DNA from: an uncultured Litoreibacter sp.
Lineage (GTDB): Bacteria > Pseudomonadota > Alphaproteobacteria > Rhodobacterales > Rhodobacteraceae
Direction of reading: 5' to 3'
Length of the DNA stretch: 64,000 bases
Assembly: GCA_947492995.1 (NCBI GenBank)
Contig: CANLOU010000002.1
Location: 806,001-870,000 of the forward strand
The first letter of the stretch is position 1, and each line of letters begins with the position of its first letter. A program made the translations under genes and the position numbers. The notes beneath the pieces are model-generated. The model ran no database searches, was not told the origin of the DNA, and saw only the letters and a list, made by a program, of their open reading frames with translations. Positions 1 to 64,000 of the stretch are shown here, piece after piece.

Positions 1-460
1 CGACGATGCGAGATCCGAAATGCCTGCCAGAGTTTGTCGGTTTCACCATTTGCCAGATGCGTTGGAACCCCTCAAGGCGTGTGCCGTCCTCGCTGAGCCG
101 ACCCTTCCCCAGCGCGGTGCCAACCATTCCGTCATGCCGCGCCGCGTAGCTGAGAAAGACCTCCCTTGACTGGGCGAAGTCGCGGGGGATCATCACGTCA
201 AGCAGACCGCCCTGCCCTTCATCGACGACCGCCGGCACGCCTTGCACGTCAATCTTGGAGCCATCGGGGCGCAGATGCACCAGTGTGCCGCTGCGTTCCG
301 TGATAAGAACGCCGCCACCCGGCACATGGCCAATAGCCCATGGTTGGTCCAAATTTGTAGCCATCCGCGTGACCGTCAAATCACCCTGTGAGCTTTCGAA
401 GGCATGGGCTGCAAAAGGTAACGTTACGGCAAGTATGACTGGCAAGGTTTGGCGACGCAT
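1..460 (-). CDS. PQQ-dependent sugar dehydrogenase, N-terminal part (gene runs off the left edge)
   Basis: The first 153 residues of a periplasmic aldose dehydrogenase of the soluble GSDH/YliI type are visible; the rest lies left of the window. The ATG at 460 is followed by a signal peptide (residues 1-20, MRRQTLPVILAVTLPFAAHA). Then come the family hallmarks: LDQPWAIGHVPGGGVLITER, a WAxxxxPdG propeller strand, an EGQGGLLDV block, and near the edge GRHFGSRIV, which carries the His/Gly-rich active-site stretch. These enzymes are six-bladed propellers that oxidise sugars with PQQ and pass electrons to a quinone or cytochrome. No PQQ biosynthesis gene is visible. It is transcribed away from the transporter operon at 649, so 461-648 holds two divergent promoters. 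Confidence 0.85.
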   Translation of the reverse strand, partial: MRRQTLPVILAVTLPFAAHAFESSQGDLTVTRMATNLDQPWAIGHVPGGGVLITERSGTLVHLRPDGSKIDVQGVPAVVDEGQGGLLDVMIPRDFAQSREVFLSYAARHDGMVGTALGKGRLSEDGTRLEGFQRIWQMVKPTNSGRHFGSRIV

Positions 461-648
461 GTATCGGTCCTTTCACGCTGATTGGTTCAAACATAGTGGG
501 AACGCCCCGTCTCGCCAGCACTGTCACCGCGATGTGAACAGTGAATTTCACCAAGAACTGCCTCAAGGTTGGGCTTTTCAAGGTCGCAGGTTCCGCTTAG
601 GGTTTGGCGCACTAAGAACCAAAAATGGTCTAACTGGGAGAGAACACT

Positions 649-1842
649 ATGAAAAAGCTGCTACTTGCGACAACCGCAACGGCGATGATGGCAGGCGGCG
701 CGTTCGCGGACGGTCATGCTGCAGAAATCAAAATCGGCGTTATCCTTGGCTTCACAGGCCCGATTGAATCCATCACCCCGATGATGGCTGACGGCGCCGA
801 GCTGGCGATGAAAGAAGTCACCGACAGCGGCATGCTGTTGGACGGCGCAAAAGTGACCTCGGTCCGTGCGGATTCGACATGCATCGACGCCGCGGCGGCA
901 ACGGCTGCTGCTGAGCGTTTAATCACGTCGGACGGCGTCAAAGGCATCATGGGTGCCGATTGTTCCGGCGTCACTGGCGCGATCTTGGCCAACGTGGCCT
1001 TGGCCAATGGTGTTGTCATGGTCTCGCCTTCCGCCACGTCGCCCGGTCTGTCGACCGCTGAAGATGACGGCCTGTTCTTCCGCACAGCACCATCTGATGC
1101 GCGTCAAGGCGTGGTGATGACCGAAGTGCTGATGGATCAGGGCATCAAATCGGTTGCGCTGACATACACCAACAACGACTATGGCAAGGGTCTTGCTGAC
1201 GCGTTCCAGGCTTCCTTTGAAGCAGCTGGCGGCGAAGTGACCATTAACGCAGCGCATGAAGACGGCAAAGCCGACTATTCGGCTGAAATCGGCGCGCTGG
1301 CTGCGGCTGGCGGCGACCGTCTGGTTGTTGCGGGCTATGTGGACCAAGGCGGTTCCGGCATCGTGCGTGCGGCATTGGACGCAGGTGCGTTTGACACGTT
1401 CCACTTCCCTGACGGCATGATCTCCGCCAAATTGGTAGAGAACTTTGGCTCGGAAATCGACGGCTCGTCCGGCCAGCACCCTGGCACAGACAGCCCCGGT
1501 GCTGCGAAATATGCTGAAATGGCAGGCGACGCGTTTGACGCAACATCGCCTTTCTCGCCGGAAAGCTATGACGCTGCCGCGCTGATTATGCTGGCCATGC
1601 AAGCCGCAGGGTCCATGGAGCCGGGCGACTACAAAGACAAGATCATGGATGTGGCCAATGCACCGGGCACCGAGATCTTCCCGGGCGAGTTGGGCAAAGC
1701 GCTTGAGCTCATCAAAGCGGGTGAAGACGTGGACTATGTCGGCGCCTCGGCTGTTGAGCTGATCGGTGGCGGCGAGTCTGCTGGCAACTACCGTGAAGTG
1801 ACGTACGAAGGCGGCGAAGAGAAAACTGCCAAGTACCGCTAA
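649..1842 (+). CDS. Branched-chain amino acid-type ABC transporter, periplasmic binding protein
   Basis: A 397-residue periplasmic type-1 binding protein (LivK/Leu-Ile-Val family). The signal peptide is residues 1-20, ending AFA. The mature protein opens with the family signature AEIKIGVILGFTGPIES and continues with a typical ADGAELAMKEV helix and DDGLFFRTAPSD. The SD-like GGGAGAG lies about 8 bases before the ATG. A dyad at 589-620 (GGTT..CTTAG / CTAAG..AACC) sits just upstream and may be an operator or leader hairpin. It is the first gene of the operon and is followed by an attenuator-like hairpin, as expected for a binding protein needed in excess over its membrane partners. The ligand cannot be read from sequence; branched-chain amino acids, other amino acids or amides are possible. 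Confidence 0.9.
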   Translation: MKKLLLATTATAMMAGGAFADGHAAEIKIGVILGFTGPIESITPMMADGAELAMKEVTDSGMLLDGAKVTSVRADSTCIDAAAATAAAERLITSDGVKGIMGADCSGVTGAILANVALANGVVMVSPSATSPGLSTAEDDGLFFRTAPSDARQGVVMTEVLMDQGIKSVALTYTNNDYGKGLADAFQASFEAAGGEVTINAAHEDGKADYSAEIGALAAAGGDRLVVAGYVDQGGSGIVRAALDAGAFDTFHFPDGMISAKLVENFGSEIDGSSGQHPGTDSPGAAKYAEMAGDAFDATSPFSPESYDAAALIMLAMQAAGSMEPGDYKDKIMDVANAPGTEIFPGELGKALELIKAGEDVDYVGASAVELIGGGESAGNYREVTYEGGEEKTAKYR

Positions 1843-1862
1843 AATCATCTGATAACGTATTG

Positions 1863-1894
1863 AAACAGCCCGAAGTTCTTGCTTCGGGCTGTTT
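1863..1894 (+). terminator. Intra-operon terminator/attenuator between binding protein and livG
   Basis: Perfect 13-bp stem (1863-1875 with 1882-1894, AAACAGCCCGAAG and complement), 6-base loop, and a short T stretch merged into the right arm. It lies 20 bases after the binding-protein stop and about 20 bases before the livG start. Partial termination here would give more binding protein than transporter subunits. Confidence 0.75.
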
Positions 1895-1913
1895 TGCAAG
1901 GGGACAATGCGAG

Positions 1914-2696
1914 ATGATCGAAGTACACGATCTGCACAAGCATTTCGGCGGGTTTCATGCCGTGGACGGGGCGACGCTCCGTATCGAAACGGGCTCTATC
2001 ACGGGGCTCATCGGGCCAAACGGGGCTGGAAAAACAACACTTTTCAACGCGGTAGCGGGGGTTCTTAAACCAACATCCGGCCGTGTGACGATGGATGGCG
2101 AGGACATTACCGGTCTGCCGCCGCATGAACTGTTCGGCAAAGGTCTGCTGCGCACGTTCCAGATCGCCCACGAGTTCACCACGATGACGCTGCGCGAGAA
2201 TTTGATGATGGTGCCGGGCGGGCAATCGGGCGAGAAATTGTGGAACACTTGGTTTGGCCGCAAACGCATCGCCGACGAAGAACGCGCGCTGGCCGCCAAA
2301 GCCGACGAGGTGCTTGAATTTCTGACGATTGACCACATCAGCGACGAGCGGGCCGGCAACATTTCCGGCGGGCAGAAGAAGCTGTTGGAGCTGGGGCGCA
2401 CCATGATGGTGGACGCCAAGATCGTCTTTCTGGACGAGGTTGGCGCGGGCGTGAACCGCACCCTTCTCAATACGATCGGCGACGCTATCCTAAGGCTGAA
2501 CAAGGAACGTGGCTATACGTTCTGCGTTATCGAACATGACATGGATTTCATTGGCCGCCTTTGCGACCCGGTCATTTGTATGGCCGAAGGCAAGGTGCTG
2601 GCAGAAGGCACGTTGGACGAAATCAAAGCCAACGAGCAGGTGATCGAGGCCTATCTGGGCACCGGCCTGAAGAACAAGGCGAAGGCAGAGGCATGA
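1914..2696 (+). CDS. livG: Branched-chain amino acid-type ABC transporter ATPase, LivG-like
   Basis: A 260-residue cytoplasmic ATPase that couples ATP hydrolysis to transport through LivH/LivM. Walker A GPNGAGKTT is at about 34-42, signature ISGGQ at 150-154, Walker B IVFLDEVGAG at 170-179 with Glu175, and the switch His at 208 (IEHDMDF). The C-terminal YLGTGLKN tail is typical of LivG. I chose the ATG at 1914 (MIEVHDLHKHF) because an 18-codon upstream extension would be translated from the attenuator hairpin. The stop overlaps the next start (ATGA). Confidence 0.92.
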   Translation: MIEVHDLHKHFGGFHAVDGATLRIETGSITGLIGPNGAGKTTLFNAVAGVLKPTSGRVTMDGEDITGLPPHELFGKGLLRTFQIAHEFTTMTLRENLMMVPGGQSGEKLWNTWFGRKRIADEERALAAKADEVLEFLTIDHISDERAGNISGGQKKLLELGRTMMVDAKIVFLDEVGAGVNRTLLNTIGDAILRLNKERGYTFCVIEHDMDFIGRLCDPVICMAEGKVLAEGTLDEIKANEQVIEAYLGTGLKNKAKAEA

Positions 2697-3244
2697 AGGG
2701 CGCGTTATCAGTCGCAGCCTTCATGGCGGCAACCTTGCCCGCATTTGGTCAGGAGACCTGTACAAAAGTGATGCCCAACGTCACATTTTGCACCGATGGC
2801 GAAAACATCGCCAACGGCGCGGCCATGTCGACCGCCTTTCCAAACGCGGTGCATCTGGCCTTGGACACTGATGATTGGAAATACGGCGCGTCAGCCACTG
2901 TCATTCCGGTCAAGCTTAGCGGCGACGCGGCACGCGGCGTTGATGCCGAGGCCTTAACCAATGTGGTTATTCGGAACGCGACGCAAAAGCTTTGGGTCGA
3001 TGCCAAGATCAGCGACGTGCGGTTCCGGGAGGCGACCATGGGGGCATGGCCAGGGGTACAGGCAGAGTTTCGCATTGTCGGCCTGTCGGAAGGTCTCGGG
3101 ACCAATTATGTGGTTGATGCCTATATTACCAACGATAACACGGTTCTTGCCATCCAGTCCTTTTCCGACGCGGACCGCCGCATCACAGAAAAGCTGAGAG
3201 CGTTTCACAAAAAAACCATGGCGAATACGAGGATTGCCCAATGA
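2693..3244 (+). CDS. Unknown periplasmic protein inside the transporter operon
   Basis: 183 residues, starting at the ATG in the ATGA overlap with livG and ending in an ATGA overlap with livF, so it is translationally coupled on both sides. A signal peptide is clear (residues 1-19, ending PAFG), followed by a short mature domain with two cysteines at about 23 and 33 that could form a disulfide. No catalytic motif is recognisable. Because it has two coupled neighbours from one transporter, I infer a periplasmic accessory role, for example capture or processing of the substrate. No family name can be given from sequence alone. Confidence 0.8.
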   Translation: MKGALSVAAFMAATLPAFGQETCTKVMPNVTFCTDGENIANGAAMSTAFPNAVHLALDTDDWKYGASATVIPVKLSGDAARGVDAEALTNVVIRNATQKLWVDAKISDVRFREATMGAWPGVQAEFRIVGLSEGLGTNYVVDAYITNDNTVLAIQSFSDADRRITEKLRAFHKKTMANTRIAQ

Positions 3245-3954
3245 GCGAGCCATTCTTGATCGGTGATACCATGTCCGGGGGCTACGGGTCCGGGCCGGAC
3301 ATCCTGCACGACTGCACAATCGCCGTGAATGAGGGCGAGATCGCCGTAATCGTGGGGCCCAACGGCGCGGGTAAGTCCACGGCGATGAAAGCCGTTTTCG
3401 GGATGCTGGACGTGCGCCAAGGCGCTGTACGGTTGAATGGCGAGGACATCACCAAGCTGACCCCTCAGGCGCGGGTCGCTAAGGGGATGGCTTTCGTGCC
3501 GCAGACCTCCAACATCTTCACCACGATGACAGTGGAAGAGAACCTCGAGATGGGCGCCTTCCTGCGCCGCGACGACATTCAGAAGACCATTGAACAAGTG
3601 TTCGACCTTTTCCCGATCCTGCGCGAAAAGCGCGGACAAGCAGCCGGAGAGCTCTCTGGCGGACAACGCCAGCAGGTCGCGGTGGGACGTGCGTTAATGA
3701 CGCAACCAAAAGTGCTGATGCTGGATGAGCCGACCGCAGGCGTCTCCCCCATCGTGATGGACGAACTGTTCGACCGGATCATCGAAGTGGCGCGGACCGG
3801 CATTTCAATCTTGATGGTTGAACAGAATGCGCGGCAAGCGCTGGAAATTGCGGATAAGGGCTATGTGCTGGTGCAAGGTCGCAACCGCTTCACGGATACC
3901 GGGCAGGCATTGCTGAATGACCCCGAAGTCCGCAAATCGTTTTTGGGTGGATAG
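3241..3954 (+). CDS. livF: Branched-chain amino acid-type ABC transporter ATPase, LivF-like
   Basis: A 237-residue second ATPase of the transporter, pairing with LivG. Walker A GPNGAGKST is at 39-47, signature LSGGQRQ at about 139-145, Walker B LMLDEPTAG at 160-168. The switch position reads VEQN, the normal LivF form in which Gln replaces His. The start is fixed by the ATGA overlap with the preceding periplasmic gene. Confidence 0.93.
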   Translation: MSEPFLIGDTMSGGYGSGPDILHDCTIAVNEGEIAVIVGPNGAGKSTAMKAVFGMLDVRQGAVRLNGEDITKLTPQARVAKGMAFVPQTSNIFTTMTVEENLEMGAFLRRDDIQKTIEQVFDLFPILREKRGQAAGELSGGQRQQVAVGRALMTQPKVLMLDEPTAGVSPIVMDELFDRIIEVARTGISILMVEQNARQALEIADKGYVLVQGRNRFTDTGQALLNDPEVRKSFLGG

Positions 3955-3959
3955 ACGTC

Positions 3960-4970
3960 ATGGATTTCCTCAATGCAATCGTGGCGCTTGCCAATTTTGT
4001 ACTCATCCCCGGCATCGCCTATGGCGCGCAATTGGCGCTTGGCGCGTTGGGGGTCACGCTGATCTACGGCATCTTACGATTTTCCAACTTTGCCCATGGC
4101 GACACGATGGCCATAGGCACGATGTTCGTGATCCTCATCACATGGTGGTTTCAAAGCCTCGGGATCAGCTTCGGGCCGCTGCCGACCGCCCTTTTGGCCC
4201 TGCCGTTCGGCATCGTACTGACGGGGCTGGTGCTGCTGAGCACCGATAAGGTGGTCTACAGTTTCTACCGCAAAACGCGGGTTAAACCGGTGGTGCTGGT
4301 GATGGTGTCGCTGGGCGTGATGTTCATCATGAACGGGCTGACACGCTTCATCATTGGGCCGGGCGACCAGCGCTTTGCCGATGGAGAGAGGTTCATTATT
4401 TCGGCGCGGGACTTCAAGGCAATGACGGGCCTGAAGGAAGGCCTCGCCATCAAGTCAACGCAAGGCATCACCGTTATCACCGCGATCATCGTGGTCGCCG
4501 TTTTGTTCTGGTTTCTCAACAAAACCCGCACCGGCAAATCAATGCGGGCGTTTTCCGATAACGAGGATCTGGCCTTGCTGTCAGGCATCAACCCCGAGCG
4601 GGTCGTGATGTACACGTGGCTGATTGTGGCCGCGCTGGCGACAATTGCAGGCACGCTTTACGGGCTCGACAAATCCTTCAAACCGTTCACCTATTTCCAA
4701 CTACTGTTGCCGATCTTCGCCGCCGCCATTGTGGGCGGCCTTGGCAACCCGTTGGGAGCCATCGCAGGCGGGTTCCTGATCGCGTTCTCGGAAGTGACGG
4801 TGACCTATGCGTGGAAGAAAGTGGCCAATTACGCGCTGCCGGAAAGCATCGCGCCGGACGGGTTGGCGCAGCTTCTGAGCACAGATTACAAGCTGGCGGT
4901 GTCCTTCGTGATCCTCATCATCGTGCTGCTTTTTAAACCCACAGGTTTGTTCAAGGGGCAATCGGTATGA
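3960..4970 (+). CDS. livH: Branched-chain amino acid-type ABC transporter permease, LivH-like
   Basis: A 336-residue inner-membrane permease of the LivH (BPD_transp_2) family. It opens with ALGALGVTLIYGILRFSNFA, the conserved LivH N-terminus, and ends with a hydrophobic helix and the basic tail LLFKPTGLFKG. The loop LLSGINPERV and the PIFAAAIVGGLGNPLGAIAG block are the parts that contact the ATPases. It follows livF by 5 bases and overlaps livM by ATGA, so the two permeases are coupled. Confidence 0.92.
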   Translation: MDFLNAIVALANFVLIPGIAYGAQLALGALGVTLIYGILRFSNFAHGDTMAIGTMFVILITWWFQSLGISFGPLPTALLALPFGIVLTGLVLLSTDKVVYSFYRKTRVKPVVLVMVSLGVMFIMNGLTRFIIGPGDQRFADGERFIISARDFKAMTGLKEGLAIKSTQGITVITAIIVVAVLFWFLNKTRTGKSMRAFSDNEDLALLSGINPERVVMYTWLIVAALATIAGTLYGLDKSFKPFTYFQLLLPIFAAAIVGGLGNPLGAIAGGFLIAFSEVTVTYAWKKVANYALPESIAPDGLAQLLSTDYKLAVSFVILIIVLLFKPTGLFKGQSV

Positions 4971-6271
4971 AGATGCGCGACGTTATCCTGTTTGCAATTG
5001 TTGCGGGCCTCATCATTGGCACAGGCTTCTTTCAGTCTTGGAACTCGGCCCTGCTGATCGTGAATATGGGACTGATTTCGGCCATAATGGCGCTGGGCGT
5101 CAATATCCAGTGGGGCTATGCTGGGCTGTTCAATGTGGGTGTCATGGGGTTCGTGGCCTTGGGTGGTTTGGCCGCCGTTTTGGTTTCGACACCGCCCACA
5201 GGCGAGGCTTGGGCAGCGGGTGGTCTGCGCGTCATTCTTGGGCTGATTTTAGGTGCCGCGACAATGGTCGGTGCCATTCTTATGTGGTCGCGGATGAAGC
5301 CCGGGCGCGCTCGCGGCTTCGCGATGTTTGGGGTGCTGGCGCTGGGCTTTTTTATCTTCCGGTACGTGTTTGACGCCGGCGTTGCGGCCATCGAAGCTGT
5401 GGACCCGGCAGCAACCGGCTACCTTGGAGGTCTGAACCTCCCCATCATGATTTCTTGGCCGGTTGGCGGGCTGCTTGCCGCCGGGGCCGCTTGGATCATT
5501 GGCAAGACTGCGTTGGGGCTGCGGTCCGACTATCTGGCGATTGCGACGCTTGGCATTGCCGAAATTATCATTATCACCCTCAAGAACGAGGACTGGCTGG
5601 CGCGCGGCGTAAAGAACGTCGTTGGGTTGGACCGCCCCTTTGTGGTGCCCAAAGAGATTGATCTGCAAAACAGCCCATCTTTCGTCGAAAGCGCGGCGGG
5701 CTTTGGTATGGATGCGACGATGGCCTCAACGCTTTATGTCAAAGGCATGTACGCGCTTCTGTTCACCGTGGTGCTGCTTATTTTGCTGTGGCTGGCGCAA
5801 ACTGCATGGAATTCGCCATGGGGGCGGATGCTGCGTGCAATCCGTGACAACGAGGTTGCGGCCGAGGCGATGGGCAAAGACGTCACGCGCCGCCATTTGC
5901 AGGTCTTCATTCTGGGCTCTGCCGTTTGCGGCATGGCCGGCGCAATGATGACCACGCTGGATGGCCAATTGACGCCGGGCACTTATCAGCCGTTGCGCTA
6001 TACCTTTCTGATCTGGGTCATGGTCATTGTTGGCGGGTCCGGCAATAATTTTGGAGCCGTCTTGGGCGGCTTCCTCATCTGGTTCTTGTGGGTGCAGGTC
6101 GAACCTATGGGGCTATTCCTGATGAACGTCATCACGGCGGGCATGGCAGATGGGTCCGCGTTGAAGGAACACCTTCTCGACTCGGCGGCGCATATGCGGT
6201 TGCTGACCATGGGGCTGGTGCTGCTTCTGGTCCTGAGGTTCAGCCCAAGGGGCCTCATCCCTGAACGGTGA
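4967..6271 (+). CDS. livM: Branched-chain amino acid-type ABC transporter permease, LivM-like
   Basis: A 434-residue permease, partner of LivH. It contains the LivM hallmarks SDYLAIATLGIAEIIIITL and GRMLRAIRDNEVAAEAMGKD, and ends LRFSPRGLIPER, the usual LivM C-terminus. A gap region between the first membrane segments (about 75-180) is longer than in E. coli LivM, adding hydrophobic stretches. The last codons overlap the next gene's start. Confidence 0.92.
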   Translation: MKMRDVILFAIVAGLIIGTGFFQSWNSALLIVNMGLISAIMALGVNIQWGYAGLFNVGVMGFVALGGLAAVLVSTPPTGEAWAAGGLRVILGLILGAATMVGAILMWSRMKPGRARGFAMFGVLALGFFIFRYVFDAGVAAIEAVDPAATGYLGGLNLPIMISWPVGGLLAAGAAWIIGKTALGLRSDYLAIATLGIAEIIIITLKNEDWLARGVKNVVGLDRPFVVPKEIDLQNSPSFVESAAGFGMDATMASTLYVKGMYALLFTVVLLILLWLAQTAWNSPWGRMLRAIRDNEVAAEAMGKDVTRRHLQVFILGSAVCGMAGAMMTTLDGQLTPGTYQPLRYTFLIWVMVIVGGSGNNFGAVLGGFLIWFLWVQVEPMGLFLMNVITAGMADGSALKEHLLDSAAHMRLLTMGLVLLLVLRFSPRGLIPER

Positions 6272-6738
6272 TGGAATTTTATCCATATGAGTTTGATACT
6301 GAGGTCACGACCCGTGATTTCGGCTCCTATCATTACGTCTGCATCAATCTACCTGCGGAAATTGAGGCAGCGCTGCCGTTCGATGCCTATCCCCGGCTAA
6401 GGGTCAAGGGCGAGATGGCAGGCTATGACTTCGAGGGGGCGTGGCAGCCGCAAAAGGACGGGCCCCGCTGGCTGATGATCCCCAAAGACATTCAAAAAGC
6501 CGCCAGTTTGCGCATTGATGACTCCATACACGTGGCATTCGGGATTGCCGATCAGGACGCCGTGACGGAACCGCCTGAACTACAAGACGCATTGCGCGAA
6601 GCGCCCGAGGCGCGTGACGCATGGGACGCTTGGTCGCCCGGCAAGCGGCGTGGCTATTGCTATGCTGTCGAAAAGGCCAAGGCCCCCGCTACCAAACAAA
6701 AACGGATTGCCGAAATTTTCGATCAGCTTGAAATTTGA
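6271..6738 (+). CDS. DUF1905 / YdeI-OmpD-associated (OmdA) family protein
   Basis: 155 residues from the ATG at 6271 (a GTG one codon earlier overlaps the livM stop). The N-terminal half (about 1-90) is a small beta-rich DUF1905-like domain (LPFDAYPRLRVKGEMAGYDF). The C-terminal part (about 100-155) matches the OmdA pattern: ALREAPEARDAWDAWSPGKR followed by a basic helix with KQKRIAEIFDQL. The family is linked to bacteriocin or peptide protection, but the biochemical role is unknown. Overlap with livM suggests co-transcription; a functional tie to the transporter is unproven. Confidence 0.75.
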   Translation: MEFYPYEFDTEVTTRDFGSYHYVCINLPAEIEAALPFDAYPRLRVKGEMAGYDFEGAWQPQKDGPRWLMIPKDIQKAASLRIDDSIHVAFGIADQDAVTEPPELQDALREAPEARDAWDAWSPGKRRGYCYAVEKAKAPATKQKRIAEIFDQLEI

Positions 6739-6780
6739 TCCAGCCTCTGCGTTGATAGCCGCAATCAAACGGAGGCCTTC

Positions 6781-7143
6781 ATGTCACTGACTGCCATCAT
6801 CCTTGTCGCGCTCATCGCTTTGCTGCACCTCTACATACTGTGGTTCGAGATGTTTGCGTGGACATCGCGCGGCCCCAAAGTCTTCACCAATTTCCCGAAA
6901 GACCTGTTTGAGCCGACCAAGGCGATGGCTGCGAACCAAGGTCTCTATAACGGTTTTCTGGCGGCAGGGCTGATTTGGTCACTGCTGATTGGCAACCCGG
7001 ACTGGAAAGTGCATGTCGCCACCTTCTTCCTGCTTTGTGTGGCCGTGGCGGGCGCATGTGGCGCCGCGACCGCATCGCGCCGCATCTTGTATGTGCAAAC
7101 CGTGCCAGCGGTTGTCGCGCTGCTGGCGCTTTACCTGATCTAG
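6781..7143 (+). CDS. DUF1304 family inner-membrane protein
   Basis: 120 residues, almost entirely four membrane helices. The pattern matches DUF1304: LHLYILWFEMFAWTSRGPKVF, then NQGLYNGFLAAGLIWSL. Function is unknown. A GGAGG ribosome site lies just before the ATG. Its TAG overlaps the stop of the convergent dehydrogenase gene by three bases. Confidence 0.8.
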   Translation: MSLTAIILVALIALLHLYILWFEMFAWTSRGPKVFTNFPKDLFEPTKAMAANQGLYNGFLAAGLIWSLLIGNPDWKVHVATFFLLCVAVAGACGAATASRRILYVQTVPAVVALLALYLI

Positions 7144-9551
7144 GCGCGCAGCTTTTCGCCCTTGGGGTCGAAAGGCGGCTCCGCCAGAACCACCCCGCGA
7201 TGCGGGCGGCCAAGGATCATGACATCGACCTCTGCGCCGGGCGCAACCCCTTTCAGGAAACCTAGGGCAAGCGATTTGCCAACAGTGTAGCCGTAGGTGC
7301 CGGAACTCACGCGGCCCACCGGGGTGCCGTCTGGTAAGAAGATCGGCTCTCCGCCAGTGGCATCGGATTGGTCCACGTCCAGCACCTCAATGATGGACAG
7401 GAGTTCGCGCGGGGCGTTGTCCTTCAGCGCGACATAGGCGGCCTTGTTCAGGAAGTCTTTCTCCGGCTTGATAAGTCTGTCCAACCCGACCTCCTGCGGC
7501 CAATATTCAGGCGAGTATTCCCGGCTCCATGATCCATAGCCTTTTTCGACCCTCAAAGACATCAAGGCACGCGACCCGACAGGGCCTGCGCCAAATTCCT
7601 TGCCCGCGTCAAGCAAGGTCGCGTAAAGGCGCTGCTGGTCGCCGGTTTTGCAATGAAGCTCCCATCCCAGATCGCCGGTAAAGGACACCCGCAATGCCAC
7701 CAGGTCGACACCGGCCAGCGTGATCTTTTGCGACCGCATGAAGGGGAACGCGTCCGTGCTTAGATCTGCATTGGTCAGCCGTTCCAATAATGCGCGGCTG
7801 TCGGGGCCTGCAACATTGAAGCCGCACATGGCTTCGGTCTTGCTTTCGAACGCGACGCTGTCGGGCCGGTCCACAGCGTTGAAAAAGCGCAGGTGGTAGC
7901 GTTCCGCCATGCCCGAGCCGATAATCAGGAAATCCTCGTCATCCAGCTTGGTGACCGTAAAATCCCCGGCGATGCCGCCGCGCACGCCGATCAGCGGCGT
8001 CAGGCAGGATCGGCCAACCGCTTGGGGCATGGTGTTGGCAAAGATGGCATTCAGCCAGTCTGCCGCCCCTGCCCCGCGCACGCTGTATTTGGCGAAATTT
8101 GAAATGTCGATAATGCCGGCCCTGTCGCGCAGCATACGACATTCGGCCCCCACCGGTTCAAACCAGTTTTGCCGGGTGAAGCCGTTGGTGTCGACGGTGC
8201 CGGGGGTGTCCGCAAACCACAGCGGATGCTCCCATCCATAATTCAGGCCAAACACAGCCCCCATCTTTTGCTGCATCTCATAGATGGGTCGCACCCGCGC
8301 CGGACGCCCGGCGCTACGTTCTTCGTTTGGAAAATGGATCGAGAACCGGTTGGCATATTGGTCGCCAACTTTGGCCTTGGTGAATTTCTTGTCCGCCCAG
8401 GCCCCGAACCGCGCCATGTCCCATGGGAACATGTCCAGATGCGGCTCGCCCGTGACAATCCATTCGGCCGTCAGAGAGCCCAATCCACCGGATTGGGAAA
8501 ACCCCGGGATGATGCCGTTGCAGCAGAAATAGCCTTTCAGTTCCGGCACAGGCCCAAAAAGCGCGTTGCTGTCAGGCGACCAGATCATAGGGCCGTTGAT
8601 AACGCGCTTGATCCCCGCGCTGCCCACAACGGGCACCCGGTCAATGGCGCGCATCATGTTGGGCTCGATCCGTTCCAGATCGTCGGCAAACAGCTCGTGG
8701 CCGAAGCCTTGCGGGGTTCCGTCCTCGGCCCAGAACCGCACGTCCTTTTCGTAGGCGCCGACAAGCAGCCCGCTTCCCTCCTGGCGCAGGTAATATTCAC
8801 CGTCCCGGTCCGCAACAGAGGGCAATCGGCGGTCCATGGCCGCAATCTCGCTGATGGTCTCGGTCACGAAATACTGGTGCTCTGTTGGTTGCAGCGGCAG
8901 GTCAATTCCGGCCATCGCAGCGACTTCCCGGCCCCACAATCCGGCTGCGTTGACCACAACCGGGGTGACGATGTCGCCTTTGGGGGTCCTCACAACCCAA
9001 GTGCCATCTGATTGTTGAACCGTGGCTGTCACAGGAGTGAACCTGTAGATTTCCGCCCCGTTTTGCCGCGCGCCGGACGCGTAGGCATTGGTGACACCAG
9101 ATGGATCCACATTGCCGCCGGAGGGTTCATACATGATGCAGCGGATGCCGTCGTAGTCGACCAAAGGGTGCAGGCGTTCGGCCTCGTCGCGGTCCACTTC
9201 GAAGAAGTTCAGGCCGTAATACTTCGCCTTCGCCGCCTGAAGACGCAGTTGATGCTCTCGCGCTTCGGTCTGCGCCAAATAGAGTGATCCGGGCTGAAAG
9301 ACGCCGCAAGACTGGCCCGTCTCGGCTTCCAGCCCGTTGTACAGATCCATCGTGTAATTCTGGATGCGGGTGATGTTGTTGTTGTCATGCAGCCCGTGGA
9401 TATTTGCCGCCGCGTGCCAGGTGGACCCAGATGTCAGCTCATCGCGCTCCAGCAAGACCACGTCGGTCCAGCCCAGTTTCGTCAGGTGATACAGGATCGA
9501 GCAGCCAATAACCCCTCCCCCAATAACGACGGCTTGTGCATGGGTCTTCAT
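7140..9551 (-). CDS. FAD-dependent oxidoreductase with GcvT domain (dimethylglycine/sarcosine dehydrogenase-like)
   Basis: 803 residues. Residues 1-400 are a DAO-type flavin domain with the GGGVIGCS dinucleotide loop at 11-18 and TSGSTWHAA at 40-48; His46 aligns with the histidine that carries covalent FAD in dimethylglycine dehydrogenase. The C-terminal half is an aminomethyltransferase (GcvT) fold that binds tetrahydrofolate, with RVSFTGDLGWELH and LRVEKGYGSW. Such enzymes remove an N-methyl group and give 5,10-methylene-THF or formaldehyde. The ATG at 9551 starts the conserved MKTHAQAVVIGGG. It faces a paralogue across a 149-bp divergent promoter region. The exact substrate is not certain. 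Confidence 0.85.
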   Translation of the reverse strand: MKTHAQAVVIGGGVIGCSILYHLTKLGWTDVVLLERDELTSGSTWHAAANIHGLHDNNNITRIQNYTMDLYNGLEAETGQSCGVFQPGSLYLAQTEAREHQLRLQAAKAKYYGLNFFEVDRDEAERLHPLVDYDGIRCIMYEPSGGNVDPSGVTNAYASGARQNGAEIYRFTPVTATVQQSDGTWVVRTPKGDIVTPVVVNAAGLWGREVAAMAGIDLPLQPTEHQYFVTETISEIAAMDRRLPSVADRDGEYYLRQEGSGLLVGAYEKDVRFWAEDGTPQGFGHELFADDLERIEPNMMRAIDRVPVVGSAGIKRVINGPMIWSPDSNALFGPVPELKGYFCCNGIIPGFSQSGGLGSLTAEWIVTGEPHLDMFPWDMARFGAWADKKFTKAKVGDQYANRFSIHFPNEERSAGRPARVRPIYEMQQKMGAVFGLNYGWEHPLWFADTPGTVDTNGFTRQNWFEPVGAECRMLRDRAGIIDISNFAKYSVRGAGAADWLNAIFANTMPQAVGRSCLTPLIGVRGGIAGDFTVTKLDDEDFLIIGSGMAERYHLRFFNAVDRPDSVAFESKTEAMCGFNVAGPDSRALLERLTNADLSTDAFPFMRSQKITLAGVDLVALRVSFTGDLGWELHCKTGDQQRLYATLLDAGKEFGAGPVGSRALMSLRVEKGYGSWSREYSPEYWPQEVGLDRLIKPEKDFLNKAAYVALKDNAPRELLSIIEVLDVDQSDATGGEPIFLPDGTPVGRVSSGTYGYTVGKSLALGFLKGVAPGAEVDVMILGRPHRGVVLAEPPFDPKGEKLRA

Positions 9552-9700
9552 GGCGGCATCCTTGGTTTTGCTGGTTCCCTCAGCCTGCCCGCTGGTCTGG
9601 CGATTCTTTTGCCGCACCGCGACATTTCCTGTCGCAGTGATACAAGTCAGCCCCTTTGCCTTGCGCGAGCATGGACCAAACGTAGACAAGGAAGCGCCCC

Positions 9701-12109
9701 ATGCAAACCACAACCAGAGTAGCCGTGATCGGTGGCGGCGTCGTCGGATGTTCCGTTTTGTATCATCTGACCAAGCTTGGCTGGTCGGATGTCATGCTGA
9801 TTGAGCGGTCTGAACTGACGTCAGGCTCCACTTGGCATGCGGCGGGCGGGTTTCATACGTTGAACGGCGACACCAACATGGCCGCGCTTCAGGGCTACAC
9901 CATCCGGCTCTACAAGGAGCTTGAAGAAATTACCGGCATGTCCTGCGGGCTGCACCACGTGGGCGGCGTGACGCTGGCTGACAACAAGGACCGGTTCGAC
10001 ATGTTGGTCGCGGAACGCGCCAAGCATCGTTACATGGGGTTGGAGACCGAGGTCGTGGGCCCCGACGAAATTGCCAAGATCGCCCCCATCACCAATCTCG
10101 ACGGCATTATTGGTGGGCTATACGACCCTCTCGACGGCCATCTTGACCCATCCGGCACGACGCATGCCTATGCCAAAGCCGCGCGGATGGGCGGTGCCAC
10201 GATCGAAACGCATTGCAAGGTCGAAGACACAAACCAACGCGCCGATGGCACGTGGGATGTGGTGACCAACAAGGGCACGATCCACGCGGAGCACATCGTC
10301 AACGCGGGCGGTCTGTGGGCGCGCGAAGTGGGCGCAATGGCTGGCATCTACCTGCCGCTTCATCCAATGGAGCATCAGTATCTTGTCACAGAAGACGTGG
10401 CCGAGATTTATGAACGCGACGCAGAGCATCCGCATGTGATGGACCCCGCAGGCGAAAGCTATCTGCGGCAGGAAGGCCGCGGGCTTTGCATTGGCTTTTA
10501 TGAACAACCCTGCCAGCCGTGGGCCGTTGACGGCACGCCCTGGGACTTCGGTCATGAGTTGCTGCCCGATAACCTCGATAAAATCGAGGCCTCGGTGGAC
10601 TTTGCCTACAGACGCTTCCCAGTGCTGGAACGCGCAGGCATCAAATCCGTCATTCATGGGCCATTCACCTTTGCCCCAGACGGCAACCCGCTTGTCGGGC
10701 CGGTCCCTGGCATGCGCAATTATTGGTCCGCCTGTGGCGTGATGGCAGGCTTTTCGCAAGGCGGCGGCGTCGGGCTGATGTTGGCGCAATGGATGATCGA
10801 GGGTGAGCCCGAACGTGATACGTTCGCAATGGATGTGGCCCGCTTCGGGGATTGGATCAGTCCCGGCTACACCCGCCCCAAAGTGGTCGAGAACTACCAA
10901 CGCCGCTTTTCTGTGTCTTACCCCAACGAGGAGCTGCCCGCTGCGCGACCACACGCCACGACGCCGATGTACGATATATTCTCACAAATGGGTGCAGTGT
11001 GGGGCGCACAGTACGGGCTTGAGGTTCCCAATTACTTTGCCCAGGGCGATGAGCCCACATTTGAGGCCCCCTCCTTTCGCCGCTCAAACGCCTTTGCGGC
11101 AACCGCGCGCGAGGTCAAAGCGGTCCGCACGGCTGCTGGCATCAACGAAGTACAAAATTTCGGCAAATATCGCGTGACAGGACCAAACGCGCGCGCATGG
11201 CTCGATCGGGTCATGGCCGGACGGGTTCCGCAGCCGGGGCGCTTATCCCTCACCCCGATGTTGTCCGAAAAGGGCCGCTTGATAGGCGATTTTACCATCT
11301 CCTGCCTGTCGGATACCGAATTTCAACTGACGGCCAGCTATGGCAGTCAAGCCTACCACTCTCGGTGGTTTGGGCTTCAGGCGCAGGACGGGGTTTGGGT
11401 CGAAAACGTCTCGGACAGGCTGACGGGCTTTCAGGTGGCGGGGCCAAAATCGCGCGACATCGTGCAAGCCTGCACACGCGAAAATCTTGACACTATGCGC
11501 TTTATGGATGTGCGCCGCATCACAGTGGGTCAGGTTGATTGTACGGTTCAACGCGTCAGCTACACCGGTGATCTGGGCTTCGAGATCTACTGCGACCCCA
11601 TGCATCAGCGCGCTCTTTGGCATGCGCTTTGGCAGGCGGGTGAACCGCTTGGCCTGACACCGTTTGGAATGCGCGCAATGATGAGTTTACGGCTCGACAA
11701 GTTCTTCGGCTCTTGGATGTCTGAATTTTCGCCTGATTACACGGCTGCCGAAACGGGTATGGACCGCTTCATCTCCTTCAAGAAAAACGCTGATTTCATC
11801 GGTCGCGCCACGGCTGAGGCCGAACGCGCATCGCCCCCACACCGCCAGCTCTGCGCTTTTGTTGTGGATGCCGAAGACGCTGACGTCACGGCTTACGAGC
11901 CGATCTTTATTGGCGATGACGTTGTGGGCTTTTGCACGTCAGGTGGCTTTTCGCACCATACCGGGAAATCCATCGCACAAGGCTTCCTTCCCCGTGACCA
12001 GATAAAACCGGGGCTTACCGTTCAAATTGAAATCCTGGGTCAACGCCGCAACGCCACACGCGTCACCGAGCCGCTCTTTGACGCCGACGGATCCCGCATG
12101 CGCGGCTAG
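9701..12109 (+). CDS. FAD-dependent oxidoreductase with GcvT domain, paralogue of the divergent gene
   Basis: 802 residues with the same architecture as the gene at 7140-9551 and nearly the same length. GGGVVGCS is at 10-17 and TSGSTWHAAGG at 40-50, again with His46 as the probable flavin-linked residue. The GcvT half contains RVSYTGDLGFEIY and LRLDKFFGSW. The two proteins differ right after the flavin motif (FHTLNGDTNMAALQ here, IHGLHDNNNITRIQ there), so different N-methyl substrates are likely. The divergent layout suggests shared or reciprocal control. Confidence 0.85.
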   Translation: MQTTTRVAVIGGGVVGCSVLYHLTKLGWSDVMLIERSELTSGSTWHAAGGFHTLNGDTNMAALQGYTIRLYKELEEITGMSCGLHHVGGVTLADNKDRFDMLVAERAKHRYMGLETEVVGPDEIAKIAPITNLDGIIGGLYDPLDGHLDPSGTTHAYAKAARMGGATIETHCKVEDTNQRADGTWDVVTNKGTIHAEHIVNAGGLWAREVGAMAGIYLPLHPMEHQYLVTEDVAEIYERDAEHPHVMDPAGESYLRQEGRGLCIGFYEQPCQPWAVDGTPWDFGHELLPDNLDKIEASVDFAYRRFPVLERAGIKSVIHGPFTFAPDGNPLVGPVPGMRNYWSACGVMAGFSQGGGVGLMLAQWMIEGEPERDTFAMDVARFGDWISPGYTRPKVVENYQRRFSVSYPNEELPAARPHATTPMYDIFSQMGAVWGAQYGLEVPNYFAQGDEPTFEAPSFRRSNAFAATAREVKAVRTAAGINEVQNFGKYRVTGPNARAWLDRVMAGRVPQPGRLSLTPMLSEKGRLIGDFTISCLSDTEFQLTASYGSQAYHSRWFGLQAQDGVWVENVSDRLTGFQVAGPKSRDIVQACTRENLDTMRFMDVRRITVGQVDCTVQRVSYTGDLGFEIYCDPMHQRALWHALWQAGEPLGLTPFGMRAMMSLRLDKFFGSWMSEFSPDYTAAETGMDRFISFKKNADFIGRATAEAERASPPHRQLCAFVVDAEDADVTAYEPIFIGDDVVGFCTSGGFSHHTGKSIAQGFLPRDQIKPGLTVQIEILGQRRNATRVTEPLFDADGSRMRG

Positions 12110-12111
12110 GT

Positions 12112-12145
12112 TTCATCTTGGCAAAAATACCTCCGCCGGAGGCCC
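12112..12145. repeat. Short dispersed element (copy A)
   Basis: Contains GGCAAAAATACCTCCGCCGG followed by AGG and a T run. The core resembles elements at 25715-25750, 36751-36771 and (inverted) about 45638-45660. The CCTCC-GCC-GGAGG part can form a small hairpin and lies between two convergent genes, so it may double as a terminator. Confidence 0.5.
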
Positions 12146-12158
12146 TTTTGGCCTGACG

Positions 12159-12449
12159 TCAGCCCAATTCCTCGACAATCACAAGGTCGCGTTCCGATGC
12201 ATCGCGCGCAAAGCTCAACGCGTTTTGGTAGGCGTCGGAATTGTAGCAATCATGCGCGGCTTGCAGGCTCGGGAAACGGGCCACAACATTGCGCGCCCGG
12301 TCGTTGCCTTCCAGCTGTTCATAGGTGCCGTTGCGCACAATGAATTCACCGCCAAAGGTCGGAATGACCTCCGTCGCGATGGCGGCGTATTTCATGTAGC
12401 TGTCCATGTCGGTCACTTTGACATGCGCGATCCATAAGGCTGATGCCAT
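12159..12449 (-). CDS. DUF1330 family protein
   Basis: 96 residues of the small dimeric ferredoxin-like-fold DUF1330 family: HVKVTDMDSYMKYAAIATEV, GGEFIVRNGTYEQLEG, VVARFPSLQAAHDCYNSDAY. Enzymatic role is not established for the family. It lies 3 bases downstream of alaS on the same strand and is probably read through from it. Confidence 0.85.
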   Translation of the reverse strand: MASALWIAHVKVTDMDSYMKYAAIATEVIPTFGGEFIVRNGTYEQLEGNDRARNVVARFPSLQAAHDCYNSDAYQNALSFARDASERDLVIVEELG

Positions 12450-12452
12450 AAT

Positions 12453-15101
12453 TTATCCTCCGATAACTTTTTCTGCAGCCAGAATGGCCGCTTCCGAGTT
12501 TGAGGCATCCGCCCCGCCGCCTTGGGCCATGTCCGGGCGCCCGCCGCCGCCTTTGCCGCCAAGCTCAAGAACTGCCGCACGTACAAGATCGACTGCGGAC
12601 AAAGTGTCGGTCAGGTCCGCCGTAACGCCTGCGGCAACTGCAGCCTTGCCTCCGGCATCCGCGATCAACAGGACCGCGCCTGATCCCAAACGGGCCTTGT
12701 GCTCGTCAACCAGTGCGGGCAGATCCTTGCCGCTGACACCGTCCAGCTTTGTTGCAAAAAAGGTGATCCCGTCGACGTCTTTGTCAGAATGCGCAGCACT
12801 TCCGCCGCCCATTGCCAGGTCGCGACGCAACTGAGCAACTTCGTTTTGTAACGCCTTGCGTTCATCTTGCATGGCCTTCACCCGGTCCGCCACATCCTCA
12901 GGGCGGGCCTTCAGGCTCAGAGCCACAGATGCCAAACGATGATCTTGCAGACGCAAGTAATCCATCGCAGCCTGACCTGTCAGCGCTTCGATCCGCCGAA
13001 CGCCCGACGAAGACGCGCTGTCTCCAAGCGCCACGAAGGCTCCAATGTCGCCCGTCTGACGCACGTGGGTCCCACCACAAAGTTCCAGCGAATATGTCTC
13101 GCCGTCCGCGCCTTTTCCGGTTTGGGCATGCCCCATCGACACGACACGCACTTCGTCGCCGTACTTTTCGCCGAACAAGGCCTGCGCACCCATCTCGCGG
13201 GCGTCGTCCGGCGTCATGATCCGCGTTTCAACGGGGGTGTTCTGACGAATATAGGCGTTCACCTCCTGCTCCACCCGCGACAGGTCTTCTAAAGACAAAG
13301 CCGCGTTGTGGCTGAAATCGAACCGCAACCGATCAGGCGCATTCAGTGAGCCCCGCTGCGCCACATGCTCGCCCAAAGCGCCGCGCAAGGCTTCATGCAG
13401 CAGATGCGTGGCCGAGTGATTTGCGCGGATGGCCCCACGTCGTGCCGGATCAACCAACAACTCGGCCCCGTCGCCAACTTTCAGCGCGCCGCCGTCCACC
13501 TTGCCAAAATGAATGAACACGTCGGCAACCTTGCGCGTATCAGTGATCTCGACGGTCACATCCCCGGTTTTAAGCACACCGGTATCACCCACCTGCCCGC
13601 CGCTTTCGGCGTAAAACGGCGTTTGGTTCAGAACGACCTGCACGTCGTCACCGTCGGACGCGACATCGACAAGTCCGCCATCTTTCACAATAGCCAGGAC
13701 CTGCCCCTCGGCACTTTCCGTGTCGTAGCCCAGAAAGTCCGTGGCCCCATGCCTATCGGCAATATCATACCAGATGCTCGCATCTGCCGCCTCGCCGGAA
13801 CCGGACCACGCGGCACGCGCTTTGGTCTTTTGCTCTTCCATCGCGGCATCAAATCCAACCACATCCACTTCGCGGCCCTTCTCGCGCAACGCATCCTGCG
13901 TCAGATCAAGCGGGAAGCCGAACGTGTCATACAGCTTGAACGCTGCTTTGCCCGGCAGTTCCGCACCATCGGCAAGCCCATCCAACTCGTCGTCGAGCAA
14001 TTTCAAGCCGCGCTCCAACGTTTCGCGGAACCGGGTCTCCTCGGCCCGCAGCGTTTCCTCGATCAGCACTTGCGCCTGACGCAGTTCCGGATATGCGCCG
14101 CCCATTTGTGTCACCAGCTCGGGCACCAACCGATGCATCACCGGATCCTGCGCCCCCAGTAGATGTGCGTGGCGCATTGCGCGCCGCATGATCCGCCGCA
14201 GCACATATCCCCGACCGTCTTTTGACGGCAAGACGCCGTCGGCGATCAGAAACGACGTCGAACGCAGGTGATCCGCAATCACACGATGATGCACGTTTTG
14301 ATCGCCATAAGGATCAACGCCGTTCACATGCGATGACGCCTCGATCAGCGCTTTGAACAGATCAGTGTCGTAATTGTCGTGACTGCCCTGCATCAATGCG
14401 GCGATACGTTCCAGCCCCATCCCCGTATCAATGGATTGCATGTCCAGCGCCCGCATGGAGCCATCCTCGAACTGCTCGTTCTGCATGAAAACGATGTTCC
14501 AGATCTCAATGAACCGATCGCCATCTTCTTCAGGGCTACCGGGCGGTCCGCCCCAGATATGTGCGCCATGATCGTAGAAAATTTCGGTGCAGGGGCCGCA
14601 TGGACCCGTTGGCCCCATTTGCCAAAAATTGTCCGACGTCGCGATCCGGATAATGCGATCCTCAGGGACGCCGAGCTTTTTCCAGATGTCATAGGCCTCG
14701 TCATCGGTGTGAAACACGGTCACCGATAGGCGGTTTTTGTCGATGCCGAATTCTTCTGTGATAAGCTCCCAGGCGAATGCAATTGCATCTTCTTTGAAGT
14801 AATCGCCAAAGCTGAAATTCCCCAGCATTTCGAAAAATGTATGATGTCGCGCTGTGTAGCCTACATTGTCGAGGTCATTGTGTTTGCCCCCTGCACGCAC
14901 ACATTTCTGCGCGGTCGTGGCGCGGGCATAGTCGCGGGTCTCTAAGCCCGTGAACAGGTTTTTGAACTGAACCATGCCAGAATTCGCAAACATCAGCGTA
15001 GGATCGTTTCGCGGCACCAGCGGGCTTGAAGGCTGCACTGAATGCCCCTGCTTTTCAAAATAGGACAGAAAGCTGGATCGAATGTCGTTCAGACTGGGCA
15101 T
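12453..15101 (-). CDS. alaS: Alanine-tRNA ligase
   Basis: 882 residues (E. coli 876). It charges tRNA-Ala and edits mischarged Ser/Gly. The class II catalytic domain opens with [18 protein letters not shown]; the editing domain has the zinc ligands HSATHLLH and later CGGTHV; the C-terminal dimer domain ends in a Gly-rich [16 protein letters not shown] stretch. I chose the ATG at 15101 (MPSLNDIRS) over a 7-codon upstream extension that lacks conservation. Confidence 0.97.
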
Positions 15102-15191
15102 TTTGGATGTCCGTTTGCGCAAGAATTATGGGTCAAGCAGGTGTATCTCTGGCGTGGCGGACTGTCCACATCTGCCCAATGCTCTGATACG

Positions 15192-15223
15192 AAAAAAGGG
15201 CAGTCCGGTTGGACCACCCTTTT
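15192..15223 (-). terminator. Rho-independent terminator of recA
   Basis: Read on the minus strand, AAAAGGG..GGTCC pairs with GGACT..CCCTTTT across a 4-base loop, with two mismatched positions, then ends in a run of six T. It lies about 55 bases past the recA stop and before alaS, separating the two genes. Confidence 0.75.
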
Positions 15224-15278
15224 AGGTTGCTTAATATGCGCTCAGGGCGCTGGGCCCAATGTGCCCCTTCACACCAAA

Positions 15279-16373
15279 CTAGATGTCGGCGAGGTCATCA
15301 TCACCATCATCCAGGACAGCGCTATCTGCTTCGCCTTCCGGCATATCAAATTCCAACCCATGGGCCGCACGGATCTTGTCTTCAATCTCTAGCGCGGTGC
15401 GTGGATTTTCCCGCAGGAAGGTCTTGGAATTTTCCCGTCCTTGCCCGATCCGTTCGTCACCATAGCTAAACCATGCACCAGACTTGTCTACGACGCCCGC
15501 CTTGACGCCAAGGTCCAGAAGTTCACCCATTTTCGAGATGCCCTCGCCGTACATGATATCAAATTCAACTTGCTTGAACGGAGGGGCCACCTTGTTTTTG
15601 ACAACCTTCACACGGGTTGTGTTGCCAACGACTTCGTCACGGTCTTTGATCGACCCAATCCGACGAATATCCAGTCGCACTGAGGAGTAGAATTTAAGCG
15701 CATTACCGCCCGTCGTGGTTTCCGGAGACCCAAACATCACGCCAATCTTCATACGGATTTGGTTGATGAAGATGACCATACAATTGGACCGAGAAATCGA
15801 TCCGGTCAGCTTGCGCATGGCTTGGCTCATCAACCGCGCATGCACGCCGACCGAGGCATCGCCCATATCGCCTTCAAGCTCGGATTTAGGTGTCAGCGCG
15901 GCCACTGAGTCGACAACGATCATGTTCACCGCCCCCGAACGAACGAGCGTGTCCACGATTTCAAGCGCTTGCTCGCCTGTATCAGGCTGAGAAATCAGCA
16001 GCTCGTCCAAATCAACGCCCAATTTGCGGGCATATTGCGGGTCAAGCGCGTGTTCGGCATCAACAAATGCACAAACGCCGCCTTTCTTCTGCTCTTCCGC
16101 GACGCAATGCAACGTCAGCGTGGTCTTGCCCGAACTCTCGGGGCCGTAAATTTCAACGACCCTACCCTTTGGCAGCCCGCCTATACCCAACGCAATATCC
16201 AGTCCCAACGACCCAGTTGACGTGGCTTCGATTTCCTGGACGGCATTGCCATCGCCCAGCTTCATGATCGACCCTTTACCAAATTGCCGCTCAATCTGAG
16301 CCAGCGCGGAATCGAGCGCTTTTTGTTTGTTGCTGTCGTTCTTGTTCATGCTCAAAAGTTCTGCTGTTGCCAT
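15279..16373 (-). CDS. recA: Recombinase RecA
   Basis: 364 residues. It forms the DNA strand-exchange filament and triggers LexA self-cleavage. Walker A GPESSGKT is at 77-84; the sequence [42 protein letters not shown] and [22 protein letters not shown] are standard. The acidic C-terminus ends [11 protein letters not shown] start at 16373 (MATAELL); an adjacent ATG at 16376 is equally possible. An SOS box lies about 50 bases upstream. Confidence 0.97.
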
Positions 16374-16422
16374 CATTCCAACCCTTATTTCACGCCCCCA
16401 TTGTGGGAGCAATAATGCGTTT

Positions 16423-16437
16423 GTTCGCTTGTTGTTC
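16423..16437 (-). promoter_or_regulatory. LexA operator (alphaproteobacterial SOS box) of recA
   Basis: GTTC-GCTTGTT-GTTC, an exact match to the alphaproteobacterial direct repeat GTTC-N7-GTTC. Its position, 50-64 bases before the recA ATG, suits promoter overlap. lexA itself is not in this window. Confidence 0.85.
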
Positions 16438-16576
16438 TCACTTCTTATGAGATCAAAAGAAGAACATATCAAGATATTTCTGCGCTGCACTTTTCGACAG
16501 ATCGGTTAAAGTTTAGTTGAGATGTCAAAAAAATTGCGTAGTTTGGATGCGCAGCTACAGGCAGGCATTTGATATA

Positions 16577-17191
16577 ATGATGATTTTTTATAAACAGCGG
16601 CTGGCCTATCTTGCTGTCCCGAAGACCGGCACCAGCGCCGTCGAGCGTGCTTTGCACCGTCGAGCATCCGCGGTCTTACGCGACCCGCCCGGGCTGAAAC
16701 ATACAAATGCGCGCAGTTACGAACGCCGATTCCGGTCGATGTTTGAACGTGGCGGGCTCGCGCCCATTGAAACGGTTGCGGTCATGCGCGAGCCGCTTTC
16801 TTGGCTGAGCAGTTGGTTCAGGTACCGCCAAAGACCTGCGTTGGCGGGCCACGCGAACAGCACTGAAGGGCTTAGTTTCGATCAGTTTATCGAGGCCTAC
16901 CTGCTGAAAGACCAGCCGCCATTTGCGCAGGTTGGATCGCAGGGACGGTTTGTTACCGACGACAATGGTGACCTTTTGGTCAATCACCTGTTTCAATATG
17001 AAGATTTTGACCCGTTCATTGATTTTTTACACAAAAGGCTGGGCGGGGATTTCGAGCTTCAGACAGTGAACCAATCCCCCAAACGCCACATTGATCTATC
17101 CGCTGATCTTGAAAAGGCACTGCATCAGCATCTGGCGTTGGACTTCGAGATCCATGGTGCCTTGGCCAATGGGCCGCTGTCCCTAGGGTAG
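16577..17191 (+). CDS. Sulfotransferase-family-like protein
   Basis: 204 residues. RLAYLAVPKTGTSAVERALH near the N-terminus has the form of the PAPS-binding loop (PKTGTS) of sulfotransferases, and VAVMREPLSWLSSWFRYR resembles the conserved second motif (RxPxxxxxSxY/WxxR) that binds the 3'-phosphate. A later YEDFDPFIDFL also fits the family. Substrate unknown. The ATG pair at 16577/16580 is chosen because the conserved part begins at once (MIFYKQRLAYL). It is the only plus-strand gene between recA and cckA and seems less GC-rich than its neighbours. Confidence 0.7.
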   Translation: MMIFYKQRLAYLAVPKTGTSAVERALHRRASAVLRDPPGLKHTNARSYERRFRSMFERGGLAPIETVAVMREPLSWLSSWFRYRQRPALAGHANSTEGLSFDQFIEAYLLKDQPPFAQVGSQGRFVTDDNGDLLVNHLFQYEDFDPFIDFLHKRLGGDFELQTVNQSPKRHIDLSADLEKALHQHLALDFEIHGALANGPLSLG

Positions 17192-17206
17192 CCCGTCTGC
17201 CATCAA

Positions 17207-19546
17207 TCAGGCCGCAATATCCGTCAGTTGACCCCGCACAGTCGCGGTGAGTTCGTTCAGCGAGAATGGTTTTGGCAGGAAGATCGAATTCGGAATATCT
17301 GACTGGTCTTCGTTGAAATTCTCCTCAGCGTAGCCAGAGACAAAGACAACCTTCAGTTCGGGTCGGGCCTCGCGAGCCTGTTTGACCCAGCTTGGGCCAT
17401 CAAGCCCCGGCATGACAACATCGGTGACAACGATGTCGATACTCAGCTCTGCGTCCCGCAGAACTTCCAACGCTTCTTCTCCAGATTCGGCCTCCAGCAC
17501 TTCGAACCCCCTCAGCCGCAACGCCCTGCTTGCAAAAGCCCGCACGGGGGCTTCGTCCTCCACCAACAACACAACGCCGTCAATAGGGCCAATATCAACC
17601 GCAATCGGGGGTTTACGGGCGGCTTCCTCTTCAACGGCAGGTCGGTCATAGGTGGGGAAAAAGATGGTGAACTCGCTGCCTTTGCCCTCGATGCTATCGG
17701 CAAAGATAAATCCACCTGATTGCTTTACGATGCCATATGCGGTCGACAGACCCAGCCCTGTCCCCTCGCCCACACCTTTTGTGGTATAAAATGGCTCGAA
17801 TATCTTTGACAGCTTGTCCTTGGCGATCCCCGTCCCAAGGTCACGGACTTTGACCACAACATAGTCACCACGCGGAACAATGGCACGGTCCCGTCGCAGG
17901 TCGCTTTGCAATTTGGCATTGCGCGTTTCTATGGTGATTTCTCCGCCCGTTCCAGCCATTGCGTCGCGCGCGTTGACAACAAGGTTCATAATCACCTGCT
18001 CAAGCTGACGACGGTCTGCGCGCACGGACATTAATTTTGGATCATGCGTCAGGTTTAATGCAATTTGGGCGCCAACCAACCGGTTCAGCAGATGCGCAAG
18101 GTCCGAAAGCGTGTCGCGCATATCAAGGACTTCTAGTTGCAGGTTTTGTTTGCGGGAAAACGCAAGCAACTGGCCCACAAGGGACGCCGCACGATTGGCA
18201 TTCTGATTGATCTGTTCCAAGTCGCCGTAATCCATGTCGCCTGGGTCATGACGCAACATAAGCAGGTCGCAATGCCCTGAAATGGCCGTCAGCAAATTGT
18301 TGAAGTCATGCGCGACACCACCGGCCAACTGCCCAATGGCCTGCATTTTCTGGCTTTGCACAAATTGCGCCTCTAGCGTCTTCAGCTCGGTCGCATCTGT
18401 CACCAGTGCCAGCAAACTCACCTCGCCATTTTCGATGACGCGTCCTAGGCTGACCTGCAAATATGTCTCGTCTTCGCCAGACCGTGCGCGCAACACTTCA
18501 GGCTGGTGCAAAGAGCGCCCATCCGCTGCATCCGCCAGCCAATCTTCAAGCGGACGCCCCAAGCCGCCGATAAGGTCGGACAAATGCCGCCCCTTTTTGT
18601 CCTTCATATCAAGAAGCTGACGCGCAAGTTTGTTCGCGTCCTCAATGTCGCCATTCGGTTTGATCCGCAGCAAGGCGACAGGAAAGTCTTCCAAAATGTC
18701 GAACCGGTTGCCATCTGTGACCGTCTCATTCGCCAAGGGGGCCAAATAATACTCAGACCGCCCGCCGGCGCCGGGGACGATGATAACCTGAACGCTGATG
18801 ACCCCGTCTTTGGTTTTCAGCTGATGCACTGCACCGCTGATTGACGGGACCTCTGAAAACAGACGGTCCACCGCTTTCATGCGTTCCCCGGCGATACTGC
18901 GCATGGCCTCGTTCATGTACAATATCGTCCCCGTTCCGCTGACTGTCATCATCGGAAGGCTGATCTTGTCGGCACCACGGCCCGCCGACAGGCGGTCGCT
19001 GTTTTCTTCTACGGCCCAAAGGAAACGTTCGCCGGGTAAGCTGTGGATCGCCACATGAAAGCGGGCATTGCGTGTCACCACGTCTTCTTGCGCGGCGTTC
19101 AACCGCGTGGCTTTCGCCTGTAGCCTAAAAATTATTGCGCTTGGATTTGGAAAATGAGACCCAATCACTTTCTCCAATATGTCGCCACCATGATCGCCAA
19201 ACATCTGTCTGGCAGCAGCATTTCGGTTGAGTATCTCGCCCGACGATGCGGTCACAAATATGGATCGCTCATCGTGAAAAATGAGATCTTTCAGATCGGA
19301 TTGACTTGATTTTGAAGCTGTTCTTTCGCGGCGCATCTTTGCAAATACTGACAGCGCGGCGAGCACCAGTCCCGCCGCTGCCAGCCCCATGGACTGCATC
19401 ATGTCCGGCAAAAATACAGCGATCAACAAAACCATGACGGCAGCCCAGCTTAAAAAGCTGCTCTGCAAAAACCTGTGTCCTGACAAGCTATTACCACTGT
19501 CCGGGTCTGCAACTTGTGCCAAGCCGGAGCCTCCCAATCCATTCAA
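17207..19546 (-). CDS. cckA: Hybrid sensor histidine kinase CckA (cell-cycle kinase)
   Basis: 779 residues. Two membrane helices (about 33-50 and 54-70) are followed by PAS-like regions, HisKA with phospho-His413 (AGGVAHDFNN), an HATPase domain (NLVVNARDA near 525, DLGTGI near 569, GTGLGLSTAYG near 596) and a receiver domain with phospho-Asp709 (VVTDVVMPGLDG). This matches CckA, which feeds phosphate through ChpT to CtrA. In Rhodobacterales that pathway governs motility and gene-transfer-agent genes. The only start upstream of the first helix in frame is TTG (19546, with later TTGs at 19537 and 19522); no ATG precedes the helix, so the start is uncertain. A CtrA-type box lies just upstream. 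Confidence 0.9.
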   Translation of the reverse strand: MNGLGGSGLAQVADPDSGNSLSGHRFLQSSFLSWAAVMVLLIAVFLPDMMQSMGLAAAGLVLAALSVFAKMRRERTASKSSQSDLKDLIFHDERSIFVTASSGEILNRNAAARQMFGDHGGDILEKVIGSHFPNPSAIIFRLQAKATRLNAAQEDVVTRNARFHVAIHSLPGERFLWAVEENSDRLSAGRGADKISLPMMTVSGTGTILYMNEAMRSIAGERMKAVDRLFSEVPSISGAVHQLKTKDGVISVQVIIVPGAGGRSEYYLAPLANETVTDGNRFDILEDFPVALLRIKPNGDIEDANKLARQLLDMKDKKGRHLSDLIGGLGRPLEDWLADAADGRSLHQPEVLRARSGEDETYLQVSLGRVIENGEVSLLALVTDATELKTLEAQFVQSQKMQAIGQLAGGVAHDFNNLLTAISGHCDLLMLRHDPGDMDYGDLEQINQNANRAASLVGQLLAFSRKQNLQLEVLDMRDTLSDLAHLLNRLVGAQIALNLTHDPKLMSVRADRRQLEQVIMNLVVNARDAMAGTGGEITIETRNAKLQSDLRRDRAIVPRGDYVVVKVRDLGTGIAKDKLSKIFEPFYTTKGVGEGTGLGLSTAYGIVKQSGGFIFADSIEGKGSEFTIFFPTYDRPAVEEEAARKPPIAVDIGPIDGVVLLVEDEAPVRAFASRALRLRGFEVLEAESGEEALEVLRDAELSIDIVVTDVVMPGLDGPSWVKQAREARPELKVVFVSGYAEENFNEDQSDIPNSIFLPKPFSLNELTATVRGQLTDIAA

Positions 19547-19569
19547 TAAAAGGACTTTAGGATAGAACT

Positions 19570-19586
19570 GTTAATCTACCCTTAAC
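19570..19586 (-). promoter_or_regulatory. Candidate CtrA binding site before cckA
   Basis: GTTAA-TCTACCC-TTAAC: an exact TTAA-N7-TTAA full CtrA motif, with G/C flanks that also make it an inverted repeat. It lies 24-40 bases upstream of the cckA start and would allow feedback of CtrA on its own kinase. Confidence 0.6.
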
Positions 19587-19612
19587 TCTTAAAATCTTAG
19601 CAATAGCAGATG

Positions 19613-20800
19613 TTAGGCAGGCACGCCCCGATGCGTCAAGTGAGCCGCATAGAGCCCGTCACCATCGCGGTCAGGTAGAAACTGCATTTCGGATGTCAGT
19701 TGAAATTCTGGATGCAGGTCCAAAAAGCGTTGAATTTGTTGGCTATTCTCGGACTTTAACACGGAGCATGTGACGTAGCTCAGGCAACCACCATCGCTGA
19801 CAAGCGTGGCCGCCTCTTTCAGTATTTCGACCTGTATCTCGTGCAGCCGGCTCAAGGCCTGGGGGGTCAACGACCATTTGCCCTCTGGGGCACGCCGCCA
19901 CGTGCCACTGCCCGAACACGGCACATCGCACAGGACCAGATCAAACGGGGCCTGCGCCCGGCACGCTTGCTTGTCCAAGATCGAGACGTCTAACCCCGCG
20001 CGGGCTGCGCGTGGCGCAAGGTCCTTCAAGCGACCCGCATTCGCGTCATGCGCATAAAGTTGCGCGGTATTCAGATCGCCGTAAGCCAGCACCTTGCCGC
20101 CGCCGCCAGCACAGTAATCCAGCATGCGTTTGGCCGTTGGAAGCCCTGCGCAGATGGCTTGGCTGCTTGCGTCTTGCAACTCGATCAGGCCCAGTTTGAA
20201 AGCGTCACTACCGGCCAGTTTTCTAGGGTTTTCAACGACTTCCAAAGCGGTCTTGGCGCGTTCCGCATCAATGGCAACAATGCCGTCTTTCGCCAGTGAT
20301 GCCGCCGCTTGGTCTCTGGTCGTCTTTGTCAGGTTGACGCGCACAAAGACCGGTGCGCGCTGCCTCAAAACGGAAGCCACGGTCGCATCATCCGGCCCTA
20401 ACGAGGCGGAAAACTCGCCCGACAGCCACTCTGGCAGGTCAAACTCCACTTCCCAGTTTTGCAGAGCTTGCGTTTGAAAAAGGGACGCGACCTCTTCCGC
20501 CGACAAAGGCGCAGGGGCATGCCCTTCACCAGAGAAAAGCGCGGCCATCTCATCCAGATTGCGGTCCGCGGCGGCGTGCGCGCACACCAAACCGCGCCCA
20601 GTTTCGCCGTTCCCCCGAGCCGCAAAGCTTTTGCGGCACCTCAGGCAATCAAAGACAATATCCCGGATCGCAGCGCGGTCTTTGGAACCGGCAAAACGGG
20701 AGCGACGCGCCCAGTTTGTCAGCGCCTTTTCAATGGCTTGCCCGCCAAGGTAGATGTCGAGGATCTCAATCGCGGCGGACAGTCGGGCGGGCGGTGTCAC
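19613..20800 (-). CDS. RsmB-like 16S rRNA (cytosine-5) methyltransferase
   Basis: 395 residues of the RsmB/NOL1-NOP2-Sun family. Motif I is LDYCAGGGGKVLAYGD, the PCSGSGTWRRAPEGKW block carries the first conserved Cys, and LSYVTCSVLKSEN carries the catalytic Cys. E. coli RsmB has an N-terminal NusB-like domain; here the N-terminal region (about 1-130) is short and different. The start is GTG directly after the guaB stop codon with no gap, so translation is probably coupled. Confidence 0.85.
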   Translation of the reverse strand: MTPPARLSAAIEILDIYLGGQAIEKALTNWARRSRFAGSKDRAAIRDIVFDCLRCRKSFAARGNGETGRGLVCAHAAADRNLDEMAALFSGEGHAPAPLSAEEVASLFQTQALQNWEVEFDLPEWLSGEFSASLGPDDATVASVLRQRAPVFVRVNLTKTTRDQAAASLAKDGIVAIDAERAKTALEVVENPRKLAGSDAFKLGLIELQDASSQAICAGLPTAKRMLDYCAGGGGKVLAYGDLNTAQLYAHDANAGRLKDLAPRAARAGLDVSILDKQACRAQAPFDLVLCDVPCSGSGTWRRAPEGKWSLTPQALSRLHEIQVEILKEAATLVSDGGCLSYVTCSVLKSENSQQIQRFLDLHPEFQLTSEMQFLPDRDGDGLYAAHLTHRGVPA

Positions 20801-22297
<1,497 letters not shown>

Positions 22298-22370
22298 TCA
22301 TGAATTCTGCGGATGCGAAAGGGTCGATTTTGTGCTTTAGCAGGTTTAGGCCACTACCAAGGGGAAAATT

Positions 22371-23327
22371 ATGGGCGATCACGGCTATGAAACTGGGCGG
22401 TTGAACCTGCCTTTCGTGGGGATCGCGACCTTCGGAAAGCGGCCCTATGTCGAGGATTGGTCAAAAATCGACGCAGATGTGGCCGTGCTTGGCGCGCCCT
22501 TTGATGGTGGCACCCAGTACCGCCCCGGCGCGCGGTTCGGTCCCCGCGCGGTCCGCGAAGCCTCGACCCTGTTCAGCTTCGGCCATGCCGGTGCCTATGA
22601 CCATGAGGACGACGCCACATACTTGCCCGCCTCTGTGCGCATCGTCGATATGGGCGACGCGGACATTATCCATACCGACACGACCGGCTCCCACAACGGC
22701 ATCGAGGCAGGTGTGCGCGCGGCCCTCAAAGCCGGTGCCTTGCCCGTCACAATCGGCGGCGACCACTCGATCAACATCCCCTGCATCAACGCATTCGACG
22801 ACCAAGGCGACATCCACATCCTGCAAATCGACGCGCATCTGGATTTCGTCGATGAACGACACGGCGTGCGCAATGGCCACGGCAACCCGATGCGCCGTGC
22901 GGCCGAGAAGGCTTACGTCACGGGCCTGACCCAGCTGGGTATTCGCAACGTCAGCTCCACGGCCAAGGAAGGCTACGGCGACGCGCGCGCGATGGGGTCC
23001 GACATCCTGTCGGTCCGACAATGCCGCGACATCGGGCCGGGGGCGCTTGCCAAACGCATCCCCGAAACATCCCGCGTCTACATCACCATCGACATCGACG
23101 CCTTCTGCCCGTCCATTGCGCCTGGCACGGGAACGCCAAGCCATGGTGGGTTTCTTTATTACGAGGTGCTTGAGTTGATGCAACAGGTCGCTCGCACTCA
23201 CGACATCGTCGGCATCGACTTGGTCGAGGTAGCACCCGACTATGACCCAACCGACAGCACCGCGATCCTTGCTGCCCAAGTCCTTCTGAACCTGCTGGGC
23301 TTTATCTTCCATGAGCGTCAGACATGA
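22371..23327 (+). CDS. speB: Agmatinase-family ureohydrolase
   Basis: 318 residues of the arginase/agmatinase fold that hydrolyses a guanidino group to urea. All metal ligands are seen: GGDHS (His132), DAHLD (Asp154, His156, Asp158) and DIDAFCPS (Asp241, Asp243). The GTGTPSHGG loop and the N-terminal PFVGIATFGKRPYV are typical of agmatinases and guanidinobutyrases. Family members with other guanidino substrates cannot be excluded. It overlaps the next gene by ATGA. Confidence 0.85.
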   Translation: MGDHGYETGRLNLPFVGIATFGKRPYVEDWSKIDADVAVLGAPFDGGTQYRPGARFGPRAVREASTLFSFGHAGAYDHEDDATYLPASVRIVDMGDADIIHTDTTGSHNGIEAGVRAALKAGALPVTIGGDHSINIPCINAFDDQGDIHILQIDAHLDFVDERHGVRNGHGNPMRRAAEKAYVTGLTQLGIRNVSSTAKEGYGDARAMGSDILSVRQCRDIGPGALAKRIPETSRVYITIDIDAFCPSIAPGTGTPSHGGFLYYEVLELMQQVARTHDIVGIDLVEVAPDYDPTDSTAILAAQVLLNLLGFIFHERQT

Positions 23328-23779
23328 GCGTGCACATCCTTGTCGATGCCGACGCTTGCCCGGTCAAAGAGGAAATTTTCAAAACCGCCTACCGGCTGAA
23401 AACGCCGGTCACGCTGGTTGCGAACGCCTATCTGCGCCTGCCCAACCATCCGCTTTTGGAGATGAAGGTCGTCTTGGACGGGTTCGACGCCGCCGATGAT
23501 TGGATCGCCGAAAACGCAGGCGCCCAATCTGTGATCATCACTGCCGACATCTTGCTCGCGGGCCGCTGTATCGAGGTAGGGGCGACGGTCCTTGCCCCCA
23601 CCGGCAAGCCGTTCAACACGTCCAACATAGGCGGCGCGATCGCCACACGCGCAATCATGGCCGACTTGCGCGCCGGACTTGAGCAAACCGGCGGTCCCGC
23701 GCCCTTCTCCAACAAGGACCGCTCACAGTTCTTGAATGCGCTCGACCGCGAATTGCAGCGATTGATCAGAACGACCTAG
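23324..23779 (+). CDS. YaiI/YqxD (UPF0178) family protein
   Basis: 151 residues. The opening ILVDADACPVKEEIFKTAYR and the later SVIITADILLAGRCIEVGA and GGPAPFSNKDRSQF are the three signatures of this NYN/PIN-like family, suggesting a nuclease-like acidic site. Cellular role unknown. It is coupled to speB by an ATGA overlap and ends in a 4-base stop-stop overlap with the convergent gene. Confidence 0.9.
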   Translation: MSVHILVDADACPVKEEIFKTAYRLKTPVTLVANAYLRLPNHPLLEMKVVLDGFDAADDWIAENAGAQSVIITADILLAGRCIEVGATVLAPTGKPFNTSNIGGAIATRAIMADLRAGLEQTGGPAPFSNKDRSQFLNALDRELQRLIRTT

Positions 23780-24972
23780 TCCTTCCGCTCGCCCTCTTCC
23801 GGCTCCAAGCCATAGGGCTCCGCCAAATCCCAAACATGGTCCGGCACCATATGTTTCATCCGCCGCGGCTCCTCGCGGCGCAGATGCAAAATGCTTTCTG
23901 CCGCCTTCATCTCCACCCGCGCACGGGCAAATTCCAAGCCCCGAGGCCCAAACCGGGGCTGTATCCAGCTCACAATCGGCCGCAGCCAATCCGGCATGCG
24001 CCGCAGCGGCAACCCGCCAGCGGCCAGCTTAGTGTTCTCCACAAAACCCTTCACCGCGCCGCCGCGTTTGCCCTTGGACCCTGGTTCCGACAAGATCACG
24101 TCGTCACCCAGAAGCCCCAGCAATTCCTCGCCGCGCGTGTTGCGCACCAGCAGCCATTGATCGCCTTCGCCGCCCATGTACCCAACGGTGATGTCGGCCA
24201 ACACATTGGTGTAATCCACGCAGGTGCGACAGGTCAGCGGAAAGAAATCCGGCGGAAGATCCGAGATCGGCAATTGCAAAAACGGGATCAACCGCTCGCT
24301 GCCGTCCCTGAAACGCAGCTCAACCACGTAATCTGCGCGGAATTCCAGATACGTGATGTCGTCGGGCGTCTCGGACAACAAGTCCAGAAACTGATGAAAC
24401 GCCTCCGTCGTGGTGTTGTCCGAGCACGGCGTGCCAATGACATACAACCGCTCCAGCCCCAGTTCCGCTTCCAGCGCCCGAAGCGCGTAGACCTGACACG
24501 GTATCCCGATCACGCCGATCCGCTTGTGTCCCGCCGCAACGGCAGGCTCCAGCAGCGCCAGCAGCGGCGCGTAGCCCATCCGCATGCCCCGCGCCTCCGC
24601 CATGCCGTCAGGCGTGGTCACCAACATGGGCCGGGGTCGCCAGCTATCCTCCGCATCAGGCCCCATGCACAGCACCGCGTCCACCAAACCGGCCCGCAAC
24701 AGCCGCTCCCCAATCGTGGTGGTGATCCCCGTCCATTGCGCGCCGTCCCGTGCGGTTTTCATGCGCGCTCGCACCATCCTCCGAAACGGCCCAAAATGCG
24801 CCTCGTCCGCACGGGCTGCGTCGCGCGCGCGCCCATGCACCTGCGCTTCTAATGTTGGGTAATCAGGGGCAATGAACTGGCAAGCCCGCCCGCAGCGCTT
24901 CGGGTCATCCGTCCGCGAGATGCCACAATCGGTACACAGGTCCCGATGCGGAGCCTCAGACGTCAACGTCAC
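23776..24972 (-). CDS. FrhB/FdhB-like Fe-S flavoprotein (coenzyme F420 hydrogenase beta-subunit family)
   Basis: 398 residues. Cysteines at 13, 16, 27 and 31 (LCTDCG...RCGRAC) head the protein, [16 protein letters not shown] and [14 protein letters not shown] lie in the middle, and [21 protein letters not shown] precedes the C-terminal part, as in the FrhB/FdhB family. Relatives include the ferredoxin-dependent divinyl-chlorophyllide 8-vinyl reductase BciB and plant hydroxymethyl-chlorophyll reductase. No other bacteriochlorophyll gene is visible, so the BciB role is only a possibility. It is coupled by ATGA to rlmE downstream. Confidence 0.7.
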
Positions 24973-25703
24973 CCGCGAAAGCCTTGCGCTACAACAAATT
25001 TCTCTGAACTGTCCTGCCGCGATGCACCGGGTTTGAAATTTGCGACCTTGGTGAATTTTTGCTTCAGCATTTTCTGCAAATCGCCCTCGGCCCCGCCCGC
25101 CAGCACTTTGGCCACGAAGGTCCCTCCGTCGTCCAATACGTCAAAGGCGAAATACGCCGCCGCCTCGCACAAAGCCATGATGCGCAAGTGGTCCGTCTGC
25201 TTATGACCCGAGGACGCCGCCGCCATGTCGCTCATCACAACGTCGGCTTTGCCGCCCAGCCACGCCTTCACCTGCTCATCCGCGCCGTCATCGAGAAAAT
25301 CCAGCACATGCAAGTCGCATCCGGCAATCGGTTCAACCTCTTGAAGGTCGATCCCCAAAATGGTGCCGACCTTTTTGCCCGCCTTCTCCCCCAATGCGTT
25401 CACGCGTGGCACGGCCACTTGACACCAGCCACCCGGCGCGCAGCCAAGGTCCACAACCCGCGCGCCCGGCACCAAGAAGCGGTACTTCTCATCCGTCTCC
25501 AAAATCTTGTAGGCCGCGCGTCCGCGCATCCCCTCGGATTGCGCGCGCTTCACATAAGGGTCGTTCAGTTGTCGCTGCAGCCACAGGGTCGAGGACAGCT
25601 TGCGCCCCCGCGCGGTTTTCACCTTCACGGTCAGGTCGCGCTGCCCGCGCCCGGATGTGTTCTTGCCTTTGGTGCCCTTGGGCCCAGTCGGTGAGCGCGC
25701 CAT
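24969..25703 (-). CDS. rlmE: 23S rRNA 2'-O-ribose methyltransferase RlmE (FtsJ/RrmJ)
   Basis: 244 residues. The SAM-binding block is [15 protein letters not shown], with [10 protein letters not shown] as the next strand; [20 protein letters not shown] and [18 protein letters not shown] contain the catalytic Asp and Lys. An N-terminal basic extension ([18 protein letters not shown]) is longer than in E. coli, as in many alphaproteobacteria. It methylates U2552 in E. coli. Confidence 0.93.
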
Positions 25704-25714
25704 GCCTCAACCCT

Positions 25715-25750
25715 ATCATTGTTCCAAAAATATCCCCGCCGGAGGCTCCT
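25715..25750. repeat. Short dispersed element (copy B)
   Basis: Positions 25715-25735 are identical over 21 bases to 36751-36771 (core CATTGTTCCAAAAATAT). The following CCCCGCCGGAGG matches copy A. It lies between ppx/gppA and rlmE, just before the rlmE start. Confidence 0.55.
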
Positions 25751-25776
25751 ACGCGTCAAGCGGCAGAAACGCCAGC

Positions 25777-26907
25777 CTAGTAGGGCCCTTCCTCCAGAAC
25801 CCCATCCGTCGACATCTGCGCATAAAGCAGCCCTTCGCGCAGGCCGCGATCGGCCACCGTCAATCTATCTGTCGGCCAAATCCGCAGCAAGGCCTGCAAA
25901 ATCGCGGCCCCAGACATAATCAACGCATGCCGGTCGCGCCCGATGCGTGGGTCGTCGCGCCGTCCGTCCGGGCCCAGATGCAGATAGCCCTGGATCACGT
26001 GGTCAATCTGGTCAGACGTCATCCGCAGCCCGTCCACCTTGTTGCGGTCGTAGCGCTTTAGTCCAAGATGGGACGCCGCCACCGTGGTCACGGTCCCCGA
26101 GGTCCCAACGATCTGAAACCCCTCCTTGACCTGATCGGTGTCCTGATAGGGCGTGAACTCGGCCAGGTTCTCCTCGAAAAACCACGACATCAACGCAAAC
26201 CGCGCCGCGTCGTCATCCACATCGTTGAACTGGTCACGCAGCGTCGCCACCCCCAAAGGCACCGAAATCCAGTCCACCACTTTCGCCGCTGGGAAGCTGC
26301 TGTCTTTGGGGTCAAACCCGGTGTGCAGCCGCATAATCGCGCGCGGTCGGTCCACACGCGGGACGCGGCTCAGGTCAATCCACACCAGCTCGGTCGAGCC
26401 GCCTCCAATATCAACAACCAGCAGTTGCTCTGTCTTGACAGAGACCAGCGGCGCGCAGGAGATCACGGCCAACCTCGCCTCCTCCTCCGGCTCGATAATT
26501 TCAAGCTCCAGCCCGGTCTCGCGGGTCACAAGATCGGTGAATTGCTTGGCATTGGTCGCGCGGCGGCAAGCCTCTGTCGCCACAAGCCGCATCCGCTTGA
26601 CCGAATGATGGCGCAGCTTCTTCTGGCAAATCTTCAGCGCGCCCACGGTCCGCGCCATTGATGATCGCGACAACTGCCCCGTGGCTTCCAGCCCCGCGCC
26701 CAGCTGCACTGACTTGGAAAAGCTGTCGACCACGTGAAACTGGCTGCCCTTCGGCTGCGCAATCAGCATCCGGCAGGAATTGGTCCCCAAATCCAGCGCC
26801 GCATAAAGGTCAGCTGGGTCCGGAACGTCGGCAGGGCGCGGGTCCCTCACAGGTGGCGGGACGGGTCGCACGTGACTGCCCGCAGGTTTTGGCGGTATTT
26901 TCGCCAT
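25777..26907 (-). CDS. Ppx/GppA family exopolyphosphatase / pppGpp phosphohydrolase
   Basis: 376 residues of the ASKHA-fold Ppx/GppA family. The phosphate-1 loop is YAALDLGTNSCRMLIAQ; the second phosphate motif is LLVVDIGGGSTELVW; the expected middle block RLVATEACRRATNA is present. It is shorter than E. coli Ppx and lacks the C-terminal HD-like domain, so polyphosphate versus pppGpp preference is open. The ATG at 26907 is preferred because the 27 upstream residues look non-conserved. Divergent from the methyl-transfer genes. Confidence 0.88.
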   Translation of the reverse strand: MAKIPPKPAGSHVRPVPPPVRDPRPADVPDPADLYAALDLGTNSCRMLIAQPKGSQFHVVDSFSKSVQLGAGLEATGQLSRSSMARTVGALKICQKKLRHHSVKRMRLVATEACRRATNAKQFTDLVTRETGLELEIIEPEEEARLAVISCAPLVSVKTEQLLVVDIGGGSTELVWIDLSRVPRVDRPRAIMRLHTGFDPKDSSFPAAKVVDWISVPLGVATLRDQFNDVDDDAARFALMSWFFEENLAEFTPYQDTDQVKEGFQIVGTSGTVTTVAASHLGLKRYDRNKVDGLRMTSDQIDHVIQGYLHLGPDGRRDDPRIGRDRHALIMSGAAILQALLRIWPTDRLTVADRGLREGLLYAQMSTDGVLEEGPY

Positions 26908-27155
26908 GCCAATCGGGCCTCGCAAATGTTTGGTTATCCCCAGCCTATGGGTCGGCAGGTCTTCGCGCAACCTTTGTGAACGCGGCACTCATAAACGTCT
27001 TGAGCGATTTGAACGCCCCGCCCCCTGTTCAGCCAAGCGCGCAAGGGATATTGAGCTCCCGTCGCGATTGCGACGCATTTTGTCGAAATCAAACCATGTC
27101 CGCAGCAATGCCAAGCTATGGTCGCGAAAAGAGACTCACCTCGAAGGACGCCCTC

Positions 27156-27455
27156 ATGCCCGACGTCACAATCGTTTACTGGCGCGACATTCCCGCTCAG
27201 GTGATCGTCGGCAAAGGTCGCTGTGGGTCCAAGGCACCGCTGCCAGAACGTTTCGAGCAAGCAATTGACCGCTGCGCAATGAAGGTCGGCGCAAAAGATG
27301 ATGACGCCTATATGGCGTCATGGCGCAAGGCCCCCGCATACACGCTCGAAGGTGATCCCGACGAGATTGCAAAGGCGGAAGCTGCCCGCATTGACGCCGA
27401 ATATGACACAGACAAGATCAAAGCCCTGATCGCCAATGACGGCAATGATGCCTGA
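27156..27455 (+). CDS. PF13769-type 'virulence factor' small protein, head of the methyl-transfer genes
   Basis: 99 residues: VTIVYWRDIPAQVIVGKGR near the start and YMASWRKAPAYTLEGDPDEI in the middle match the short family misleadingly called 'virulence factor'. In Rhodobacterales it is usually found beside MetF-like and methyl-THF:corrinoid genes, as here. Its action is unknown. The 248-bp divergent region before it contains a GTCGC-GATT-GCGAC dyad at 27061-27074. The end overlaps the next start by 20 bases. Confidence 0.75.
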   Translation: MPDVTIVYWRDIPAQVIVGKGRCGSKAPLPERFEQAIDRCAMKVGAKDDDAYMASWRKAPAYTLEGDPDEIAKAEAARIDAEYDTDKIKALIANDGNDA

Positions 27456-28401
27456 GACCCTGAAGGACAAGCTGATGGCCCTTTTGAACTTCCGCAAATC
27501 CGCGCCCGAGACCACGACCGTCAACCCTGAGGTCGAGGCATTCTTGCAGAACTACTCCATCGAGGTGATGCCGCGCACCGCCGAGAAGGTCGAGGACTTC
27601 CGCGCCCTACTGCCCGAGGGCACCCGCGTCTACATCGCCCATATCGAAGGCACCCCCATTGAGGACATGGTGGCCACAGCCGCCCGTCTGGCCAAAGACG
27701 GCTACGATGTCATGCCGCATTTCCCGGCCCGCATCATCAAGGACGAGGCGACGCTCGCCGACTGGATCGCCCGTTATCAGGGTGAGGCTGGCGTAAAACA
27801 GGCGCTGCTGCTTGCAGGTGGCGTGGCCCAGCCGCATGGAGACTTCGACAGCTCCATGCAGCTTCTGGACACTGGCCTTTTCGACAAGGCGGGCTTTCAG
27901 CGCCTGCACGTGGCGGGCCATCCCGAAGGCAACCGCGATATTGACCCCGACGGGTCCATGAAAAACGTCGATGAGGCGCTGGCTTGGAAACAGGCCTTTA
28001 ACGAACGAACCGACGCGCAAATGGCGCTGGCCACGCAATTCGCGTTTGAGGCTGGCCCCATCATTGAATGGGCCAACGCCATCAAAGCCAATGGCATCGA
28101 CCTTCCGGTTCACATTGGCATCGCGGGTCCGGCCAAGCTGCAAACGCTCATCAAATTCGCCATCGCCTGTGGCGTCGGCCCGTCCCTCAAAGTGCTACAA
28201 AAGCGCGCGATGGATGTCACCAAGCTGCTGCTGCCCTATGAGCCGACCGAGGTGCTGACCGAACTGGCCGCCCACAAAGCCGCCAACCCTGACTTCAACA
28301 TAGAAAGCGTGCATTTCTTCCCGCTGGGCGGCATCAAAACCAACGCCAACTGGGCCATCGAGAACGGTGGAAACGCAGCGGTGCCGGCGTCCCAACTCTA
28401 G
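27436..28401 (+). CDS. Methylenetetrahydrofolate reductase (MetF-like)
   Basis: 321 residues of the MTHFR barrel family, though diverged from E. coli MetF. EVMPRTAEKVEDFRALLPEG, LLLAGGVAQPHGDFDSSMQL and the VAGHPEGN motif (the common AAYPExH/GxPEGH position) are visible. The C-terminal HFFPLGGIKTNANWAIENG fits. It interconverts methylene- and methyl-THF; in demethylation pathways it may run toward methylene-THF. Three in-frame ATGs (27436, 27445, 27448) compete as start and all overlap the previous gene. Confidence 0.8.
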   Translation: MTAMMPETLKDKLMALLNFRKSAPETTTVNPEVEAFLQNYSIEVMPRTAEKVEDFRALLPEGTRVYIAHIEGTPIEDMVATAARLAKDGYDVMPHFPARIIKDEATLADWIARYQGEAGVKQALLLAGGVAQPHGDFDSSMQLLDTGLFDKAGFQRLHVAGHPEGNRDIDPDGSMKNVDEALAWKQAFNERTDAQMALATQFAFEAGPIIEWANAIKANGIDLPVHIGIAGPAKLQTLIKFAIACGVGPSLKVLQKRAMDVTKLLLPYEPTEVLTELAAHKAANPDFNIESVHFFPLGGIKTNANWAIENGGNAAVPASQL

Positions 28402-28725
28402 TCCGCCTCGACAGATCGGACCTTTCGCCGGTACCATCGCTGCCGGCCGAGGTGAACATGACATTCATAGAATATCGGCACTCAACACTTCGCCGCCATC
28501 CCAAATCGCCCCCGATTTGAGCCTCCTCTAGATCACGCCTCATAATAAACCCGCGCATTTTTCAACCATGCGCACCTCGCCCAACGCGTTCCCATCCACT
28601 AAGTGTCTTTTCCAAGATATGCGAGGTCGTTTTATGCTGCGCACCAGGTGCCAATTTGAACGATCACCGACATGACATTCACACGCGTGGCCAGCCTTGG
28701 CGGCGCTCCTTGAAAGGCTCCGCCC
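28402..28725 (+). other. 324-bp intergenic stretch between MetF-like and methyltransferase genes
   Basis: No convincing gene. A possible promoter TTGAGC-N18-CATAAT starts near 28517. The 12-mer ACATGACATTCA occurs near both ends (about 28455 and 28673). I saw no cobalamin riboswitch or SAM-II pattern. The gap suggests that the methyltransferase has its own promoter. Confidence 0.4.
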
Positions 28726-29817
28726 ATGACCCGCACGGTCCTTGAATCAAAAACCAAAACCACCGTCATCGGCTTTGACGAACCCTTCTGCGTCATCGGC
28801 GAACGCATCAACCCCACGGGCCGCAAGATCCTCAACGAAGAGCTGGAAGCGGGCGACTATTCCCGCGTGGAAGCCGACGCCATTGCCCAGACCATGGCTG
28901 GCGCGAACGTCCTGGACATCAACTCCGGCGCGGTCTTCTCCAACAAAATGGCCGAGGACCCGCGTTATGCCGACAATAACTTCGTCGAGCCAACCTTGAT
29001 GAAGGAACTGGTGGAACGCGTGCAAAAGGTCTCCGACATTCCTTTGTGCATCGACAGCTCGGTGCCAGGCGCGTTGGAAAACGGCCTGGCCGCCGCCGAA
29101 GGCCGCCCGCTGCTGAACTCGGTCACCGGTGAGGAAGAACGGCTCGAACTTGTCCTGCCGCTGGTCAAGAAATACAACGTCCCCGTTGTGGCAATTTCCA
29201 ACGACGATACTGGCATTTCCGAGGACCCCGATGTGCGTTTCGCCGTCGCCAAGAAGATCGTGGAACGCGCCGCTGATTTCGGCATCCCCGCCCATGACAT
29301 CGTCGTCGACCCGCTGGTGATGCCAATCGGGGCAATGGGCACCGCGGGCCTGCAGGTTTTCACCCTCGTGCGCCGTCTGCGCGAGGAACTGGGCGTCAAC
29401 ACCACTTGTGGTGCCTCCAACATCTCTTTCGGCCTGCCCAACCGCCACGGCATCAACAACGCCTTCCTGCCTATGGCAATGGCTGCGGGCATGACGTCGG
29501 CCATCATGAACCCAGTGGCCCTACCCGTTGGCCCCAAGAAGCTGGCAGAAAAGCGCGAGGCCCTGCTGGCCGCGGGCTTTGTGATCCCCGATGGCATCGA
29601 CATGGAGCTGTTCGCTCAGCTCACCGGTCTGGGCTCCACAAAGCCGCAGCCGGGCAAGGAAATGGAGGCCATCCGTGCCGCCAACTTCCTGACCGACAAC
29701 GACCCGTCGGGATCCGCATGGATTACCTTCAACAAGCCGCGCAATGCGGACGGTACCGAGGCCGCCGCGCGTGGTGGCCGTGCGGGCCGCGCAGGTGGAC
29801 GCCGCCGCAGGGGTTAG
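28726..29817 (+). CDS. Methyltetrahydrofolate:corrinoid methyltransferase (pterin-binding, MtrH/AcsE-like)
   Basis: 363 residues of the DHPS-like barrel. FCVIGERINPTGRK, GANVLDINSGAVFSN, LCIDSSVPGALENGL and PVVAISNDDTGIS are the pterin-binding strands; ASNISFGLPNRHGINNAF is the conserved family block. It moves methyl groups between a corrinoid protein and tetrahydrofolate. The last ~25 residues are a Gly/Arg tail (ARGGRAGRAGGRRRRG) that the fold does not need and that is matched in the ASKHA protein at 33327. The corrinoid partner is not encoded in the window. Confidence 0.88.
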   Translation: MTRTVLESKTKTTVIGFDEPFCVIGERINPTGRKILNEELEAGDYSRVEADAIAQTMAGANVLDINSGAVFSNKMAEDPRYADNNFVEPTLMKELVERVQKVSDIPLCIDSSVPGALENGLAAAEGRPLLNSVTGEEERLELVLPLVKKYNVPVVAISNDDTGISEDPDVRFAVAKKIVERAADFGIPAHDIVVDPLVMPIGAMGTAGLQVFTLVRRLREELGVNTTCGASNISFGLPNRHGINNAFLPMAMAAGMTSAIMNPVALPVGPKKLAEKREALLAAGFVIPDGIDMELFAQLTGLGSTKPQPGKEMEAIRAANFLTDNDPSGSAWITFNKPRNADGTEAAARGGRAGRAGGRRRRG

Positions 29818-29852
29818 CGGTTTATTTACCCTTTTCCTGTTTTTGGAAAAGC

Positions 29853-30083
29853 ATGGATCAAATTGCCGAGAAACCGAATGCTGAACGTTGGATGAAGCAG
29901 ATATTTGGCGCCAAAGCCGCGCATACGGGCGGCGTCGTGCGGCGCAATGTACGGTGGGTTGAGCGGGAGATCGGCCGTAAGGCCTTTGAGGCCGAAGTGC
30001 GCAGCCGCGACTTTCATATGATTGAAAGCGGCGGTCAGTTGATCGTGATCTGCAACAGAGGCGGGATGCGAGTCGTGTGCTGA
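29853..30083 (+). CDS. Small conserved protein (often misnamed phosphoribosylanthranilate isomerase)
   Basis: 76 residues. ERWMKQIFGAKAAHTGGVVRR, then VEREIGRKAFEAEVRSRDF and QLIVICNRGGMRVVC form a short pattern I know from Rhodobacterales proteins annotated 'N-(5'-phosphoribosyl)anthranilate isomerase'. It is far too short to be TrpF and has none of its motifs, so that name is wrong. Function unknown. The coding start is the ATG at 29853, 35 bases after the methyltransferase stop. Confidence 0.75.
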   Translation: MDQIAEKPNAERWMKQIFGAKAAHTGGVVRRNVRWVEREIGRKAFEAEVRSRDFHMIESGGQLIVICNRGGMRVVC

Positions 30084-30110
30084 TGAAATATCTCTCAGCC
30101 CCGCAAGCAC

Positions 30111-30131
30111 CGATTTTTCGTCGAAAAATCG
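30111..30131. repeat. Near-perfect palindrome after the small conserved gene
   Basis: Two 10-base arms, CGATTTTTCG and its complement, around a single central T, 28 bases past the stop. It has the same TTTTCG/CGAAAA style as palindromes at 39450 and 45566. Probably a transcript-end structure. Confidence 0.55.
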
Positions 30132-30199
30132 TGTCACCTAACAGTTAAAATTTGGTCAACCCATGCCAAAAAGCGATGCGCCCGGCGCGATCAACGTAC

Positions 30200-30601
30200 T
30201 TATACCTTCTTCAAGGCCCACAAAAAAAGCAGGTAGAAGCCAAAGTTGGCCGGCACATTGGCGGCCGCCCCTGCCATGACCGACCCTGTGCTATCCGCCA
30301 TAAACCACGCGGTTGCGCCCAAAAACAGCACGCGCAACACCTCCTGCGGGGCCTTCTCCAGCAACGGCCCCGCCGCAGCCCACCAAATAACCCCAAAGCC
30401 CGTGAAGATGCCGCCCATAATGGCTTGCGTAAGCCGCGTCTCGGCAGACAGCGGGCGATGCGTATCAGTCGCGGGCCAAATCACGAGATCGGCAAACAGG
30501 ACGTAAAGACCGTTGAGTGCCGGCAACGCCGACAAAACGGTCAACAACCCGAAAAATATGCAAACGCCTGCGACAATGCGAAGTTTCTTGGCTTGGGTCA
30601 T
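30200..30601 (-). CDS. DUF4345 family membrane protein
   Basis: 133 residues with four hydrophobic segments. LRIVAGVCIFFGLLTVLSAL, QAIMGGIFTGFGVIWW and the DSTGSVMAGAAANVPANFGF stretch match DUF4345. Role unknown. The ATG at 30601 is preferred over a 20-residue upstream extension. It is divergent from an XRE regulator across 110 bp and is its likely first target. Confidence 0.7.
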   Translation of the reverse strand: MTQAKKLRIVAGVCIFFGLLTVLSALPALNGLYVLFADLVIWPATDTHRPLSAETRLTQAIMGGIFTGFGVIWWAAAGPLLEKAPQEVLRVLFLGATAWFMADSTGSVMAGAAANVPANFGFYLLFLWALKKV

Positions 30602-30711
30602 GGGACCTTTCCTTTGGTCAGATTTGGCGCCAGATATCGCGGTTCCGACGCGGCCAAACAATTACCCGGCAGGTAAGTGATTTGCTGCCTTCCATTCGCT
30701 AAGCTCGCCCC

Positions 30712-31470
30712 ATGACAGATTTCGGAACCCAGCGCCGTTCATGGCGCGGCACGCGTCACATGAGCCAGTTGCAACTCGCCACCGAGGCGGAGGTATCCTC
30801 GCGCCATATCTCCTTCCTCGAATCTGGCCGTGCAGGCCCCAGCCGCCAGATGATCCTGCACCTGGCCAATATCCTCGAAATTCCGCCCGCCAAGCGCAAT
30901 CAAATGCTGGAAGCCGCAGGCTTCGCCCCGCAACACCACCGCTCAGAGCTCAACGCCGATCATATGCAGGCGGTGACACGCGCCATGCGGATGATGCTCG
31001 ACAAACATAACCCTTACCCAGCAATCGTCATGGATCGCCTCTGGCGCATCGTTGATCTGAATGACACTGCCACCAAGTTGTTCGCCACAGCGGGGCTGGC
31101 CAAGGGCGACAGCCTTCTGGAGTGGACGATCAACACGAAGGTCGCCGCCGAAATCATTGAAAACTGGGCGGAAGTTGGGCATCACTCGCTCACGCGTCTG
31201 CGCAATGAAAGCCGCGCTCAGGGCGGCATTCCCGAACTGGACCGCGCCGCCAATCATCTCGCCAATGACCCCGCCGTCATGTCCTATACGCCCGAACCCA
31301 GCCTGTCGCCCGTCATCAGTACCATCTACACAGCGGGGCCGCTGCGTCTGCCGCTGATCTCAACCTATGCCACCTTTGGCGGGGCCGAAGACTTGGCCAT
31401 ATCTGACCTCAAGATCGAGTTGATGTTTCCCGCAACACCTGAGGCCGAACAAATTCTAAAATCCTTGTAA
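30712..31470 (+). CDS. XRE-family regulator with MmyB-like ligand domain
   Basis: 252 residues. The HTH (about 5-62) reads SQLQLATEAEVSSRHISFLE then GPSRQMILHLANILEIP. The rest (about 85-250) is the MmyB-like sensor domain: NPYPAIVMDRLWRIVDLND and HHSLTRLRNESRA. Such domains are PAS-like and bind small hydrophobic ligands. Regulation of the divergent DUF4345 gene and the downstream desaturase is inferred from position. Confidence 0.88.
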   Translation: MTDFGTQRRSWRGTRHMSQLQLATEAEVSSRHISFLESGRAGPSRQMILHLANILEIPPAKRNQMLEAAGFAPQHHRSELNADHMQAVTRAMRMMLDKHNPYPAIVMDRLWRIVDLNDTATKLFATAGLAKGDSLLEWTINTKVAAEIIENWAEVGHHSLTRLRNESRAQGGIPELDRAANHLANDPAVMSYTPEPSLSPVISTIYTAGPLRLPLISTYATFGGAEDLAISDLKIELMFPATPEAEQILKSL

Positions 31471-31518
31471 AGGATCCGCAGACATGGCCAAATCCAGAGA
31501 AAAGGGATTTGAGCAGCC

Positions 31519-32682
31519 ATGGGATTTTTAAGACGCCTCAAAGACAATCTGGACCGCCCGCGGGAAGACCGCCCCTTCGGCTCCGGCTGGCTGTCGGGCA
31601 GCGGTGCGCTTTTGGCGGGCATCACCAGCATGTTGCTGATTGCGGTCATGCATTATCCGGGCGTGTTCCAGACACCCGACCTGCAGGAATTCGTCACCCT
31701 CAGGCACCAGCAATGGGCGCTGCAAATCGTTTTGCTTCTTGGCTATGCCTTCGCGCTGCTGTCACTGATGCTGTCGCGCGACCGCATCCTTGGCTGGACG
31801 GCCCTTGGCCTCATCATTCTTGCCTCGCTGATCGGCACGCCTGATGACGGGTCAACCTACACGGCCCCGCTTTATTTCGGCCTCGATTTCTTCATCATCA
31901 ACGCGCTGTTTGTGGGTTTCCTGTTCATCCCGCTCGAACGCTACTTCCCCAATTACGAGGACCAGACCGTCTTCCGCCCCGAATGGCAGGAGGACATGTT
32001 CTACTACCTCGTCTCCTCGCTGCTGGTGCAAATCCTGACCTTCATCACCCTGCTGCCATCCAACCTCATAACGACCTACACCGATCTGGGCGCGGTGCAG
32101 GCATGGATCTTCAACCTGCCCTTCCTTGTGCAGCTGGGCATCATCATGCTGGCCTCTGATCTGGTGCAATACTGGGTCCACCGTGTGTTCCACATGGTGC
32201 CTGCGTTGTGGCGGTTTCACGCTATTCATCATTCCGCCAAATCCATGGACTGGATGTCCGGCGCGCGGATGCATTTCGTCGAAATCGCGATCCTGCGGTC
32301 CATGACGGCGATCCCGATGTTCACGCTCGGCTTCGATCCTGCCGCCATTCAAGCCTATGTTCTGATTGTGTATTTCTACAGCTCCTTCATCCACTCCAAT
32401 ATCGGCTGGAACCTGACAAAGGCGGAACCCTACGTGGTCACGCCCCGTTTTCACCACTGGCACCACGGCGCGGAGAAAGAGGCGATCGACATCAATTACG
32501 CCATTCACTTCCCCATCCTCGACCGCCTTTTCGGCACGCATCATATGCCCGAGGATCGCTGGCCCGAGAAATACGGCACCGCCGGAGAACAAGTCCCACG
32601 CGGCTTCATGAAGCAATTTGTCTTCCCCTTCACACGCAAACAGCTGCCGCCCGAGGACACCGATAAGACACCCGCTGAATAG
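31519..32682 (+). CDS. Sterol desaturase / fatty acid hydroxylase family membrane enzyme
   Basis: 387 residues. About four to five membrane helices precede the di-iron histidine boxes: HRVFHMVPALWRFHAIHHS (HX3H and HXXHH), then HSNIGW and HHWHHGAE. The family uses O2 and Fe to hydroxylate or desaturate lipids, sterols or carotenoids; the substrate here is not evident. It follows the XRE regulator by 48 bases and may be its target. The C-terminus (KQLPPEDTDKTPAE) is hydrophilic. Confidence 0.85.
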   Translation: MGFLRRLKDNLDRPREDRPFGSGWLSGSGALLAGITSMLLIAVMHYPGVFQTPDLQEFVTLRHQQWALQIVLLLGYAFALLSLMLSRDRILGWTALGLIILASLIGTPDDGSTYTAPLYFGLDFFIINALFVGFLFIPLERYFPNYEDQTVFRPEWQEDMFYYLVSSLLVQILTFITLLPSNLITTYTDLGAVQAWIFNLPFLVQLGIIMLASDLVQYWVHRVFHMVPALWRFHAIHHSAKSMDWMSGARMHFVEIAILRSMTAIPMFTLGFDPAAIQAYVLIVYFYSSFIHSNIGWNLTKAEPYVVTPRFHHWHHGAEKEAIDINYAIHFPILDRLFGTHHMPEDRWPEKYGTAGEQVPRGFMKQFVFPFTRKQLPPEDTDKTPAE

Positions 32683-33195
32683 CTATTCCCAGCGATGGGC
32701 ACTGGCGCCCGTGAAGAACACACTGTCATAGCCACCCGCCTGGTTGGGCAGCTCAACGCGCCCCCAGATCGAGGTGTTGTAATGACCCGAAAACCACATC
32801 TTGCGCGTTGGCGTGCCTTCTAGCGTCACTGCGAAGGGCCATGGCTGATGTTCCGCGCCCGGTATCGGCGGCACATATTCCAACACTCCGCGAATATCCG
32901 GCCCGCCATCAATCGAAAGCACCACCTTCGCGCCGCAAATATCAGACGGGAAGCCGTCACCCTGCAACGCGCCGGGCGTATTGACGAAGAATGTCAGCTC
33001 TCTGACATCGCCGTCCCTGCGGTAATGCCCGATATATCGGTCTTTGGCGAAGCTCAGGCCAAACTGCTCCTTTTCGGGCAGTGGCTCCCCGTCAGCGCAA
33101 ACCGGTTCTGCTTGGAAAACTGGGAACCGCTCCGCCAGTGCGGGCAAGGCCAAAGCCATCGCACTTGCCGCCATCAAACAACCAATTCGCGTCAT
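32683..33195 (-). CDS. Unknown secreted protein
   Basis: 170 residues, with a signal peptide (residues 1-21, ending ALA). The mature part is a beta-rich domain with two cysteines (PVCADGE and SDICGAK). It resembles no family I know. It is convergent with the desaturase, the two stop codons being adjacent. It interrupts the methyl-transfer gene set but shows no link to it. Confidence 0.7.
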   Translation of the reverse strand: MTRIGCLMAASAMALALPALAERFPVFQAEPVCADGEPLPEKEQFGLSFAKDRYIGHYRRDGDVRELTFFVNTPGALQGDGFPSDICGAKVVLSIDGGPDIRGVLEYVPPIPGAEHQPWPFAVTLEGTPTRKMWFSGHYNTSIWGRVELPNQAGGYDSVFFTGASAHRWE

Positions 33196-33326
33196 GCCCC
33201 CAACCTAGCGAAAGTCACCTCATCATCAACATGCGTTTTTCGGCTCCTTGGCGTCGCTAAGGGGCATTGCAGATGCCGCCCATTGGCTTAATCCTTTGGA
33301 AGACAGTCAAAGAATATCGGTGCGAC

Positions 33327-35357
33327 ATGGCCAACGACCCTCTGGTGATCTTCACCCCTTCCGGCAAACGCGGCAACTTTCCCGTGGGCACCCCCGTCCT
33401 GACGGCGGCCCGCCAATTGGGCGTTGATCTCGACTCGGTCTGCGGCGCGCGAGGCATCTGCTCCAAATGTCAGGTCACGCCCTCCTTCGGCGACTTCCCC
33501 AAACATGGCGTCACGGTCACCGAGGATGCGCTCAGCGAATGGAACTCCGTCGAGCAACGCTACGACGACAAACGCGGCCTGCCAAAAGGCCGCCGCTTGG
33601 GCTGCCAGGCCACTGTACAGGCCGACATCGTCATCGACGTGCCGGAAACGTCGCAAGTCCACAAGCAAGTGGTCCGCAAACGGGTCGAGGCCCGCGACAT
33701 CACCCTGAACCCCACCGTGCGGCTGTACTATGTCGAGGTGCAAGAACCCGACATGCACGACCCGTCGGGCGATCTGCAACGCCTGCAAGCGGCGTTGAAG
33801 ACCGAATGGGACCTCGACACTGTCCAGGCAGACCTGTCGATCCTGAAGCACCTGCAACCCACCTTGCGTGAAGGTGAATGGAAAATCACCTGCGCCATCC
33901 ATCACGGCCATGCAGGCGCCTCCCCCCATATCGTGGCGACCTGGCCCGGCTATTACGAGGGCACCGTCTACGGCATGGCCGTCGACCTTGGCTCCACCAC
34001 CATCGCGGGCAACTTATGTGACCTGCGCACCGGTGAGGTCGTGGCCTCGTCCGGCATGATGAACCCGCAAATCCGCTTCGGCGAGGATCTGATGTCCCGC
34101 GTGTCCTATTCCATGATGAATGCAGGCGGCGCGGATGAAATGACCACCGCCGTCAGGGACGGCATGAACGCGCTGTTCACCCAAGTCGCAGCGGAGGCGG
34201 AGATCGACAAATCCCTGATCCTCGACGCGGTCTTCGTCTGCAACCCCGTGATGCACCACCTCTATCTCGGCGTGGACCCGTTCGAGTTGGGCCAGGCCCC
34301 GTTTGCGCTGGCCACATCTGACGCCATCTCCCTCCCCGCCTCCGAGCTGGACCTCGACCTCCGCTCCACCGCCCGCGCCTATCTGCTGCCTTGCATCGCG
34401 GGCCATGTCGGCGCGGACGCGGCGGCTGTTGCGCTGTCGGAGGCCCCAGATAAATCCGACAATCTGGTCCTCGTTGTGGACGTCGGCACCAATGCCGAAA
34501 TCCTGCTCGGCAACACCGACAAGGTGCTCGCCTGTTCCTCCCCAACCGGCCCCGCCTTTGAGGGTGCGCAAATCTCCTCCGGCCAGCGCGCGGCCCCCGG
34601 CGCAATTGAACGCGTGGAAATCGACCCAACCACCAAGGAGCCCCGCTTCAAGGTCATCGGCTCCGACCTGTGGTCCGACGACCCCGCCTTCGCGGATGAA
34701 ATCGCCTCCACCGGCATCACCGGGATCTGTGGCTCCGGCATCATCGAGATGGTGGCAGAGATGCGCCTCGCAGGCATTGTTGACGGCCCCGGCCTGATCG
34801 GCTCGCCCGAGCAAACCGGCACGACGCGCTGTTTCCAGGATGGGCGCACGTTCAGCTACATGGTCTGGGACGACCCCGAGCGGCCCATCACCGTCACCAA
34901 TCGCGACATCCGCGAAATCCAGATGGCCAAGGCCGCGCTCTATTCCGGCGCGCGGCTCTTGATGGACAAGTTCGGCACCGATCAGGTCGACCGCGTGGTC
35001 CTCGCGGGCGCGTTCGGCGCGCATATCTCGCCCAAACACGCGATGGTTTTGGGCATGATCCCTGATTGTCCGCTGGACAGGGTCACCTCTGCTGGCAACG
35101 CGGCTGGCACCGGCGCGCGCATCGCCCTTTTGAACAAGGACGCCCGCGCCGAGATCGAGAAGACCGTTCACGCCATCCACAAAATCGAAACCGCCATCGA
35201 GCCGCGCTTTCAGGAGCATTTCGTCAACGCCTCCGCCATCCCAAATTCGGCGGAGCCCTTCCCGATCCTCAACTCGGTCGTCACCATTCCAACCCAAACC
35301 TTCAACACAGGCGGCGGCGATAAGGCGGATGGCGGGCGCAGGCGGCGCAGGCGTTAG
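33327..35357 (+). CDS. Corrinoid-activation protein: 2Fe-2S ferredoxin plus ASKHA (DUF4445/RamA-like)
   Basis: 676 residues from the ATG at 33327 (MANDPLVIFTP). The N-terminal ferredoxin domain has Cys39, Cys45, Cys48 and Cys93, a 2Fe-2S pattern. The ASKHA part follows: YGMAVDLGSTTIAGNLCDL, LVLVVDVGTNAEILLGN and ITGICGSGIIEMVAEM are nucleotide-binding elements, and RVVLAGAFGAHISPKHAM is typical. Relatives reduce inactive Co(II) corrinoid proteins at the expense of ATP. The C-terminus ends DGGRRRRRR, a polybasic tail like the one on the methyltransferase at 28726. It ends one base before the next, convergent gene. Confidence 0.87.
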   Translation: MANDPLVIFTPSGKRGNFPVGTPVLTAARQLGVDLDSVCGARGICSKCQVTPSFGDFPKHGVTVTEDALSEWNSVEQRYDDKRGLPKGRRLGCQATVQADIVIDVPETSQVHKQVVRKRVEARDITLNPTVRLYYVEVQEPDMHDPSGDLQRLQAALKTEWDLDTVQADLSILKHLQPTLREGEWKITCAIHHGHAGASPHIVATWPGYYEGTVYGMAVDLGSTTIAGNLCDLRTGEVVASSGMMNPQIRFGEDLMSRVSYSMMNAGGADEMTTAVRDGMNALFTQVAAEAEIDKSLILDAVFVCNPVMHHLYLGVDPFELGQAPFALATSDAISLPASELDLDLRSTARAYLLPCIAGHVGADAAAVALSEAPDKSDNLVLVVDVGTNAEILLGNTDKVLACSSPTGPAFEGAQISSGQRAAPGAIERVEIDPTTKEPRFKVIGSDLWSDDPAFADEIASTGITGICGSGIIEMVAEMRLAGIVDGPGLIGSPEQTGTTRCFQDGRTFSYMVWDDPERPITVTNRDIREIQMAKAALYSGARLLMDKFGTDQVDRVVLAGAFGAHISPKHAMVLGMIPDCPLDRVTSAGNAAGTGARIALLNKDARAEIEKTVHAIHKIETAIEPRFQEHFVNASAIPNSAEPFPILNSVVTIPTQTFNTGGGDKADGGRRRRRR

Positions 35358-35789
35358 TTAGCCCATATGGGTTTCGGCAGCCTTGCGCACTGACGCGGCA
35401 AGCGTGCGGGCGTCCGCCGCGGGCAAAAATTGGCACAGGGCCGCGTAAATGGTGGCTTCCGCCTCCGCCGACTTGGGCGTCCCGCCACCAAGGCTGGGAA
35501 AATGCGGCTGAATGGACATGTCGCCATCTGCGGGATTGGTCGCCTCAGACAAATAGGCGCGGATTTTGCCAACCACCCATTTTACGACGTCCACCCCCGC
35601 CTTTGCGGCCTCTTTCAACGCTTCCTCGGTCAGCGCTGCCAGAAACGCCTTCAACAGCAAGACCGCCAGCCCCGACAGGAACTGCGCGTCCATCTGGGGG
35701 CGTGGACCATCTGTTTGCATGCGTGGGGCCAGTGCGGCGACCGAAGCTTCGATCTGAGATACGGCGTGCTGAAATTTCGCGTCGGACAT
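35358..35789 (-). CDS. Unknown protein
   Basis: 143 residues from the ATG at 35789. A central hydrophobic stretch, FLSGLAVLLLKAFLAALTEE, may be a membrane or amphipathic helix, followed by VDVVKWVVGKIRAYL. The N-terminus is a predicted helix (FQHAVSQIEASVAALAP). No known family. Convergent with the ASKHA gene and upstream of nothing on its strand, so it is probably a single-gene unit. Confidence 0.6.
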   Translation of the reverse strand: MSDAKFQHAVSQIEASVAALAPRMQTDGPRPQMDAQFLSGLAVLLLKAFLAALTEEALKEAAKAGVDVVKWVVGKIRAYLSEATNPADGDMSIQPHFPSLGGGTPKSAEAEATIYAALCQFLPAADARTLAASVRKAAETHMG

Positions 35790-35927
35790 AGCTGAAAAAC
35801 CCTGTTTGAAATACGTGATGCAGCCAGCATGGCTCAAAACCAAATCATGGAAAACCCGCAATTTGGCGCGTCGGGCCATGCCCGCCCTTGACCTTCCCGC
35901 AACCGCAATTTACGCCACCTGTATCGA

Positions 35928-36001
35928 GCGGGTATGGTGAAAAGGTATCACGGCAGCTTCCCAAGCTTTAGTTACGGGTTCAATTCCCGTTACCCGCTCC
36001 A
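35928..36001 (+). tRNA. tRNA-Gly (anticodon CCC)
   Basis: Full cloverleaf of 74 bases including encoded CCA. The acceptor arms GCGGGTA and TACCCGC pair perfectly, the D stem is GTGA/TCAC, and the T arm is ACGGG-TTCAATT-CCCGT. The anticodon loop TTCCCAA (35958-35964) gives CCC at 35960-35962, and U73 is right for glycine. The anticodon stem GCAGC/GCTTT has one G-U and one C-U pair, a slight oddity. Confidence 0.93.
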
Positions 36002-36030
36002 TCTTCCCTACGTAGCAAACGGTCTGGCTT

Positions 36031-36498
36031 ATGCAGTATCACACGGCTTTCGACACTTCGGCGCTGCGGGCCATGGATATACCCGCGCCATGGACTTACG
36101 GGCTGGCAGATCGGGTGCGCTTTGGCGAAATTGACGCGCTCAACCATGTCAACCACACCGCCTATCTGCAGTGGTTCGAAACCTTCCGCATCAATTATTT
36201 CCGTGACTACGGTGTGTCCGACTATGGTCCGGGCAGTCCGCGCATTGTGCTGAAATCCATCTCCGCCGACTTCATCAGGGAAATGACTGTCGGGCAGGAT
36301 TACGTCATCACCGGGCGCACCACCTCGTTTCGGAACACGTCATGGGTCATGGAATACGGCGTCTGGACCACTCTGGGTCTGCAGGCGACCGGGCAGTCGG
36401 TGCTGGTTCAGTTGACGCCTGATGGCTCCGCCAAGCTGCCTCTCAGCCCCGCGGTGCAACAGGCCTTTGCGAAAAAGGACCAAGCTGCGCGCGCATAG
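36031..36498 (+). CDS. Acyl-CoA thioesterase, 4HBT hot-dog family
   Basis: 155 residues. VRFGEIDALNHVNHTAYLQW holds the acidic active-site residue and the NHVNN-like block of 4-hydroxybenzoyl-CoA-type thioesterases. ISADFIREMTVGQDYVI forms the following strand pair. The substrate is some short or aromatic acyl-CoA. The first 20 residues are less conserved. It lies 29 bases after the tRNA and may be transcribed with it. Confidence 0.85.
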   Translation: MQYHTAFDTSALRAMDIPAPWTYGLADRVRFGEIDALNHVNHTAYLQWFETFRINYFRDYGVSDYGPGSPRIVLKSISADFIREMTVGQDYVITGRTTSFRNTSWVMEYGVWTTLGLQATGQSVLVQLTPDGSAKLPLSPAVQQAFAKKDQAARA

Positions 36499-36817
36499 GT
36501 TAAGTTTCATTAACGAAGCCGCGCTAAAACCCCGCACACGGTTGATCGACCCAGAAGACCCAGAGACCTCAACCCCACGCGTGACACTAAAGCGCCGGGG
36601 TCCAAGGTTTCACCGGTGAAACGCAGGAAGAAGCGGGCAAAGCGCCTGTGAACACAGACAGGTCTCGACCCAAACGACCGGGTGGGCCCATCCACTTTCC
36701 CAAACCGAGCAAACCAGACAACCGGACGCCATTTGGCGCACCGGATCTCCATCATTGTTCCAAAAATATCCAAATCCCCCGCTTGCCTACTCGCACCGCC
36801 CTCGCCAATAAGGGGCC
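36499..36817 (+). other. 319-bp intergenic stretch before psuK
   Basis: No gene supported. It contains a perfect 16-bp palindrome GTTTCACCGGTGAAAC at 36607-36622 and a copy of the dispersed element at 36751-36771. A minus-strand open frame of 87 codons lacks any recognisable pattern. Confidence 0.4.
36751..36771. repeat. Short dispersed element (copy C)
   Basis: Twenty-one bases identical to 25715-25735 (core CATTGTTCCAAAAATAT), here without the following CCGCCGGAGG part. It lies 47 bases before psuK. Confidence 0.55.
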
Positions 36818-37696
36818 ATGAGCAAACACCCCGACATCCTGTGCATCGGTGCCGTTCTGTGGGACATCATTGGGCGCGCCACGGCGCATATGCGCGTGGG
36901 CTCGGACGTGCCGGGCCGCATCACCCGCCTGCCCGGCGGCGTGGCCCTGAACATCGCGATGGCGCTCAAGGCTTATGGCATGTCGCCCGCGCTGCTCACC
37001 GCCATCGGCCAGGATGATGAGGGAGCGGAACTGGTCCGCGCCTGTACCCGCCTTGGCATCGACACCACCCATGTCTACCGCTCTGAAGATCTGCCCACCG
37101 ACCGCTACATGGCCATTGAAGGCGGCAATGGCTTGATCGCCGCCGTGGCCGACGCCCATTCGTTGGAGGCCGCGGGCGACAAGATCCTGCGCCCGCTTTC
37201 AAATGCGTTGACCGGCTGGGACGGGCTGATCGCGCTGGATGGCAACCTGACGGTGTCGCTGCTGGAACAGATCGCCCATGCGCCGCAGTTTGCGCATTCC
37301 GATCTGCGGGTCGCCCCCGCCTCCCCCGGCAAGGCGGAGCGGCTGACCCCGTTCCTCAACCACCCCAAGGCAACGCTCTACGTGAACCTCGAAGAGGCCT
37401 CCCTGCTGCTGCACCGCCCCGTAGACAGCAGCGCGGAGGCAGCCGAGGCGCTCACCCAAAACGGGTTGCGCCGCGCCGTGGTGACGGATGGTCCCAACCC
37501 GGCCTCCGTATCGACCCAAGGCCAGACCATCACCCTCACCCCGCCTGAGGTGCTGGTGACCCGCGTCACCGGCGCGGGCGACACGTTCATGGCCGCCCAT
37601 ATCGCAGCGGAAGCCGCAGGCGCCGGGCCCCAGCCCGCACTTGACCGCGCGCTTGCAGCCGCCGCCACCTATGTTTCCGGAGAAAGCTACCGATGA
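36818..37696 (+). CDS. psuK: PfkB-family sugar kinase, probable pseudouridine kinase
   Basis: 292 residues of the ribokinase fold. LCIGAVLWDIIGRA opens the protein, PGRITRLPGGVALNIAMALK binds the sugar, and VTRVTGAGDTFMAAHIAAEA holds the catalytic GAGD Asp. The partner gene psuG starts in a 4-base ATGA overlap, which points to pseudouridine phosphorylation as the first step of breakdown. Many PfkB kinases look alike, so the specificity rests on the neighbour. Confidence 0.85.
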   Translation: MSKHPDILCIGAVLWDIIGRATAHMRVGSDVPGRITRLPGGVALNIAMALKAYGMSPALLTAIGQDDEGAELVRACTRLGIDTTHVYRSEDLPTDRYMAIEGGNGLIAAVADAHSLEAAGDKILRPLSNALTGWDGLIALDGNLTVSLLEQIAHAPQFAHSDLRVAPASPGKAERLTPFLNHPKATLYVNLEEASLLLHRPVDSSAEAAEALTQNGLRRAVVTDGPNPASVSTQGQTITLTPPEVLVTRVTGAGDTFMAAHIAAEAAGAGPQPALDRALAAAATYVSGESYR

Positions 37697-38622
37697 CCGC
37701 CATACCCCTTCTGCACGCCCGGCGCTCCACCGAGGTCGCCGCCGCGCAGGCCGCAGAGCGTCCTATCGTGGCGTTGGAAAGCACCATCATCACCCATGGG
37801 ATGCCTTATCCGCAAAATCTGGAAACAGCCCGGCTGGTCGAAGACACGGTGCGCAAGGCGGGGGCCACGCCCGCGACTATCGCGGTGCTGGAGGGCACGC
37901 TGCATATCGGGTTGGAGGCGGACCAGCTTTCCGCGCTCGCGCAGCGCCCCGACGCGGCCAAGCTGTCGCGCGCAGATATGGCGATTTGTCTGGCCACCGG
38001 CGGCACCGGGGCCACCACGGTGGCCGCCACCATGATTGCCGCCCACGCCGCGGGGATCGAGGTCTTCGCCACCGGCGGCATCGGCGGGGTGCATCGTGGC
38101 GCTGAGCTCAGCTTTGATGTCTCCGCCGACCTGCAGGAGCTGGCGCAAACCCCCGTAACGGTTGTCGCCGCAGGGGCCAAGGCCATTCTCGACATCCCCA
38201 AAACGCTGGAGGTGCTCGAAACCCTCGGCGTGCCCGTCATCGCCTATGGGCAGGACAGCCTGCCCGCCTTTTGGTCGGCCACCTCGCAGCACCCCGCGCC
38301 GCAACGCCTCGACCATCCCGACCAGATTGCTGCGGCCCACCGGGTGCGTGCCACGCTGGAGCTGCCCGGCGGCCAGCTGGTCGCCAACCCGGTTCCCCAG
38401 GCCCACAGCATCGCGCAGGAGGTGATCGAGCCGATCATCGCCCAGGCCCTGCAGGAGGCCAGCGCGCAAAACATCACCGCCAAAGCCGTCACCCCGTTCC
38501 TTCTCAAACGCATTTTTGAGCTGACCGAGGGGCGGTCGCTGGCCACCAATATCGCGCTGGTGTGCAACAATGCGCAGCTGGCGGCGCAAATTGCCTGCGC
38601 CTTGGGCAGCATGAAAATGTAG
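37693..38622 (+). CDS. psuG: Pseudouridine-5'-phosphate glycosidase
   Basis: 309 residues. It splits pseudouridine 5'-phosphate into uracil and ribose 5-phosphate. IVALESTIITHGMPYPQNLETA, DMAICLATGGTGATTVAATM and VFATGGIGGVHRGAE are signature blocks, and VVAAGAKAILDIPKTLEVLET has the active Lys region. ANPVPQAHSI near the end is also conserved. Coupled to psuK, it completes the two-step salvage of tRNA/rRNA-derived pseudouridine. Confidence 0.95.
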   Translation: MTAIPLLHARRSTEVAAAQAAERPIVALESTIITHGMPYPQNLETARLVEDTVRKAGATPATIAVLEGTLHIGLEADQLSALAQRPDAAKLSRADMAICLATGGTGATTVAATMIAAHAAGIEVFATGGIGGVHRGAELSFDVSADLQELAQTPVTVVAAGAKAILDIPKTLEVLETLGVPVIAYGQDSLPAFWSATSQHPAPQRLDHPDQIAAAHRVRATLELPGGQLVANPVPQAHSIAQEVIEPIIAQALQEASAQNITAKAVTPFLLKRIFELTEGRSLATNIALVCNNAQLAAQIACALGSMKM

Positions 38623-38719
38623 CATTTCGAAACAAAGCGTTGCGTCGAACCCCGCTTGTGCAGCGCGGCCGCACTCCTTAGGTTGGCGCAGTATACATTT
38701 TCCATCTGGCCGCTGCCCC

Positions 38720-39448
38720 ATGTCTGACGATCCGAACATTTCCAAGCCCAAGCGGCGTAGCCCCGGCCTGTTCTCGCGACTGCGCGGCAACTTTCTGGCG
38801 GGCCTTATCGTTGTGGCCCCGATTGCGCTGACGCTCTATCTGATCTGGACAGTTGTCGGCTGGATTGACGGCTGGGTCTGGCCGTTCATCCCGCAGGCCT
38901 ACCATCCCGAAGAGCTGGTCAACCGGCTCATGGGCAATCCCGAAGACCGCATCAAGGTCAATGTGCGCGGCATTGGGGTGGTCATTTTCCTGATCTTTAC
39001 CGCCGTGGTGGGCTGGGTCACCAAAGGATTTTTGGGACGCTCATTGCTGCGGGTCGGCGAAAATCTGGTGGACCGCATGCCGGTGGTCCGCTCGGTCTAC
39101 TCGGGCGTCAAACAAATTGCCGAAACCGTGTTTTCGCAGCGCGACACCTCTTTCGACAAGGCCTGTCTGGTGGAATATCCCCGCCGGGGCATCTGGGCGA
39201 TCGCCTTCATCTCGACCGGCGCCAAAGGCGAGATCGCGTCGGGCATTCCCGTTGATGAGCCCAAAGTGTCCGTGTTCCTGCCAACAACGCCAAACCCGAC
39301 ATCGGGGTTTTTGCTGTTTGTGCCTAAATCCGACGTCATCGAATTGGACATGACGGTCGAAGACGCGGCAAAATTGGTGATCTCTGCCGGGCTTGTCTAC
39401 CCCAATGACAAGAACCCCTCGGAGCCGCCAAAACTGGCGGCGGAGTAG
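38720..39448 (+). CDS. DUF502 family membrane protein
   Basis: 242 residues. Two helices, FLAGLIVVAPIALTLYLIW and VVIFLIFTAVVGWVTKGFLG, are followed by the conserved VRSVYSGVKQIAETVFS and a C-terminal domain. Function unknown; relatives occur widely in bacteria. It ends directly before two tandem palindromes that would end the transcript. Confidence 0.85.
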   Translation: MSDDPNISKPKRRSPGLFSRLRGNFLAGLIVVAPIALTLYLIWTVVGWIDGWVWPFIPQAYHPEELVNRLMGNPEDRIKVNVRGIGVVIFLIFTAVVGWVTKGFLGRSLLRVGENLVDRMPVVRSVYSGVKQIAETVFSQRDTSFDKACLVEYPRRGIWAIAFISTGAKGEIASGIPVDEPKVSVFLPTTPNPTSGFLLFVPKSDVIELDMTVEDAAKLVISAGLVYPNDKNPSEPPKLAAE

Positions 39449-39449
39449 T

Positions 39450-39500
39450 AAAAATTTTCGACCGAAAATTTTTGCCCCAGATTATGTATCATAATCTGGG
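39450..39500. repeat. Two tandem palindromes at the end of convergent genes
   Basis: The first (39450-39473) has 11-base arms AAAAATTTTCG and complement with a 2-base loop. The second (39476-39500) has 11-base arms CCCAGATTATG and complement with loop TAT. The second contains the stop and the last codons of the minus-strand gene, so it is also coding. Together they can act as a bidirectional terminator. Confidence 0.65.
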
Positions 39501-41107
39501 ACCAATGATCCTCGGTAATGCACAATCATGCCCGCCAAGGGTGCGCTGAGTTTTACGTCGAACTGAAATCGGCCATCTTCTTCAAATTCGGACGTGTCCG
39601 AACGTGGCAGAACGGCCTTTGGCAATGGCAGCCCCAGCAGCCATCCACGCTGCACACTCATCCCCATCCGCCCCTCAGAAATTGGCAAATCCAGTTCAAA
39701 TTCAAATGGCCCAAACCGTTCCCGGACGCGCCCCGCTCCGGCAGGCGACAACACCGAGCGGAACCGCTGCCCGTCAAAATCGCGGGTCCAGATCTCCTTT
39801 TGCCCGACCCGTTCCATGGTGACGGAGACCGGTGTCTCGGCACGTTCAGGCGGAAATCGAAACGCCGCGGCGATCACCCGCGCCAGCAGGCCTTTGCCAC
39901 GCGTGACCGAGGAGACACCGCGCATCACATGGTGATCCCACAGGTCATGCCCCGCCCGGTAGCTTGCCGGCATGGCCGCCCAATCCTGTGCGCCAATTGC
40001 CCGCTCAAAGAGCGGCGTCAGATCGGGGGCCTCTGCATCAAAACATCCTCCCAATGCTGCCAATGCCGCTTCGACCTCAGGCAAGTCGATGCAACCCAAA
40101 GCGGGCCGGGCCCCGGGCTGGCATTGGCCCCGCGCTATGCGCCGCACATTCAAGAGCGCCGGCACCGCCGGGACGAACGGCCCCTGCCCCGCGCCCATGT
40201 GCAGCCGCCATCCGCGCGTGACAGGCGCACCACGGACGTCCCGTCCGGCAACCACAACGCTCATGCCGCCCTCATCGGAGCCAAACCCCGCCAGACCACG
40301 CGCCACCCAAAACAAGGCCCGCATCAAACGATCAAGGCGCGGCAACACCCTTTTGCGGTGCAGCCACCCCAACAGTCTCAATCCATGATGCATAACGTCC
40401 AATTCAAGACCCGCCCGAAACAGCACGGAACGGGCGGAAAACGCGCCGGGGAACAACGTCACGTCAGGGGCGCCAATCGGGGACGCGACGCGCCGAAGAC
40501 CCTTCGGCAATGCACGTGACACGGCGCCGCTCCACGCGGGCGTTTCAACCCAGGCGCCGCCTCGCCACTGCGCCAAGGGTCTTCCTACCTGAGACAAGAT
40601 CGCCTCCATCACCGCGCGGCCGCGCGGAGCGCGGTTGCCGGGTAAAATAGCGGTGTCGATCAGGGTGATGTCCACAAGCTCTTCGCGCAATGCGTTGACC
40701 ACCGCGCCGGAGATCGCTGGCACCGACGAAACACCCGACAAGACCGAGACACCCGCCCGCGTGGCTGCATCATCAAGGGCGGAAATCCCTGCCGTAAAGG
40801 CTACGTCATCGGACAGGTCCAGATAATGGCACCCGGCCTCGATTGCCGTGCGGGCAACCGCATAATCCTGATACCCCTGAAACGGCCCCACGGCGTCCAC
40901 AACCACATCCACGTCCGCAAGTGCCGCCCGCATAGCTGGCATATCGTCTTTGTCGAGAGCCAGCGCCTGCCCGCCAAAATCCGCCACCATGGCCCGGGCC
41001 TTGCTCAGCGAACGGCCCGCGACCACCACATCAATGCCATCGCGCCGCAAAAGCTGCACCAGCCGCCCGCCAAAGACGCCGTAGCCGCCAAGAACCAGCA
41101 CCCTCAT
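39482..41107 (-). CDS. Saccharopine-dehydrogenase-like NAD(P)-binding protein with C-terminal DUF4166
   Basis: 541 residues from the ATG at 41107. The N-terminal Rossmann part begins MRVLVLGGYGVFGGRLVQLL and continues VVVDAVGPFQGYQDYAVART, typical of saccharopine dehydrogenase-like proteins. The C-terminal 180 residues (from about AIGAQDWAAMPASYRAGHD) match DUF4166, with GKGLLARVIAAAFRFPPE. No pathway is indicated. It overlaps the upstream DCC-family gene by ATGA, suggesting joint work. Its last codons lie in a palindrome. Confidence 0.75.
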   Translation of the reverse strand: MRVLVLGGYGVFGGRLVQLLRRDGIDVVVAGRSLSKARAMVADFGGQALALDKDDMPAMRAALADVDVVVDAVGPFQGYQDYAVARTAIEAGCHYLDLSDDVAFTAGISALDDAATRAGVSVLSGVSSVPAISGAVVNALREELVDITLIDTAILPGNRAPRGRAVMEAILSQVGRPLAQWRGGAWVETPAWSGAVSRALPKGLRRVASPIGAPDVTLFPGAFSARSVLFRAGLELDVMHHGLRLLGWLHRKRVLPRLDRLMRALFWVARGLAGFGSDEGGMSVVVAGRDVRGAPVTRGWRLHMGAGQGPFVPAVPALLNVRRIARGQCQPGARPALGCIDLPEVEAALAALGGCFDAEAPDLTPLFERAIGAQDWAAMPASYRAGHDLWDHHVMRGVSSVTRGKGLLARVIAAAFRFPPERAETPVSVTMERVGQKEIWTRDFDGQRFRSVLSPAGAGRVRERFGPFEFELDLPISEGRMGMSVQRGWLLGLPLPKAVLPRSDTSEFEEDGRFQFDVKLSAPLAGMIVHYRGSLVPDYDT

Positions 41108-41562
41108 TGCAGCAACCTTTTCTGGATATCCGCGTCGGGCAAACCGCATAGGTCGGCCCGCCCCATCACCTTGTAGCGGTTTCGGGCGACCACACCGTAG
41201 GCCCAGTCGCGCAGGCCTTGTGGCACGACGCGCAGCGCAGCCAAGCCACGCCAAACACCGCCCAATCGCGCGCCGACCTTGATTGTGGCGTCCAGCGAGC
41301 TGTAGCCCAGCCCGTCCTCCAAATAGAGCCATGACAACGGATCAGAAGGGTCCATCCCGAAATGGCGCATCACCGCATGGCCAAGCTCCGACTGCAGCGG
41401 GATTATGCGAAATTCGGCGGCATGGTCGTTGCGGGCGATCCACTTGGCCCCACGGGCGCACAGCCCACAGGTGGCGTCCATCACGGTGACTGGCCCAGTA
41501 TCGGGAAAGGCAGGGACCGCCGGGTCGTCACGCCATGAAAAAGGAGCGTTCAGCACGCGCAT
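41104..41562 (-). CDS. DCC-family (DUF393) thiol-disulfide-like protein
   Basis: 152 residues. VTVMDATCGLCARGAKWIAR carries a CxxC (Cys32, Cys35) after the Asp, the DCC signature, and SWLYLEDGLGYSSLDATIK is the next conserved block. The family is thought to be thioredoxin-like; no substrate is known. The ATG at 41562 is preceded by a weak SD. Coupled to the DUF4166 protein. Confidence 0.8.
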   Translation of the reverse strand: MRVLNAPFSWRDDPAVPAFPDTGPVTVMDATCGLCARGAKWIARNDHAAEFRIIPLQSELGHAVMRHFGMDPSDPLSWLYLEDGLGYSSLDATIKVGARLGGVWRGLAALRVVPQGLRDWAYGVVARNRYKVMGRADLCGLPDADIQKRLLQ

Positions 41563-41640
41563 AGGATCGTCCCTCCGATCCTTTTGTAGACGCTGGGCGG
41601 CCGCATCCCAACTGCGCAATCGTCGCAGGCAAATGCAGGT

Positions 41641-41668
41641 GCGGCGCCCCAACATGCAGGGGCGCCGC
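41641..41668 (-). terminator. GC-rich hairpin after the small lipoprotein gene
   Basis: Perfect 10-bp stem GCGGCGCCCC with complement and an 8-base loop. It lies 20 bases past the small lipoprotein stop on the minus strand. No T tract follows, so it may be an RNA-stability hairpin rather than an intrinsic terminator. Confidence 0.5.
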
Positions 41669-41688
41669 GCTCACGTCAGGCACCGGGG

Positions 41689-41805
41689 CTACAAACTACG
41701 CCGCACCGCCTGGCTGGTTTGTTTGACGTCTTCGGCCGCACCTTCGACCGTGTTGCATGCCATCAGCGCGCTCAGCCCCATCAGGGCCAAAACCACTTTC
41801 ATCAT
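41689..41805 (-). CDS. Entericidin-like small lipoprotein
   Basis: 38 residues: MMKVVLALMGLSALMACNTV then EGAAEDVKQTSQAVRRSL. The lipobox LMAC gives a lipid-anchored Cys17, followed by the NTVEGAAEDV pattern of entericidin A/B-type peptides. A strong GAGGAAG ribosome site precedes two adjacent ATGs (41805, 41802). Entericidins are short membrane lipoproteins linked to stress and lysis in enterics; the alphaproteobacterial role is unknown. Confidence 0.8.
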   Translation of the reverse strand: MMKVVLALMGLSALMACNTVEGAAEDVKQTSQAVRRSL

Positions 41806-41851
41806 CTGCTCTTCCTCTCGCTTTAAGCCCTCTCAACGGGGCCGTTTCAGG

Positions 41852-43663
41852 TTATTCCTCGATCCACCACACATCCGGCAGATAGCCCGGCCAGTCGCCA
41901 TACGCGGGCACCACGTCGGGGCGTTTCAGCTCCTTGTTATGGGCCAGACGTGATACGGGCGAGTACCAGATCGGGATCACGTAGCGGCCCGACATCAAGA
42001 TGCGGTCCAGCGCCTTGACGGCGGCCAGATAGTCTTCGCGGCTCTCCACGGTCAGCATTTCCTGCACCATCGCGTCAATCGCAGGCACTTTGATGCCCGC
42101 CATGTTGCGCGACCCTTCGGTGTCGGCGGCATCCATCCCCCAATAGGCCAGCTGCTCGTTGCCGGGGCTCAGCGACAGGCCGCGGGTGAAATAGGTCATG
42201 TCATAGTCAAACGTGTCCGTGCGCTCGCGGTATTGCGCCTGATCTATAGCATCGACAGTGGCGAAGACCCCGATGCGTTCAAGCGCCTGGGTGTAGATGT
42301 TCAGGATCGCCAGCACCTCGGACGAGCCAGAGCTGGCCAGAATGGTGAAATTCAGCGGCTTGCCTTCGGGGCTGGTCATGACACCGTCTTTGATCTCCCA
42401 ACCGGCCTCTGCCAGCAGGTCCTGCGCTTTGACGATGCCCGCGCGGTTGCGTTGCGAGCCGTCTGAGACAGGCAGCGAATACCCCTCAATTGCGCCTTCG
42501 GTCAGGCTGTCCTTATGGGCCTGCAAAAGCTCCAGAACTCTGCCCTCAGCCGGGCCGTGATCCATCCCCAAAACCGAGTTGGAGAAATACGAGGTGATCC
42601 GCGGCTGTTTGCCGCCATTCAGCTTGTCGTTGATAAACTCGAAGTTGAAGGCTTGGATCATGGCTTCGCGCACGCGGTAGTCCTTGAAGACGTCGCGGCG
42701 CGTGTTCATCACGAAACCGGTCATCCCTGAGGGGCGCTTATGCGGAATCTCGGCCTTGATGACGTCGCCATTTGTGACGCGCGGGAAACCGAACTGCTGG
42801 TCCCATTTGGCCGAGTTGCTTTCGCGGTGCGATGTCAGCTCGCCGGCTTTGAAGGCCTCAAACATCGCCGTCCCATCCGAGAAGAACTCCATCCGCACGT
42901 TGTCGATGACGTTGGTGCCTTTGCGGAACGGGACGTTGACGCCCCAATAGTCCGGGTTGCGTTTCAGGGACACAAAGCGGCCCGCCTCAAAATCGTCGAT
43001 CACATAGGGCGCAGACGAGATTGGCACCTCGTCCAACCCGCTTTCCGCAAAGTCTTTGCCCTCCCATTGGGCTTTCTTCAGGATCGGACGCATGCCCATT
43101 ATCAGCGCCAATTCGCGGTCTTGCACGTTGAAGGTGAACTTCACCGACCGCGCGCCGGTTTGCTCGGCGGATGCAACTTTGGCCCAGCTGCCGCGATACC
43201 GGCCATGCCCTTCGGTGCCGAGGGTTTCATAGGACCAGATGACGTCTTCCACGGTCACAGGGGATCCGTCCGAGAATCGCGCCTCCTCGCGCAGGACAAA
43301 TTCCACAGAATCGCCCGCGTCAGAGACATCTATCGATTCGGCCAAAAGCCCGTACAAAGTGAACGGCTCGTCCAGCGAGCGGCCCATCAGGCTCTCATAT
43401 GCCAGAAAGCGCAGCTGCCACGGCACGCGGCCTTTCTGGATGTGCGGGTTCAGGCTGTCGAAGCTGCCAACCTCCCCCGCAGAGACGCTGCCTCCAAAAG
43501 GCGCGTCAGGGTTCACATACGGCAACGACACAAAGTCTGGTGGTAGCGCGGGCTCGCCATACATAGCTATGCCATGCTTTGGCTCGGCAAATGCCGCTGC
43601 CCCGATCAAAGCCGTTGACGCCACGGCAGCCGCCGCCAGATTTTGGAAAAACACTGATCTCAT
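41852..43663 (-). CDS. YejA-like family 5 extracellular solute-binding protein
   Basis: 603 residues with a signal peptide to about residue 26 (AAAFA). FVSLPYVNPDAPFGGSV, FDSLNPHIQKGR and APYVIDDFEAGRFVSLKRNP are family 5 (peptide/nickel/microcin C) motifs, and GFVMNTRRDVFKDYRVREA fits YejA. The ligand is likely an oligopeptide. No permease or ATPase gene lies next to it, so its yejBEF-type partners are elsewhere or missing. Confidence 0.85.
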   Translation of the reverse strand: MRSVFFQNLAAAAVASTALIGAAAFAEPKHGIAMYGEPALPPDFVSLPYVNPDAPFGGSVSAGEVGSFDSLNPHIQKGRVPWQLRFLAYESLMGRSLDEPFTLYGLLAESIDVSDAGDSVEFVLREEARFSDGSPVTVEDVIWSYETLGTEGHGRYRGSWAKVASAEQTGARSVKFTFNVQDRELALIMGMRPILKKAQWEGKDFAESGLDEVPISSAPYVIDDFEAGRFVSLKRNPDYWGVNVPFRKGTNVIDNVRMEFFSDGTAMFEAFKAGELTSHRESNSAKWDQQFGFPRVTNGDVIKAEIPHKRPSGMTGFVMNTRRDVFKDYRVREAMIQAFNFEFINDKLNGGKQPRITSYFSNSVLGMDHGPAEGRVLELLQAHKDSLTEGAIEGYSLPVSDGSQRNRAGIVKAQDLLAEAGWEIKDGVMTSPEGKPLNFTILASSGSSEVLAILNIYTQALERIGVFATVDAIDQAQYRERTDTFDYDMTYFTRGLSLSPGNEQLAYWGMDAADTEGSRNMAGIKVPAIDAMVQEMLTVESREDYLAAVKALDRILMSGRYVIPIWYSPVSRLAHNKELKRPDVVPAYGDWPGYLPDVWWIEE

Positions 43664-43742
43664 TTTGGCAACGCTCCCTCATGCCCTTATTCTTATTGAC
43701 CCTGACCGTAATGAGGTAAGCGAGCCTTTTCAAACTTTTAGC

Positions 43743-43771
43743 TTGGCGCAAGGCAACTCATTGCTTATAAA
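43743..43771 (+). promoter_or_regulatory. Candidate sigma-70 promoter for the small RNA
   Basis: -35 TTGGCG (43743-43748), exactly 17 bases of spacer, -10 TATAAA (43766-43771). It points right, away from the YejA-like gene, and is followed within 80 bases by a terminator and no open frame. Start site expected near 43778. Confidence 0.6.
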
Positions 43772-43777
43772 GACCTT

Positions 43778-43853
43778 ACTGCTCGATAGGTTTCTTGCCT
43801 GTATGAAACCTGCCTCAATAACTTAACACCAGCTTCGGCTGGTGTTTTTTTTT
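43778..43853 (+). ncRNA. Candidate small RNA, about 75 nt
   Basis: It has a promoter, a stem-loop and a terminator in a row. The 5' hairpin pairs AGGTTTC (43788-43794) with GAAACCT (43805-43811) around the loop TTGCCTGTAT. A single-stranded CCTCAATAACTT linker leads to the terminator hairpin. Pyrimidine-rich CCT stretches in loop and linker could pair with ribosome-binding sites. No peptide of note is encoded. No known family could be matched by eye. Confidence 0.5.
43825..43853 (+). terminator. Rho-independent terminator with UUCG tetraloop
   Basis: Stem AACACCAGC (43825-43833) with GCTGGTGTT around TTCG, then nine T in all. It is the strongest terminator in the window. Nothing protein-coding on the plus strand precedes it for more than 4 kb, which is why it is assigned to the small RNA. 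Confidence 0.85.
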
Positions 43854-43874
43854 GGTTTGGGCGTAGGGTGGGCT

Positions 43875-44654
43875 ATGGCTGATGCGCTCCACCTGACCCC
43901 ATTGCTGACCCTTCATCTGCACCATCATTATTTCTACGATCCCAACCGGCTCGTGGATGATGTCGTGCCGGCTCTGCAGTTCGACGCAGATCCCGAGACC
44001 TCCAGGGCGCTTTTCGGCGCCAATATCCGGACACATATGACGCCCAACTCGGTTGCGTTCTTTGCCCCAGAGCACGCGGAGCTGCCCTCCGAGCTCCATT
44101 ATGTTCTTTCCGCCAAGACGCCTGTGCTGTTTCAGGTGACCGCCATGGGCGGTAGTTCGTGGCGGCCGGGTCAGGTTCTGGATCTCACGATTGAGCCCAA
44201 TGAGTCGGTTGATCTGGTTGTCACCCATGACGTTTGCGACGCCCCGCAGAAGCCCTCCGCATTCGCACGCCTCACCATTCTCACCGCTTCGGCCAATCCC
44301 CGCCAAACCGTTGAGATCGCGTTCGAGGCCCTTTCGGTTCAGCGCGAGATCTTTGTCCAAGGGCAAGACCCGCACCTGCATCTCGACAAAACCCGGCTCA
44401 GTTTGGGTGCCGACATGCTGCTTTCCCTGTCTCCCGTAGCGGTGACATTGCCGAACGGCCAAAAAGCGATGCGCTTCGATCTGCCGGACCCTTGGCCTTT
44501 GCGCACCGTCAAGCCAGACACAGATGCGCCGTTATGGCTGAATTTCATTGGCACAGACGGCCATCCGAACCGGATCCTCATCCCCGAAGCGCCCCTGCAC
44601 CATGTCACGCGGCCCGACGGGACATGCGTCGCGAGCACCTTCATCCGCCTGTGA
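43875..44654 (+). CDS. Unknown protein
   Basis: 259 residues from the ATG at 43875 (MADALHLTPLLTLHLHHHYF), with a GGGTGGG ribosome site. No signal peptide and no membrane helix. The sequence is rich in beta-forming stretches and His residues (HLHHHYFYDPNRLVDD). A later LDLTIEPNESVDLVVTHD has an adhesin- or tail-fibre-like feel, but no named family fits. It starts 21 bases after the terminator. Confidence 0.65.
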   Translation: MADALHLTPLLTLHLHHHYFYDPNRLVDDVVPALQFDADPETSRALFGANIRTHMTPNSVAFFAPEHAELPSELHYVLSAKTPVLFQVTAMGGSSWRPGQVLDLTIEPNESVDLVVTHDVCDAPQKPSAFARLTILTASANPRQTVEIAFEALSVQREIFVQGQDPHLHLDKTRLSLGADMLLSLSPVAVTLPNGQKAMRFDLPDPWPLRTVKPDTDAPLWLNFIGTDGHPNRILIPEAPLHHVTRPDGTCVASTFIRL

Positions 44655-44759
44655 ACAAGCACAATCACCCAAATGTCATGGCACATCGGTTAAGACTTGT
44701 GTATTTTGCACCTGCAGCACATATGCGCCGCAGCGCAACAAGATGAAGGACGCACGCCC

Positions 44760-45533
44760 ATGTCGATCACAGGAAAAACTGCCGTTGTCACCGGATCAAA
44801 CTCAGGCATCGGCCTCGGGATCGCATGGGAGCTGGCCAAGGGCGGCGCGAATGTGGTGTTGAATTCCTACACCGACAGCGAGGACGACCACGCGCTGGCC
44901 GCCGAGATCAGCAAAGAGACCGGCACCACTGCGCGCTATATCCAGGCAGACCTGTCCAAGGGTGCAGCGGCGCGGTCGCTGATCGAGAAAGCCGGTCAGG
45001 TCGATATTCTGGTCAACAACGCAGGCATCCAGCACGTGGCCCCAATCGACGAGTTTCCGGCGGAAAAATGGGACATGATTATCGCAATTATGCTGTCCAG
45101 CGTTTTCCACACCACCGCAGCCGCCCTGCCCCTGATGCGCAAAGCGGGTTGGGGGCGCGTCATCAACATCTCCTCTGCCCACGGCTTGACCGCCTCCCCC
45201 TATAAATCGGCCTATGTCTCGGCCAAGCACGGGGTTGTCGGGATGACGAAAGTGGTGGCGCTGGAGACCGCGCGGGAACCGATCACCGCAAACGCGATTT
45301 GCCCCGGCTACGTTCTGACACCGCTGGTTGAGGCGCAAATCCCCGACACAGCCAAGAAATATGACATGTCCGAGGAAGAGGTCACCCAGAAGGTCATTTT
45401 GGAACGCCAGCCGTCAAAAGAGTTTGCCACGACAGAGCAGCTTGGCGGCGTGGCGCAGTTCTTGTGCTCTGATGCGGCGGCACAGATCACCGGAACCACA
45501 ATCAGTGTGGATGGGGGATGGACAGCGTTGTAA
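44760..45533 (+). CDS. bdhA: 3-hydroxybutyrate dehydrogenase
   Basis: 257 residues of the classical short-chain dehydrogenase family. TGSNSGIG at 11-18 binds NAD, NNAG follows near 86-89, and the catalytic triad is Ser139, Tyr152 and Lys156 (YVSAKHG). PSKEFATTEQLGGVAQFLCSD and NAICPGYVLTPLVEAQI match 3-hydroxybutyrate dehydrogenases closely. It oxidises 3-hydroxybutyrate to acetoacetate in poly-hydroxybutyrate turnover. The ATG at 44760 starts the conserved domain. Confidence 0.92.
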   Translation: MSITGKTAVVTGSNSGIGLGIAWELAKGGANVVLNSYTDSEDDHALAAEISKETGTTARYIQADLSKGAAARSLIEKAGQVDILVNNAGIQHVAPIDEFPAEKWDMIIAIMLSSVFHTTAAALPLMRKAGWGRVINISSAHGLTASPYKSAYVSAKHGVVGMTKVVALETAREPITANAICPGYVLTPLVEAQIPDTAKKYDMSEEEVTQKVILERQPSKEFATTEQLGGVAQFLCSDAAAQITGTTISVDGGWTAL

Positions 45534-45598
45534 CGCAACGCGTTACAACGGGCGGGGGTAAGCGCATTTTCGAAGAAAATTTGCGGCCCCGCACCCCC
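45526..45598. repeat. Hairpin cluster at the end of bdhA
   Basis: A first hairpin (45526-45550) has 11-base arms CGTTGTAACGC and complement with loop AAC and contains the bdhA stop. A second is nested: outer GGGGGT/ACCCCC (45554-45559 with 45593-45598) encloses ATTTTC-GAA-GAAAAT (45566-45580). No T run follows. Confidence 0.6.
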
Positions 45599-45716
45599 GA
45601 AAATCCGGGAGCTTTAGTTTCACCTCACTGGATTTGAGTATTTTTGCCAAAACGAAGCCCATGCCCCGGCCTTTAATTGCAGCCGCGCGTTAACCTTAAT
45701 CGAAAGTGAAGACCTG

Positions 45717-46754
45717 ATGGCCCGCAAAGCAACCAAGTCGATCAACCTCGCCCTGCAGGGTGGCGGCGCGCACGGGGCCTATACATGGGGCGTGCTGGAC
45801 CGGTTGTTGGAAGAAGAGCGGCTGGAGATCGCGGGGCTGTCAGGCACATCCGCAGGCGCATTGAATGCAGCCGCGCTGAAATCCGGCCTGCTGGAAGATG
45901 GGCGCGACGGCGCGCGGGCCAAATTGGATTGGCTTTGGAAAGAGATCGGCGCGCTGGACACACCCGCCGTGCCGAACTGGATGTGGGGCGTCACCCCGCA
46001 ATCGGTCAGCACCGCCATGCAGCTGTCCCCCGCCTTCATGGCCATCGACATGATGTCGCGCCTGTCCACGCCCTACCAATTTGCGGCCCTGACCCCGCAC
46101 CCGCTGGAAAAGATCGTGAAGACCTTCTCTTATGATCGCATTTGCGCGGATGACGGCCCTGAGCTGTATATTTGCGCGACTAATGTGCGCAGCGGCAAGA
46201 TCCGGATCTTTGAAGGCGACGCGATCACCACCGATGCGATCCTCGCATCTGGATGTCTGCCGACATTGTTCAAGGCCGTCGAAATATATGACCCAAAGAC
46301 CGAACGCGACGAGGCGTATTGGGACGGCGGCTACATGGGCAACCCCGCATTGTTTCCGCTGTTTCCCAACGACACGCAGGATATCGTCATCATCAACATC
46401 AACCCGCTGCACCGCGAAGACATCCCCAAAACGCCGCAGGACATTCAGAACCGCATCAACGAAATCAGCTTCAATGGCTCGCTGTTTCGCGAGTTGCGGG
46501 CCATCCAATTCGTCCGCGACCTGATTGCTGAGGGCAAGGTCAAGCGCGGCACGATGGAGGATGTGCTGGTGCATATGATCTCGGATGATGCGTTGATGAC
46601 CCAGCTTTCGGTGGCGACCAAAATGGTGCCGACGCCATATATGCTGTCAGAGCTGAAAGCCGCAGGCCGCAGGGCGGCAAATGGGTTTTTGGCCGCGCAT
46701 TGGGATGATTTGAACGCACGCTCCACAGTAGATACGCGCGAGATGTTCAACTGA
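45717..46754 (+). CDS. Patatin-like phospholipase
   Basis: 345 residues. The oxyanion hole GGGAHG is at 15-20, the nucleophile Ser45 lies in GTSAG, and the catalytic Asp is in WDGGYMGNPAL. It hydrolyses acyl esters. Next to bdhA it may help degrade stored polyhydroxybutyrate, as such patatins do in other bacteria, but lipid substrates are just as possible. Confidence 0.88.
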   Translation: MARKATKSINLALQGGGAHGAYTWGVLDRLLEEERLEIAGLSGTSAGALNAAALKSGLLEDGRDGARAKLDWLWKEIGALDTPAVPNWMWGVTPQSVSTAMQLSPAFMAIDMMSRLSTPYQFAALTPHPLEKIVKTFSYDRICADDGPELYICATNVRSGKIRIFEGDAITTDAILASGCLPTLFKAVEIYDPKTERDEAYWDGGYMGNPALFPLFPNDTQDIVIININPLHREDIPKTPQDIQNRINEISFNGSLFRELRAIQFVRDLIAEGKVKRGTMEDVLVHMISDDALMTQLSVATKMVPTPYMLSELKAAGRRAANGFLAAHWDDLNARSTVDTREMFN

Positions 46755-46796
46755 GCACCCGCTGTTAACCCTGATTCACCGCTATATTTCACTCGT

Positions 46797-46850
46797 CTCA
46801 CGCTTTGTGAGCCGGTTCTCACGGCCGCGTTATGGCTTTCGCGGGGCCGA
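46797..46850 (+). promoter_or_regulatory. Structured leader region before the small secreted-protein gene
   Basis: Alternating arms CTCAC (46797-46801), GTGAG (46807-46811) and CTCAC (46818-46822) can form two exclusive hairpins. A third stem pairs CGGCCGCG with CGCGGGGCCG over about 46822-46850. TATATT at 46783 could be a -10, placing the first arm at the RNA 5' end. Confidence 0.35.
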
Positions 46851-47002
46851 ACCCAGTTTGTGCGTATGCGCACCAAGCGTGGCATATTCTCACGCCGTGG
46901 TGAATTCAGGTTATCCAGAACTTGGCGCATACTGATCTCATCAAACGGCATAACAGCCAAACACACACAATCGCCGCAAGGCACCAAACTGGAGAATACA
47001 TC

Positions 47003-47290
47003 ATGAAAACCATCATCGCATCCGCCGCTCTCGCCCTGTCCTTCGCTGCTCCTGCAGCTGCAGACGTCTCGAACGCCCAAGCGTTTTTCGCACTGGGCAA
47101 CGACTCCGCTGCAGAGCGCATCGTGGGTGAAACATCGACCGGCGATGTCATCGGCTCCACCCGCCAGCTGGCGCTGACAAATGACAGCCCGGCAGAGAAC
47201 TTTGTGAACTTTGACCGCGCACGGAACGTCGACGTATCGAAAATCCGCGCCATGTTCGCGCTGACAAACGACTCGCCTGCCGAGAACTAA
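47003..47290 (+). CDS. Small secreted protein with NDSPAE repeats
   Basis: 95 residues. A good GGAGA ribosome site lies 8 bases before the ATG. The signal peptide ends AAPAAA (residue 20). The mature part repeats one short motif three times: FFALGNDSAAE, LALTNDSPAEN and MFALTNDSPAEN, the last at the C-terminus. No cysteines, no known family. The motif spacing (about 30 residues) suggests a repeat that binds metal or another partner; this is inference. A strong terminator follows. Confidence 0.75.
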   Translation: MKTIIASAALALSFAAPAAADVSNAQAFFALGNDSAAERIVGETSTGDVIGSTRQLALTNDSPAENFVNFDRARNVDVSKIRAMFALTNDSPAEN

Positions 47291-47330
47291 GTTTCCTCGA
47301 AGGCCCATCTCCCCCCAGATCGTGGCCCAT

Positions 47331-47366
47331 GGCCCTCCGGTTTTCCCGCCGGAGGGCCTTTTCTTT
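47331..47366 (+). terminator. Rho-independent terminator of the small secreted-protein gene
   Basis: Perfect 10-bp stem GGCCCTCCGG (47331-47340) with CCGGAGGGCC, 8-base loop, then TTTTCTTTT. Confidence 0.9.
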
Positions 47367-47443
47367 TGGCAGGGCTTGCTGACATAAACCCGTTACATGT
47401 AGCCGCTAAAGCAGCCATTGAGACGGGCAATGGGGGGCACTCC

Positions 47444-47899
47444 GTGAACATTTTGGTTTTGTGCACTGGCAACTCGGCGCGGTCCATTCTGTTGGAGGGG
47501 CTGCTGACCCATCTGCGGTTCGCCGCCTATTCCGCCGGCTCCAATCCGGCGGGCGCCGTGCATCCCTGGTCGCTGCCCACCTTGGCGCGGCATGGGATTA
47601 CGCTGGCCAACCCGTCAACGAAATCATGGGATATGTTTGCGCAGCCCGACGCCCCGGTCATGGATCTGGTGGTCACCGTTTGCGGCAACGCCGCGGGCGA
47701 GACCTGCCCGGTCTGGCCCGGTGCGCCCCTGCGCGCGCATTGGGGTGTCGACGACCCCGCCGCCGCCGCCCCGGACCAGCAGGAAGCCGCGTTCGAGACC
47801 GCGTTTCAGGCGCTCAAGCGCCGGGCGGAGGCCTTTGCCAAGCTGCCCGCTGAACACCGCACAGCACCCGCTTTGGCCGAGATCGGGCAGATGGCATGA
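47444..47899 (+). CDS. arsC: Arsenate reductase, thioredoxin-type (LMW-PTP family)
   Basis: 151 residues. The phosphatase loop CTGNSARS gives the CX5R signature with Cys7 and Arg13. VVTVCGNAAGETCPVWPG supplies the further cysteines used in arsenate reduction, and HWGVDDPAAA is the ArsC form of the DP loop. GTG start at 47444 after a GGGGGG ribosome site; no ATG in this frame precedes the loop. It overlaps the aquaporin gene by ATGA. Confidence 0.9.
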   Translation: MNILVLCTGNSARSILLEGLLTHLRFAAYSAGSNPAGAVHPWSLPTLARHGITLANPSTKSWDMFAQPDAPVMDLVVTVCGNAAGETCPVWPGAPLRAHWGVDDPAAAAPDQQEAAFETAFQALKRRAEAFAKLPAEHRTAPALAEIGQMA

Positions 47900-48546
47900 G
47901 CCTGCGCGCCTATGCCTCTGAGGCCCTTGGCACGGGCCTATTGCTGATCGGGGTCGTTGGCTCCGGCATCATGGGCGAAAGTCTGGCAGACGGGAACATG
48001 GCTGTTGCGCTGCTGGCCAATGCGATTGCCACGGGCTGCATCCTCTATGCGCTGATAACCGTCCTTGGCCCCCTTTCGGGCGCCCATTTCAACCCGGCGG
48101 TGACGCTCGCATTCTGGCTCAGGGGCGAGGTCGCGGCGACAACGGCCCTGATCTATGTGGTCCTGCAAATCAGCGGCGGGCTTGTCGGGGTCTGGCTGAC
48201 GCATTTCATGTTCGAGCTGGACCTGTTCCAGCTGTCCACCAAGGCCCGCAGTGGCCCCGCGCAATATCTGTCTGAGTTCATCGCAACCTTCGGGCTTCTT
48301 TTTGTCATCTTTGGCGGGCTGAAATCGCGCCCCGATGCGGTGCCGACGCTGGTGGCGCTTTATATCACCGGGGCCTATTGGTTCACCTCGTCCACCAGCT
48401 TTGCCAATCCCGCCGTGACCCTTGCGCGGTCCGTGACCGATACATTCGCGGGCATCAACCCTGGCCATATGCCGATGTTCATCGTGATGCAGCTGGTCGC
48501 GGCGGTGGTTGGCACCTTCGCGCTGAGATGGTTATTCGCTAAGTAA
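47896..48546 (+). CDS. Aquaglyceroporin, probable arsenite channel (AqpS-like)
   Basis: 216 residues with six helices and two NPA boxes (66-68 in FNPAVTL, 171-173 in ANPAVTLARS). The residue after the second NPA is Val rather than the usual Arg, a change also found in arsenite-type AqpS channels. Coupling to arsC fits the scheme in which arsenate is reduced and arsenite leaves by the channel. No arsR is seen. Its end overlaps the convergent regulator gene by 8 bases. Confidence 0.85.
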   Translation: MSLRAYASEALGTGLLLIGVVGSGIMGESLADGNMAVALLANAIATGCILYALITVLGPLSGAHFNPAVTLAFWLRGEVAATTALIYVVLQISGGLVGVWLTHFMFELDLFQLSTKARSGPAQYLSEFIATFGLLFVIFGGLKSRPDAVPTLVALYITGAYWFTSSTSFANPAVTLARSVTDTFAGINPGHMPMFIVMQLVAAVVGTFALRWLFAK

Positions 48547-49162
48547 GCGATGTCACCCACAGCACTGTGGCGTCCTCTGCGCTGGTGGAGACCAGGTTAT
48601 GGCCCATCGACGCGTCGTAATAGGCGCTGTCGCCACGGGTCATGTCGACCGGTTCGTAAAATTCCGAATAAAGCGTCACCGACCCCGTCAGCACATAGAC
48701 AAATTCTTCGCCGTCATGGCGCACCCAGCCGTCGAACTCGTCCATATTGCGGGCGCGGATGGCGGTGCGGTAGGGCAGCATGGCCTTCTTGGTCAGGCCC
48801 GAGGCCAGCAATTCATGCTCGTAGGTGGTGGTGACAAGCGATTTGCCCTCGCCGCGCTTGGTCACATCCATGCGGCCCGACACCTGATCCTTCTTGGGCG
48901 GCGTGAACAGCTGCGGCACGTCGATGCCCAGCCCTGAGGCCAGCTTTTTAATCAGGTCAAATGTCGGCGACATCTGGTCGTTTTCGATCTTCGACAAGGT
49001 GGATCGGGCCAGCCCTGCCTCCTTGGCGGCGCGTTCCAGCGTCCAGTCGCGTTCTTTGCGCAACTCGCGCACCCGGCGGCCCAGATCAAGCTGGTCCACA
49101 GAAGGCTGCGACCCGTCCGACTTGGTGACGCTGACCAGCGATTGAAGTTTCTCAAGTGACAT
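48539..49162 (-). CDS. XRE-family regulator with C-terminal cupin
   Basis: 207 residues from the ATG at 49162. The HTH (about 26-82) reads ELRKERDWTLERAAKEAGLA then RSTLSKIENDQMSPTFDLIK; the cupin part (about 125-205) has DGEEFVYVLTGSVTLYSEF. It is divergent from the acyl-CoA ligase gene by 64 bp and likely controls it. The inducer is unknown. Confidence 0.88.
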   Translation of the reverse strand: MSLEKLQSLVSVTKSDGSQPSVDQLDLGRRVRELRKERDWTLERAAKEAGLARSTLSKIENDQMSPTFDLIKKLASGLGIDVPQLFTPPKKDQVSGRMDVTKRGEGKSLVTTTYEHELLASGLTKKAMLPYRTAIRARNMDEFDGWVRHDGEEFVYVLTGSVTLYSEFYEPVDMTRGDSAYYDASMGHNLVSTSAEDATVLWVTSLT

Positions 49163-49226
49163 GTCGCTGCATAGCGCGAGCAACGGCCATCTTGCAATGC
49201 CGCGCCCTGCGACGTAGCGACAGGGG

Positions 49227-50720
49227 ATGAGCTCCCTCTTCGATCAAGGCCCGCCGCCGCCCTGCCCCGCGCCATTCAATATGGCGGCCTATGTGCTGGC
49301 CCATGCCGACCGGCTGGCGCATAAACCCGCGCTGTTGGTCACCGGACATGAGGCTGGCACCCTGCGCCAGACCAGCGAGATGAGCTTTGCCGACGTAAAA
49401 GCAAGCGTCGCAGCGATGGCCGGGGCCTTGCGGGCGCAGGGCCTTGTTGAAGGCGACCGCGTGTTGTTCCGGCTGGGCAACAGCGCGCTGTTCCCGCTCA
49501 GCTATCTGGCCTGCATCTGGGGCGGGTTCGTGCCGGTCCCGGTATCAGCCGCGCTCAGCGTGCCCGAAATCACCGAGGTTGCCCGCCAGACAAAACCCGC
49601 CCTGATCGTACATGACGGGGTGGCGTCGCTGCCGCAGCCCCTTGGGTGCCCTGTTATGGACCGTTTTGATCCGGCTGCGCCCATTGCGCCCGTCATGGGG
49701 GATCCAGACCGGCTGGCCTATATCGTCTTCACCTCCGGCACGTCAGGCACGCCGCGCGGGGTGTGCCATGCCCATCGCGCCATCTGGGCGCGGCGCATGA
49801 TGCATGAGGGCTGGTACGGATTGACCGAGGCCGACCGCATGATGCATGCGGGCGCGTTCAACTGGACTTTCACCCTTGGCACGGGCCTGATGGACCCGTG
49901 GAGCGCGGGCGCGACAGCGGTGATCGCAGGCGACGGGCTGCCTGCGCGGCTGCTCTCTCAATGTGTCGATGCGCACAAAATTACTATTTTTGCCGCAGCA
50001 CCGGGCGTTTACCGCCAAATGCTAAAGTTTAAGCTGGCCCCAATGGCGGCGCTGCGCCACGGGCTTTCCGCAGGCGAGCATCTGTCCGAAACCATCCGCC
50101 AGACATGGCGCAAACGCGCCGGATCAGAGCTGCACCAGGCGATGGGCATGTCGGAATGTTCCACCTTCATCTCCTCCTCGCCCAGCCATCCCGCCCCGCC
50201 AGACACATCAGGCAGGCCGCAACCGGGCCGGCGCGTGGCCGTCCTGCGAGACGGAACACCGGCCCCGCTGAACGTGGCCGGAGAGCTGGCCGTCGCCACC
50301 TCAGATCCCGGGTTGATGTTGGGCTATTTGGGCGCGCCCCCCGTGCAAGGCGCGTGGTTTGGCACAGGCGACATGGCGCAGATGGCCGGGGACGGCACGA
50401 TCACCTATCTGGGCCGCCGCGACGACATGATGAATGCGGGCGGCTACCGCGTGTCTCCGTTGGAGGTCGAAGCAGCCTTTGCCAATGCCCCAAAGCTCGC
50501 CAGTTGTGCTGCCACGCAGGTACAAGTGAAGGCTGATGCCTCTGTTATCGCGCTGTTTTTCACCGGCACCGCCGACGAACAGGCCCTGCGCGCCCATGCA
50601 GAGCAAAACCTTGCCCGCTACAAACAACCCCGCCTTTACATCCGCCGCGACGCCCTTCCATATGGGGCAAATGGCAAACTAAACAGACGCACTCTGCGTG
50701 ACACTTTCGAGGCCCCCTGA
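49227..50720 (+). CDS. AMP-dependent acyl-CoA synthetase/ligase
   Basis: 497 residues of the ANL superfamily. The P-loop YIVFTSGTSGTPRGV, GMSECSTFISSSP and TGDMAQMAGDGTITYLGRRDDM are the A3, A5 and A7/A8 motifs, and GANGKLNRRTL holds the C-terminal Lys. The substrate is a carboxylic acid, perhaps aromatic or short-chain. Expression is probably set by the divergent cupin regulator. It ends 1 base before the DsbA-like start. Confidence 0.87.
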   Translation: MSSLFDQGPPPPCPAPFNMAAYVLAHADRLAHKPALLVTGHEAGTLRQTSEMSFADVKASVAAMAGALRAQGLVEGDRVLFRLGNSALFPLSYLACIWGGFVPVPVSAALSVPEITEVARQTKPALIVHDGVASLPQPLGCPVMDRFDPAAPIAPVMGDPDRLAYIVFTSGTSGTPRGVCHAHRAIWARRMMHEGWYGLTEADRMMHAGAFNWTFTLGTGLMDPWSAGATAVIAGDGLPARLLSQCVDAHKITIFAAAPGVYRQMLKFKLAPMAALRHGLSAGEHLSETIRQTWRKRAGSELHQAMGMSECSTFISSSPSHPAPPDTSGRPQPGRRVAVLRDGTPAPLNVAGELAVATSDPGLMLGYLGAPPVQGAWFGTGDMAQMAGDGTITYLGRRDDMMNAGGYRVSPLEVEAAFANAPKLASCAATQVQVKADASVIALFFTGTADEQALRAHAEQNLARYKQPRLYIRRDALPYGANGKLNRRTLRDTFEAP

Positions 50721-50721
50721 C

Positions 50722-51375
50722 ATGTCCGACCAAATCCAGCTTGATATCATTTCAGACCCGATCTGCCCGTGGTGCTATATCGGCAAGGCCGGGCTGGACG
50801 CAGCACTGGCCAAAAACCCCGACCACCCGTTTCGCATTGAATGGCACCCGTTCCAGCTGAACCCCGACATGGCCGAGGGCGGCATGGACCGGCGCGAATA
50901 TCTTGAAACCAAGTTCGGCGGCAAGGAAAATGCGGTAAAGGTCTATGGCCGGATCGCCGACGCCGCGAAAGCTGCGGGCTTGAAGATCAACTTTGAAGGC
51001 ATTGAAAAGACGCCAAATACCATCAACGCGCATCGCCTCATTCACTGGGCGGGGCTTGAGGGTCGGCAGACCGTGATCGTCTCCAAACTGTTTCAGGCCT
51101 ATTTCGTCGATGGCCGCGACATTGGCGATGTGGACGTCCTGATCGACATCGCCGTGGAGGCCGAGATGGACCGCGACATGGTCACCCGCCTGTTTGCCAG
51201 TGACAGCGACCGCGCCGACATCGCGCAGCGCGACCTGAATTCCCGCAAGAAGGGTGTGACCGGCGTGCCGACCTTTGTGGTGGCGAACCAACACGTGCTG
51301 CCCGGCGCGCAGCCTGCCGATCTGTGGGAGCGCGTGTTGGACGAGCTGCGCAACCAACCTGCCCCGCAGGCGTAG
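50722..51375 (+). CDS. DsbA-family oxidoreductase (FrnE-like)
   Basis: 217 residues, cytoplasmic (no signal peptide). DIISDPICPWCYIGKAGLD has CPWC at 15-18, and FVDGRDIGDVDVLIDIAVEA and GVTGVPTFVVANQHVLPGAQ follow, as in FrnE and 2-hydroxychromene-2-carboxylate isomerase relatives. With the acyl-CoA ligase it may belong to a catabolic unit, but FrnE proteins also act in redox stress. Confidence 0.85.
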   Translation: MSDQIQLDIISDPICPWCYIGKAGLDAALAKNPDHPFRIEWHPFQLNPDMAEGGMDRREYLETKFGGKENAVKVYGRIADAAKAAGLKINFEGIEKTPNTINAHRLIHWAGLEGRQTVIVSKLFQAYFVDGRDIGDVDVLIDIAVEAEMDRDMVTRLFASDSDRADIAQRDLNSRKKGVTGVPTFVVANQHVLPGAQPADLWERVLDELRNQPAPQA

Positions 51376-51381
51376 CACTGG

Positions 51382-51858
51382 GTGATCACAGCGCACCTGC
51401 CCTCCGGCTACATTCTGGCCCGCACAACGCGCCGCCCCGAGCCGCTGGTGGTCTGGGCCTGCATTCTGGGGGCCGTCTGGCCTGATTTCGACTTGCTGTT
51501 CTTCTATCTGGTCGACGACCGCGCTTTTCATCACCACCGCTACTGGGTCCACGCGCCGGGCTTCTGGCTGATGATCCTGGCCGTGGTCACGCCCATCGCC
51601 CTGCGCCTGCGCAGCCCCCTGAAACAGGCGGCCTTCTGGTTCATGGGCGGCTGGTTCCTGCATATGTGCCTTGATACGGTCGTGGGGGACATCATGTGGC
51701 TGTGGCCCTACTCCGACCAGATGTTCCGGCTCGCCACCGTGCAGCCCACCCATTCGCATTTCGTCCTGTCCTTCATGGCGCATTGGAGCTTCGCGCTGGA
51801 GATCATGATCTGGCTCATCGCCGCCGCGCTGATGCTGGCCAGAAGGCGGGCGGCATGA
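51382..51858 (+). CDS. DUF457/YdjM-like metal-dependent hydrolase family membrane protein
   Basis: 158 residues with four hydrophobic stretches. LPSGYILARTT, AVWPDFDLLFFYLVDDRAFH, HHRYWVHAPGFW and GWFLHMCLDTVVGDIMWLWP hold the His/Asp pattern of this family. Start is GTG at 51382. Overlaps the MFS gene by ATGA. Activity unknown. Confidence 0.8.
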   Translation: MITAHLPSGYILARTTRRPEPLVVWACILGAVWPDFDLLFFYLVDDRAFHHHRYWVHAPGFWLMILAVVTPIALRLRSPLKQAAFWFMGGWFLHMCLDTVVGDIMWLWPYSDQMFRLATVQPTHSHFVLSFMAHWSFALEIMIWLIAAALMLARRRAA

Positions 51859-53039
51859 GCGACACCAAACGCCTGCCCCTGCCCGAATTCATCGCGCTCA
51901 TTGCTATGAATTTCGCGTTGGTGGCGTTTTCCGTGGACGGCATGCTGCCCGCCCTGCCCGAGATCGCCGCCGAGATCAGCCCCGACGACCGCAACCGCGC
52001 GCAGCTGGTGCTCACCTCCTTTGTGCTGGGCATGGGGGTCGGCACCCTCTTTGCAGGTCCTTTGTCGGATACGTTCGGGCGCAAGCGGGTGATCTTTTGG
52101 GGCGGCGTGTTGTTTGTCATCGGCGCGGGGCTGGCCGCGCAGGCGCAAAGCATGGATCAAATGCTGGCCGCCCGCATCGTGCAGGGCCTCGGCGTTGCAG
52201 GCCCGCGCGTTGTGACGCTGGCCATCGTGCGCGACCTCTACGAGGGGCGGCGCATGGCGCAGATCATGTCCTACGCGATGCTGATTTTCACCCTCGTCCC
52301 CGCCGTCGCGCCCTATATGGGGGCGTTCGTGATTGACGCCTTCGGCTGGCGCGCGGTTTTTGTGTCCTTCATCTTGTTCTGCCTGATCTCCACGGGCTGG
52401 CTCATGATACGCCAAACGGAAACCCTGCCCCCCGCACGCCGCCGTCCGTTCAAGATTGCCTCCCTCTGGGCGGCTACGCGGGAATGCTTCTCGATCCGCG
52501 TCTTCACCCTGTCCACACTGGCGCAGGTCGCCTCCTTCGGCATCCTGTTTGGCACGCTCAGCTCAGTAGAGCAAAGCTTCGACGAGATATACGGGCGCGG
52601 CGAGACCATGCCCGAATGGTTCGCCCTCGTTGCCCTGCTGGGCGGGATCGCCAGCATCATCAACGCAAGGCTGGTCGTGGCTCTTGGCATGCGCCGCATG
52701 ATCGAGATCGGCATGGGCGGTCAAGCCGTGCTGTCGCTGATTGTGCTGGGGCTGGGGCTGACAATCGGCACGCCTTTTGCGGTGTTTCTGGCGTGGCTGG
52801 TGTCGATATTCTTCATGGCGGGGCTGGTCATCGGAAATCTCAACGCGCTGGCGATGGAGCCCGTGGGCCATATCGCGGGGCTGGCCTCCTCGGTGATCGG
52901 GGCGGTTGCAACGGTGCTGGGGGTGGCGATGGCTGTCCCGATTGGGCTGATGTTTAACGGCACAACCGTGCCCTTGTCCGTCGGCACAATGCTGTTGGCG
53001 CTGGCGGGCTTCCTCATCATGCGCAAGGGGCTGCGCTAA
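51855..53039 (+). CDS. MFS drug-efflux transporter, Bcr/CflA type
   Basis: 394 residues, 12 helices expected. DGMLPALPEIAAEISPDDRN, GMGVGTLFAGPLSDTFGRKR and VQGLGVAGPRVVTLAIVRDL match the Bcr/CflA subfamily of proton-coupled exporters. The start is set by ATGA overlap with the upstream gene. Substrate unknown. Confidence 0.88.
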   Translation: MSDTKRLPLPEFIALIAMNFALVAFSVDGMLPALPEIAAEISPDDRNRAQLVLTSFVLGMGVGTLFAGPLSDTFGRKRVIFWGGVLFVIGAGLAAQAQSMDQMLAARIVQGLGVAGPRVVTLAIVRDLYEGRRMAQIMSYAMLIFTLVPAVAPYMGAFVIDAFGWRAVFVSFILFCLISTGWLMIRQTETLPPARRRPFKIASLWAATRECFSIRVFTLSTLAQVASFGILFGTLSSVEQSFDEIYGRGETMPEWFALVALLGGIASIINARLVVALGMRRMIEIGMGGQAVLSLIVLGLGLTIGTPFAVFLAWLVSIFFMAGLVIGNLNALAMEPVGHIAGLASSVIGAVATVLGVAMAVPIGLMFNGTTVPLSVGTMLLALAGFLIMRKGLR

Positions 53040-53120
53040 GGCGCACAGGCGCTGTGCGTGTCGCCCGGCGCCCCACCGGCCTAAACACGGGCTATCACAG
53101 ATGCAAAAAGGATCCCCCCA

Positions 53121-53657
53121 ATGTTGATGCCACGCGAAAAAACCCCCAACCTGGCCCTTCCCCTGCTCGGAGGCGGACAGTTCGATCTGTCTGGCGACGG
53201 CGCTGATCTGGGGACGGTCATATGCTTTTACCGCGGCCTGCATTGCCCGATCTGCGCCACCTATCTCAAAGAGCTGGAAAAACTGACGCCCAAATTTGCC
53301 GAGAAAGGCGTCAAGACCATCGCCATCTCGTCCGATGGCGAAGAGCGCACGCAAGCGATGTCCGACAAGATCGAGGCGTCCTCCCTGCGCTTCGCCTATG
53401 ACCTGCCCCTGCAAGAGGCCCGCGACTGGGGGCTCTATATCTCAACCTCGCGCGGCAAGACCTCCATCGGCATCGAAGAACCCGCGCTGTTCTCCGAACC
53501 CGGCCTGTTCCTCGTAAACAAGGACCAGTCGCTCTATTATGCATCGGTGCAAACCATGCCCTTCGTCCGCCCGCATTTCAGCGAGCTTCTGGGCGCGCTC
53601 GATTTCGCCATCGCCAACAGCTACCCCGCGCGCGGCGAATACCAAGGCGCGGTCTAA
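53121..53657 (+). CDS. Peroxiredoxin-like (AhpC/TSA) protein
   Basis: 178 residues. TVICFYRGLHCPICATYLKE holds a CPIC pair (Cys42, Cys45) at the peroxidatic position of the thioredoxin fold. KGVKTIAISSDGEERTQAMS and PGLFLVNKDQSLYYASVQTM continue the fold. Members of this subgroup probably reduce hydroperoxides. A strong terminator follows. Confidence 0.83.
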   Translation: MLMPREKTPNLALPLLGGGQFDLSGDGADLGTVICFYRGLHCPICATYLKELEKLTPKFAEKGVKTIAISSDGEERTQAMSDKIEASSLRFAYDLPLQEARDWGLYISTSRGKTSIGIEEPALFSEPGLFLVNKDQSLYYASVQTMPFVRPHFSELLGALDFAIANSYPARGEYQGAV

Positions 53658-53672
53658 ACGCCGAGGCTTCAA

Positions 53673-53705
53673 GCACCCCGCCCGCAATGGCGCGGGGTGC
53701 GTTTT
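53673..53705 (+). terminator. Rho-independent terminator of the peroxiredoxin gene
   Basis: Stem GCACCCCGC (53673-53681) with GCGGGGTGC (53692-53700), 10-base loop, then GTTTTG. Confidence 0.75.
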
Positions 53706-53718
53706 GACGACCGCCAGC

Positions 53719-55200
53719 CTAATTGACCTTCGTCACGATCATTACGGAGAGGCTGGGCGTGACGGAAACTCCTGCGTCACTGAGCGGTGCAGACGGATCT
53801 TGAAAGACAACTTTGCTGTTACCGTCAGCGGTCTCGTTCAAGAAGGAGATAACCCCAACATCGCCGGCAAGGCCTTTGACATCTTGTAGGCTTCCAAAGA
53901 CGCCATATTCCATAGTGTTGAAATCTGGCATGGACGCGACCTTCGGCTGGGACGGGTCTGGCGCGAAGACGCAATACATCAGGAAGGTGTCCTCGCCCTG
54001 ACCGCTGGGACGGATGTCGCCGGACACGTAATTTTCGTTCTTGTCATTTTCGTTCTCAAACCAGGCGGTGGCCGATTTCGACCCATTCGGGCAGGTCGAC
54101 CCAAGCTGCAAAACGGCGTAGGATTCATCCCTCAAAGGTTTGAAACCTGTTCCATCAACACGGCAAAATTCAAGCTGCAGATTGCGGTCCGACTTAGACA
54201 GACCAACCCAACCTTCCGCGCCGCCATCGGCACCATCTAGGGTGTCCATGTAGACCGTGATAGGTTCGTTCACCAATTGGCAGTCCTGCGCGGATCCTTT
54301 CAAGATACCAACGTCAGTAGGTCGCGTGGGCGGGGCTGGATAGGCTCGCCGCACCCCCCGCCGGTCATTTAAGCTGAGCGTGTCCGTTCCAAATCTTTTG
54401 CCGCCTTTCGGGTTCTTGCTGCAATCACTTGTATACATCATGATAGATTGTCGGTCGAAATCTGTGGACTCGGCGATGATTTGGTTCGGATTTTTGGCCG
54501 GGGTGCCGATGATATCAATCGTCGCCGCAGGCTCAACGTCGTCACAATCAGAGGGGGCATCTGCGCGATTTTGTTCGTGGAAAAATCCAAGCACATGGCC
54601 GAATTCATGCAAGCCATATTCCTTGAAGCAGGAAAAATCTTCGTTCCAGCATTTTGCGTGTGGTCGTCCCCATGCATTGAGCATGACCTTCGCGGGCGGC
54701 GGGTCACTGATAGAGGTATCAAACCCAATGCCTGCTGCCCGTCCGAGTGAGGCCTTCGGAAGGGTCTCACGGATGTATTGGATCGCCAAAGGCACATATG
54801 TAGGCGCGTGAGTTGAACCTTTAGGGCATTTTTCAAAGCCCACGAAACGCACTGCGGTATTTTTCTCCCACAGCGCAAGCGCGGCGCGCAGCTGTGTTAT
54901 CAATTGCGCTTCGCTATGCAGCTCTTCGCGCTCGTTTTGACGCCACTTGCCGTCAGCCCGCCCACGGGCCTTCTTTTCGGCGTCGGTAAGGTCGGCATAC
55001 TCGTCTTTGGTTTCGGCCTCCTCCAACGCCAGCTGAAGAATTTCAGCATCCGTGAGTGAAGGCCGGAGGCAGACCCGAATGACGCTATAGCCCGCTCCGA
55101 CTTGCGGCCAAAGAAATTTAGTGTCCCACGTAAGAGCAGCGCCAGCCTGCGGCACGGACACAGCCAGCAGCGCCGCGGCCAAATTCGTTTTGATATGCAT
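53719..55200 (-). CDS. Secreted zinc metalloprotease (matrixin/astacin-like metzincin)
   Basis: 493 residues from the ATG at 55200. Signal peptide to about residue 21. The zinc site is HEFGHVLGFFHEQNR (His198, Glu199, His202, His208), with the metzincin Met-turn SIMMY at 252-256. An N-terminal propeptide-like region with charged helices precedes it. About 190 residues follow the catalytic part and end in a beta-rich tail. Probably digests extracellular protein. Not obviously linked to its neighbours. Confidence 0.82.
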   Translation of the reverse strand: MHIKTNLAAALLAVSVPQAGAALTWDTKFLWPQVGAGYSVIRVCLRPSLTDAEILQLALEEAETKDEYADLTDAEKKARGRADGKWRQNEREELHSEAQLITQLRAALALWEKNTAVRFVGFEKCPKGSTHAPTYVPLAIQYIRETLPKASLGRAAGIGFDTSISDPPPAKVMLNAWGRPHAKCWNEDFSCFKEYGLHEFGHVLGFFHEQNRADAPSDCDDVEPAATIDIIGTPAKNPNQIIAESTDFDRQSIMMYTSDCSKNPKGGKRFGTDTLSLNDRRGVRRAYPAPPTRPTDVGILKGSAQDCQLVNEPITVYMDTLDGADGGAEGWVGLSKSDRNLQLEFCRVDGTGFKPLRDESYAVLQLGSTCPNGSKSATAWFENENDKNENYVSGDIRPSGQGEDTFLMYCVFAPDPSQPKVASMPDFNTMEYGVFGSLQDVKGLAGDVGVISFLNETADGNSKVVFQDPSAPLSDAGVSVTPSLSVMIVTKVN

Positions 55201-55268
55201 CGAAATCTCCCTTTGTTGACCCAAGGGTCAACGAGGTTGCGCATTAAAACAACAAAATACTGCGCGAA

Positions 55269-58200
55269 TTAGCCCGCTTTTTTGGCGGGCTTGAAGGTGC
55301 CGGCTTTCTCGGCCAGATCGCGGGCAATCGCAAACGCGCCTTTGATCTTGTCGCTGTCTTTTTTCCAGTCGCGGCGCACGACAACTTTGTTGTCTTTCAT
55401 CTTCGCCAGGTTGCGGTCGTCCTGCAGGTATTCGACCAGCCCTTCGGGGCGGGCGAACTTGTTCTCTTGGAACTCTATCGTGGCCCCACGCTCGCCCGCG
55501 TTCAGCTTGGCGATGCCCGCGCGTTTGCACATGGCCTTGATGCGCACGATCAGCAGCAGGGTGTTGACCTCCTTGGGCAGCGGGCCGAACCGGTCGATCA
55601 GCTCGGCGGCGAAGCCTTCCAATTCAACCTTCGTGGTCAGGCCGGACAGACGGCGATACAGGCCAAGCCGCACATCAAGATCGCTGACATAGTCCTCGGG
55701 GATCAGCACCGGCACGCCAAGGTTGATGGTCGGCGCCCATTGGTCGTCGGTCTCGGTCAGCCCGTCCATCTGGCCCGACCGGATCTTGGCAATCGCCTCC
55801 TCCAGCATGGATTGGTACAGCTCATACCCCACCTCACGGACCGAGCCGGATTGTTCTTCGCCCAACACGTTGCCCGCACCGCGAATGTCCAAATCTTGGG
55901 AGGCGATGTTGAAGCCTGCGCCCAAGCTGTCCAGCGACCCCAGTACCCGCAGCCGTTTCTCAGCGGTCTTGGTCAGCTTCTGGCGCGGCTTGGTCGTCAG
56001 ATACGCATAGGCCCGCGTCTTGGATCGGCCCACGCGGCCCCTGATCTGGTAAAGCTGGCTCAGCCCAAACATGTCGGCGCGGTGGATAACCATCGTGTTG
56101 GCCGTCGGGATGTCGATGCCCGACTCCACAATGGTGGTGGCCAGCAGCACGTCATATTTGCCGTCGTAAAACGCGTTCATGCGGCTGTCCAACTCGCCCG
56201 GGGCCATCTGCCCGTTGGCGACCACATAAGACACTTCCGGCACGTGCTCTTTCAGGAAGTCTTCGATATCGGGCAGGTCCGAGACGCGCGGCACCACGTA
56301 GAAGCTCTGCCCGCCGCGATAATGTTCGCGCAGCAGCGCCTCGCGGATGGTGACGGCGTCGAATTCGGACACATAGGTGCGGATCGCCAGGCGGTCGACC
56401 GGCGGCGTGCCGATGATCGACAGCTCGCGCACGCCTGACAGCGACAATTGCAACGTGCGCGGGATCGGCGTGGCCGAGAGCGTCAGCACATGGATGTCGC
56501 TGCGCATCTGCTTCAGCTTCTCTTTGTGCTGCACCCCGAAATGCTGTTCCTCGTCGATAATCAGCAGCCCAAGGTTCTTGAACTTCACCTGCTGCGACAG
56601 CACGGCATGGGTGCCGATGACGATGTCCACCTCGCCCCGCGCAATGCCCTCGCGGGTCTGCGAGGCCTCCTTGGTGCCGACAAAGCGCGACAATTGACGC
56701 ACGGTCAGCGGGAAGCCCCGGAAGCGGTCCTTGAAGCTTTGCGTGTGCTGGCGCGACAGCAGTGTCGTGGGGGCCACCACCGCCACTTGCAACCCGGCGG
56801 CGGCGGCCACAAACGCGGCCCGCATCGCTACTTCGGTTTTGCCAAAGCCCACATCGCCGCAGACCAATCGGTCCATCGGGCGGCCACGGGCCAGATCGTC
56901 CAGCACCGCCTCGATGGTGGTCATCTGGTCCTCGGTCTCGTCATAGGGGAAGCGGGCGTTGAACGCCTCCCACATGTCGGCGGCGGGTTCCAGAATGGGC
57001 GCGCGGCGCAGCTCGCGCTCGGCGGCCACGCGGATCAGCCGGTCGGCCATATCGCGGATGCGCTGCTTCAGCCGCGCTTTCTTGGCTTGCCATGCCCCCC
57101 CGCCCAGCTTGTCGAGCAGCCCTTCCTCATGGCCGTAGCGCGACAGTAGCTCGATATTTTCCACCGGCAGGTACAGCCGGTCGCCGCCTTGGTATTCCAG
57201 CAAGATGCATTCATGCGGCGCGCCGGCGGCGGTGACGGTGTCCAGCCCCGTATAACGCCCGATGCCGTGGTCGACATGCACCACCAGATCGCCGGGGCTC
57301 AGCGATTGCGTCTCGGTCAGGAAGTTCTCGGCCCGCTTCTTCTTGCGTGCGCCACGTATCAGCCGGTCGCCCAGCACGTCCTGTTCCGAAATCACCGCCA
57401 GATCGGGCGTCACAAAGCCCTGCTCCAACCCCCAGATGGTCAGATGGATGCCATCGGCCTGCACGTCGCGTATGTCGTTGATAAACCGCGTGTCATGGAT
57501 GTCCTGATCGGCCAGCAGCCCTTGCAGCCGTTCCCGCGCCCCATCCGAAAAGCTGGCAATCACGACGGAATGACGCTCACGTAACGTCTGAACATGGCCC
57601 GCCAAGGCCCCGAAAAGGTTCAACTGTTCGGATTGGCGTTCCGGCGCAAAGTTGCGCCCGTCGCGCCCGCCCGCATCGGTGACGCCCGGGCCGGTCGCCT
57701 GCTGCAAAATGGCGAATTGCACCACCCGCCTGTCGGCAATCGCCGCATCCCAGGCCGCGTCGTCAAGATACAGCAGCCCCGGCGGCACAGGTTTGTAAAC
57801 GGTGTCGATCCGCGCCTTGGATTTCATCGCCTCGACGCGGTTGTCATATTGGTCGGCGATGGTCTCCCACCGCGACAGACGCGCAGGCGTCAACTGGTCA
57901 TCAAGACAGATCGAGGCATCCGGCAGGTAGTCAAACAGCACCTCCAGTCCGTCATGGAAGAACGGCAGCCAATGCTCGATGCCCGCATGTTTGCGGCCCG
58001 CGCTGACAGCCTCATACAAGGGATCGTCGGTGCCCGCCGCGCCAAACTCGATGCGGTAATTCTGTCGGAAGCGCGTGATCGCCGCGTCGTCAAGGATCAC
58101 CTCGGAGACCGGCGCCAATTCCACCATGCCCAGCTTTTCGGTGGTGCGCTGCGAGACCGGGTCAAATCTGCGTGCCCCGTCCAGCACGTCCCCAAACAGG

Positions 58201-58736
58201 TCCAGCCGCACCGGGCCGCTTTCGCCCGGCGGGAAGATGTCGATGATGCCGCCACGGATGGCGTAGTCACCCGGCTCCATCACGGTCGGGCTTTGGGTAA
58301 AGCCCATGCGCACCAGAAAGCCGCGCAACGCGGCCTCATCCACCTGCCCGCCCACCGTCGCGGTGAAGCTCGACTGCGCCAAAACATCCCGCTTTGGCAG
58401 GTATTGCGTGGCCGCCGCCAGCGTTGTGAGCAGGATGAATTTGCCCGGGATGCCCTGCGCCAAAGCCGCCAGCGTCGCCATCCGCGTGGCCGACACATCC
58501 GAATTGGGCGAGGTCCGGTCATAGGGCAAGCAGTCCCACGCAGGAAAGTTCAGCACCGTGACATCAGGCGCAAAGAAGCCCAAAGCGGTCTGCATGGCCG
58601 CCATCCGGCGATCATCGCGGGCCACGTGGATGACCGCGCCGGACTTGTCCAGCTCGGCGGCAATCAGCTTGGCGTCATAGCCCTCGGGCGCGCCGGATAC
58701 GGTGATTTTGGTGGGAGCATTCATTGGGGTGGACAT
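55269..58736 (-). CDS. mfd: Transcription-repair coupling factor
   Basis: 1155 residues (E. coli 1148). It removes stalled RNA polymerase and recruits UvrA. The N-terminal UvrB-like part has FPAWDCLPYDRTSPNSDVSA; the RNAP-interaction region has GDLVVHVDHGIGRYTGL; the translocase has Walker A GDVGFGKTE, DEEQHFG and TANTMVIHRADMFGLSQLYQ. C-terminus ends KPAKKAG and forms a hairpin in the RNA (55271-55291). The ATG at 58736 (MSTPMNAP) or 58724 may be used. Confidence 0.97.
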   Translation of the reverse strand: MSTPMNAPTKITVSGAPEGYDAKLIAAELDKSGAVIHVARDDRRMAAMQTALGFFAPDVTVLNFPAWDCLPYDRTSPNSDVSATRMATLAALAQGIPGKFILLTTLAAATQYLPKRDVLAQSSFTATVGGQVDEAALRGFLVRMGFTQSPTVMEPGDYAIRGGIIDIFPPGESGPVRLDLFGDVLDGARRFDPVSQRTTEKLGMVELAPVSEVILDDAAITRFRQNYRIEFGAAGTDDPLYEAVSAGRKHAGIEHWLPFFHDGLEVLFDYLPDASICLDDQLTPARLSRWETIADQYDNRVEAMKSKARIDTVYKPVPPGLLYLDDAAWDAAIADRRVVQFAILQQATGPGVTDAGGRDGRNFAPERQSEQLNLFGALAGHVQTLRERHSVVIASFSDGARERLQGLLADQDIHDTRFINDIRDVQADGIHLTIWGLEQGFVTPDLAVISEQDVLGDRLIRGARKKKRAENFLTETQSLSPGDLVVHVDHGIGRYTGLDTVTAAGAPHECILLEYQGGDRLYLPVENIELLSRYGHEEGLLDKLGGGAWQAKKARLKQRIRDMADRLIRVAAERELRRAPILEPAADMWEAFNARFPYDETEDQMTTIEAVLDDLARGRPMDRLVCGDVGFGKTEVAMRAAFVAAAAGLQVAVVAPTTLLSRQHTQSFKDRFRGFPLTVRQLSRFVGTKEASQTREGIARGEVDIVIGTHAVLSQQVKFKNLGLLIIDEEQHFGVQHKEKLKQMRSDIHVLTLSATPIPRTLQLSLSGVRELSIIGTPPVDRLAIRTYVSEFDAVTIREALLREHYRGGQSFYVVPRVSDLPDIEDFLKEHVPEVSYVVANGQMAPGELDSRMNAFYDGKYDVLLATTIVESGIDIPTANTMVIHRADMFGLSQLYQIRGRVGRSKTRAYAYLTTKPRQKLTKTAEKRLRVLGSLDSLGAGFNIASQDLDIRGAGNVLGEEQSGSVREVGYELYQSMLEEAIAKIRSGQMDGLTETDDQWAPTINLGVPVLIPEDYVSDLDVRLGLYRRLSGLTTKVELEGFAAELIDRFGPLPKEVNTLLLIVRIKAMCKRAGIAKLNAGERGATIEFQENKFARPEGLVEYLQDDRNLAKMKDNKVVVRRDWKKDSDKIKGAFAIARDLAEKAGTFKPAKKAG

Positions 58737-58762
58737 ACCCCCTGCACGCCAGAGGTCAAGAC

Positions 58763-59278
58763 CTACAGCACGCCCGTGGTGATATTGACATACATGCCCC
58801 ACATGGAGCTGACCAGAATGGACAGCATCCCGATCAGCTGCACGACGATCCGGTGACGGCGCAGGATGCGGCGCAGATCGTCGCCTTGTTGCCCCTGCGC
58901 ACGGCGCGCATTGTAGATGGAAATCGCGAAGACAATCAGCATCGGGACCAGAATAAGCGACAGGGCCTGACAGAACTCCACGCCATAGAAAAAGCCGGTC
59001 ATCACCAAGGCCGTGACCAGGAACGCCGCAAACACCGTCAGCCAGGTGCCGGCCTCATCCGCTATATAGGTCAGCCGGTTGGAATTGATGCGCACCAGGT
59101 CTTCAAGGTCCTGCTCTGCCTGCCCGCCATATTTGGCGGCACGGGCCACCATGTCAAAGGGCACCCCCAGCACATAATGCGACGCGGTGGACCAGAACAC
59201 GGCCAGCATGATCCAGAACCACAGGTTCGAGAACGACCGCAGGTCGATCAATTCAAATGCAGTGACGTAGAAATCCAA
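58763..59278 (-). CDS. Small membrane protein ('component of SufBCD complex'-type)
   Basis: 171 residues. LDFYVTAFELIDLRSFSNLW starts the conserved part, followed by STASHYVLGVPFDMVARAAK and, later, hydrophobic helices. I know the pattern from Rhodobacterales proteins named 'component of SufBCD complex'; no suf gene is near, so the name is unsupported. Start is set at the TTG (59278) that begins the conserved block, since no ATG is in frame nearby. Divergent from hemB across 148 bp containing a CCCTATAGGG palindrome. Confidence 0.7.
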   Translation of the reverse strand: MDFYVTAFELIDLRSFSNLWFWIMLAVFWSTASHYVLGVPFDMVARAAKYGGQAEQDLEDLVRINSNRLTYIADEAGTWLTVFAAFLVTALVMTGFFYGVEFCQALSLILVPMLIVFAISIYNARRAQGQQGDDLRRILRRHRIVVQLIGMLSILVSSMWGMYVNITTGVL

Positions 59279-59426
59279 CGGTGCTCGGGCCTTTTCGTGG
59301 TCTTGGGTCTTATTTTGAGCGCACCCTATAGGGAGCGTTGTGCCAGCGCCAGTGGTGACGTGACGCTTGAGGCACCATGCAAAACATGGCACGAACGCTC
59401 TAAGATACCAGAACTTGGACGAATTT

Positions 59427-60413
59427 ATGACGCAGCATATCGCCACGCGGTTCCGCCGGACCAAACGCACCCCCGCGCTCAGGGCCTTGGTGCAGGAACG
59501 CGGGCTTGCCCCCTCGGACCTGATCTGGCCAATGTTTGTGACCGATGGCGATGATGTGCGCACGCCGGTCCCCTCCATGCCGGGCGTCGAACGTCTGAGC
59601 GTCGACCGTATCGTGGATCAAGCCCGCAGGGCGCGGGATCTGGGCATCCCTGCCATTTGTCTGTTTCCCTACACCGACCCCGCCCTGAAGACCCAAACCT
59701 GCGAGGAGGCGTGGAACCCCGACAACCTGTCAAACGTCGCCACACGTGCGGTGAAGGACGCGGTGCCAGAGGTCGCGGTGATGACGGATGTGGCGCTGGA
59801 CCCCTACAACATCAACGGCCATGACGGCATTGTGCGCGACGGCGTCATCGTGAATGACGAAAGCGTCGAGGCTTTGGTAAAAATGGCCTTGGCGCAGGCC
59901 GAGGCCGGGGCCGACATTCTCGGCCCCTCCGACATGATGGATGGGCGCATCGGGTCGATGCGCGTCGCGCTAGAGGAAGAAGGCTTCAAAGACACCACGA
60001 TCCTCAGTTATGCCGCCAAATACGCCTCGGCTTATTATGGCCCCTTCCGCGACGCCGTGGGCGCGTCGGGCGCATTAACCGGCGACAAGAAGACCTACCA
60101 GATGAACCCCGCCAATGCCGATGAGGCATTGCGCTTGGTGGCGCGTGATCTCGACGAAGGCGCGGATATGGTCATGGTCAAACCCGGCCAGCCGTATCTC
60201 GACATTTGCCGCGCGGTCAAAGACGCATTCGGCGCGCCGACCTTCGCCTATCAGGTGTCGGGCGAATACGCGATGATAATGGCGGCGGGCGCCCAAGGCT
60301 GGCTCGATGAAGAGGCTGTGATGATGGAAAGCCTGATGGGCTTCAAACGCGCTGGCTGCGACGGGGTTCTGACCTATTTCGCGCCGCGCGCGGCAGAGCT
60401 TTTGAACCGCTAG
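59427..60413 (+). CDS. hemB: Delta-aminolevulinic acid dehydratase (porphobilinogen synthase)
   Basis: 328 residues. It condenses two 5-aminolevulinate to porphobilinogen for heme, corrinoid and chlorophyll. The Schiff-base lysines are Lys198 (YAAKYASAYYGPFRDA) and Lys252 (MVMVKPG). The metal loop reads MTDVALDPYNINGHDG, with no cysteines, so it is of the zinc-independent type known from Rhodobacter. The ATG at 59427 is followed by the conserved ATRFRRTKRTPALRALVQE. Confidence 0.96.
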   Translation: MTQHIATRFRRTKRTPALRALVQERGLAPSDLIWPMFVTDGDDVRTPVPSMPGVERLSVDRIVDQARRARDLGIPAICLFPYTDPALKTQTCEEAWNPDNLSNVATRAVKDAVPEVAVMTDVALDPYNINGHDGIVRDGVIVNDESVEALVKMALAQAEAGADILGPSDMMDGRIGSMRVALEEEGFKDTTILSYAAKYASAYYGPFRDAVGASGALTGDKKTYQMNPANADEALRLVARDLDEGADMVMVKPGQPYLDICRAVKDAFGAPTFAYQVSGEYAMIMAAGAQGWLDEEAVMMESLMGFKRAGCDGVLTYFAPRAAELLNR

Positions 60414-60552
60414 CCGCCTCGGCGGTCTGCCGCCTATCTTTTCACCTGAAATGGCGCAAAGACCGTGACATAGCGCGGGGTTTCGCCTATTATTGCGCTT
60501 AATGCACCGCGTTAGACGGGCACAAAACGAGCAAACACTACAGGCGGACATC

Positions 60553-61113
60553 ATGACCCTACTCAGCAGACGCAATTTCCTTGTCTCCGGCGTGGCCTCC
60601 ACCGGCCTTGCGGCCTGCGGCAACGGCGTGAACAGCAATGGCGGCAACAAGATCGACGCCCGCGTCGATCAGGCGTTCAATTTCATGTATCAAAACGTGC
60701 CGGGCAGCTCCGACCTGGCCAGCAAAGCCGTTGGCATCTTAATGATGCCGGTGATCTCGAAGGTCGGCATCATCGGCCCCGGCGGGTCCTACGGGCGCGG
60801 CGCGCTGCGCATCAATGACGCCTCGGTCGACTATTATTCCGCCACCTCGGCCACGTTCGGCTTCCAGCTGGGCGCGCAGCAATACTCGACCGCGCTGTTT
60901 TTCATGACCGACGCGGCGCTGTCCGATTTCCGCCGCTCCCCCGGCTGGACGCTTGGCGCGGACGCCGAATACGCGGTTTCTAATGAGGGCGGCAATCTGG
61001 GCGTGGACACCACCACGGCCCTGTCGCCGGTGATTGCGGTGGTCTTCGGGCAGGCCGGTCTGATCGCGGGTGCCACCATCGAGGGCAGCAAGTTCAACCG
61101 GATTATTCCATAG
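60553..61113 (+). CDS. SYLF/YSC84-domain lipoprotein
   Basis: 186 residues. A signal peptide with a twin-Arg-like SRRNF and a lipobox LAAC at Cys22 suggests a lipid-anchored protein. The SYLF part follows: KAVGILMMPVISKVGIIGPG, GGSYGRGAL and PGWTLGADAEYAVSNEGG then ALSPVIAVVFGQAGLIAGAT. SYLF domains bind lipids. A hairpin rich in GCC/GGC precedes it after hemB. Confidence 0.85.
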   Translation: MTLLSRRNFLVSGVASTGLAACGNGVNSNGGNKIDARVDQAFNFMYQNVPGSSDLASKAVGILMMPVISKVGIIGPGGSYGRGALRINDASVDYYSATSATFGFQLGAQQYSTALFFMTDAALSDFRRSPGWTLGADAEYAVSNEGGNLGVDTTTALSPVIAVVFGQAGLIAGATIEGSKFNRIIP

Positions 61114-61222
61114 GGCAGCCCAGCACTGTATCTGTTGGTGAAGAGAGCTTTCGCCAACAGATAATCGTACGCGGTGAGCCTAGAATACCGACATCCGTCT
61201 ATCGCCCCGAGCCCGTAGCGGG

Positions 61223-61356
61223 AAAAGGCCGTTCGAACGGCCTTTTACGCACGAATTGCAATTCGTGCTCAAAAACGTCTTCGAAGACGTTTGCCCCAAT
61301 CCGCTTCGAAGCGGATTTTTCCAGATCCGAACGACCGCTTCGTCCGCATAGCGGAC
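61223..61356. repeat. Run of five unlike palindromes
   Basis: P1 61223-61246 (AAAAGGCCGTTC + complement, 24 bp), P2 61249-61268 (GCACGAATTG), P3 61273-61292 (AAACGTCTTC), P4 61298-61317 (AATCCGCTTC) are perfect; P5 61342-61356 pairs GTCCGC with GCGGAC around ATA. Gaps are 2 to 24 bases. P4 is followed by T5. Placed between two convergent genes, so they may form a multi-hairpin terminator. Confidence 0.75.
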
Positions 61357-61383
61357 ATTTCAAAGGCCCCCGTGTGTTTGCCC

Positions 61384-62259
61384 TTATCCGTCCAGCTTAC
61401 GCAGCCGCGCAATCAGGGATGACGTGTCCCAGCGGCCGCCCTCCATTTTTTGCACGTCCTTGTAGAATTGGTCCACCAAGGCGGTCACCGGCAGGGACGC
61501 GCCGTTCTCATCCGCCGTATCGAGGCAGATGCCCAAATCCTTGCGCATCCAGTCGACGGCGAAGCCGTGGTTGAAATCCCCGTCCACCATGGTCTCGTAG
61601 CGGTTCGACATTTGCCACGAGCCCGCCGCCCCTTGGCTAATCACCTCAACCACCGCTTTGCCGTCCAGACCGGCTTTCTCGGCGAAATGCAGCGCCTCGG
61701 ACAGGCCTTGCACCAGCCCCGCGATGCAGATTTGGTTGACCATCTTGGTCAATTGCCCCGCGCCGCTTTCGCCCAGACGTTTGCAGGCCTTGGCATAAGC
61801 GTCGATGATCGGCTCGGCGCGGGCATAAGCCCCCTCGTCGCCGCCGCACATCACGCCAAGCTGGCCGTTCTCCGCCCCCGCCTGCCCGCCGGAAACCGGC
61901 GCGTCCACAAAGCTGATCTGCTTTTCATCCGCCGCCGCATACAGCTCCCGCGTGACTTTGGCCGACACCGTGGTGTGGTCCACAAAGACCGCGCCTGCCT
62001 CCATGCCCGCCAACGCGCCATCCTCGCCCAGACAGACGGAGCGCAGGTCGTCATCATTACCGACGCAGGCCATCACGAAATCCGCGCCCGCGGCCGCCTC
62101 GCGCGGGGTCGGGGCCGCTGCCCCTCTATGTTCCTTGGCCCAGGCCTGCGCCTTGGCGGCGGTGCGGTTGTACACGGTCACGTCATGACCGGCTTTGACC
62201 AGATGGCCCGCCATCGGATAGCCCATCACCCCAAGCCCCAGAAAACTTACCTTTGCCAT
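61384..62259 (-). CDS. 3-hydroxyisobutyrate dehydrogenase-family NAD(P)-dependent oxidoreductase
   Basis: 291 residues. VSFLGLGVMGYPMAGHLVKA binds NAD(P); FVDAPVSGGQAGAENGQLGV is the substrate motif; GAGQLTKMVNQICIAGLVQG has the catalytic Lys; the rest is the all-helical dimer domain. Family members reduce tartronate semialdehyde, succinic semialdehyde or act on 3-hydroxyisobutyrate; no neighbour decides. The ATG at 62259 starts the conserved MAKVSFLGLG. Confidence 0.88.
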   Translation of the reverse strand: MAKVSFLGLGVMGYPMAGHLVKAGHDVTVYNRTAAKAQAWAKEHRGAAAPTPREAAAGADFVMACVGNDDDLRSVCLGEDGALAGMEAGAVFVDHTTVSAKVTRELYAAADEKQISFVDAPVSGGQAGAENGQLGVMCGGDEGAYARAEPIIDAYAKACKRLGESGAGQLTKMVNQICIAGLVQGLSEALHFAEKAGLDGKAVVEVISQGAAGSWQMSNRYETMVDGDFNHGFAVDWMRKDLGICLDTADENGASLPVTALVDQFYKDVQKMEGGRWDTSSLIARLRKLDG

Positions 62260-62342
62260 GTGTCGCCCGCCTCGCTGCTGGATTGAATATCTGCGCACAG
62301 GGATGTAACACGCGTTTCCAAGGGTCAAGAGCAGGAATCCCA

Positions 62343-64000
62343 ATGGCAGTTTTGTTCAAATGGTCGATGCGGCTGTTTTTGTTGATGGTTGTGCTGGCCG
62401 GATTGGCGTTGCTGGCGGCCTATTATCTGGCTTCGCGGTCCCTGCCCGACTATTCCGCAGATTTCACCGTGCCGGGCATTTCGGCCCCGGTGGACATTGT
62501 GCGCAACAACTCCGGGGTGCCCCATATCTTTGGGCAGAGCGACGAGGACGTGTTCTACGGCCTCGGCTTCGCCCATGCCCAGGACCGCCTTTGGCAAATG
62601 ACCATGCTGCGCCGCACAGCCCAGGGCCGCTTGTCGGAACTGTTTGGCGCGCGCACAGTCAAAACCGATGAGCTGCTGCGCAGGCTGGATGTCTACGGCC
62701 ATGCGCAACGCTCGGTTGCAGCCCAAGACGCCGAAACCACTGCCATGCTCAACGCCTATGCCGATGGGGTGAATGCATGGCTGCGCACCGTCAACGCCCA
62801 AGCGCTGGGGCGCGGCGCGCCCGAGTTCTTCCTGTTTGCCCCCGATATTGCGCCATGGCAGCCCGCCGACAGCATCGCAGTGGTCAAAATCATGGCCCTG
62901 CAGCTGTCCGGCCATCTCAGCGAGGAAGTGATCCGCGCCCGCGCCTCGCTGGCTTTGCCCATCGAACGGGTGGCCGACCTGTTGCCGGACGACCCATCCA
63001 CCGGCGTGGCCGCGCTGGATTTTGCGGGGCTGTTCCCCGACATGACGTGGCCGCGCTTTGCTGCGGATACATCCGGGCCCCGCGACCCGCTGAACCCGGT
63101 CAAACACCGCGCGCTTGCCGGGGCCTCAAATGGGTTTGCCGCCGCGCCCAACCGCTCTGCCGCGGGGGGCACGCTTCTGGCCAATGACCCGCATTTGGGG
63201 CTCAGCGCCCCCTCAATTTGGTACCTGGCGCGGCTGGAGCTGCAGTCCGGCGGCGTGATTGGCGGCACCATTCCGGGCATGCCCGTGGTCCTGACCGGCC
63301 GCACGGATCAGACCGGCTGGGGTCTGACCACCGCCTATGTCGACGACCAGGACGTGTTTATCGAGCAGCTGAACCCCGACAACCCGCGCGAATATCTGAC
63401 GCCTGACGGCTTCAAGCCCTTTCGCACCCGCCAAAGCATCATTCAGGTCGAGGGCAGCCTGCCCGTCACCATCGACCTGCAATGGACAGAAAACGGCCCC
63501 GTTCTGCCGGGCACGCATTTCAACCTGGGGACGGTGACGCCTGCGGGCCATGTCACGGCCCTTGGCTGGACGGTGCTCACAGATCAAAACACCTCGCTGC
63601 AGGCGGCCCTGAAGATCATGAAGGCCGGCACGATCCCGCAAATGATCGAGGGCACCAAGGACTATGTCGCCCCCGCCCAAAACCTGACCATGGCCGATTT
63701 GACCGATGTGGCGCTGAAAACAATCGGCCACATCCCGCGCCGCAACCCCGCGCACCAGTCGCGCGGGCGCATCCCCGCGCCGGGCTGGCTGGCGCAAAAC
63801 CGCTGGCAGGGCGTGATGCCCGATGCGTCCAACCCGCTGTTCATACGCCCCTCGGGCGGCATCGTGGGCAACACCAACAACAAAACGGTGCAGCGCCCCT
63901 TCCCCGACCATGTCAGCCACACCTATGGCGACACGCAGCGGGTGCAGCGCTGGCAGCGGCTGATGCAGGGCCGTCAAGTCCACACCCGCGAAAGCTTCAT
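62343..64000 (+). CDS. Penicillin acylase family protein (3' end beyond the window)
   Basis: At least 552 residues; the gene has no stop before the right edge. A membrane anchor or signal is at about 10-28. PVDIVRNNSGVPHIFGQSDE and FAHAQDRLWQMTMLRRTAQG are the alpha-subunit motifs. The autoprocessing site GASNGFAA gives the N-terminal nucleophile Ser262 of the beta subunit. PHLGLSAPSIWYLARLE follows. Such enzymes cleave amides, including acyl-homoserine lactones (PvdQ/QuiP-like), so quorum quenching is one option. Confidence 0.85.
   Translation, partial: MAVLFKWSMRLFLLMVVLAGLALLAAYYLASRSLPDYSADFTVPGISAPVDIVRNNSGVPHIFGQSDEDVFYGLGFAHAQDRLWQMTMLRRTAQGRLSELFGARTVKTDELLRRLDVYGHAQRSVAAQDAETTAMLNAYADGVNAWLRTVNAQALGRGAPEFFLFAPDIAPWQPADSIAVVKIMALQLSGHLSEEVIRARASLALPIERVADLLPDDPSTGVAALDFAGLFPDMTWPRFAADTSGPRDPLNPVKHRALAGASNGFAAAPNRSAAGGTLLANDPHLGLSAPSIWYLARLELQSGGVIGGTIPGMPVVLTGRTDQTGWGLTTAYVDDQDVFIEQLNPDNPREYLTPDGFKPFRTRQSIIQVEGSLPVTIDLQWTENGPVLPGTHFNLGTVTPAGHVTALGWTVLTDQNTSLQAALKIMKAGTIPQMIEGTKDYVAPAQNLTMADLTDVALKTIGHIPRRNPAHQSRGRIPAPGWLAQNRWQGVMPDASNPLFIRPSGGIVGNTNNKTVQRPFPDHVSHTYGDTQRVQRWQRLMQGRQVHTRESF

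Follow-up and report, generated by a model that had tools for sequence, protein, structure and literature searches.

Background

In the Rhodobacteraceae, the long leader of the dcw gene cluster is itself a source of small RNA (sRNA). In R. sphaeroides, UpsM (RSs0682) is an sRNA that arises from the terminated dcw leader upstream of mraZ, and RNase E cuts it only when an RpoHI/HII-dependent factor, presumably a partner RNA, is present (PMC5089854). The partner was later named StsR, a 72-nt RNA under RpoHI/HII control that binds to UpsM and stimulates its cleavage (PMC8307010).

Here we describe an sRNA gene, designated the 43778 RNA, from a window of 64,000 nucleotides on a contig of an uncultured Litoreibacter sp. 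The gene is conserved, as is its complementarity to the mraZ/dcw leader. It is likely that the 43778 RNA acts in trans by pairing with the dcw leader and UpsM, opening them to RNase E, and that it is, most plausibly, the ortholog of StsR.

Methods

Copies of the locus were sought by BLASTN with positions 43743-43860 of the window as the query, and a covariance model (R1) was built from the resulting alignment (A1) of 37 copies. Conservation profiles were drawn from a set of 50 genomes in which copies were chosen by their strict core; 52 loci were checked and no family copy was lost, the set leaving out a duplicate locus of the Litoreibacter genome and L187, a borderline match outside the family that is without the core. 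Gene neighbours were surveyed at 51 loci (the Litoreibacter genome counted twice), mostly over 1.5 kb per side. A search for MraZ in 28 further genomes succeeded in 27 of them, with three extra loci (second matches to the same gene) excluded; adding the Litoreibacter and C. sphaeroides genomes gave 29 leaders of 800 bases, which were compared with the first 48 nt of the Litoreibacter RNA. The 118 loci fetched for SorY served as control DNA for the counting of complementary 12-mers. The C. sphaeroides genome used here encodes a PufX identical to that of R. sphaeroides, and its SorY and SorX-like loci, at 1,632,645 and 2,598,232, lie within 10 bases of the published 1,632,642 and 2,598,224.

Results

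Structure of the 43778 RNA gene

The unit comprises four features:

43743..43771, plus strand: promoter, TTGGCG (-35, with CTTGG conserved), 17 nt and TATAAA (-10), supported by conservation in 50 genomes
43778..43853, plus strand: 43778 RNA gene, supported by model R1 matches, identity over +1..+39 and fold (z -4.47)
43787..43812, plus strand: hairpin 1, invariant, eight pairs and a 10-nt loop UUGCCUGUAU, supported by fold and conservation
43825..43853, plus strand: intrinsic terminator with a UUCG loop and nine T, supported by direct reading, terminator scan and a covarying stem

Read directly, the -35 element occupies 43743-43748 and the -10 element 43766-43771. The arms of hairpin 1 are AGGTTTC (43788-43794) and GAAACCT (43805-43811), which the predicted fold extends to eight pairs (43787-43794 with 43805-43812), and the terminator consists of a stem (43825-43833 with 43838-43846), a TTCG loop and a T run at 43845-43853. 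These are the places where the initial annotation had put the promoter, hairpin, linker and terminator. The predicted fold of the 76-nt RNA has an energy of -23.2 kcal/mol, compared to -11.9 for shuffled sequences, and none of 200 shuffles equalled it. The terminator pattern is unexceptional in this DNA (16 found in 10 kb against 10.1 expected), and the promoter did not pass a sigma-70 scan that demands a T at the last -10 position. By pattern alone the unit is suggestive; it is accepted as a gene because it is conserved. Positions 43778..43853 (+) are thus strongly supported as an sRNA gene of approximately 72-76 nt, which bears out the earlier proposal of a non-coding RNA gene running from about 43778 to the terminator. 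The length predicted to the end of the T run is 74-78 nt across the 50 genomes and 76 nt in C. sphaeroides.

That proposal had also leaned on the lack of a plus-strand open frame for more than 4 kb ahead of the terminator. This holds for plausible genes, the last of which ends at 39448, but not for a mechanical plus-strand frame (43239-43826) that lies antisense to the YejA-like gene and extends into the RNA.

Conservation across the family

BLASTN recovered one copy each in 37 genomes of the family, that of Litoreibacter among them; in 24 genomes from other families it found no copy. At E 0.01, model R1 matched 384 of 394 family genomes and 345 of the 347 good ones; eight of the ten missed are less than 90% complete. 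In an order-level draw it matched all 121 genomes, every one from the same family, and in a class-level draw at E 0.001 it matched six of 337, namely five family members and one genome outside the family (G565), a borderline match of 31.8 bits, with 311 of the genomes lacking a match counted irrespective of their kinship. Copies were present in all eight named genomes chosen: Ruegeria marisrubri, Phaeobacter sp. J2-8, Sulfitobacter sp. F26204, Roseovarius marisflavi, Leisingera sp. ANG59, Maritimibacter alkaliphilus, Rhodobacter ruber and Paracoccus sp. IB05. The initial annotation had proposed a covariance search in relatives and had named a lack of conservation in close relatives as what would speak against the gene; family-wide copies and a covarying terminator were found.

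Over positions +1 to +39, 49 of the 50 genomes carry the same sequence, and a single base differs in the remaining one. Identity across the set rises from 70% at -1 to 100% at +1, so that 43778 is the likely transcription start, as had been proposed from the sequence of the window. Conservation upstream is concentrated in the promoter (C-TTG-G, 90-100%; TAT, 98% at each base), and sequence downstream of the terminator is not conserved. None of the eight pairs of hairpin 1 varies among 20 distinct sequences, and the hairpin is therefore beyond the reach of covariation, while the terminator stem shows two-sided changes in five of the eight pairs counted. The whole structure scored 0.237, compared to 0.062 when shuffled. 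No Rfam 15 family matches the 43778 RNA at its gathering score, the sole match in the window being a tRNA elsewhere, and routine annotation would thus miss it.

Pairing with the mraZ/dcw leader

Two segments of the RNA are complementary to the leader, the second of them tentatively assigned:

43796..43811, plus strand: nt 19-34, in the loop and 3' arm of hairpin 1, with unbroken complementarity over 16 bases to this genome's mraZ/dcw leader
43779..43785, plus strand: tentative second contact, nt 2-8 (CTGCTCG), complementary to CGAGCAG located 46-60 nt further down the leader

In Litoreibacter, nt 19-34 pair with the leader sequence AGGUUUCAUACAGGCA, and the segment complementary to the mraZ/dcw leader as a whole spans nt 19-36. 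Contiguous perfect complementarity reaches at least 11 nt in 28 of the 29 leaders, at least 12 in 26 and at least 15 in 24, the exception being the Maritimibacter leader (L205), with only 8 contiguous bases. Complementary 12-mers were absent from both strands of the 118 control loci (1,802,086 bases), where about four were expected by chance. In the leader alignment, the pairing site is a conserved island with variable flanks on either side. The duplex of nt 1-48 with the Litoreibacter mraZ leader has a predicted energy of -46.5 kcal/mol (z -5.47) and that with C. sphaeroides UpsM, where the pairing contains one mismatch, -41.3 kcal/mol (z -2.36; -2.2 on repeat), both against 60 mononucleotide shuffles. 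Cofolding gains approximately 16 kcal/mol in Litoreibacter and 9 in C. sphaeroides. The CGAGCAG motif is present in 26 of 29 leaders as part of a longer conserved element, and the cofold prediction does not use its contact with nt 2-8.

When UpsM of C. sphaeroides is modelled as a 206-nt RNA whose 3' end is the terminator, the predicted duplex covers approximately nt 58-73. Given the 130-nt product of 206-nt UpsM, RNase E would cut near nt 76 (within a few nt either way, as these are gel sizes), and the published cut thus lies a few nt beyond the predicted duplex. The dcw leaders (e.g. L173 and L194) also contain a strongly conserved GCGAGCAGACATCCCCCCAGGTGGCGCG element and a conserved AGTGGCAGC terminator loop, neither of which is explained by pairing with the RNA.

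Genomic neighbours

The surroundings of the gene are as follows:

41852..43663, minus strand: YejA-like family 5 solute-binding protein, divergent neighbour (PF00496)
43705..43733, minus strand: candidate divergent promoter of the YejA-like gene, TTGAAA (43733-43728), 17 nt and TACGGT (43710-43705), from the conservation profile
44697..45533, plus strand: short-chain dehydrogenase, usual downstream neighbour (PF00106, from 44757)

The divergent arrangement with the peptide-binding-protein gene, already pointed out for this window, is kept in 50 of 50 genomes, 43 of which have the dehydrogenase on the downstream side. Conserved bases upstream of the 43778 RNA in the 50-genome profile fit a divergent TTGAAA-N17-TAnnnT pattern, and 43705..43733 (-) is likely the promoter of the YejA-like gene, its -35 box being 9 nt from that of the RNA. 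Between the RNA and the dehydrogenase lies a plus-strand gene (43875-44654) that has no Pfam match and occurs at that place only in this genome among the 50 compared. Elsewhere in the window, 46922-47290 (+) encodes a small, secreted-looking protein with (F)ALxNDSPAEN-like repeats and no Pfam match.

SorY, SorX and other sRNAs

Membership in the SorY family (RF02651) was considered and rejected. The 43778 RNA resembles SorY in general build and matches its model weakly, at 23.1 bits compared to a gathering score of 111, whereas in C. sphaeroides SorY has a gene of its own at 1,632,645 (G095:C4:1632645-1632727), where it scores 115 bits and passes the gathering score. Pairing of the 43778 RNA with C. 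sphaeroides SorY, the SorX-like locus, CcsR and a stretch at 858 kb gave z values of -0.46 to +1.29, and the two Litoreibacter entries of the same test gave -0.32 and -1.43. The 20-base core of SorY is present exactly in at least 118 genome stretches (L038-L155), nearly all of them Rhodobacterales among the matches listed. Litoreibacter has a SorY-like locus (G000:C2:514122-514188) of 45 bits, far below the gathering score, and second SorY-like loci of 31-32 bits occur in Litoreibacter (G000:C1:619125-619190) and C. sphaeroides (G095:C4:2598232-2598301). The latter coincides with SorX, and SorX and SorY therefore share the CTCCCTGTTGGA core.

Discussion

Comparison with StsR

On balance we favour the view that the 43778 RNA is the ortholog of StsR (formerly RSs0827). 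StsR measures 72 nt and the 43778 RNA 74-78 nt between predicted ends; each has its own promoter and terminator, and both have the UpsM/dcw 5' UTR as target, for the 43778 RNA by in silico prediction. UpsM itself is that target, a terminated leader, whereas the 43778 RNA is a separate gene and its proposed partner. StsR pairs with rpoE mRNA 10 nt after the GUG start. StsR depends on RpoHI and RpoHII, while the promoter of the 43778 RNA is without the T at -9 that is critical for RpoHI and has an A there. TTG and TAT are present at the spacing of RpoH promoters, but sigma-70 promoters have the identical spacing, which therefore does not discriminate.

The name RSs0827 implies a locus other than that of the 43778 RNA. 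The C. sphaeroides copy lies on chromosome 1 at 1,443,995-1,444,071 (-) with the same neighbours. RSs numbers track position along this chromosome (RSs0682/UpsM at approximately 694.7 kb, RSs1624 at 1724.5 and RSs2461/SorX at 2598.2), CcsR motifs being found at 692 kb beside mraZ; SorY, which we take to be RSs1543, would be a further point fitting this order. RSs0827 would therefore be expected near 853 kb, compared to 1444 kb for the 43778 RNA, which thus does not lie where StsR is expected, an argument that is indirect because the naming scheme is itself deduced. Since RSs0019 maps to chromosome 2, StsR may instead be encoded on that replicon, again not at the locus of the 43778 RNA. A placement of RSs0827 beside RSP_0827 near mbfA was dropped: SorX (RSs2461) lies at RSP_0847, and RSs numbers are therefore not RSP tags. 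PF02615 (LDH), tried as an anchor, gave no match. A full-text search with strings of the 43778 RNA and its complement returned no relevant paper, one Listeria paper sharing a 14-mer. In Paracoccus denitrificans, the 43778 RNA may correspond to 'intergenic 60' or '134' (PMC5107571).

Alternative explanations

The strongest alternative is that the 43778 RNA is a second sRNA directed at UpsM and the dcw leader; StsR would then bind another part of UpsM and have its gene elsewhere, either around 853-858 kb on R. sphaeroides chromosome 1 or on the second chromosome. We think this possible but rather doubtful. Besides the positional logic of the RSs numbers, which points away from 1444 kb, it draws on one C. 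sphaeroides feature:

L189:8068-8139, plus strand: 858.1-kb intergenic terminator with eight T, identified by its terminator and its match to UpsM

Over 11 contiguous bases this terminator is complementary to UpsM nt 15-25, and the stretch scored z -1.81 in the duplex test that gave -2.2 for the 43778 RNA; it is possibly StsR, or else the 3' end of a gene that stops at L189:7995. However, the 858-kb match GGGACAGTGAA occurs in one of the 29 leaders, and at least 11 contiguous bases are shared with the 858-kb stretch by three leaders, compared to 28 for the 43778 RNA. Moreover, by a simple pattern, none of the nine terminator-like sites within 830-890 kb has an upstream TTG-N19-21-[TC]AT promoter, whereas the 43778 RNA has one. 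In a more specific form, which we consider unlikely, the 43778 RNA would not be StsR but an undescribed, near-invariant sRNA and the ancestral, family-wide partner of the dcw leader and UpsM, acting by loop-started strand displacement. It would then couple cell division to whatever fires the promoter that stands back-to-back with that of the peptide-binding gene.

The remaining explanations look to the neighbouring genes or to the RNA itself. The initial annotation had suggested, as a guess, that the RNA might regulate transporters as AbcR-type RNAs do, and that its CCU stretches could bind ribosome sites. AbcR1 and AbcR2 have CU-rich motifs in a hairpin loop and linker; the 43778 RNA is like them in the CCU motifs of its loop and linker, and the YejA-like gene is its divergent neighbour in 50 of 50 genomes. 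Regulation of YejA-like or other transporters at their ribosome-binding sites is nonetheless very improbable. Of the six Rfam families with matches up to E 10, none is of AbcR type, and duplexes with the yejA leader score no better than chance (mean z +0.4, 1 of 50 below -1.65; 20 mononucleotide shuffles per locus on total duplex energy, with which a short seed could be missed). Linkage to the gene can be explained by the divergent promoters, and the CCU stretches fall within or next to the dcw pairing region, with nothing to show that they bind ribosome sites. The same-strand dehydrogenase downstream in 43 of 50 genomes could instead make the RNA a leader or attenuator of that operon, in the manner of UpsM. 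This we regard as very improbable, given that the dehydrogenase is missing from the stretch examined in seven of the 50 genomes with the RNA core unchanged, that the downstream gene is convergent in two (L020 and L023), that the sequence after the terminator is not conserved, and that, in the same pairing test, duplexes with the downstream sequence score close to chance (mean z -0.32, 5 of 50 below -1.65). A small protein gene starting at the ATG at 43803 (MKPASIT) is scarcely credible: although the MKPAS start is the same in all 50 genomes, MKPASIT is kept in 33, while 11 frames read through the terminator and two stop at MKPAS. The end of the frame varies and is therefore not under selection.

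Proposed mechanism

We return to the reading of the 43778 RNA as a trans-acting partner of the dcw leader, probably the ortholog of StsR. Transcribed from its own promoter in Litoreibacter, the RNA would pair through nt 19-36 with the long mraZ/dcw 5' leader and with UpsM. A portion of the RNA's 5' arm (AGGUUUC) recurs in the leader target GGUUUCAUACAGGC, and pairing can therefore begin at the loop and replace that arm. In the proposed sequence of events, the leader would nucleate on the loop of hairpin 1 and then displace the 5' arm. If the RNA works as published for StsR, pairing would make an adjacent site in UpsM and the dcw leader accessible to RNase E, Hfq taking part, and dcw expression would be lowered when the RNA promoter is on, in stress or stationary phase.

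Conclusions

Judging from its sequence and that of the leaders, the 43778 RNA probably helps control cell division. In the literature searched, control of dcw by a leader-acting sRNA is described for one species, R. sphaeroides. A near-invariant RNA together with a matching leader site would turn such control into a general feature, open to direct testing, of a large family that includes marine and photosynthetic bacteria: the roseobacters, Rhodobacter and their relatives. If the 43778 RNA is not StsR, it would be a second, more widely conserved UpsM-directed RNA.
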